Source: a virus. From it: a stretch of 29,134 bases of DNA. The translations under genes and the position numbers were made by a program. This document shows positions 1-29,134 of this stretch, in pieces (position 1 is the first letter of the stretch; each line of letters opens with the position of its first letter). The stretch spans positions 1-29,134 of IMG/VR virus record IMGVR_UViG_3300025872_000228, one strand, 5' to 3'. Below the pieces are notes generated by a model that searched no databases, was not told the DNA's origin, and saw only the letters and a list, made by a program, of their open reading frames with translations.

Positions 1-198
1 CGAGTCGATACCATGGGCTCGTTGAATCTCTTTTTCCTGAGAGTCGAGACCACGACCAAACAGCACCTGGTCACGGCGAGCGTGATGCAGTTTGCGTAGG
101 GCGTCATGGGCCAACGCAAGCCACTGCCCGTCAAGCTCACCGAGGTAATCCACGCACCGCGCACGGAGCGCCTGTTCCGAATCAAAATAGTCAAGCAT
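1..198 (-). CDS. Unknown partial protein, translationally coupled to int
   Basis: An open frame of 66 codons starts with MLDYFDSEQALRARC and runs off the left edge, so the C-terminus is missing. Its ATG shares a base with the integrase stop codon (TGATG), a usual sign of translational coupling on the same leftward mRNA. The visible part is helical and rich in charged residues, Leu and Ala, with no signal peptide or membrane segment. I recognise no family. Sitting directly behind int, it could be an excisionase or other recombination accessory factor, but nothing in the residues shows that. It is too short and internal-start-free to be an obvious shadow, and the overlap supports it being real. 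Confidence 0.6.
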   Translation of the reverse strand, partial: MLDYFDSEQALRARCVDYLGELDGQWLALAHDALRKLHHARRDQVLFGRGLDSQEKEIQRAHGIDS

Positions 199-1859
199 CA
201 CACTACCTGCTTCCACGGATGAGGTTCCCCCGACCGCTGGATGCGGCCGGCAAGTTCGATGGAGAGGGTGCGGGCGCGCACCGCTTCGCCTCGGGCTTTG
301 GCCACGAGGATCCGGTCGACATCTCGCGCCCACGGGTGCTCCGGACCAAAATCCGCCACGACGGCAATCAATGCGTCAAACAAGCGTTCGGCGGTCTCGG
401 CAGACTGGCACTCGATGGCCGTCAGGTAGGCCCCGGCGAGAGATTTCGCCGTTCCCGCGAGGGAAGTTTGCGGGTAAGAACTAACGAGCGGCGCCCCGTT
501 TATTTCCGAGCTTTCCGGGTTTGCGCAGCGGTTTCCTAAACCGTTGGTCGGAAGTTCGACTCTTCCCGGGGGCGCTGATTTTCCTGCTGTCCCGCCGACC
601 GTTTTGGCCAGTGCGGGAAACCCGTGGGAAAATCCGGTGCCTTCGGAGACCGACGACGCCATGACGGTGCTCTTTTGCTCGCCCATGACAATCCGCGTTT
701 CGGCCGCCGCTTCACGGACGGCTTCCTGCTGGCCGTGGACATAGCGGGCCGTCGTCGAGGCACTGGCGTGGCCAAGGAAAAATTGCACCTCTTCAATGGT
801 CCACTTGCGTCCCCACCAGCCGAGCAAAAGGCTGGTTGCGCAGGTATGTCGCAGGTCATGGATCCGCATTTGCGGAGGGACCTTCGCCGATTGTTTGATT
901 TTTTTCCACTCCGGAAATCGGACGATGTGTATGGGGTTTCGCACCCCGCCGTTTTTGTTCGGGAATGCGAGACCGAGGGGATTGTCCCCGCGGCCACGAT
1001 GCAAACTCAAAGCAGCAAACGCTTGCCAGTTCTCAAACGCTTCGATAGCCATCGGGAGAAGTGGAACGCGGCGGGGTCGGCCGCCTTTCGTCGGCGGCCA
1101 CAAAAGTTCACCCTCTGCTGTTGTCTTCGGCGGGCCGCCGTAGCGAACCCAAATGTGAGGCTCCGGCCCGTCGAGGACGATGTCTTGCAGATGCAAGGAC
1201 ACGGCTTCACCGACCCGGATGCCCGTGAAAATCATGAAGGCAAACATGTACCTTTCAGGTTCGGTAACCGCCGAAAGGAAGTCTTCAATTTGAGCCGGTC
1301 GCAGAGCGATGCCGTGCTCCTTCGTCGTTTTCAACCGAGGCAGGGGCAGGTCGTTGGTCACGATCTCTGTCACCAGGTCCCGAGCCTTGGCCTCCCTCAA
1401 CGTCGACCGAAGCAAGTTGTAGGCGTTCAAAACCGTTTGCCTAGCGATGGTACGCGGCATGGTTCGATAGACCACGCCGTCCTTGGTCAGCAAGGAATGC
1501 ACCGCCTGTTTTTTGGTCAATCGGTCGAAATAGTCCAGCGCATCGGAGGCTTTGACCTTTGCCGGCTCCATGTCCGCTATCGGGTCCGGCAGCAAGTGCG
1601 CCCGAAGGATGGACATCCTCGACTTAGGCAGGTCCAGTCGCTCAAGCGTCGACGTTGCCAAGCGCCCAATCGTGATGCGAGCAGGATCGGAACGGCGCTC
1701 GACCTCCTCGCTGAGATCATCGGCAAACCGTTCGGCCTCCCATCGGGTTTCGAAGGTCTTAAACAGAACCTTCTTTATTTTTCCCGTGACCTTGTCCTTG
1801 TTGGCCAAACGCACGCGCCACTTGCCGCGTGTCTCGTCGACATAGACCCCCTTGCGCAT
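198..1859 (-). CDS. int: Tyrosine-recombinase integrase with attP embedded in its C-terminal coding part
   Basis: Site-specific recombinase expected to integrate the phage into a host tRNA-Arg(CCT) gene. The N-terminal 60 residues look like a phage arm-type DNA-binding domain (MRKGVYVDETRGKWRVRL). A SAM-like core-binding region follows at about 75-175. The catalytic set is complete: R215 in TGIRVGEAV, K258 in PTKGG, H334-x-x-R337 in HDLRHT, H364 in LGHAS and the nucleophile Y373 in ARYVHG. At 553 residues it is longer than the usual 350-450. The extra C-terminal 170 residues include 429-445, which are the reverse-strand translation of a tRNA 3' half (see the attP entry), followed by about 108 further residues of normal-looking coding sequence. 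The ATG lies 4 nt after the upstream gene's stop. Integration would exchange everything after about residue 445 for host-encoded residues. Confidence 0.95.
   Translation of the reverse strand: MRKGVYVDETRGKWRVRLANKDKVTGKIKKVLFKTFETRWEAERFADDLSEEVERRSDPARITIGRLATSTLERLDLPKSRMSILRAHLLPDPIADMEPAKVKASDALDYFDRLTKKQAVHSLLTKDGVVYRTMPRTIARQTVLNAYNLLRSTLREAKARDLVTEIVTNDLPLPRLKTTKEHGIALRPAQIEDFLSAVTEPERYMFAFMIFTGIRVGEAVSLHLQDIVLDGPEPHIWVRYGGPPKTTAEGELLWPPTKGGRPRRVPLLPMAIEAFENWQAFAALSLHRGRGDNPLGLAFPNKNGGVRNPIHIVRFPEWKKIKQSAKVPPQMRIHDLRHTCATSLLLGWWGRKWTIEEVQFFLGHASASTTARYVHGQQEAVREAAAETRIVMGEQKSTVMASSVSEGTGFSHGFPALAKTVGGTAGKSAPPGRVELPTNGLGNRCANPESSEINGAPLVSSYPQTSLAGTAKSLAGAYLTAIECQSAETAERLFDALIAVVADFGPEHPWARDVDRILVAKARGEAVRARTLSIELAGRIQRSGEPHPWKQVV
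526..574 (+). other. attP: attP core: 3' half of a tRNA-Arg(CCT) gene
   Basis: The plus strand carries an anticodon stem-loop at 528-544 (stem GCGGT/ACCGT, loop TTCCTAA, anticodon CCT at 535-537). A T-arm follows at 550-566 (GGAAG, loop TTCGACT, CTTCC), then the acceptor 3' strand CGGGGGC at 567-573. Upstream of 526 there is no D-arm and no matching 5' acceptor strand, so this is not a full tRNA gene. It is the tRNA part normally shared between attB and attP of tRNA-targeting integrases. It lies inside the integrase reading frame, codons 429-445. Phage coding sequence on both sides means attP rather than attL or attR. Confidence 0.85.
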
Positions 1860-1863
1860 AGTT

Positions 1864-2055
1864 TCATCTCCCGAGTTCGCTCAATTTGGCTTTCATCGCC
1901 CGGCGCGCCTCGACTTGGTCAACGGGATGAGGGTTCGCGTTCATCGCTTCGCAAATCAACGTGCGCAGAGCTGCAACCATTTCCGTGGTCGCTCTGGTGC
2001 TGGTTTCCAACGTGGCCAAGATCGCAAGCGCAAGTTTGCCCTGTAGAGGTGTCAT
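1864..2055 (-). CDS. Small unknown protein upstream of int
   Basis: A 63-residue frame (MTPLQGKLALAILATLETS...) lies between the gene ending at 2058 and int. I chose the ATG at 2055, two bases after the upstream TAG, over a longer start at 2085 that would overlap that gene. Its stop is followed after 4 nt by the int start, so the three genes look like one leftward operon. The protein is predicted helical, with a mildly hydrophobic first helix and a basic C-terminal part (QVEARRAMKAKL). No family is recognised. The position would suit a directionality factor or a small regulator, which is only inference from context. Confidence 0.55.
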   Translation of the reverse strand: MTPLQGKLALAILATLETSTRATTEMVAALRTLICEAMNANPHPVDQVEARRAMKAKLSELGR

Positions 2056-2057
2056 CG

Positions 2058-2438
2058 CTAAGCCACTCCAAACGACCGAATCCATCGGTAAGCCAATTCC
2101 ATCAAGCTCAAGCGTGTACGCGCCGACGAAATCCCTTGGTCGATGGCGCGCAACCGCCGAAGGTCGTCGGGCGCAAATTCAAAAATGCGGCGCAGGTTGC
2201 CGATCTTCTCGCCGTCGCCACGAAACGCCTCCGGTTCTGCGTCGCAAGCAACCGCTGGATTGCCCGTAACAAGAAAGAATTTTTCATCCACCGCCCGCCG
2301 ATACACGTCGGCGCACCGATGACGGTGCACCAGCATGACCCTTCCCGCCGGCGTTCGAAGACCCGTCTTTTTTCCCGCTGCCCACACAACGAGGGCGCGA
2401 TTGTTTTGAATTTTCCGCTCGCACAAGTCACACACCAT
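2058..2438 (-). CDS. Small protein with a Cys/His zinc-binding-like pattern
   Basis: A 126-residue frame starts MVCDLCERKI. It has C-x2-C at the N-terminus and a His-rich segment about 30 residues later (VHRHRCADVYRRAV). That spacing would suit a single structural zinc site. The second half contains a helical stretch (FAPDDLRRLRAIDQGI) and a basic tail. The start is uncertain: ATG at 2438 places the CxxC at the N-terminus, but a good ribosome site is not obvious, and an ATG at 2519 would add 27 unremarkable residues. It sits between the HTH regulator and int in the lysogeny operon. A nucleic-acid-binding or regulatory role is plausible, but I do not recognise the family. Confidence 0.5.
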   Translation of the reverse strand: MVCDLCERKIQNNRALVVWAAGKKTGLRTPAGRVMLVHRHRCADVYRRAVDEKFFLVTGNPAVACDAEPEAFRGDGEKIGNLRRIFEFAPDDLRRLRAIDQGISSARTRLSLMELAYRWIRSFGVA

Positions 2439-2561
2439 CGAAGTTATCCCATCTCCCCCCAAGCCCGTTTCCACGCGCGGCTCGTCCTCCGAACCTGCGC
2501 ACGATTGGCCCACGCGCATACGCCGAGAACGACGGCGCGAACCAAAACACCGAGCAAACGA

Positions 2562-2807
2562 TTAACGTTTGCCGGCATTTGCTTTTCCCGCAACTTCGGT
2601 CAATTCTCCCCACGCCGCAGCGGGGATGCCTGTTTCCCGCTCAAGCGCCATGCGCCGGTCGTAATTCGGTCGGTTTCGACCCCGTATCCAATGACAAATC
2701 GCCTCCTGTTTTACGCCAAGGCGTGTCGCCAACTGCCCTTGGCTCACTTTGATTCCCGTGTCGTCGCCGGCAAGCCACCGACGAAGTTCAACGGCCCCTC
2801 GATTCAT
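2562..2807 (-). CDS. Small HTH (Cro/C1-type) regulator of the lysogeny operon
   Basis: The 81-residue protein is almost entirely one helix-turn-helix domain: VSQGQLATRLGVKQEAICHWIRGRN matches the Cro/CI pattern, with Gln-Gly at helix 2 and Gln-Glu-Ala at the start of the recognition helix. A second part (MALERETGIPAAAWGEL) is typical of small XRE regulators. I chose the ATG at 2807 because an upstream in-frame ATG at 2855 lies within an inverted repeat of the control region. It is divergent from a second HTH gene at 2878 and probably heads the leftward operon that ends in int, so it may be the lysogeny repressor. Which of the two HTH proteins plays CI and which plays Cro cannot be settled from sequence. 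Confidence 0.75.
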   Translation of the reverse strand: MNRGAVELRRWLAGDDTGIKVSQGQLATRLGVKQEAICHWIRGRNRPNYDRRMALERETGIPAAAWGELTEVAGKANAGKR

Positions 2808-2812
2808 GGACC

Positions 2813-2834
2813 ATCTATTACACAAGTTATAGTT
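2813..2834. promoter_or_regulatory. Operator O1, 22-bp imperfect palindrome
   Basis: Two 9-bp half sites, ATCTATTAC and GTTATAGTT, lie 4 nt apart and match as inverted repeats at 7 of 9 positions. The same element recurs at 3548-3569 (17 of 22 identical). Read on the minus strand, the right half contains TATAAC, which could be the -10 box of the leftward operon whose ATG is at 2807. A protein bound here would block that promoter. Confidence 0.6.
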
Positions 2835-2838
2835 TTCG

Positions 2839-2857
2839 GCATGTCTTTTTGACATGC
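2839..2857. promoter_or_regulatory. Perfect inverted repeat overlapping a -35 box of the rightward HTH gene
   Basis: GCATGTC and GACATGC form a perfect 7-bp inverted repeat around TTTTT. The right half overlaps a consensus -35 hexamer TTGACA at 2849-2854 on the plus strand. The matching -10 region near 2870-2876 is weak. The layout suggests a second, sequence-distinct operator, so the divergent region carries two different binding sites 5 bp apart. A terminator role is unlikely because no U-run follows the stem. Confidence 0.5.
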
Positions 2858-2877
2858 GTGAATGAACGGACAATCTC

Positions 2878-3315
2878 GTGCCCTTGGAACAGCTTACCGA
2901 CGACGAGAACGATCGCGTGGTTTCGCTCGTGAAACGCATGCTCAACGAAGGCTACTCGCAAGGTCGTCTTGCTGCGGCCTGTGGCGTGAGCCAAGCCTTT
3001 GTGTCCCAGATCAATACGGGCCAACGCAAAGCCTCGCTTGTTTTTGCCGAGCGTCTTGCGAAGCTGGCCGGAACAACATTGGCTAGACTTTTGGCGGGCG
3101 ACCAAGCTCAGCCGCAAGCCCTAACGGGCGCGCGTTACGCGCCCCTTGAGGCCGCGCGAGCCATGGGCGAAGCCATGGGATACGACGTGCTTTGGGTTCG
3201 TTCGTGGACGCCCGGAGGCAATCCCCACGCAACCTACGACGCGGAAGAATTGTGGTTCATGATGAAGGCCGACTTTCTTCGAGACCAGCCACAAAAACCA
3301 AAATCCAAGGCGTAA
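2878..3315 (+). CDS. HTH (XRE-family) regulator
   Basis: A 145-residue protein with an N-terminal DNA-binding domain at about 15-70. YSQGRLAAACGVSQAFVSQINTG is a clear Cro/CI helix-turn-helix, and RKASLVFAERLAKLAGTTLARLLAG supplies the last helices. The C-terminal half (about 80-145) has no recognised fold. It contains a Trp-rich stretch and ends in a basic tail, and it shows none of the Ser/Lys autoprotease motifs of LexA-like repressors. The start is taken as GTG at 2878. It lacks a good ribosome site and lies very close to the predicted transcription start, so the message may be leaderless. Being divergent from the 81-residue HTH gene, it forms a two-regulator switch. Confidence 0.8.
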   Translation: MPLEQLTDDENDRVVSLVKRMLNEGYSQGRLAAACGVSQAFVSQINTGQRKASLVFAERLAKLAGTTLARLLAGDQAQPQALTGARYAPLEAARAMGEAMGYDVLWVRSWTPGGNPHATYDAEELWFMMKADFLRDQPQKPKSKA

Positions 3316-3589
3316 CGTCTCCGCCATATGTGGCGACAATAAAAATACGGTTCGGCATGCTCCCTCACGTTTGCAATCGCGCTTGCTCCCTCCCGTCGGC
3401 GCGAACGGGGGCCCTTATAGCAGCGCCGTTGTATGTTGCATCCACATTAGAAACCGTTGTCGCAAAAATGCGATGAGGCGAACCTCAGCCGTGAAAAAGG
3501 TTCGACGCGCTGTATCTTTTGACCTGCCGCGCAAATCCCTTGGCTACAACTATAACCAAAGTTATGGTTTCACCGCGAGGAGGCAAAGC
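3316..3589. other. Intergenic control region before the early recombination operon
   Basis: No convincing gene is seen in these 274 bases. A short hairpin (CGCCA, TATG, TGGCG at 3325-3338) follows the HTH gene without a U-run. A frame from 3473 runs in phase into the next gene, but it would code across the operator at 3548-3569 and lacks a ribosome site, so I do not extend the gene into it. The region is where the rightward operon promoter should lie. I could not place a -35/-10 pair with correct spacing. Confidence 0.45.
3548..3569. promoter_or_regulatory. Operator O2, second copy of the 22-bp palindrome
   Basis: AACTATAAC and GTTATGGTT, separated by CAAA, match as inverted repeats at 8 of 9 positions and align to O1 with the same 4-nt spacer. 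The left half contains TATAAC reading toward the next gene, 34 nt before its ATG at 3590. A shared repressor could therefore turn off the rightward recombination operon and the leftward lysogeny operon. Confidence 0.6.
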
Positions 3590-3754
3590 ATGGGAGCGGA
3601 AGAATTGCGCCGATGGGCGGCAACGGTTCGTCGAGCGTTGGCCAAGCTGCGCGAAGACCGAAAGCGTCGCGAAGCTCCACCGCCGACCGTGGGCGATTCT
3701 TTTCCGGATGCCATTGATCGCTTTGCCGACGACTTGGAAAGGGAAGAATCGTGA
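3590..3754 (+). CDS. Small charged protein, first gene of the early operon
   Basis: A 54-residue protein, MGAEELRRWAATVRRALAK followed by a basic helix and an acidic end. The ATG at 3590 is preceded by a strong ribosome site (GAGGAGG at 3577-3583, 6 nt away). That makes this start preferable to in-frame upstream codons at 3371 or 3473. Its stop overlaps the GTG start of the RecT-like gene (GTGA). The protein appears to be one or two amphipathic helices without cysteines or membrane segments. No family is recognised. Leading the operon under a strong ribosome site and operator O2, it may be an early regulator or a recombination accessory factor. Confidence 0.7.
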   Translation: MGAEELRRWAATVRRALAKLREDRKRREAPPPTVGDSFPDAIDRFADDLEREES

Positions 3755-4578
3755 CGGAATTGGTGCACACCAGGCAAGCGTTGAATCCGATGGAATTGCA
3801 GCAAGCTCGCGAGCTTGCAACCATGGTTGCCAAAATACAGCTCTGCGGAAGCAAGACCTGGGAGGATGCATGCACACGTATTTTGACGGGGAAAGACCTA
3901 GGTCTCTCACCGATGCAAAGCATGCGAGTCGTCTACGTCGTAGAAGGTAGAACCTGTCTCGATGCTTCGTTCATGCATGCCTTGTGTCTTCAGTCGCCGG
4001 CGTGTGAAAAATTCGAATGCGTGGAGGAGTCGGACACGTCCGTGACCTACGCGGTCAAACGAAAGAATCAAAGCGAGCAACGGGTAACGTGGACAATTGA
4101 GGACGCCAAGCGGGCAGGCCTCGCAAACAAGGGCAACTGGGCAAAATACCCCAGACAGATGTTGCATGCTCGGTGCAAAGCCGACGCTGCCAGGCGAGTG
4201 TTTTCCGATTGTCTTTTGGGTCTTAAATCGATCGAAGAATTGCGAGACGGCATTGAAGACGCGCCTGTAACCGCGGTGCACATCGTTGACGCTTCGACGG
4301 AGGTGGTTCCACCCGTCTCGGAGGTGTTGCTCCATCGTATTGAGCAGGCTCTTCCGACGGACAAGGACGCGCTTGTAGAGACGATCAAAAAAGCCATCGA
4401 AGGCGGCGAGGTTGATAAGGAAGCACTCAAGAAGATCAAGGACGCCTACGCGGTCAAGTTCGGCATCAAGAAGACCAATTCGAAAGTTCAGGATCCCGCC
4501 GTCGAGTCACCAACGGAACCGGAGACGGTAACCGTGGAACAGGACATCGACCGAGGCGAGGACCCAGATGCCTACTGA
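3751..4578 (+). CDS. RecT-family single-strand annealing protein
   Basis: This 275-residue protein is likely the phage single-strand annealing recombinase, which coats ssDNA made by the neighbouring exonuclease and pairs it with a complementary strand. Pattern matches to RecT-superfamily proteins are TGKDLGLSPMQSMRVVYVVEG at 47-66 followed by a Cys/Leu-rich helix, and NKGNWAKYPRQMLHARCKAD at 127-144 with a nearby VFSDCLLGL. The last 100 residues are an acidic, low-complexity tail that could bind partners. The start is GTG at 3751, overlapping the previous stop. The stop overlaps the nuclease start by 11 bp, so the two proteins are made together, as in Red/RecET pairs. Confidence 0.75.
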   Translation: MTELVHTRQALNPMELQQARELATMVAKIQLCGSKTWEDACTRILTGKDLGLSPMQSMRVVYVVEGRTCLDASFMHALCLQSPACEKFECVEESDTSVTYAVKRKNQSEQRVTWTIEDAKRAGLANKGNWAKYPRQMLHARCKADAARRVFSDCLLGLKSIEELRDGIEDAPVTAVHIVDASTEVVPPVSEVLLHRIEQALPTDKDALVETIKKAIEGGEVDKEALKKIKDAYAVKFGIKKTNSKVQDPAVESPTEPETVTVEQDIDRGEDPDAY

Positions 4579-5626
4579 GCCCATCTTCACGGCTTCGGCG
4601 GCGGCGCGAGTCCTTGCCTGTCCCGCAAGCGTTGTCTTGCCGCACGCTTACAGTCACGGGCAAGCGGCGGAGGATGGCGTCGCCATTCACGAGTTTCTTC
4701 GCGCGGTTTTGACGGGTCGACCTAAGGACGCCGCTTTGTCGCTCGTCCCTGGGCACTTGCAATCGCGATGTGCCTCGTTCGACTTGAGCAACGCCATCGG
4801 GGACCTCGAAGCTATCAAGGCCGAAGTGGCTTATGCTCTGCACGTTCACGAGGACACGGCCCGGTTTCTCGGGGAGAACATCGGGCGAGCCTACGACGTC
4901 AACCCGTTCGAGGTGCCCGGTACCCTCGACTTCGTTGGTCGGCACTGGGAAGGGCATTATGTCGTTGGCGACTGGAAGACTGGGCAACCTGTAACGCCAT
5001 GCCGTAAAAATCCGCAGATGCTTTTTGCTGCATCGGTGGCCATGCGGCATCACGAATGCAGCGAGGTCGAAGGTCGCATCGTTTACCTTCACGAAGATGG
5101 GTCCATCTTCGTCGACCGGCATCGGTTTAGCGCTTTCGACGTCGACGCCTTCGTTCAAGACCTTCGCCAAGCGTTTCAATTGGTCGCACAAGCCCAAGAG
5201 CAGATGGGTGGCCGTATTGTCCCATCGGTCAACGAGGGAGATCATTGCCGGTATTGCCCGGCCATGCACTCATGTCCCGCCAAGGTGGCCCTTGCGCGAA
5301 GCATGGTGACCGACGTCGACCAACTGCGTACGTCGCTCGAGACGCTTACGCCGGACCAAGCAGGCCAAGCTTGGCTCAAGCTTGAGAAGATCAAGAAACT
5401 TGCCGAGATGGTCGAGGACAAACTTCGCGACATGGCGAGGTCTACGCCCATCGTCCTCAGTGACACTCACGAACTTCGGGAATCGTCTTACGAATCGACG
5501 ACAACCGACAGCAAGAAGCTGGAATCCCTTGCGCGTCAGAGGGGAGCAACCGACGACGAAATCAAGGCATGCAAGGTGACCAGGCAGGTCACCACAGTAA
5601 AGAAATTGAAACGGGAAAAAGCATGA
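4568..5626 (+). CDS. RecB/Cas4-type exonuclease with a four-Cys Fe-S-like cluster
   Basis: A 352-residue PD-(D/E)XK nuclease, expected to resect dsDNA ends for the annealing protein encoded just before it. Visible active-site elements are His41-Glu42 (AIHEF), Asp121 (GTLDF), the core D135-x-K137 (GDWKTG) and Gln150 (NPQMLFA). Cysteines C18 (LACPAS) and C227-x2-C230-x5-C236 (CRYCPAMHSCP) match the Fe-S cluster layout of AddB and Cas4 nucleases. The last 110 residues are helical, then Lys-rich. It overlaps the RecT-like gene by 11 bp and the next gene by 4 bp (ATGA), so the whole set is one operon. It is not a CRISPR Cas4: no cas genes or array are nearby. Confidence 0.85.
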   Translation: MPTEPIFTASAAARVLACPASVVLPHAYSHGQAAEDGVAIHEFLRAVLTGRPKDAALSLVPGHLQSRCASFDLSNAIGDLEAIKAEVAYALHVHEDTARFLGENIGRAYDVNPFEVPGTLDFVGRHWEGHYVVGDWKTGQPVTPCRKNPQMLFAASVAMRHHECSEVEGRIVYLHEDGSIFVDRHRFSAFDVDAFVQDLRQAFQLVAQAQEQMGGRIVPSVNEGDHCRYCPAMHSCPAKVALARSMVTDVDQLRTSLETLTPDQAGQAWLKLEKIKKLAEMVEDKLRDMARSTPIVLSDTHELRESSYESTTTDSKKLESLARQRGATDDEIKACKVTRQVTTVKKLKREKA

Positions 5627-6105
5627 TGATGGACACCGTTGCGCGAGAGTTTCTCGCATGGCTGAAAGACTTCAGCAAAGAATGGCTTGCGATTGAACGG
5701 CAGAAACTAAGCTCCGGGCCTGTTCAAAATAGGACCGCTTCAGGCGTCGCGAATCAATCGGCGCAAGGCCCACGACCAAGTGTCGAAGTCGTTATCGCGC
5801 CCGAAAGCGACTGGACGGATCCCAAGGTTACGATGGGTCTGAAGAACTGGAATGGGCCTGACATGAAGGGCCTAACGTTTTCAAAGACATCGTCGGAGTT
5901 TTTGAAACAATACGCCCGCACGTTGGAGTGGATAGCGAAAAAAGAAGACGACGAGGGCAAGACATACAAGAACCAGCCGGCCTCTCAGTCTACACGAAAG
6001 AACGCAGGCCTTGCCTTGCGATGGGCAGAGCGTCTTAAAGCCGCAACGCCCGCGACCCATGCGCAGGATACGTTTCCCGAAACCATCGACGACGTACCGT
6101 TCTGA
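5623..6105 (+). CDS. Unknown replication-module protein with an SSB-like acidic C-terminal tip
   Basis: A 160-residue protein from ATG at 5623 (ATGA overlap with the nuclease stop). A longer in-frame start at 5569 would sit wholly inside the nuclease gene. The middle contains Trp-rich segments (WTDPKVTMGLKNWNGPDMKG) and a helical stretch with aromatic residues. The C-terminus ends ETIDDVPF, very close to the conserved acidic tip of bacterial single-stranded DNA-binding proteins (DDDIPF). In SSB that tip docks RecO, PriA, Exo I and other repair enzymes. I see no clear OB-fold, so it may be a divergent SSB or a protein that mimics the tip to recruit host replication enzymes. Position between exonuclease and sliding clamp supports a DNA-metabolism role. 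Confidence 0.6.
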   Translation: MMMDTVAREFLAWLKDFSKEWLAIERQKLSSGPVQNRTASGVANQSAQGPRPSVEVVIAPESDWTDPKVTMGLKNWNGPDMKGLTFSKTSSEFLKQYARTLEWIAKKEDDEGKTYKNQPASQSTRKNAGLALRWAERLKAATPATHAQDTFPETIDDVPF

Positions 6106-6111
6106 GGTGTC

Positions 6112-7218
6112 ATGAAAATCGTTGTCGCAAAAAACGACCTACTCGACATCATGGCGCCGCTGGTCGAAGTGACCAAACGCAAGGACGCGCATGCACTTTC
6201 CTCGCACGTGTTACTTGTCGCCGAAGACCAACACGGCTTACGGCTGAGCGTAAGCCAAACGCCACTTAGTCTTTCGGTGAACGTGGACGCGGACGTGAAG
6301 GCCTCGGGCAGCGTGGCGGTGTCCTGTGTGGACTTCTCAACACGCATCAAAACCTTGCCGGATGGGCCGGTAGCGATTGAGGCCCAAGGCACCGGCTTGG
6401 TCATCCGAAGCGTGGGACACGCCCGAAGGTTTACGCTGGCAAGCGTGCCCGCCGATGACTTTCCGCGCGTCCCAACGTTGGAAGACGCAGCTTGGCTCTT
6501 GGTCCCACGAGAGACCTGGCAAGAGCTTACGAAGACAACGCGGTTTGCGATGTCCGAGGACTGTTCCCGGCCACATATGAACGGGTCTCTGTTCGTTTGG
6601 AAAAAGGACATCGTTCGTCTTGTAGCGACCGACGGCTATCGTCTCGCCACGTCTCACCGGATTGTGGAGGGAAGCAGCGCATCGGTGGAAGCCCTGTTGT
6701 CTCGCGTGGCGGTTGTCACGCTCGACACACTGGTCAACCGAACGAAGGACGAAGCGTTTCGCGTGTCGTTGCAAAACCAGGATCTCTTCGCGGAAGTTGG
6801 ACGTTGGCGACTTGCGGCTCGGTTGATTGACGCGAAGTTTCCTCCCTACGAACATGTCATTCCAAAGAAACAGCCCCACACCATCTTTGTCGGTCGCGAT
6901 ATGCTACTCGACGCCATGCGCTCGGTCTTGGTGGCGTCAGACGAAAGAACGAGCGGCGTGCGAATGTCTATCGAACCAGGCAAAGTGCGATTGGAAAGCG
7001 CGTCGTCTGGCGGTGGAGACGGTGTTGACGAGGTTCCCGCGGACTATGATGGGCCGGTTATCAAAACCGCCATCAATGGCGAATACATGAAAGACGTCTT
7101 GGCGGCGTTAGCGGACGATGAGGTGAAACTATCCCTTGCCGACGAGCTTTCGCCCTTGGTCCTTCAAGACAAGGACGAGCGTTCTCACGTGAGCGTGATT
7201 ATGCCGATGCGCGTCTAA
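6112..7218 (+). CDS. dnaN: DNA polymerase III beta subunit (sliding clamp)
   Basis: A full-length 368-residue beta clamp, the ring that tethers replicative polymerase to DNA. The three-domain layout is intact. MKIVVAKNDLLDIM opens domain I, VATDGYRLATSHR at 171-183 is the hallmark of domain II, DAKFPPYEHVIP near 240-251 is the II/III junction, and the C-terminus SVIMPMRV keeps the Met-Pro-Met-Arg end that lines the partner-binding pocket. A GAGGTG ribosome site precedes the ATG. It is part of the rightward early operon with recombination genes. No polymerase or clamp loader is visible in the window, so it presumably works with the host loader and polymerase. A phage-encoded clamp of bacterial type is uncommon in temperate phages. 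Confidence 0.93.
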   Translation: MKIVVAKNDLLDIMAPLVEVTKRKDAHALSSHVLLVAEDQHGLRLSVSQTPLSLSVNVDADVKASGSVAVSCVDFSTRIKTLPDGPVAIEAQGTGLVIRSVGHARRFTLASVPADDFPRVPTLEDAAWLLVPRETWQELTKTTRFAMSEDCSRPHMNGSLFVWKKDIVRLVATDGYRLATSHRIVEGSSASVEALLSRVAVVTLDTLVNRTKDEAFRVSLQNQDLFAEVGRWRLAARLIDAKFPPYEHVIPKKQPHTIFVGRDMLLDAMRSVLVASDERTSGVRMSIEPGKVRLESASSGGGDGVDEVPADYDGPVIKTAINGEYMKDVLAALADDEVKLSLADELSPLVLQDKDERSHVSVIMPMRV

Positions 7219-7301
7219 GATCCGTCACTGTTTTGCCCAAACCAAGAACATGTGCAAAAACCTTCAAGCACTCAAAACCAGGGTGCTTGGAGGGGATGGG
7301 C

Positions 7302-7547
7302 ATGAACGTGCAAGGAATCCGGTTGGACCTCGGGATGATCGAAAGTCGCTGGGGCCTGATTTCGGTATTCGTCGAAGTGGACAAGGGGTCGACGAGTGTC
7401 TCGTTTTACGTCCCATCCTCGGGACGGGGATTGGGCGGGACGGCCACATTCCCCTTGTGGCAATGGCAAAAGTTTCTAAAGAAAATTGAAGAAATCAATC
7501 AGGCCATCGCAGAAATAGAGGAGCGCCGGTCACGCGAATTGCCGTGA
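7302..7547 (+). CDS. Small unknown protein
   Basis: An 81-residue frame from ATG at 7302, with GGAGGGG at 7289-7295 giving a normal 6-nt spacing. In-frame starts at 7233 and 7296 fit the ribosome site less well. The N-terminal part looks beta-rich (VQGIRLDLGMIESRW, ISVFVEVDKGSTSVSFYV). The C-terminal part is a Trp-containing amphipathic helix (FPLWQWQKFLKKIEEINQ) with a charged tail. No family is recognised. It sits between the clamp and the sigma-like gene in the rightward operon. Confidence 0.65.
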   Translation: MNVQGIRLDLGMIESRWGLISVFVEVDKGSTSVSFYVPSSGRGLGGTATFPLWQWQKFLKKIEEINQAIAEIEERRSRELP

Positions 7548-7580
7548 TTCTTCGAGCTTGCGCGAAGTAGTCTGTGGCCC

Positions 7581-8042
7581 GTGCCGAAGTTCGAGACATC
7601 CCAAGACGAAAGCATCAAGGACCAAGACAACAAGGCATCTCCGAAGCGCAGCAAGCCTCAGCGCCCGTGGAAGAGCAAGACGATTCCACTGCGTAAGCTG
7701 GCCGCGAATCTTCGCGTCTTGCCCGTGGAATATCCCGACATCGAGCGGCCGAAGACTCGGGCGGATTGCCGCTACGGTCCTCGGCCTTGTCCCTTCGTCA
7801 CCTGTCGGCATCACTTGTTTCTCGAAGTCAAAGAGAACCACGCCATCCAGTTGACGTTCGGTGACCATGACGTCGACGAGATACCGGAGACGTGTAGCCT
7901 GGACGTAGCGGAGCGTGGAGCTCACACGCTTCACGAGGTGGGGGAAATCTTGGGAATTACCCGCGAGCGTCTTCGGCAAATCGAAGAGACGGGCATGCGC
8001 AAATTGCAAACGAACAAGGTTGTCTTGGAAATCGTTCGCTAA
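7581..8042 (+). CDS. Sigma-70 region 4-like DNA-binding regulator, candidate late activator
   Basis: A 153-residue protein with a basic N-terminal tail. A four-cysteine middle follows (C63, C70, C75, C105, with CRYGPRPCPFVTCRHH), then a C-terminal helix-turn-helix at 115-145. TLHEVGEILGITRERLRQIE matches sigma region 4.2, the helix that reads the -35 element. It lacks regions 1-3, so it is not a complete sigma factor. The Cys pattern could bind zinc. The start is GTG at 7581. It is the last gene of the early operon, just before the terminator block and facing the late operon, a common position for activators or antiterminators of late transcription. That role is inferred. Confidence 0.75.
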   Translation: MPKFETSQDESIKDQDNKASPKRSKPQRPWKSKTIPLRKLAANLRVLPVEYPDIERPKTRADCRYGPRPCPFVTCRHHLFLEVKENHAIQLTFGDHDVDEIPETCSLDVAERGAHTLHEVGEILGITRERLRQIEETGMRKLQTNKVVLEIVR

Positions 8043-8046
8043 ATGC

Positions 8047-8091
8047 AAAAAATCCCCGCTCTGCCGGGTCAAACGACCAAGCAAAGCGGGG
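8047..8091 (-). terminator. Leftward (minus-strand) Rho-independent terminator, backup
   Basis: AGCGGGG (8085-8091) pairs with CCCCGCT (8054-8060). An inner GGTC/GACC hairpin lies at 8067-8078. On the minus strand the stem is followed by six U (A-run at 8047-8052), the correct polarity for transcripts arriving from the late operon. It lies only 5 nt beyond the stop of the sigma-like gene and would stop antisense transcription into it. Confidence 0.6.
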
Positions 8092-8109
8092 GACCTTCGA
8101 CGATACAGG

Positions 8110-8164
8110 CGTGAGTTGTTTCTAATCCAACTTCGGTGAAGTCCGGTTGATTTTCGACCTCACG
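8110..8164. other. Predicted structured RNA element in the convergent intergenic region
   Basis: CGTGAG (8110-8115) pairs with CTCACG (8159-8164). Inside it, AATC(C)AAC(TT)CGG at 8124-8136 pairs with CCGGTTGATT at 8143-8152, with two small bulges. No reading frame of note overlaps it. It could be a 3' end structure of the early mRNA or a small RNA. Its only support is base pairing seen by eye. Confidence 0.3.
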
Positions 8165-8218
8165 ACGGAGTAGATTTTTTGGTGTCGCGACGTTGGAAAG
8201 TGTTGCGTCACTCATGAT

Positions 8219-8262
8219 GGGTCAGCGGTATTTTCGCAGGTGCCGCTGACCCGCTCCTTTTT
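8219..8262 (+). terminator. Rightward terminator of the early operon
   Basis: GGGTCAGCGG (8219-8228) and CCGCTGACCC (8243-8252) form a perfect 10-bp stem with a 14-nt loop, followed after five bases by TTTTT at 8258-8262. It lies downstream of the sigma-like gene and has the right polarity to end the rightward operon. Confidence 0.7.
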
Positions 8263-8280
8263 GTTCAAGCGAACAAAATG

Positions 8281-8320
8281 AAAAAAAAGCGGCCAAGCCC
8301 GGGGGGTGGCTTGACCGCTT
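8281..8320 (-). terminator. Leftward terminator of the late operon
   Basis: On the minus strand AAGCGG-T-CAAGCC pairs with GGCTTG-G-CCGCTT (a 12-bp stem with one mismatch, arms 8287-8299 and 8308-8320), followed by eight U (A-run 8281-8288). It lies about 40 nt after the stop of the last late gene. A further perfect 8-bp hairpin (TTTTGTTC/GAACAAAA, 8259-8278) sits between this and the rightward terminator. Confidence 0.8.
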
Positions 8321-8360
8321 GAAGGTGGAACACGTCAGCTCAACGAATGCCGTAACTCGA

Positions 8361-8894
8361 TTAATACATATCGAGTTCGTCGGGGTCAATTACAGGGTGA
8401 GTCGACGTCCAGCGTTCCGCTCGCGTCCATCGGTAGCGGGATGCTTTTTGGCCTCGGTCACATCGCCCCGAGGCGTATAGCGAGAGGCGCTCTGCGGGGG
8501 GCTGTTTGCGGCAGGAATCGAGGCTCTGGCGAACGCGGGCGAGGGCAAGACGAGTAGCTTCCTGCCGGTCGGTGCATACGGAGGAAGGCGCATTCTGTAG
8601 CTGGAAGATGGTGGCGCTTTTTCCGCCGTCGCCCTTGGCTTTGCAGCTATCGACGTCGGCTCGGAGGAAGCTTTCGCTTGCGGCGATGCTGGCCAAAAGG
8701 ACGGCTGTTTTGGCGCGTGCGTCGGGTCCTTCGTAGACGGGCGCTTCGCTCGGGTCGAGGGCGACAGTCGCGATGTCCTGAGCAATGGAAGAATAGCGGG
8801 CTAAGGTGCGTTCGACGGGTTCGGCGTAGCGGTGATGCTGTACCGGGACGGCCGCGATGAGAAACGCAAACAAGTAATCAATCAAATCGAACAT
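8361..8894 (-). CDS. Transglycosylase/lysozyme-like muralytic protein
   Basis: A 177-residue protein from ATG at 8894, which has GGAGA 5 nt upstream. A longer start at 8960 lies two bases after the endolysin stop but lacks a ribosome site. The N-terminus is hydrophobic (YLFAFLIAAVPVQ at 8-19), consistent with a signal peptide or anchor. LLASIAASESFLRADVD carries a Glu (E74) placed like the catalytic Glu of soluble lytic transglycosylases, followed by KGDGGKSATIFQLQ, which resembles their Gly-rich substrate loop. Two Cys could form a disulfide. It is the last gene of the late operon, next to the endolysin, so peptidoglycan cleavage at lysis is likely. The family match is by pattern only. Confidence 0.6.
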   Translation of the reverse strand: MFDLIDYLFAFLIAAVPVQHHRYAEPVERTLARYSSIAQDIATVALDPSEAPVYEGPDARAKTAVLLASIAASESFLRADVDSCKAKGDGGKSATIFQLQNAPSSVCTDRQEATRLALARVRQSLDSCRKQPPAERLSLYASGRCDRGQKASRYRWTRAERWTSTHPVIDPDELDMY

Positions 8895-8962
8895 GGGGTC
8901 TCCGTAGCGACGCACAGGGAGGCCAGCAAGTCCAACCGATGCGGCGCTGGAAAGGCCCATGG

Positions 8963-10021
8963 TTAGCGCCGGGAGAGGTCCGCACGAAGCCGGGAGCGCG
9001 TAATAGGACCGATGTGCCCGTCGACTTCAAGGCCTCGTGAGCGCTGGTATTCGCGCACGGCGGCCACGGTTTGTTTTCCCCAAACGCCGTCCACGGGACC
9101 AGGGTCGAAGCCAAGCGTAACAAGAGCCTGCTGCAAAGCAGACGGGGAGCCGAGACCGTCGGCATCGTTACCGCGAAGGTCGTCGGCAAAGTCTGGAAGA
9201 TTGACGGCGAATAGGCTTTCGAGCCGCGGGCGAATGCGGTCGTAGCGCGCTGGCCAAATCGAGACGTTCGACCCAAAGACCATGTGGCGCAAGAAGTCGG
9301 TGAGCCACGGCATCGACCATTTGGGGGCCGAGCTTCGAAACGATACGACAAGCTTGGATGCGAGCGTGGGGAGGTTGATGGCGTAGCTCAGGAATACGGC
9401 GCGGGCGACGCCTTGAATCCCGCTGTTCGACGGCATGGTGCCGTCCCAGAGCTCGCGTACGGCCGGGGGGAGTCCGAAGCTTTGAAGGCGTTCCGCAGTA
9501 AAATCAACCTGCGCAAGTTGCGCGTCTTCGTGAGTGAAGACGTTGGCAATGCCGGCGCACCAAGATGATGCATGGGCTTTTTGTTCTCGGCTCCAAAACC
9601 CTCGTAGCCCGCTTCCCGCGAGGTACATGCCTCGAAGTTTCTCCGGGGTATCGAGCCACTCGCTTCCTCGACGAAAGCGCCAAAGGCCTGCTGGCGTTTG
9701 GGCGAACTTCACCGCGCTTCGGTCCATGGCCTCGGACAGCTCGCCAAGGGCATGAGGGGCTCGTTCTGCGACAAGCCCGAGCATGTTCGAGACGTTGCAG
9801 CTTGTGAGCTCCGTCCACTGAATGACGCCGACGGAACAGATGGCTCGGTCGTACATGTTGACGCTATCGAGGTTCCCCTCGGTCGCGGCGACGATCCACA
9901 TCACCTTTTGCGACCACGTCGGCATGGCTGGGAGCTGATAAGGCTTGTTTCCGTAGATGACCGGGCCTTCCCATTTGTCAAACGATGCCCATTTGACGGA
10001 TTCGACGGTGTGCTTGGTCAT
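8963..10021 (-). CDS. Endolysin with C-terminal peptidoglycan-binding domain
   Basis: A 352-residue protein from ATG at 10021, overlapping the previous stop (ATGA). An ATG at 10030 is also in frame. The last 60 residues are a peptidoglycan-binding type 1 domain: LQQALVTLGFDPGPVDGVWG then a KQTVAAVREYQRSRGL segment and DGHIGPITRSRL. The N-terminal part has VAATEGNLDSVNMYDRAI with a Glu near residue 48 and SVGVIQW, resembling a lysozyme-like catalytic region that I cannot place in a named family. No signal peptide is seen, so release would need the holin encoded three genes upstream. It sits in a lysis cassette with overlapping genes. Confidence 0.8.
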   Translation of the reverse strand: MTKHTVESVKWASFDKWEGPVIYGNKPYQLPAMPTWSQKVMWIVAATEGNLDSVNMYDRAICSVGVIQWTELTSCNVSNMLGLVAERAPHALGELSEAMDRSAVKFAQTPAGLWRFRRGSEWLDTPEKLRGMYLAGSGLRGFWSREQKAHASSWCAGIANVFTHEDAQLAQVDFTAERLQSFGLPPAVRELWDGTMPSNSGIQGVARAVFLSYAINLPTLASKLVVSFRSSAPKWSMPWLTDFLRHMVFGSNVSIWPARYDRIRPRLESLFAVNLPDFADDLRGNDADGLGSPSALQQALVTLGFDPGPVDGVWGKQTVAAVREYQRSRGLEVDGHIGPITRSRLRADLSRR

Positions 10022-10227
10022 TTGATCCACTTTGAAAACAGCTTCAAACCGCCAAATTTCTTTTTCTCAGCCTCGTCGGCATCTTGTCGCGCACGGTCGT
10101 AGGCGTCGAGATGTTCGCGAATGGCGGGCGTTCCTATCCTGTCGGCGAGCGCTTCGACAAACCTGCCTGCGTTGTCGATGCTTTTGTCGAGGAAATGGTC
10201 GACGACGGTTTTGACAAGCTCATTCAT
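10018..10227 (-). CDS. Small unknown protein in the lysis cassette
   Basis: A 69-residue helical protein, MNELVKTVVDHFLDKSIDN, ending in a Lys-rich tail (EAEKKKFGGLKLFSKWIK). The ATG at 10227 lies inside the end of the upstream gene and the stop overlaps the endolysin start, so it is translated in chain with both. An ORF extension to 10329 would overlap the upstream gene much more. There is no membrane segment. Its function is unknown. It could assist lysis timing or belong to the structural set. Confidence 0.6.
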   Translation of the reverse strand: MNELVKTVVDHFLDKSIDNAGRFVEALADRIGTPAIREHLDAYDRARQDADEAEKKKFGGLKLFSKWIK

Positions 10228-10462
10228 GCGGGTATCCCCATCGAAGCTCGACCAAGTCCCGGCATCGGTGACTCTCTTCAATCGTTTTTGCATTCTCGAC
10301 GCATGCGAGAAGTTCGTCGCGAAAAACACGCGCGCACGTTGTGTCGCGCACGGGAGCGCAACCGCATAGGTCGGAAATCATGGCAACGATGGCCAACATC
10401 AAAAACCAGCCGACGGTAAAGGCCATGGCGTTCTGCCACGGCTTGTCCCAACTAGGATGCAT
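10220..10462 (-). CDS. Small membrane or lipoprotein, possible spanin subunit
   Basis: An 80-residue protein starting MHPSWDKPWQNAM. A hydrophobic segment follows (AFTVGWFLMLAIVAMISDL), then LCGC, a plausible lipobox whose Cys would be lipidated. After it come Cys-containing helices (CARVFRDELLACVENAKTIEESHRC). The position next to holin and endolysin and the lipobox-like motif suggest an outer-membrane spanin component (Rz1-like), but no partner Rz gene is evident and the Pro content is low. A single-TM membrane protein of another kind is the main alternative. It overlaps the holin gene by 11 bp. Confidence 0.5.
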   Translation of the reverse strand: MHPSWDKPWQNAMAFTVGWFLMLAIVAMISDLCGCAPVRDTTCARVFRDELLACVENAKTIEESHRCRDLVELRWGYPHE

Positions 10463-10745
10463 CGTCGGACTTCCACGGAGGGGGAGGGGGGACTTCGGTC
10501 TTGGGCATGGGAATCGAGGGAGGTGGAATCGAAACGTGGATGGGCACGTCATCCATCCAAGGCGGTCGTTTCATAAGACCAACCACGTAGGTCGACGCGC
10601 CCACGACGAACGAGGACAGGGGCGCGAGAAGCACGCTTGCTTGCGCCTTTCCGTCGTGGATAAGCCACGCGAGAAGGCCGAGGACGAGAGTCATGGTGAA
10701 GCAGATGAGAACCACCATGGGCCATGTGAGGCGAAGGTCTTTCAT
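10452..10745 (-). CDS. Putative holin with two membrane segments
   Basis: A 97-residue protein with two predicted membrane spans, MVVLICFTMTLVLGLLAWLI (about 10-29) and VLLAPLSSFVVGASTYVVGL (about 38-57). A Pro-rich cytoplasmic or periplasmic tail follows (SIPPPSIPMPKTEVPPPPPW). Size, topology and position between an XhlA-like gene and the endolysin fit a holin that releases the endolysin. The start overlaps the upstream stop (ATGA). Holins share little sequence, so the call rests on topology and context. Confidence 0.65.
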   Translation of the reverse strand: MKDLRLTWPMVVLICFTMTLVLGLLAWLIHDGKAQASVLLAPLSSFVVGASTYVVGLMKRPPWMDDVPIHVSIPPPSIPMPKTEVPPPPPWKSDDAS

Positions 10746-11257
10746 TTGTTGTCCTTAGCCAGAATGGACGTTGTTTTTAGTTCGGCGATGATGTTGATGG
10801 CCGCCGCCGTAAGCGCCGGAATCAGCGCCATGGACACGACGAGGAGAACAGTGGAAACGTGGCCGCGATGGTCGACCGTGGCGCGGAGGGCTTGGATGGC
10901 GTCGCCGTGACGCTTGAGCGCGTCGGCTTGGCTATCGAGGCGTTTGCCGTGCGCCTTGCTGGCCTCGACTCGTGTGGCTTCCTGTTTGGTCATCCACGAC
11001 TGTACGCTCACCGTAAGGCCTTGGACCTCGGAGATGCTGTCGGAGCTTTTGCGCATGGCTCCAAGCGCGACTTCGTGAGCCTCGACGACGCGACCTTCGA
11101 GTGTGGATTGCCGATTGCGTAAGCTCGCGACCTCGTTGGTAAGCGTTCGGACGCTGCTTTCGATGGGAACAATGCGCCTTTCGATATCTTTTCCGAGGTT
11201 CGAGAGCATCAATTCAAGGCGCACAAATCCCTTGCTGATTTCGTCGTCGCTGGACAT
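10742..11257 (-). CDS. XhlA-like coiled-coil membrane protein of the lysis cassette
   Basis: A 171-residue protein from ATG at 11257 with GGAGGG 7 nt upstream. The N-terminal three quarters are a long heptad coiled coil (ELMLSNLGKDIERRIVPIES, LTNEVASLRNRQSTLEGRVV). One C-terminal membrane segment lies at about 134-160 (VSTVLLVVSMALIPALTAA). This layout resembles XhlA, the holin partner of PBSX-type lysis modules, and the next gene is a holin-like protein as in xhlA-xhlB. A tail-associated or i-spanin role is an alternative. Confidence 0.55.
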   Translation of the reverse strand: MSSDDEISKGFVRLELMLSNLGKDIERRIVPIESSVRTLTNEVASLRNRQSTLEGRVVEAHEVALGAMRKSSDSISEVQGLTVSVQSWMTKQEATRVEASKAHGKRLDSQADALKRHGDAIQALRATVDHRGHVSTVLLVVSMALIPALTAAAINIIAELKTTSILAKDNK

Positions 11258-11313
11258 GGGCAAACCCTCCGAAGGAAAGACGAACGAAGAACAAGCAAGG
11301 GCAAAGATAAATA

Positions 11314-12456
11314 TTAGGACACTGTCACCGTGTGTGTCGTGTTCGTGGCCACTGTCGAGCTTGTTCGCCAGACGTTGTAGGTTCTCGTCACGCCGTTTCT
11401 GGTGATGGTGATGGGCAGGTGACTGGTCCAGCTTAGGTTGGCAATGGTTGCGTGCGCAAACGCTGGAAACGTTGTGTATTGGCTAGACGTAGGAACTAGA
11501 AAATAAAGGTATTGGGCGGTCCCTGGCGTTGTGACGCTAAACGTTCCGGCGCTTGCGCGCTGCAAGCGGTCGGTGAAACCCGTCACCAGCGAGCCTGAAT
11601 AGACGTTGGTCGCCGTTATCGACGTGCCAGAGGAGTAACCGAAGTACACATCGCTTGCGAAGTAGATGGTTTGCGACAGTGTCTTGGTCACCGATAGCGA
11701 CGGGTCGACGTTGCTTTTCCCAGGGTTGTACGTGGCATTGAGAGTTACTGTGTACGAAGGGTCGTTGACCCCATCGCTACCTGTAGCGGAAAGCGATCCT
11801 GAAAAAGCAAACGACTCGAACGGGGTTGATGGTGTTGGGGCCGTGGGAGTCGAGGAACAGGCGAAAGATGCCGTGCTCAGTGTCGCGCTCGTCGGAATCG
11901 TCCCCACGTAGCGAGCTTGAAACGTCGGCGTGGATATGGAGTCGCCGCGTCGGTAAATCAGAGCAGAACCGTCGGGCGATGATTTGTAGAACGACGGGAA
12001 GAACGAGAGCGCGCCCGTGAACGCTGCGCCTCGTGAGGCGTTGTTTAGGACGGGAAGCCACCCGGAGCTCCCATGCTCGCTCGTCTCGTTCGCTGCGACA
12101 ACGTGGGTTCCGTAAGCCGTCAGCGTGCTAATTTTGAATGTGCACGTAAGCGACGGGTCGGTAGCTCCGTTCGCATTGAGTCCGCCGTTGATGACGCTCT
12201 GAAAAATCATGGCCGTTCCGGCTTGCGGAGCGGTAAAGATCGCGGTCTTGGACGGTCCAAGTACCGTCAGCAAAGCGTTGATGGCCGCCGGGGTCGTTGT
12301 CTCGTCCGTGTAGATGCACGTAATGGACCACGTAGATACGCCCGTCGCGTCGGCGAGGACGATTTCCACGCTGTTCGATGGCGTAACGGTCGCGACAGGG
12401 GGAGTGGTCTGAATGGCGCCGGAGCCGTCTTTAACGGTGCAGAGAGGTGATGGCAT
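11314..12456 (-). CDS. Large beta-rich virion surface protein
   Basis: A 380-residue protein, rich in Ser, Thr, Ala and Val with few charged residues. It looks like a run of Ig-like or beta-sandwich domains: PPVATVTPSNSVEIVLAD, SLTCTFKISTLTAYG, DPSYTVTLNATYNPGK and DPSLSVTKTLSQTIYFASD. There is no signal peptide. It follows the glycine-rich fibre after 6 nt and precedes the lysis genes after 56 nt. Probable roles are fibre tip, receptor-binding accessory or virion decoration. No named family is recognised. Confidence 0.6.
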   Translation of the reverse strand: MPSPLCTVKDGSGAIQTTPPVATVTPSNSVEIVLADATGVSTWSITCIYTDETTTPAAINALLTVLGPSKTAIFTAPQAGTAMIFQSVINGGLNANGATDPSLTCTFKISTLTAYGTHVVAANETSEHGSSGWLPVLNNASRGAAFTGALSFFPSFYKSSPDGSALIYRRGDSISTPTFQARYVGTIPTSATLSTASFACSSTPTAPTPSTPFESFAFSGSLSATGSDGVNDPSYTVTLNATYNPGKSNVDPSLSVTKTLSQTIYFASDVYFGYSSGTSITATNVYSGSLVTGFTDRLQRASAGTFSVTTPGTAQYLYFLVPTSSQYTTFPAFAHATIANLSWTSHLPITITRNGVTRTYNVWRTSSTVATNTTHTVTVS

Positions 12457-12462
12457 TGGGTT

Positions 12463-13746
12463 TTACTTTACGTAGAAGATGACGACTTTGCCGGAGCCAC
12501 CTGAGCCGCCGTTGATCGCTGCGGCACCAGACGCGGAACCGCCAGAGCCACCGCCACCAGCTCCCGAATTAGCGGCGGCGCTTGAGCCAGCAGATCCTGC
12601 TGTACCAGCAACATACGAGCCCCACGCCCCGTTTCCGCCGGGACCACCAGGGCCAGCGCCTCCGCCGCCTCCGCCGCCTCCATAATTGAACGAGCTACCT
12701 GCGTTGCCTCCGGTGTTTATCGTACCGTTTAGGCTCACGTTTGCCTGTCCATCGGTCGGCGAATAGGCGAGGGCGTTGCTCACAACAGGAGGCCCCGCTA
12801 TGCCTCCGGTGCCGGGCGCGGTAATAAGCATGGAGTTATAAGCATCGACGGAAATCGATGTATTCATGCGGCTTCCGTAATCATAAGGAACGGGCATACC
12901 GGGGATGGGCGTTCGGTTTGCGAAACCAGATGAATAGACAAAGCCGTTCCACCCGCCGTATCCACCAGGAGCCGAAACAAGCGTAGAGCCAGACAATACG
13001 ATTGTGCTCGGTTGCCCATGCGGGTCGCTCGCCGCCGTTCCGCCTCTGCCTACCGTGACCGAGTAATTTGAACCCGCTGTCGTGGCCATGGTTGCCCAAA
13101 TGCCGACGGCTCCGCCGCCACCAGACCCACCCGTCGCAGATGTAGAGCCAGAGCCGGAGCCCCCGTCACCGCCATGCCCGCCGCCGCCGTAGGCGTAAAT
13201 CAGAACGCTGGAAACTCCACGCGGACAAGTCCACGTTGTCGTGGACGTAATATCGTCGCGCCTCAGTCTTGACCCTTGCGCCTGTTGGTAGACTCTCCAA
13301 GTGCTACCGAAATAAATCAGTTGCACCCATGTTCCATCATGAGACGACTTATTTCCGAGAAGATAAAGGGGCGCTGGAATGCCAGATTGGACGACGTAAA
13401 GGCCGTAGTTGAAATCTGTTTCGGCATAAATCGAAACAAGGTCACCGTCGAGTGCGCCGGTTGTGGAAAGTGCCAGCGTAACGTCTGCTGTAACAGAGCC
13501 GTGGGCTCGCACAACGTTGTTGGTGTTGCCGATGGTGTACGAGACGGAACCGCCGGCGTTAGGAATCGAATATACCGACGAAGCAATGCGACCGGCTCCT
13601 GTCAGCAAAACTCGTCCCTGCAACGAATCGCCTGCGCTGGTTCGATCAAGCGCCTTCGTAACATTCGTATCCAGGGCGTTGATTTCGGCGCGGGTCACCG
13701 TGCCGTTGGTGGGCCACCCGCTAGAATTGACTCGTGTTATGGTCAT
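12463..13746 (-). CDS. Tail fibre with glycine-rich adhesin tip
   Basis: A 427-residue protein. The N-terminal region (MTITRVNSSGWPTNGTVTR, INALDTNVTKALDRTSAGDS) resembles the virion-attaching part of many tail fibres. A beta-rich middle contains GTWVQLIYFGSTWRVYQQ, a common fibre motif. The C-terminal half is strongly Gly/Ser-rich (for example YGGGGHGGDGGSGSGS, GGGGGGGGAGPGGPGG, SGAGGGGSGGSASG), like the glycine-rich loops in receptor-recognition adhesins of T2-type gp38. Host binding is therefore likely to lie at this end. The start overlaps the baseplate gene stop (ATGA). Confidence 0.75.
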   Translation of the reverse strand: MTITRVNSSGWPTNGTVTRAEINALDTNVTKALDRTSAGDSLQGRVLLTGAGRIASSVYSIPNAGGSVSYTIGNTNNVVRAHGSVTADVTLALSTTGALDGDLVSIYAETDFNYGLYVVQSGIPAPLYLLGNKSSHDGTWVQLIYFGSTWRVYQQAQGSRLRRDDITSTTTWTCPRGVSSVLIYAYGGGGHGGDGGSGSGSTSATGGSGGGGAVGIWATMATTAGSNYSVTVGRGGTAASDPHGQPSTIVLSGSTLVSAPGGYGGWNGFVYSSGFANRTPIPGMPVPYDYGSRMNTSISVDAYNSMLITAPGTGGIAGPPVVSNALAYSPTDGQANVSLNGTINTGGNAGSSFNYGGGGGGGGAGPGGPGGNGAWGSYVAGTAGSAGSSAAANSGAGGGGSGGSASGAAAINGGSGGSGKVVIFYVK

Positions 13747-14672
13747 GAAAGCCGCTGGTTGTCGAGGTTTCTAGGTTCGTCGAGAATGAACGAGCCCGGA
13801 ACGGTGCCGTCTCGCGCAACGTGGAAACTGGCCCAAGCCGGGAGGACGTCATCGAGGATGACCCGCAAGCGGGCCACCGTGTCGTAGTATTCCGCGTCAC
13901 TCATCCACGATGGAGGGAAGCATAGAATCGTCAACTCGCACGCCGACGAGGAAAACCCGTTTGGGGTTGGCTGAGCGCGATAATAGGTGCCAGCGGTTAT
14001 CGACGAGGCCCCGAAGGTCCATGTCAGACTTGTGTTGGCGATAACGAGCGGCGTCGTTGTGACCGACACAGTGGAGAACGTGGGCGACGAAGTCCCAACG
14101 GTTACGGCAATCGTCGCCGTTGTGCCGCCGGAAAGAATGGTCACTTCGACGAGAGTGTCACTGGTGACGACGCCGGAAAGTGTGCAGGCGGGCTGCGTGG
14201 CGCTGGAACAGGATACGTACCAACCTGCTGGGTCGTTGCTAATGATGTTCCCGCTTGTGCTTGGCGTTAGCTCGATAGAAAACGGCAGCGTGGTACCAAA
14301 TGCCGCCGTAATCGCGTCTTCAAGCCGCTGATACGTACTGGCGAGACCCACCTGCTTTTGACGTTGCTGCAAAGCAGAGCGTCGTTCAACTTGGGTCTGC
14401 TCAGGGCTCGGAACAATTCCGAAAATGGCTTCCCAACGCTCGACCATCGACGTGCGCAAAAGGTCAGTCTGAAGCCCAAGTCGTTCGTTCGTTTGCCACA
14501 CGTCGGCAATGGCGCGAGCGATGGCGTGGTTTTCCACCCAAACGTTGCTCGATTCCGTAACGTCGTAGGCGTCGCCTCGGGAAGCGTTCAAAGCGTTGGT
14601 CAATACCTCGACCTGAGCGACGCTTTCCCCCATCCGGATGGGAAAGGGTGTGTATCCGCCGAAGGACGGCAT
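13743..14672 (-). CDS. Baseplate protein, Mu gp48/YmfQ-like, with a beta-domain insertion
   Basis: A 309-residue protein from ATG at 14672, sharing a base with the previous stop (TAATG). In-frame upstream codons lie inside another gene. The N-terminal section (QTDLLRTSMVERWEAIFGI, then ERRSALQQRQK) matches the pattern of Mu gp48-type proteins that close the baseplate-to-fibre junction. Residues about 148-240 form a Ser/Thr/Val-rich beta domain (TLVEVTILSGGTTATIAVTV) that makes the protein longer than typical. The C-terminus returns to a helical end (VARLRVILDDVLPAWASFHV). It is followed by the fibre gene, as in Mu. Confidence 0.75.
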   Translation of the reverse strand: MPSFGGYTPFPIRMGESVAQVEVLTNALNASRGDAYDVTESSNVWVENHAIARAIADVWQTNERLGLQTDLLRTSMVERWEAIFGIVPSPEQTQVERRSALQQRQKQVGLASTYQRLEDAITAAFGTTLPFSIELTPSTSGNIISNDPAGWYVSCSSATQPACTLSGVVTSDTLVEVTILSGGTTATIAVTVGTSSPTFSTVSVTTTPLVIANTSLTWTFGASSITAGTYYRAQPTPNGFSSSACELTILCFPPSWMSDAEYYDTVARLRVILDDVLPAWASFHVARDGTVPGSFILDEPRNLDNQRLS

Positions 14673-15148
14673 TAGCGAGCCCGTACCCTGAGCGTGATGC
14701 CTGTCGGGTCGGTAAGAGTGCCCGAGGTGTTGAACACGTAGAGGGTAATCACGTTCCCCGCGCAGGAGGCTTGCAGGTGATAGTTTGTGGCCCCTTGCGC
14801 CCAACCAAAAGCACTTGAGAGGTTGAGAGCGTGAGATGCGAGAAGCTCGTCTTGGACGGAAGACGGCCATGTGATCGTAAACGTTCCCGTGGCCGTTCGC
14901 GTGATGGTCGGGGTAGTTGTGGAGTTGCCCTTCCACACGGCTTCGAAGCTCGACACCGTGGCCGCTGAGCCTGAATACACAAAAGCCACCTCGCAGCGGT
15001 CGACCATGCGCGAAGCCATGGCCGCCGTGGCAGCAAGTTTATTGAAGAGGTTTGCATCCAGGTCGGTCGTCGGGTCGACGGGGCCGGTTCCATAGTTGGC
15101 GTAGGGTCCGCCGTAGGTCGAAAGACTGTCCGCGTCCGGCAACGTCAT
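14672..15148 (-). CDS. Unknown baseplate-region protein
   Basis: A 158-residue protein between the gp47-like and gp48-like genes. The N-terminus is MTLPDADSLSTYGGPYANYG. A helix follows (LFNKLAATAAMASRMVDRC), then a beta-rich domain (TATGTFTITWPSSVQDELL, GTLTDPTGITLRVRAR). Start and stop overlap both neighbours (ATGA and TAATG), so it belongs to the baseplate operon and is probably a virion component. Mu has no gene at this place. I do not recognise a family. Confidence 0.65.
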   Translation of the reverse strand: MTLPDADSLSTYGGPYANYGTGPVDPTTDLDANLFNKLAATAAMASRMVDRCEVAFVYSGSAATVSSFEAVWKGNSTTTPTITRTATGTFTITWPSSVQDELLASHALNLSSAFGWAQGATNYHLQASCAGNVITLYVFNTSGTLTDPTGITLRVRAR

Positions 15149-16620
15149 GAGGTCAGCTCATAAAATGCGATGTTGTTGGGAACGTAAATGGTCGGCAGAC
15201 CGGCGACGGCCGAAGGCCCGGCGGAGCTTGTTCGATACAAGTACGAAGCGTCCATGACCTCGTCGCTCGAGCTTACGACGGTTTTGAGAAGCTGAGCGTC
15301 GACGCGATACGGCCATCCCTGCGACGGAGGCGGGTGGCGAAATGCGCGCCCGAACCTCGGATGAGTGGACGAGAAGATTTCGCCCGGCCCTAAGGACGCG
15401 AAGTGTTCAACAATGGCGTCGAAGTACGTCTCCGCGTTGACCGCGTTGGGGCTTATCGTGTGGCCGGCGGCAATGCCTGAAAATGCTTGGTCAATCGTGA
15501 TGACGCAGTTCCCGGCCGTCCCTGTAACCTTGGTGACCGTAGCTTGGTACGTCTTCCAGTCCGTCGGAGATAGCCAACAGATTTGGGTCACGCCTTCGAT
15601 GGGTAAAGTCTCCGCATCGACCGCGAACTGAGTCGATGTTGGTGTCGGAGATGCGAGGACGGAAACGTAGGTTTTGGATATCAACTGAGGCCACGGCGAG
15701 CCGTCGGTCCATCCACCTCCGGGACCAGGTGGGGATGCTTTTGGCGATGACGGTAACGTGAGAGCCATCGAGAGGTTGAACGGCACATCCACCGCGCTCG
15801 ATACGGCCACATCGACAGGAGCGGCTCCCTTGCCTTCGATGTACGGCTTGACGGTGTTTGTCACGATAAGACCGTCGACCTGGCGCGATTTGGATACGTC
15901 CGTAGCGTATCCCGCGACGGAAACGAAGTTGCTACCTGGCCCAAACGTTGTTGGGTAGACGAAAGCTTTCTGTACCAGCGAGGAGCTTTCTTCGGCCCAG
16001 GTGGCGACATGCGAAGCGTTTCCGGAAAGTGGCGGGTTACGCAGGAACGTCCTTAGGCGTTCGTAAGCTGTCGCCTGAGTCTCTTCGTCGACGCCGCCCG
16101 TAAGGTCGCCCGTAGCGACAGTCACGGTTTGAGAGGCAAACGGCGGAGGGGAGACCCAGCGAAGGACATCACCCGATTCGTGGTTCGTGTCCGCGCCCGT
16201 GTCGATGGCTTCGATGGGAATCGAACTATTGTCCGAATAGTAACCGGCAACCGTGACACGGTATCGAAGACCGATATCGTCAACGAGTTCGGTGTAGAGT
16301 GAGACGTAGGTCGTCGCTGTCGTTTCGAAGATGACCGAGCCGCGAGCGCCGGCAGCTTCGCGCAAAGATAGCCCGTAGATGTCTAGCCATCGCGAAATGG
16401 CTTCGTCTGTTGCGGTATCGGGCAGGAGATTGTCCGCCTGCACCTGGCAGTTTGCCATGGCAACCTCAAGCTGGTTGCCGATGGCTTGGGCCAAGATGTA
16501 TAGGTCGCTCCCAGGTCCTACGTTCGGGTTCGGAACACCGATTCGCAAGAGTCCCGCTTCGTACGTGCGAAGAATGTCGTCGCGGATTTCTTCGGCGGTT
16601 TTGACGGTAAAGTCGACCAT
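15145..16620 (-). CDS. Baseplate J-like wedge protein (Mu gp47-like)
   Basis: A 491-residue protein from ATG at 16620 (TAATG with the previous stop; an earlier in-frame codon lies in that gene). The start region MVDFTVKTAEEIRDDILR, the GSDLYILAQAIGNQLEVAMA helix, ATDEAISRWLDIYGLSLREA and GGVDEETQATAYERLRTFLR are typical of baseplate J/gp47 proteins, which form the wedge of contractile tails. The C-terminal 220 residues are beta-rich and longer than the minimal family. They may connect to fibres. It sits between gp46-like and the small gene before gp48-like. Confidence 0.9.
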   Translation of the reverse strand: MVDFTVKTAEEIRDDILRTYEAGLLRIGVPNPNVGPGSDLYILAQAIGNQLEVAMANCQVQADNLLPDTATDEAISRWLDIYGLSLREAAGARGSVIFETTATTYVSLYTELVDDIGLRYRVTVAGYYSDNSSIPIEAIDTGADTNHESGDVLRWVSPPPFASQTVTVATGDLTGGVDEETQATAYERLRTFLRNPPLSGNASHVATWAEESSSLVQKAFVYPTTFGPGSNFVSVAGYATDVSKSRQVDGLIVTNTVKPYIEGKGAAPVDVAVSSAVDVPFNLSMALTLPSSPKASPPGPGGGWTDGSPWPQLISKTYVSVLASPTPTSTQFAVDAETLPIEGVTQICWLSPTDWKTYQATVTKVTGTAGNCVITIDQAFSGIAAGHTISPNAVNAETYFDAIVEHFASLGPGEIFSSTHPRFGRAFRHPPPSQGWPYRVDAQLLKTVVSSSDEVMDASYLYRTSSAGPSAVAGLPTIYVPNNIAFYELTS

Positions 16621-17081
16621 TACACTCGTGTTTCGGTTACGGATGATTCGGACGTCGTAAGGTCTCGCCAACGAACGAGCGCCGTGACAGGACGGGATTT
16701 GACATCAACGTCAATGCTGACGATTTCGATAAAGCCTTGACCTGTGAGGTAGCTCAGGGCCTGTTCGATGGCCTGCTTTCGGGTGGCCTCGAAGTTTGAC
16801 CCGATGACCCCTCTGTGGGGCTCAAGGCCGAAATTTGTCAGAACGCTGCTCGACCTCGTTGTCAGGAACGCAAGCTCGACGAGTTGCGCAACGCTCGACA
16901 TGCCCTTCATGCGGCCAGAGGATTGAAAGCTGTATTGGCGCGTGACCGGGTCGATGTAGCGTGCGCCAAATTGATCGCCCGTCTCGTTTTCGAAAATCTT
17001 GGACGTGTCGCGCTCGTTGGTCGAAACGGAGCCGAAGCCTGCCGGAAAGGCTCCTGCGCTTGTGAGGCCTGCTCCGGTCAC
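16620..17081 (-). CDS. Baseplate protein, Mu gp46/gp25-like
   Basis: A 153-residue protein, the expected size of the gp46 (T4 gp25-related) wedge protein. The characteristic stretch is VAQLVELAFLTTRSSSVL followed by a helix with KQAIEQALSYLTGQGFIEI and a final beta strand pair (IDVDVKSRPVTALVRWRDL). It lies immediately upstream of the gp47-like gene, as in Mu. The start overlaps the preceding stop (ATGA). The homology is by pattern and order rather than strict residue identity. Confidence 0.75.
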   Translation of the reverse strand: MTGAGLTSAGAFPAGFGSVSTNERDTSKIFENETGDQFGARYIDPVTRQYSFQSSGRMKGMSSVAQLVELAFLTTRSSSVLTNFGLEPHRGVIGSNFEATRKQAIEQALSYLTGQGFIEIVSIDVDVKSRPVTALVRWRDLTTSESSVTETRV

Positions 17082-17302
17082 GAGATGGTCCCTGTACCCG
17101 TGCCCGTTACAGGGGCCGTAGACGGTCCCGACATAACCCCTGTGGCAAGGGTTCCGCCGTTTAGCGTCACGCTTACGGTGGCCGTTTTAATATACGTATC
17201 AATGGCGGAAGCTATCGCTGTCCAGACGGCCTTCCCCGCATCGTCCTGTGTTTGCGCGGCTGCTATCAGAGCCGTGGCAAGGGATGATTTGTCCAGAGCC
17301 AT
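17078..17302 (-). CDS. Small conserved-type phage tail-region protein
   Basis: A 74-residue protein: MALDKSSLATALIAAAQTQ, then a helix ending WTAIASAIDTYIKTA, then a Val/Thr/Gly-rich strand region (VSVTLNGGTLATG, TGTGTGTIS). Small proteins of this shape occur next to baseplate genes in other contractile-tail phages, from memory, without an assigned function. It overlaps the gp46-like gene start and follows the repeat protein by 5 nt. It is probably a minor baseplate or spike-associated component. Confidence 0.65.
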   Translation of the reverse strand: MALDKSSLATALIAAAQTQDDAGKAVWTAIASAIDTYIKTATVSVTLNGGTLATGVMSGPSTAPVTGTGTGTIS

Positions 17303-17307
17303 TTACG

Positions 17308-17685
17308 TCACTCCAACGGGCACTTCGGATTTGGAAGCGATAGAGAGATGCTAAATCCAGGCTTACCGAACGCGCCTAAGATGGCATCAAGGTCGATGTC
17401 GAAGCCGGGCATCTTCACCTTTGGAAAACTCATCGACTCGTCGAAGGATGGAAAGTCGATGTCAAGTGACACAGAAAATCCAGGCTTGCCGAACACGCCT
17501 AAGATGGCATCAAGGTCGATGTCGAAGCCGGGCATCTTCACTTTTGGAAAACTCATCGACTCGTCGAAAGATGGAAAGTCGATGTCCAGCGATACAGAAA
17601 ATCCAGGCTTACCGAACGCGCCTAAGATGGCATCAAGGTCGATGTCGAAGCCGGACAACTTGATGGGAGCAAATCCGCAACTCAT
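17308..17685 (-). CDS. Tandem-repeat protein next to the baseplate spike
   Basis: A 125-residue protein built of about 2.4 copies of a 41-residue unit, GFDIDLDAILGAFGKPGF plus VSLDIDFPSFDESMSFPKVK. The copies are almost identical, with A/V and V/I changes. Ends are unique: MSCGFAPIKLS at the start and LPNPKCPLE at the end, so one Cys sits near each terminus. Alternating Asp and large hydrophobic residues with Pro turns suggest a beta-strand stack. The gene starts inside the spike gene's stop (ATGA), so it is translated with it. A spike-tip or spike-adaptor role is an inference from position. Short Phe/Pro-rich proteins with similar ends occur beside spikes in other phages, as far as I recall. 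Confidence 0.7.
   Translation of the reverse strand: MSCGFAPIKLSGFDIDLDAILGAFGKPGFSVSLDIDFPSFDESMSFPKVKMPGFDIDLDAILGVFGKPGFSVSLDIDFPSFDESMSFPKVKMPGFDIDLDAILGAFGKPGFSISLSLPNPKCPLE
17354..17654. repeat. 123-bp tandem repeat (2.4 copies) inside a coding gene
   Basis: Near-identical units start at 17357, 17480 and 17603, exactly 123 bp apart. The third breaks off at about 17654. Most differences between copies are single bases at third codon positions, so the array is recent and its protein sequence appears to be maintained. Confidence 0.9.
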
Positions 17686-18392
17686 TCCATCAAGACCTTT
17701 GTGCTCGGAGCGCCTGATACGCCTGTGGGGCCACGAATCGCAAAGAATGCCGGAAGTGGTAAGGCCGCCGCTCCCAAAGCGATGGTGTTGCCGTCAATGC
17801 ACGCCGTCTTCGTGGCGGTGATATTGATGCCCCCGCTGCTTTTGATTTCGATAGCGGCATCCCCAGCCGTCAGCGTGATGCCGTCTTCGTTGATGATAAT
17901 GCCGTAGCCTTTGCCGTTGAGAAGGCTCACTTGGTTGTTCGTGGCGTCGAGCGATACGGTCATCCCGTTGCCGTCCGTCGCGTTGCCGGCGCGTGTGTAA
18001 AGAAACACCGAGCCATCTTTTTTGATGACCATGCGCCCTTGGGCTTTGCCGTCTTCGCCCGAGCCAAATACGCAGGTCTCTCCGTAGTCGAGGCTTCCGT
18101 AAAGGGAATGGCACCGCGTATCGCGAGAGGCAATGACACAATCTCTGTCACTCCCGCGAAGAATGACGGCTTGGGGGCCGCCGCTCTTTTGCCTATCTTT
18201 GAGCTCTGGGGAAACCTTCGAGGGGCGACTTGCAAAGCCGATGTGTTGCCACCATTCGGCGCCCGAACTTTCGGTGATGTTGCCCTCGTCGTCCCCGAGG
18301 TTCGCCGTCATCGTGTTGGTCTTGGCGTTGCGAAGCGTGTTGAGAATCGCAATGCCGCGGTCCCAAAGTGCGCCGAGAGAAGGTGCTGCCAT
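17682..18392 (-). CDS. Baseplate spike protein (Mu gp45 / gpV-like)
   Basis: A 236-residue protein with the layout of the central spike that pierces the outer membrane. An N-terminal part (LGALWDRGIAILNTLRN) leads to an OB-fold-like region with DRDCVIASRDTRCHSLYGSL and YGETCVFGSGEDGKAQGRMV. A long beta-helical stretch follows (VSLDATNNQVSLLNGKGYGI, EDGITLTAGDAAIEIKSSGG) and a C-terminal end at PSTKVLME. The start shares a base with the hub stop (TAATG). The hub upstream and gp46-like downstream match Mu order, apart from the two small genes inserted after it. Confidence 0.85.
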   Translation of the reverse strand: MAAPSLGALWDRGIAILNTLRNAKTNTMTANLGDDEGNITESSGAEWWQHIGFASRPSKVSPELKDRQKSGGPQAVILRGSDRDCVIASRDTRCHSLYGSLDYGETCVFGSGEDGKAQGRMVIKKDGSVFLYTRAGNATDGNGMTVSLDATNNQVSLLNGKGYGIIINEDGITLTAGDAAIEIKSSGGINITATKTACIDGNTIALGAAALPLPAFFAIRGPTGVSGAPSTKVLME

Positions 18393-19789
18393 TAGAGCCG
18401 GAGGGTGTTAGGTCGAATCAACGTGAGGCTTGTGCGGGTGCCTTGGCCTCGGGACTTGGTGAACGTGACGGACTTGACCCAAAGCCGTTCGTAAAGATTG
18501 GCCACGTCGTCCTCGACGTCGACCATCGTATCGGTTGCCCAAATCTTGCCGTCCTGAGAGTGACCGGCGACTTCGTATCGAACTTCGAGCGCTTGCATCT
18601 GACGGGTGGCCATCTCGCGCTTGGTGAAGTTGATAAGCTGTTCGAGGTTGTTGCTCTCTTGGTCGACGAGATAGAGCGGACGACAAAGCGGGTAGGGCGT
18701 AAGCGATTGCGGGATGTCGCCTTCGCCTTCGAAATCTTCGTCCGTGATGACGTACGCCTTGTTTGACTTCTTCAGGTATTCGGCCAGCTTTTTGGGGTCG
18801 GACGGAGCGCTGTCACCAGCGGCCCATTTTTCGATGAACTCCTGCACTCCTTTGACGAGGTTGCCGTTCGCTTGCCGAGCTATAAGCTCGTTGACGAAGA
18901 CAACGCGCATCGTCGAACGCTGAAACTCGCCCCCTCCGGCTTTCCCGCCTGCGATGATGACGCTTGGTTGGTTTGTCCGGCTGTATTTCACGAAGCCGGA
19001 GAGGATATTGTTCGCTCCCCCTCGGTTGCTGCCTTTGGTACCGGAAACGCGGCGAGTGAGCTGGAAGGAACTCTCTTGCGTGTAGTCCGGCTTTCCGACG
19101 ACGACGCCTCCGCCGTTGGCCTGAGCCCAAACGTGGAGACCGGCACGCTTGGCAAGGCGGTGAACGAACTCGTAAGCGCCCTCGCTAGGGTAGGGCTTCG
19201 CCTCGAAGTTGAGAAATCGCTGCGTCGGTTTGCCGGCGCTGCTTCCTTGTCCTCGACTTAGAAGAGATTTCTTCGTGACGGGAATGCGCTTTGTCGACGC
19301 GCTTGCCGCCTTCGTCGAAGGCTGCACTTTCTGTTCGCCGAACTTATTTCCGACCCGAAGGGACCGATTTGCGGCCGTATCCTCGACGATGGTGCGAACG
19401 CCGTACGGACCCATCACCTGTTCGATGACTTTGGCCAGAGTGTCTTGGGGCGAAAATTTGAGATACGGGCTGACCGTACCGTCGACAACGTCCCCTAGGA
19501 TATCTCGTCCATTGCACTCGAAAATCGTTCCGGAATCGCGATCGGCCCCCATGGCGACCTCGTCGATGACGCCAGTGCAAATCGTCTGCTTATTGACCCG
19601 AAGCGTGACGTGCAGGCCTTCGCGAACGCTCCGCGAGACGGTATCAACGAGCTCCGGGGCGGCCATCGTGAAGTGAAAGGAATCGGTCGGCGTGAGAAAG
19701 TCGCTGACGAAGCTGTAAGACGTCCACGAAGAAAGTGGTTTGTTGTGATCTAAGAGATAGACCACGCATTCGTCCAAGTCGGCGACCAT
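18392..19789 (-). CDS. Baseplate hub protein (Mu gp44/P-like, gpD family)
   Basis: A 465-residue protein of hub type, the trimer that links tube and spike. Characteristic pieces are the strand set near the start (DECVVYLLDHNKPLSSWTSY), CNGRDILGDVVDGTV, the central SEGAYEFVHRLAKRAGLHVW with GGGVVVGKPDYTQ, and the C-terminal DTMVDVEDDVANLYERLWVK. A low-complexity Lys/Ser-rich insertion (about 155-195) and a Gly-rich segment lie between domains. It lies between the gp43-like gene (12-nt gap) and the spike, in Mu order. Confidence 0.85.
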   Translation of the reverse strand: MVADLDECVVYLLDHNKPLSSWTSYSFVSDFLTPTDSFHFTMAAPELVDTVSRSVREGLHVTLRVNKQTICTGVIDEVAMGADRDSGTIFECNGRDILGDVVDGTVSPYLKFSPQDTLAKVIEQVMGPYGVRTIVEDTAANRSLRVGNKFGEQKVQPSTKAASASTKRIPVTKKSLLSRGQGSSAGKPTQRFLNFEAKPYPSEGAYEFVHRLAKRAGLHVWAQANGGGVVVGKPDYTQESSFQLTRRVSGTKGSNRGGANNILSGFVKYSRTNQPSVIIAGGKAGGGEFQRSTMRVVFVNELIARQANGNLVKGVQEFIEKWAAGDSAPSDPKKLAEYLKKSNKAYVITDEDFEGEGDIPQSLTPYPLCRPLYLVDQESNNLEQLINFTKREMATRQMQALEVRYEVAGHSQDGKIWATDTMVDVEDDVANLYERLWVKSVTFTKSRGQGTRTSLTLIRPNTLRL

Positions 19790-19801
19790 GGGAAAGGCGG
19801 A

Positions 19802-20713
19802 TTAGCTTCGCTTGAATCGCCGGACGGCTTCGCCGCGCTCGACGACGAGACGAGAAGAGAGAAAGGGGTTCAATTCGATAAGCTCGCGGGTTGACGTTCC
19901 GAGGTCTGTCGCAAGTTGGGCCACGGTCTTGGTTTTCGGCACGATGTAAAAGCTGATTTGACCGTTGCCCATGCCAAGCCTCCGAATCTTTTCGACCGAC
20001 TGAACAAGGCGGGAGATGCGCTGGCGAACGTCCCAGTTTTTTGGGTCGGCCAAGCTGGACACGGCACGGTGAAGCGTATCGAGGCGATAAGCCAAACGGT
20101 CGATTTCGGCGAGACCCCGGCGAACGAGAAGCGATGCTGTATCAAAAACGGCAACGAGGCGATTGAACGCCTCGGAAAGCGAGATGCGAGGGTCGGGGTC
20201 GGCTTTCTTGATGAGCGGTCTGTTCGAAAGCAATTCGTCAAGCGCTAGCGCGTTGGCGGAGCCTTCCGCGAAAAGCTTCCGGCCAAAGAGGTTATCGCTA
20301 TCCTCTTCGGTTTCGTTCGCTTCGATCCAATCCGCCGAGACCGTCTCTCCGTTTCGTCGTTCTGGCGTCAGCGTGCTCTGGCACGATACCGGCTTGACGA
20401 TGACTTCGCCGAAACTTGGGTGGACGAGCTTTCCCTTGCGTCGGTCCGCCATGGCGGCGAGAAATTTGGCATGTTGCTCTGGATAGAGGTTTTTCCAAGT
20501 TTCGTTGGAACCTTTCGCAAGGCCGAAAACGAAAGGAATCGTGGCTTGGAACGTAAGCGGGTTTCGGCCCGTCGCCTCGATAAATGCCCCGTCCTGATCC
20601 GGGCGCTTGTGTTGCGCGATATCTTGCGAGAAGCCGAGCTGAAACGAAGAGACTGGGAAGGAGATATCCCGGAACGTCGCCTCACGAAGTTTTGAGGTGA
20701 AGAAGTCAGGCAT
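19802..20713 (-). CDS. Mu gp43/N-like (DNA circularization N-terminal) tail protein with LysM-like end
   Basis: A 303-residue protein whose first 120 residues match the N-terminal domain named after the Mu N protein: LREATFRDISFPVSSFQL, GRNPLTFQATIPFVFGLA and GKLVHPSFGEVIVKPVS. A helical middle follows (LAEIDRLAYRLDTLHRAVSS). The last 50 residues (FYIVPKTKTVAQLATDLGTS then LIELNPFLSS) look like a LysM domain. These proteins connect tape measure and hub in the distal tail, so the circularization name is historical. It lies 3 nt after the tape measure stop. Confidence 0.8.
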   Translation of the reverse strand: MPDFFTSKLREATFRDISFPVSSFQLGFSQDIAQHKRPDQDGAFIEATGRNPLTFQATIPFVFGLAKGSNETWKNLYPEQHAKFLAAMADRRKGKLVHPSFGEVIVKPVSCQSTLTPERRNGETVSADWIEANETEEDSDNLFGRKLFAEGSANALALDELLSNRPLIKKADPDPRISLSEAFNRLVAVFDTASLLVRRGLAEIDRLAYRLDTLHRAVSSLADPKNWDVRQRISRLVQSVEKIRRLGMGNGQISFYIVPKTKTVAQLATDLGTSTRELIELNPFLSSRLVVERGEAVRRFKRS

Positions 20714-20716
20714 GGC

Positions 20717-23041
20717 TTACTGACTAGCTCGGGCCGGGCTACTCAAAGAGACGGTGGTTTCTGGGCGAAGCATGGACGGAGGGGAGCCGCCGCTTTGATT
20801 GCCGTTTAGTTGCGACAGGCCATCGACAAACTTTTTCATCGTCGCGTTCAATTCGGCGAGAAGGGGATCGTTCAATCGGTTTTCCGAAGCGACCTTCGAT
20901 TTGTAGACGTCGCCCTGCCCGATGGCGCCAAGCATCGTCTTTTCGACGTAGTTTTCGGACTTTTCTTTGCGTGCTGTCGCCCGCTGCGTAAGCTCTTGGA
21001 CGCGCTTGAGCTTGGCGTCAATTTGCGCCTGAATCTCGCCCGTCTGCATGTGATTCAGAATCGGGTCGGAGACCGTGTTCTTCGTGTCCTGCAAACGACC
21101 AAAAAGGCCCGCTGTATCTTTTTTGAGGGCAGAGAGCTCAGACGCATCGGCCTGCGCTTCCTTCATCCGTGTGACTTGATCGTCGGATGCTTGGCTCAGG
21201 TAATATCCTCCCGCCGCCATGCCTGCCGAGAGTACAACACCCGCCGTAAGCGCCGCCGCGCCTGCGGTAGCTCCCGCCCCTGCGGCGGCAACGCCTGCGC
21301 CCGCCGTCGCGACGGAGCCACCAAGGCGAGCGAAGACCGCTGTGAGGCCGCTTGTGATGACTTGGCCTAGCCCCGCTGCGGCAAGGTCGGCTGTGACCTG
21401 GGCGGCCATGATGGCGCCTATGCCTTTGAGGGGATTATCTTTGAGCCAGGTGGCGAAGTCGACGCCGGCTTTGACCAAGTCGACGAAAGCCGGAATCAAC
21501 TCCCTGATTTGAGGGGCGAGTTGAATCAAAACGGGGATGAGTTCCGCGGCAACCTTCTCGCGAAGCTCGTTCATGACGGCGGCGAACTGCTTATCAGCCT
21601 CCTGCATCCGAGATGCGGCGTCTTGCCGCACGGTGACCTCAGATAGCTCCGCCTTCTCGAATTTGCGGAAGGCTGCTTCCATAGCCTCCTCGCCCGCCTG
21701 GCCTCCGCCCGCTCGGTTGTAGATGTCTTGAAAGCCTGCGACGGCGCGAATGGATTGCTTGCCGAAAAGCTCGAGAAGAAGACTTGAGTCGCCCTTCGTC
21801 TTGATGATGCTTTCCTTGATAATCTCTTTGGGGTCGAGAAGGTATTTGCCCGACTTGTCCACGGTTTTGATGCCGAGGGAATCAAACCTCGCTCGATGCT
21901 CAATGACGTCGGTGGATAGCCTCGTCACCGCTTCGGTCGCTTCGGGAGCGGCCGTTGCTCCGCCCGTTGCGGCGGCTTGCTGGACAACAGCCGAGAGTTG
22001 CGAGAAGGCCGCGCCCTTGGAAACAAACTGATTAGCTCCAGAGCTAATTCGGCCTGCGTATTGCGACAGCTCGCGCATATCGACGGAGCCCTCGCGGCCT
22101 GCGCCGGCAAGAACGCGCATCTGCCTCATGGTCTCGGCCATGTTGCCCGTGCCCATGTGGATAATGCCGGCGGTTTGCGAAAGCTCTCGAAGGTCCGCGC
22201 CCGTGGCCGTGGCAAGTTCGACGAGTTGAGCTAAGCCTTGCATGCCCGCTTGCACGTCACCGCTCTTAGCGACAAAGGCATCAAGACCGCCGATGACGCT
22301 CATCGTGTCGGCCCCAAACTGAGTCCCTACGCGAGAGGCGTTTGCAAGAATATCGGAGGCGGCGACCTTTCGCCCGGACTGGTTCGCCAAGTCCGCGGCG
22401 GCGCCCCGAGTGTCGAGCCCACGCTGAGCCGAGTCGGCGAGAGTGAAGCCGCCCATGATGCCCGTGACCATGCTCGCGGCGCCCATCAAACGGGTCACAC
22501 CCGAGCCAACCGACGAGGTTACGGTCGACGCTACACTGCCAGCGATGCGGCGGCGGTTGGCTTCCGTCCTTTCCGCGCTGGCGCGAGCAAGCGACTCGGC
22601 TTGTCGATTTGACCTTTCAATGGTCCTTAGTCTTTTTTGCTCGGCTCGCTCTTCCTCGCGTTGCTGCTGTTCAAAGTAGCGGCGGCGAAGGTTCGCCACG
22701 TAATCGAGGGAGCGTTGGTGGGTGCGCTCAGACTCTCGTGCCGCTTTCTCTTCCTGGCGTTGCTGCTGTTCAAAGTAGCGATTGCGAAGGTTCGCCACGT
22801 ACTTGAGAGCGGACTCACGCTCTCTTGAACGCTGACGCTCTCCGCGCTCCGTCGCACTCGTCTTGGTGCGCTCTTGAGCCTGCGTCGTTGCGGCGTCTTC
22901 TTTCGCGGCTCGGTTGCGCGTATTGGAAAGTTTATTCTGTTCGCGTTCGTATCGCTTGGCGGCTTGCGTGACGGAGTTGAACGCTTCGAGAACGTCCTTG
23001 ATGCCTCCGACTTGAAAGTCAACGCGAATAGGGTTTGCCAC
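20717..23041 (-). CDS. Tail tape measure protein
   Basis: A 774-residue protein, the longest here and placed where Mu gp42 lies. The N-terminus (MANPIRVDFQVGGIKDVLEAF) leads into a strongly charged coiled coil at about 25-160 with two copies of YVANLR-x-RYFEQQQR 33 residues apart. A tape-measure core follows (GIMGGFTLADSAQRGLD, SDILANASRVGTQFG, TAGIIHMGTGNMAETM, GAFSQLSAV region). Hydrophobic, Ala/Gly-rich helices at about 545-625 (LTAGVVLSAGMAAGGYYL) are probable membrane-inserting segments. At about 0.15 nm per residue, the general tape-measure rule, the tail would be near 115 nm. Confidence 0.9.
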   Translation of the reverse strand: MANPIRVDFQVGGIKDVLEAFNSVTQAAKRYEREQNKLSNTRNRAAKEDAATTQAQERTKTSATERGERQRSRERESALKYVANLRNRYFEQQQRQEEKAARESERTHQRSLDYVANLRRRYFEQQQREEERAEQKRLRTIERSNRQAESLARASAERTEANRRRIAGSVASTVTSSVGSGVTRLMGAASMVTGIMGGFTLADSAQRGLDTRGAAADLANQSGRKVAASDILANASRVGTQFGADTMSVIGGLDAFVAKSGDVQAGMQGLAQLVELATATGADLRELSQTAGIIHMGTGNMAETMRQMRVLAGAGREGSVDMRELSQYAGRISSGANQFVSKGAAFSQLSAVVQQAAATGGATAAPEATEAVTRLSTDVIEHRARFDSLGIKTVDKSGKYLLDPKEIIKESIIKTKGDSSLLLELFGKQSIRAVAGFQDIYNRAGGGQAGEEAMEAAFRKFEKAELSEVTVRQDAASRMQEADKQFAAVMNELREKVAAELIPVLIQLAPQIRELIPAFVDLVKAGVDFATWLKDNPLKGIGAIMAAQVTADLAAAGLGQVITSGLTAVFARLGGSVATAGAGVAAAGAGATAGAAALTAGVVLSAGMAAGGYYLSQASDDQVTRMKEAQADASELSALKKDTAGLFGRLQDTKNTVSDPILNHMQTGEIQAQIDAKLKRVQELTQRATARKEKSENYVEKTMLGAIGQGDVYKSKVASENRLNDPLLAELNATMKKFVDGLSQLNGNQSGGSPPSMLRPETTVSLSSPARASQ

Positions 23042-23087
23042 GTTTCTCTTGGGCGATAGGTCCGAGCGTTAGAAAGAACAAGCGGAT

Positions 23088-23732
23088 CTAAGTCGCTTGC
23101 GCCAAGGCGTCGTCAGCTTGCGGCGAATCGCTTTCGGCAGGCGATCCATGCGAGGATTTGTCCGTCAGTAAGTCGTGCAATAGCGTCGCCATAGAACGGA
23201 CCAGGGTCGTCAAAGCGCCCCAGGAGAGAAGCCCTAAAGGGTCGGCGGTGCCCCCCTCGGCGAGCACCCGAATCCACGACTCTATTTCCATCTCGGTCAT
23301 CGTAGCGACGATGGGGCCGAGCTCCTGTTGAACAGTAAGGTAAGCGTGATAGAGCACGCCGACCTCGTCGCTCGTCAGCGAGGATTGAATCTCCTGCGGC
23401 GTGCGAAATGCGGGTTTCTTCGGGTCCTCCGTCGTACGGCATGCCCGGAACAAGACTTCGATCGCCGCGAGGTTATTGTAAACGTCAAGGTAGCCCGCTT
23501 GGGCTTCCTCTTTTTTGGGAATATCCTGCCCAAGCAGTTTGCGCGTGCGCCGCTCCGCTTCGGCCGCCGCCGCGTTCATTTCCTCTTGCGTGAGAACGAC
23601 CAAGGCCACCTGGGCGATGGGTTCGCCGTCGGGTCCCTTCCGAGGAATATCGACGATGCGATGAGGTCGCTCTGTGCTTGTGAGTCGGATGAAGAGGTCG
23701 GACGCGGCGACGTCCTTGGGCGGGAACGGCAT
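23088..23732 (-). CDS. Tail assembly chaperone (Mu gp41-like position)
   Basis: A 214-residue protein from ATG at 23732. A longer frame begins with TTG inside the tube gene. It lies between tube and tape measure, where tail phages encode the chaperone that folds the tape measure. The sequence is Glu/Ala-rich and helical (VLTQEEMNAAAAEAERRTRK, DVYNNLAAIEVLFRACR, SLTSDEVGVLYHAYLTVQQ), with LTSDEVGxLYHAY resembling other chaperone-like tail proteins. The C-terminal tail is acidic and disordered. The call rests mainly on position. A frameshifted extension was considered but no slippery site is seen. Confidence 0.65.
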   Translation of the reverse strand: MPFPPKDVAASDLFIRLTSTERPHRIVDIPRKGPDGEPIAQVALVVLTQEEMNAAAAEAERRTRKLLGQDIPKKEEAQAGYLDVYNNLAAIEVLFRACRTTEDPKKPAFRTPQEIQSSLTSDEVGVLYHAYLTVQQELGPIVATMTEMEIESWIRVLAEGGTADPLGLLSWGALTTLVRSMATLLHDLLTDKSSHGSPAESDSPQADDALAQAT

Positions 23733-23739
23733 CGAAAAC

Positions 23740-24111
23740 TTAGCTCCAGTCGGCAAACTCGCCGACGAAGTCGAAGGACAGCTTCGCTTCGCTATTTACG
23801 GCGTGAGAAAAGTCGTCCTTGATGATGAAACCTTTGGACGAAAGTGTTTTTCCGGCAGCGAACACGGTGATTTCCCCGGCGACGAGGCCATCAATGTATT
23901 CTCCTGGGTTCAGCTCGAAGTCGGCGGCGGGAACAGCGTTCTCGACGCTAATGGAGATGTCCTTTGCGCCAGGAGACATGCCGGCGAAGCCGCGAGCGAC
24001 GGTCGCAACGACCTGCGCTTTGCTATCGCGAGCGACCTTTACGCTGGCCTCTTCGGCGAGCTTACGACCGTTCCAATACACTTCCGCGAGCGTGTAAAGT
24101 TGCGTGCTCAT
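23740..24111 (-). CDS. Tail tube protein (Mu M-like)
   Basis: A 123-residue protein, the expected size for a Mu-type tail tube subunit. Features are YTLAEVYWNGRKLAEEASVK at the N-terminus, AQVVATVARGFAGMSPGAK, ISISVENAVPAADFELNPGE and a C-terminal strand pair (EAKLSFDFVGEFADW). The start shares a base with the sheath stop (TAATG), keeping sheath and tube in one message. Tube subunits stack into the inner tail channel around the tape measure. Confidence 0.88.
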   Translation of the reverse strand: MSTQLYTLAEVYWNGRKLAEEASVKVARDSKAQVVATVARGFAGMSPGAKDISISVENAVPAADFELNPGEYIDGLVAGEITVFAAGKTLSSKGFIIKDDFSHAVNSEAKLSFDFVGEFADWS

Positions 24112-25640
24112 TAGGCCACCTGGTCGAGGGCTGAGGCGAACTGGTCGCAGATGTCGATGACGTCGATGGGCAAGCGAATGCCCATGCGGGTTGTGGGCAC
24201 GCTTTCGCGTTGAACGATGAGGGCCGTGATGCTCGCGTCGACGTTCTCGACGAGGTCGAGGGCTTCGTAGTCGCGAAGCAATTTGATGACGGCGGCACGA
24301 ACAATCTTCGGCGTCACGACGTCCGGCCCAGGCGTACGTTGTCCTTGCGCCGGGTCGTTTCCGATTTTCAAACCCGAGAATTGCAGGACAAGCTTCGCCT
24401 GCAAATCGTCGGCAAATCTGTCCATGATCGTGACCTTGTGCGCGTCACGGATGCGGTAGTCGGTCAGGCTGTTGGTTTGGTACTTGGTCGTGACACGCTT
24501 GATGATGTACGTGCGACCCGACAGCGTGACGCCGATGGGCGTGATGCCAGCGTTGAGGGCGGCGACTTGCGCCGACCTGGTCGGAGCCGTGCCCTTGCGC
24601 GGCGGCTGAACGTTCCAGGTGATTTGGGTCTGCGTATCAAGGCCGTAGCCACTGAAGTTGCAGCGCGGGGAGAGTCCCTGTTCTTCGAGGGAGTACACCC
24701 CGGCGGTGTACGCGGCGAGTTCCTCGGGGCGACGGTCGCTGTCCGGGCTCCAAATGACTTCGGCGCGGGGGCTGTTGAGATTGGCCGACAGGTTCGTAGT
24801 GAGGGAGGAATCGACCGCACCCACGAACATGCGCTGACGGATGCCCGTAAGAGGAAGCGCGGAGGAATCAATCTGGGATTGGAGTGCGCTAAGGGCCGTG
24901 GATGTCGCGCCAAGGCCCGCGGTTTCCTCGGGAATAATGTAATAGAATCGAAGCGGGGAAATGGTTGCGAGCGCGCTTGTGTAATCAAGAGCGATGCCCG
25001 TGCCCGTCGTCATCTTCGTCGAGACCGTCGGCGTGACCGTGGTGGTGATGCCGCTGCTAATGGTGGCGCTGTACCGGCCCCATTCCTGACCCTTGTTTTT
25101 GACCTTCGCCGTCAGCGTGACGACGCCGGCGGAAGCCGTGGCCGTTACGGCCCAACTTGTTTGCGCGGAGATGGCGGAAACCAGCGCGGCTGCAATGACC
25201 GTGGGCGTGTCGTTCGTCGAAACGGACACCTCGACAAACTTTTCTCCGACGTAGGCGCGAAGCGTGCCCGCGCCACTTGCCGTGCCCGTGATGGTGATGG
25301 TGCCCGTGGCGGCCGTTCCGGTTGCGGCTTCGCTTGGGCAAATCACATAAACGGGCGTCGTCTTGTTGACGCTGACGAAGCTTTGCCACATGCGATGGGC
25401 GGGAGATCCAGGACCGAACAGGGCGATGGCGTCCGCTTCCGTCGACAGGGGCGGGTTCGACGTCGGACCATAAATCATGGTGTCGGCGGTGGCCGAACCC
25501 GCGGACGTCTTGCTGGCCATGATGAGCGCCGGGTAGGACCCACCGCCCATGCTGACGTCGCCCTGAGCAAACGCGACCTGCACATAACTGCCGGGGACGG
25601 GGTCGTTTGCGGCGAGCCCCGTAATTTGGATTGCGCCCAT
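24111..25640 (-). CDS. Contractile tail sheath protein (Mu L-like)
   Basis: A 509-residue protein, close to Mu L in length. The N-terminus (LAANDPVPGSYVQVAFAQGD) and GSYPALIMASKTSAGSAT match Mu-type sheaths. So do ADAIALFGPGSPAHRMWQSF, an inserted beta domain at about 110-215, RFYYIIPEETAGLGATSTAL, and the C-terminal core (LSGRTYIIKRVTTKYQTNSL, YRIRDAHKVTIMDRFADDLQ). This defines the phage as contractile-tailed. The gene follows the gp38-like gene by 3 nt. Confidence 0.92.
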   Translation of the reverse strand: MGAIQITGLAANDPVPGSYVQVAFAQGDVSMGGGSYPALIMASKTSAGSATADTMIYGPTSNPPLSTEADAIALFGPGSPAHRMWQSFVSVNKTTPVYVICPSEAATGTAATGTITITGTASGAGTLRAYVGEKFVEVSVSTNDTPTVIAAALVSAISAQTSWAVTATASAGVVTLTAKVKNKGQEWGRYSATISSGITTTVTPTVSTKMTTGTGIALDYTSALATISPLRFYYIIPEETAGLGATSTALSALQSQIDSSALPLTGIRQRMFVGAVDSSLTTNLSANLNSPRAEVIWSPDSDRRPEELAAYTAGVYSLEEQGLSPRCNFSGYGLDTQTQITWNVQPPRKGTAPTRSAQVAALNAGITPIGVTLSGRTYIIKRVTTKYQTNSLTDYRIRDAHKVTIMDRFADDLQAKLVLQFSGLKIGNDPAQGQRTPGPDVVTPKIVRAAVIKLLRDYEALDLVENVDASITALIVQRESVPTTRMGIRLPIDVIDICDQFASALDQVA

Positions 25641-25643
25641 TCG

Positions 25644-25931
25644 TTATTCCTTTTTCGTTTCGGCCGCGGGAGGGGCGGCGCTCGGTGTCGAAATGAACTT
25701 CACGCCGGCCAGGTCGGCGGTGGCTTGGTCTGCGGCGAGAAGGTCGCCGGCGCGGAGGGCGATGAGGTATTCGGCGCGCACGGGGAGCTCAGCGGGCTCA
25801 TCGACTTCTTCGAGCGCGAGCTTTCCGTCGACGGTAATCCACTTGCGACCAACGACCGCGGGCGGCCTTGCTTTTAGGTTTTCGTAATTCGGGACGAACG
25901 CGCCCGTGACGCGAACACGCAAGGGGGACAT
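25644..25931 (-). CDS. DUF2635-like small protein (Mu gp38-like) before the sheath
   Basis: A 95-residue protein directly upstream of the sheath, where Mu-like phages carry a DUF2635 protein of unknown role. PLRVRVTGAFVPNYENLKAR, ITVDGKLALEEVDEPAELPV and AEYLIALRAGDLLAADQATA resemble that family's pattern of short strands followed by a helix with RAGDL. The C-terminal extension is Ala/Pro-rich. The ribosome site is weak (AAAGG about 12 nt before ATG). It opens the sheath-tube-baseplate transcription unit, after a terminator and a structured leader. Confidence 0.7.
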   Translation of the reverse strand: MSPLRVRVTGAFVPNYENLKARPPAVVGRKWITVDGKLALEEVDEPAELPVRAEYLIALRAGDLLAADQATADLAGVKFISTPSAAPPAAETKKE

Positions 25932-25964
25932 CGAAAAAGAGAGCCTTTCTTTTCAAAGAACGAA

Positions 25965-26017
25965 CGGCCCCAGGGGCCGGCGCGACGCGCAGGAGTCTGA
26001 TGAACGTCGCGCCGGCC
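25965..26017 (-). promoter_or_regulatory. Structured leader with two mutually exclusive hairpins upstream of the sheath unit
   Basis: GGCCGGCGCGACG (25975-25987) and CGTCGCGCCGGCC (26005-26017) form a perfect 13-bp inverted repeat with a 17-nt loop. An overlapping hairpin pairs CGGCCCC with GGGGCCG (25965-25979). Both need the bases 25975-25979, so they cannot form at once. They lie in the 5' leader of the gp38-like/sheath message, 34 nt before its ATG. Confidence 0.5.
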
Positions 26018-26068
26018 GAGGGGTCTTTTGGGCAGCTCTCGCCACCCGTCGCTCCCATCGCAGGGCAT

Positions 26069-26102
26069 AAAAAAAGCGCCTACCCAACGGTTGTGGGAGC
26101 GC
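26069..26102 (-). terminator. Leftward terminator between fibre and sheath units
   Basis: On the minus strand GCGC-T-CCCA pairs with TGGG-TAG-GCGC (arms 26094-26102 and 26076-26086, a 7-nt loop with a small internal bulge), followed by seven U (A-run 26069-26075). It splits the late region into two transcription parts. No obvious promoter lies between it and the gp38-like gene, so it may be partly read through. Confidence 0.65.
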
Positions 26103-26137
26103 CTGAAAAGTGCCGCGAAGGGGAGCGTTGCGAAGCG

Positions 26138-27460
26138 TTACACGCGCTTGCCTTGGTCGATGATGTGCACGAAGAGGTCCGTCGCGTTGGCCGCAACACC
26201 GACCTGGATCAGATTGTTACCGGAGGCAGGCTGCGACGTACCAATCCCGCCGCTCGCCTGAAGCCAATAACGGGCACCCGCCGTGGCGCCCGAAAGAACA
26301 CCCTTGGCTAGACCAAAGGAGACGACCTGCGCGGTTCCGCCAGCCGCTGAGCGAACGATGCCGTTGACCCATCGCTTCGCATCGTCGGCAGCGTCAGCCT
26401 TTCCGACCGTGTCGTTGCCCGACTGGTAAACGGGGTCGCCAGCAGCAACACTGGATGCAGAGAAGGCGTGCTCCAACAGCCCGTGGATGTGCAGGGACTC
26501 GGCAGACGACTCGGTGCCCGCGGTGAGGGTGCCGAGGTTCGCGGACGTGACGTTGGCGGAGGTCGCGGTGCCGGCAATCTTGAAGAGCGATGGAACGCCT
26601 TCGACCTTGAGTCCGCTGGAATCCTTGCTGAGCTGGTCAGCGGAAGCCAGTTTCAAATCCAGCTTGTTCGACGTGAACTGCAAGCCGGGGTCCGTGGCGA
26701 GATTGATGGCCACGGCATCGGAGCCGTCCAAGTAGATGCCGTCACCCGTGTCGACGTCAATGAAGAGACCATTGAGCGACAGACCGTTGCGAGGCTGCAA
26801 AACGCCGGCGCGGGAGAACTGCGTCCACACCTGGGCCGTAGTTCCGAGGGTGAAGGGTTCGTCTGCGGTCATGACAAACCCGCAGTCGTGGTAGAGAGTG
26901 CCTTCTTCGATGAAGGTGAAGGCTCCTGCGTTCAGTTCGGCAGAGCTGTCGGCATCCGACGCACGAGACCATGCGCCCGAGGCAACGACGTAAATGCCAT
27001 TGTCTGCGCCGGCGGTTTGACCTGCGACAAGAACACGGTCGCCTGCCACGAGGGAGACGCCGTCGATGGTCTGCAAGCCAGAAAGGGTGATGTTGCTGAT
27101 GGCGATAGCTCGGACGCTCTTTTTTACGTCCAAGCCGGTGGCCACTGCGTCGACGTAGAACTTCGTCGCGGCATCTTGCGCGTTGACAGGGTCAACGACG
27201 TTGGTGATTTTGTGCGTGCCCATGTCCAGATCCTGCTGGACTGCGCCCGTCACCGTCAGGTTGACGATACTGGCGTTCTGGCCCCATCCGAGGGCATCGC
27301 CTGGCGTGTCAGCTTGGGCGAGGCCTTTCACTTTGTTGCTCACCATGTCGATGAAGCCCGACATGGTGAGCCGGCCAAGCTCCAGGTAGTCGTTGCTGGC
27401 CATTTCTTCGGCGAAGCCAGCGGCGGTGATGTACATCGGACGGCGGGTCGTAAGAGCCAT
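26138..27460 (-). CDS. Fibre-like virion structural protein
   Basis: A 440-residue protein from ATG at 27460 with AGGAGG 4 nt upstream. An in-frame ATG at 27523, also with a fair ribosome site (AAGGA), would add 21 residues. Typical fibre pieces are LDMGTHKITNVVDPVNAQDA with ATKFYVDA, the LSGLQTIDGVSLVAGDRVLV module with NGIYVVASGAWSRASDAD, and GLFIDVDTGDGIYLDGSDAV. The C-terminal domain (LLEHAFSASSVAAGDPVYQS, ARYWLQASGGIGTSQPASGN) resembles head- or fibre-domain modules. It lies upstream of the sheath, not at the usual fibre place after the baseplate, so it may be a collar, whisker or capsid fibre. Confidence 0.7.
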   Translation of the reverse strand: MALTTRRPMYITAAGFAEEMASNDYLELGRLTMSGFIDMVSNKVKGLAQADTPGDALGWGQNASIVNLTVTGAVQQDLDMGTHKITNVVDPVNAQDAATKFYVDAVATGLDVKKSVRAIAISNITLSGLQTIDGVSLVAGDRVLVAGQTAGADNGIYVVASGAWSRASDADSSAELNAGAFTFIEEGTLYHDCGFVMTADEPFTLGTTAQVWTQFSRAGVLQPRNGLSLNGLFIDVDTGDGIYLDGSDAVAINLATDPGLQFTSNKLDLKLASADQLSKDSSGLKVEGVPSLFKIAGTATSANVTSANLGTLTAGTESSAESLHIHGLLEHAFSASSVAAGDPVYQSGNDTVGKADAADDAKRWVNGIVRSAAGGTAQVVSFGLAKGVLSGATAGARYWLQASGGIGTSQPASGNNLIQVGVAANATDLFVHIIDQGKRV

Positions 27461-27622
27461 AGTTCCTCCTGTGTTGAGTCCCGACAACGGACCAAGTGCG
27501 TTGATGAATGAAAGTCCCGGCATGGCCTGTTCCTTCCGTCACGCAAAGGGCCAACAGCTCCCAAGGGCCACGCATGCAAAGCAAGACAGAGGCAAATAGG
27601 GGTGTGGTACTGCGTACGAAAG

Positions 27623-28750
27623 TTAGGTGGTCGGCAAGCGCTCGAAGATTTCCGAGCTGCTCGAAGCGCCGAGAGCGTTCTTCAAGGCAAACTTCTTGAG
27701 AATCGTCACGTTATCGGTGTCGTAGATGTAAAGCTCGTCGGTGGCTTGGTTGATTTTCCACCGGCCCGAGAGCACTTTCTTGCCAAAAAGCACGTCGGAT
27801 TTGACCGTCGTCACATCGGTTTGCAGCGTGGTGACCGCGCTTGATGTGGCGTTGGTCGTGGCTTTGATGGTCGCCACGTCGGTCTTGGCGACGCCAAGGT
27901 CCGTTTCGATGCCGGTGACCTTGGTCAAAGTGGTCGACACGTTTCCGCCTACCGTCGTTAGGCTTGTGGAGAGGCCCGTCGTGTTGGTGATGATGGTGTC
28001 CGCCTTAGTCTCGATGCTTGTCGCCTTGGTGACGGCGGTGGAAGCGTCGGAGCCGACAGAAATCAGCTTTGCGGCGATGGTGGAGCCGGATACGGTCCCA
28101 AGGGCAGATTTGATGTCGGCCGCTTTCGTGTCCACACCGTCGACCTTGTTGACGATGGCCGTAGAATTGAGGTCCAAGGTATCCACCTTGGTTTTGATGT
28201 CCGTCGTGTTGGTGGAGACAGTGGCCAAGTTGGTCACGAGGTTCTGCGTATTCGTCTGAATCGTCGTAACCTTGGGAGAAATCGTCGATGTGTCGGTTTT
28301 GATATCGGACACATCGGATTTGATGGCAGCAGAGTCTCCCTTGACCGTGGTCACATCGCTCTTGATCGCTGTCACATCGCTCTTGATCGCTGTCACATCG
28401 GTTTGCACCGACGAAACGGCCGAAGTGAGAGAGCTAATGTTCACCGTGGCCGGTGCGTTTACCTCGACAGAGCCAATGTAAAAATCACTGGACGAGGATT
28501 TGACGCTGTATTTCAAAAATCCAAGAGTGTCGGTATCCCCGCTCGAAAGAGCGAGGTCATATACTCCCGGCATGTTCGCTGCGTCGACTTCGAACCAGTT
28601 GCTCGCGCTCATGGTAATGGGCGTCACGGAACCTCCTGCTTTTTGCAGGTAAGCCGTAACGCCACTGTAGGCTACGCCAGTCACTGCCGCACCAGCCGAG
28701 GTCATCAAACGCACCGGGACTTGAACTGCCGTCGATTGCACGAGTGCCAT
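27623..28750 (-). CDS. Heptad-repeat fibre protein
   Basis: A 375-residue protein in three parts. The N-terminal domain (1-95, VPVRLMTSAGAAVTGVAYSG, WFEVDAANMPGVYDLALSSG) probably binds the virion. The middle 230 residues are heptad-like repeats of the type IKSDVTA or VxTIxTxT, predicted to form a trimeric coiled shaft. The C-terminal domain (SGRWKINQATDELYIYDTDN then TILKKFALKNALG) is a motif seen at the end of several phage structural proteins. The start overlaps the previous stop (TGATG). It lies upstream of the sheath unit together with a second fibre-like gene. The 162-nt gap after it shows no clear promoter. Confidence 0.72.
   Translation of the reverse strand: MALVQSTAVQVPVRLMTSAGAAVTGVAYSGVTAYLQKAGGSVTPITMSASNWFEVDAANMPGVYDLALSSGDTDTLGFLKYSVKSSSSDFYIGSVEVNAPATVNISSLTSAVSSVQTDVTAIKSDVTAIKSDVTTVKGDSAAIKSDVSDIKTDTSTISPKVTTIQTNTQNLVTNLATVSTNTTDIKTKVDTLDLNSTAIVNKVDGVDTKAADIKSALGTVSGSTIAAKLISVGSDASTAVTKATSIETKADTIITNTTGLSTSLTTVGGNVSTTLTKVTGIETDLGVAKTDVATIKATTNATSSAVTTLQTDVTTVKSDVLFGKKVLSGRWKINQATDELYIYDTDNVTILKKFALKNALGASSSSEIFERLPTT
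28351..28400. repeat. 21-bp perfect tandem repeat in the fibre shaft
   Basis: TCACATCGCTCTTGATCGCTG at 28351-28371 is repeated exactly at 28372-28392, with the first eight bases again at 28393-28400. Each unit encodes one seven-residue heptad (IKSDVTA), so copy-number change would lengthen the shaft without a frameshift. Confidence 0.9.
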
Positions 28751-29004
28751 CAGTTGAACCCCTGGTTAAAGCGTCCTCGGAATACAACACTGGTGCCGCC
28801 TGAGCCGCCACCGTCGTTGCGTGCCGCATAGTCGATGATGGACCACGGCTCGGACAGAGCCGACAGGGACCTGTCTGCCGACCATGTTGTCGAGACGGAT
28901 AACGTTCCGGCGTATCTTAGTCCTGCAACGGTCTCCGATTCTCGAATCGGAAATTCGAGAGAACCGTCCACAAACATATCCGCGTAATCGGTGGGTGTAG
29001 CCAT
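28750..29004 (-). CDS. Small unknown virion-region protein
   Basis: An 84-residue protein, MATPTDYADMFVDGSLEFPI, with TLSVSTTWSADRSLSALSEP and a Gly-rich C-terminus (DGGGSGGTSVVFRGRFNQGF). A good ribosome site (GGAGGG about 9 nt before the ATG) supports the start at 29004. The stop overlaps the start of the heptad fibre (TGATG). It could be a fibre-attachment, decoration or head-tail joining component. I do not recognise a family. Confidence 0.6.
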   Translation of the reverse strand: MATPTDYADMFVDGSLEFPIRESETVAGLRYAGTLSVSTTWSADRSLSALSEPWSIIDYAARNDGGGSGGTSVVFRGRFNQGFN

Positions 29005-29020
29005 GGCTTATGCCCTCCGG

Positions 29021-29134
29021 TTAGATGACGGGAACAGATCCATCCCAAGGCAAAGCGAAATCGCGTATGACGATCCTGTCGCGAGTACCGCTCCCGACGC
29101 TGAGGGTGTCGCCATTGGCCCGTACTTGGCAACA
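29021..29134 (-). CDS. C-terminal end of an unknown protein, partial at the window edge
   Basis: An open frame enters from the right edge and ends at TAA (29021-29023), encoding 37 residues (CCQVRANGDTLSVGSGTRDR, then IVIRDFALPWDGSVPVI). It is followed after 16 nt by the next gene with a strong ribosome site, so it is likely the real end of an upstream late gene. The fragment is too short for a family call. Competing frames over the same bases have poor context. Confidence 0.55.
   Translation of the reverse strand, partial: CCQVRANGDTLSVGSGTRDRIVIRDFALPWDGSVPVI

Follow-up and report, generated by a model that had tools for sequence, protein, structure and literature searches.

The window analysed here, a stretch of viral DNA of 29,134 nucleotides (positions 1 to 29,134 of IMG/VR record IMGVR_UViG_3300025872_000228), probably represents a temperate phage in its free state, in which integration would exchange the C-terminal tail of the phage's own integrase (Int), as the anatomy of prophage ends shows for relatives. 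The integrase gene and its immediate surroundings have the following features:

1 to 198, minus strand: beginning of the gene that follows, of 66 aa or more, extending past the window edge, with no family match
196 to 200, minus strand: TGATG, the int stop overlapping the ATG of the next gene (from the sequence)
198 to 1859, minus strand: gene for a 553-aa tyrosine integrase in its phage (attP) form (ORF, PF00589, Foldseek)
201 to 524, minus strand: tail, codons 446-553, with four predicted helices (codon score, AlphaFold2, weak profile match)
526 to 574, plus strand: attP core in antisense to int, a tRNA-Arg(CCT) 3' part lying at codons 429-445 (ARAGORN, comparison with genome G119)
576 to 674, minus strand: pre-core linker, codons 396-428, predicted to be disordered (AlphaFold2, residues 386-465 with pLDDT about 30)
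675 to 1859, minus strand: N-terminal and catalytic part, codons 1-395 (R215, K258, H334, R337, H364, Y373), the boundary at codon 395 being placed by hand where tail-less relatives end

Int has a match to Pfam PF00589 (E-value 2e-18), and Foldseek relates its catalytic part to Tn1549 Int, XerA and lambda Int. It possesses both the R-K-H-R-H-Y catalytic set and the fold of a tyrosine recombinase/integrase. Located 5' of int on the same strand (1863-2828, minus) are an ORF of 60-70 residues, an ORF of 153 aa and, by eye, a Cro/CI-like helix-turn-helix protein, which are possible candidates for excisionase and regulator genes.

The first-pass annotation placed a tRNA-Arg(CCT) 3' half in frame at codons 429-445 of this 553-codon integrase, with the catalytic residues R215 to Y373 all before it. 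The ORF, ARAGORN and the comparison with G119 bear out the former, and the positions of all six residues in Int the latter. ARAGORN calls a tRNA-Arg(cct) at 502-575 (plus strand), of which the acceptor and D arms pair poorly and only the portion from the anticodon stem to the 3' end (528-574) is tRNA-like. By eye, this comprises an anticodon stem-loop (528-544), a T arm (550-566), an acceptor strand (567-573) and the discriminator base (574). The match to the intact Myxococcota tRNA-Arg(CCT) of G119 spans 525-575 with two mismatches, which together make up one compensatory T-stem pair, and it terminates at the beginning of the real D arm. As the match stops there, the window is read as the attP (free-phage) state and not as a prophage end. 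The possibility that the left end of the window is host DNA at a prophage boundary was rejected, the core having no adjoining tRNA 5' half. No convincing arm-type repeats were found around the core.

Location of an attP core in frame inside int and past the catalytic residues is the arrangement of Myxococcus phage Mx8, and the parallel drawn in the annotation is apt: in Mx8 (and Mx9) the int coding sequence includes attP, and Int is not inactivated when its gene acquires another 3' end on integration, the prophage form of Mx8 being reported as active with altered behaviour (PMC6070905). In the Mx8 record, too, about 105 residues come after a core-like stretch. However, as had been said, both the target tRNA and the protein are different: Mx8 uses another tRNA, its Int is remotely similar to that of the window (24% over 191 aa), its tail has no detectable relation to the tails of Myxococcota elements, and no close sequence relation to Mx8 was found for the window Int and tail. 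The authors of Islander have also described the Mx8 and SSV integrases as extending across attP (PMC4383910). The bacterial examples in the literature searched were Mx8 and Mx9, and a wider bacterial family of such integrases was not described there, which leaves papers outside that literature that may have done so.

The int gene and the core tRNA lie on opposite strands, so that a prophage int would continue into the antisense of the tRNA 5' half and, past this, into host DNA upstream of the tRNA. The annotation's proposal that integration changes the Int C-terminus therefore stands, attP being inside int; its further proposal, that the replacement is the sequence following the tRNA, does not, the tRNA being antisense to int. 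If the host tRNA resembles that of G119, the prophage Int is predicted to be about 449 aa in length, ending in ...NGLGNRCSIH before the stop.

An attachment site within the integrase gene is also a feature of the "suicidal" archaeal integrases of SSV type, in which the gene is broken by integration into Int(N) and Int(C), the latter holding the catalytic domain (PMC8371274). It is very improbable that integration likewise destroys the window Int and that excision requires another copy. While attP does lie within int, the split falls after all catalytic residues, in the disordered linker, so the whole catalytic part stays in a single gene; the catalytic domain is not separated in the window Int or its relatives, the catalytic part is open in most prophages examined, and the prophage form of Mx8 was reported as not inactivated (PMC6070905).

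Relatives were found in stages. A 55-aa catalytic query led to locus L016, which has a core of tRNA-Arg(CCT) type in the matching frame and a tail of about 100 aa. An alignment of the window and L016 then gave 13 loci (L034 is L016 again and some are near-duplicates), most of them with an in-frame antisense tRNA-like stretch followed by a tail of about 40-70 aa. In genome searches, the nearest integrases of this kind came from Myxococcota MAGs, and others were then located in many genomes of the phylum. An Int ORF running into a complete tRNA on the opposite strand was identified at at least 31 loci, a count made by hand that includes near-identical copies from related genomes (e.g., L127-L129) and a few frame-damaged Ints (L117, L138). 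The tRNA species overlapped are 12 in number: Arg (CCT, TCT, CCG, ACG, TCG), Thr(CGT), Gly(CCC), Lys(TTT), Cys(GCA), Asp(GTC), His(GTG) and Asn(GTT). Judged from sequence, the core-in-int arrangement is widespread among Myxococcota elements, which between them target many tRNAs.

Several of these relatives lie at tRNA-Arg(CCT), the tRNA gene at which the annotation had advised a search for prophages. The closest relative to the window (L123, in G119; 32% Int identity) is a prophage at this tRNA, and its Int ends in ...APPARVELATNGLGNRCSIH before the stop. In the relatives' genomes the prophage int has a different 3' end past the core. With L124, L136 and an integrase of G333 (contig C106), Int stops before the tRNA and has no tail. 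The window core with up to two mismatches was found in 3 of 379 Myxococcota genomes; no exact copy was found in the genome collection, a scan that may omit the window's own close kin, and a core scan of the genome contigs found no prophage of the window phage. From its Int family, a myxobacterial host is inferred for the phage, which would behave like its relatives in the anatomy of its ends. Scans of viral contigs with the whole Int and with the core gave no match, a generic phage integrase alignment offered no usable conserved stretch, and phage and plasmid collections contained remote integrases only. With control integrases from other phyla, a second core copy was absent from the flanks retrieved. 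Three of the loci (L029, L030, and L031) have the motif RLSDLNRRPVLYES in common, L030 and L031 with a tail and L029 entering a tRNA 5' half at its contig end, so both states seem to be represented in this group. Another locus (L130, G244:C11) has an 889-codon frame which by eye joins an integrase to a look-alike of an Rpn/PD-(D/E)XK-type nuclease.

Both prophage ends were found on a single contig in seven genomes:

G373, tRNA-Arg TCT, 34.5 kb between ends
G470, tRNA-Arg CCG, 33.8 kb between ends
G346, tRNA-Arg CCT, 42.7 kb between ends
G360, tRNA-Arg CCG, 15.8 kb between ends
G380, tRNA-Thr CGT, two core copies, 8.5 and 9.6 kb
G016, tRNA-Thr CGT, 5.3 kb between ends
G333 (contig C112), tRNA-Asn, exact 43-bp core copy about 38 kb away

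End-to-end identity in the pairs covers 44-46 bp inward from the tRNA 3' end, with flanking bases also shared in some. Excluding G333, the codons added to Int past the core number 4, 4, 4, 5, 6 or 26 at attL, and at attR the int frame is open for 46, 46, 46, 90, 96, 96 or 122 codons. The attR tails are orphans, in frame behind the second core copy; a tail-bearing Int of these pairs is a computed joining of the two ends, no such gene or protein having been observed. At attR in G346, G360 and also G373, the open length of the int frame is roughly equalled or exceeded by that of another frame, so the argument does not rest on openness alone. The codon-position G+C of the long attR tails is gene-like. 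The elements of 5-10 kb at tRNA-Thr(CGT) (G380:C149, G016:C8; L174, L175, L159-L161, L212-L213) have a distinct cysteine-rich tail of 46 aa (RCTQCFQ...RCPKCRKCPTEQ), and in G380 the core with its tail occurs twice at a spacing of about 1.1 kb, as might be expected of two elements in tandem.

Five of the long tails are related to one another (G360, L176, G373, G346, and L016), the best pair with an E-value of 3e-11 in a tiny database. Tail boundaries and groups were set by hand, and the members of the five-tail profile were chosen by eye for likeness, then checked on genomes and by leave-one-out. In the 379 Myxococcota genomes the profile recovered three of its own members and six new tails (E < 2e-4), each directly behind a tRNA-derived core. 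A G294 protein matching the profile (E 5e-5) was read as a chance match, as by eye it is a protein kinase. In five of the six new tails the core matches the attL region of an Int from the same genome, exactly in G333 (43 bp) and G075 (46 bp) and less exactly in G216, G254 and G348; the Int ORF of G075 passes through the core in a frame other than that of the tail, apparently through an upstream frameshift, and in G254 the shared stretch is mostly beside the tRNA. G115 is an exception: its core reads as a tRNA-Phe-like 3' half in sense orientation, and a search for an Int there gave none. Leave-one-out scores for the resulting 11 tails are 39-83 bits.

Tail dN/dS (Nei-Gojobori) was 0.41/2.38 (L023/L027), 0.82/1.05 (L025/L026), 0.14/0.45 and 0.09/0.41 (G380/G016), and 0.18/0.22 (two G380 copies). 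These ratios, from short alignments, are below 1 in all five comparisons and near 0.8 in two, and the constraint is weaker than in the Int part. Tails are retained at attR in relatives and one subfamily is conserved, in support of the annotation's reading. The tails of the tRNA-Thr elements and most tails of viral contigs have no detectable relation to this main subfamily, and "the tail" is therefore more than one domain.

The tail of the window was described in the annotation as about 108 normal-looking codons, and its codon usage agrees with this. Over 201-524 the codon score is positive in the int frame only among six frames, a score reached by none of 20,000 simulated sequences (first-order Markov, same composition). 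As 12% of these simulated sequences are free of stops, the openness of the tail alone is a weak argument. By eye, ATG, GTG and TTG are absent near the beginning of the tail, and its translation is thus presumably continuous with that of the rest of Int; that the tail is a gene of its own, beginning at the core, was ruled out on the same ground.

In an AlphaFold2 model of the window Int (12-sequence alignment), residues 386-465 are disordered while residues 467-542 are compact, with four predicted helices (467-483, 487-502, 509-522, and 526-542) and block pLDDT mostly 83-92. The model of L016 has four tail helices in matching order, at low confidence. Helix order is also alike between the window tail and the long-tail subfamily, and the endings are similar (SIELAGRI and AIELAxxI). 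Its match to the 11-tail profile is weak (4.4 bits, with 20 of 1000 shuffles scoring as well), and its score against the earlier five-tail profile was reached by 19 of 200 shuffles. It is plausible on these likenesses that the window tail is homologous to the long-tail subfamily (G360/G346/G333 group). As sole query against phage records the window tail found no related tail, and the tail alignment had no confirmed match in viral contigs.

A fortuitous fusion, in which functional Int extends no further than about residue 395-445 and the frame merely runs into a neighbouring gene irrelevant to recombination, could account for the tail-less L124 and L136, for a tail stop that overlaps the next start as in an ordinary operon gene and for the variation of tails between elements; in addition, the open lengths past the core were measured within this Int group only. 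It is unlikely, however, given that the int frame is open for 46-122 codons past the attR core in the two-ended contigs, that cores derived from different tRNAs are accompanied by tails of a single subfamily and that the window tail has no usual start codon of its own.

We favour instead a tail belonging to Int and exchanged on integration. The free phage would produce the 553-aa Int, consisting of a catalytic domain, a flexible linker partly encoded by the core, and a helical tail domain. On recombination, the tRNA-Arg(CCT) gene of the host would be restored and int left reading into its antisense strand, and the prophage would thus encode a tail-less Int, with the tail sequence stranded at the far end and devoid of a start codon. 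As the lysogen holds the tail-less gene only, the tail-less Int must suffice for excision if the prophage excises with its own enzyme, and selection to keep the tail would then act in the free phage. The role of the tail there could be in integration, in the control of integration or in the level of Int; it would work in the free phage only, where it would most probably promote integration (attP x attB) or serve to control it. With a tail-less form sufficient for excision, Int would have a built-in directional bias. Such a bias is our favoured role for the tail, with its chances about evenly balanced against those of other free-phage roles; selection in the free phage fits directionality control and is no proof of it.

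Among the other roles, the tail could alter the lifetime or amount of Int and not its chemistry. Some tails of viral contigs do end in short non-polar residues (KGAA, KGVA, RRLA, MGVVA), but the long-tail subfamily has no common C-terminal motif and its conserved part is internal and helical, making a stability switch improbable. A related case is the integration-dependent immunity of some mycobacteriophages, where attP lies in the repressor gene and the repressor loses a C-terminal degradation tag on integration. There too a regulatory protein has its C-terminus altered by the recombination event itself; however, that protein is the repressor and not Int, and what it loses is a degradation tag.

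The directionality of tyrosine integrases is usually ascribed to separate excisionase proteins and to the asymmetry of att sites. In the exchange proposed here, the DNA rearrangement itself would edit the enzyme by loss of a folded domain. Tentatively, and with somewhat less confidence than we give to the tail exchange in the window, elements of a broad group in the Myxococcota might set the direction of recombination through a C-terminal Int domain that can be detached: the Int of the free form would carry it and that of the prophage never would, its coding sequence being kept at the opposite end of the prophage until restored by excision. This wider mechanism is made testable by the recurrence of the anatomy at twelve tRNA species, the conserved tail subfamily and the orphan tails at attR. 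What is new is the breadth across Myxococcota, the conserved tail domain and the orphan tails, the principle being already published for Mx8/Mx9. It should be mentioned that integrase annotations derived from prophages of this group are without the domain carried by the phage form.

Elsewhere in the window, a tandem repeat of 123 bases with copies 94-97% identical is present at 17353-17661, within the region of tail genes. Two metagenome contigs (L002 and L003) match the window at 99.9-100% identity over 9.7 and 7.3 kb respectively, with L003 reaching 2.4 kb past its right end.
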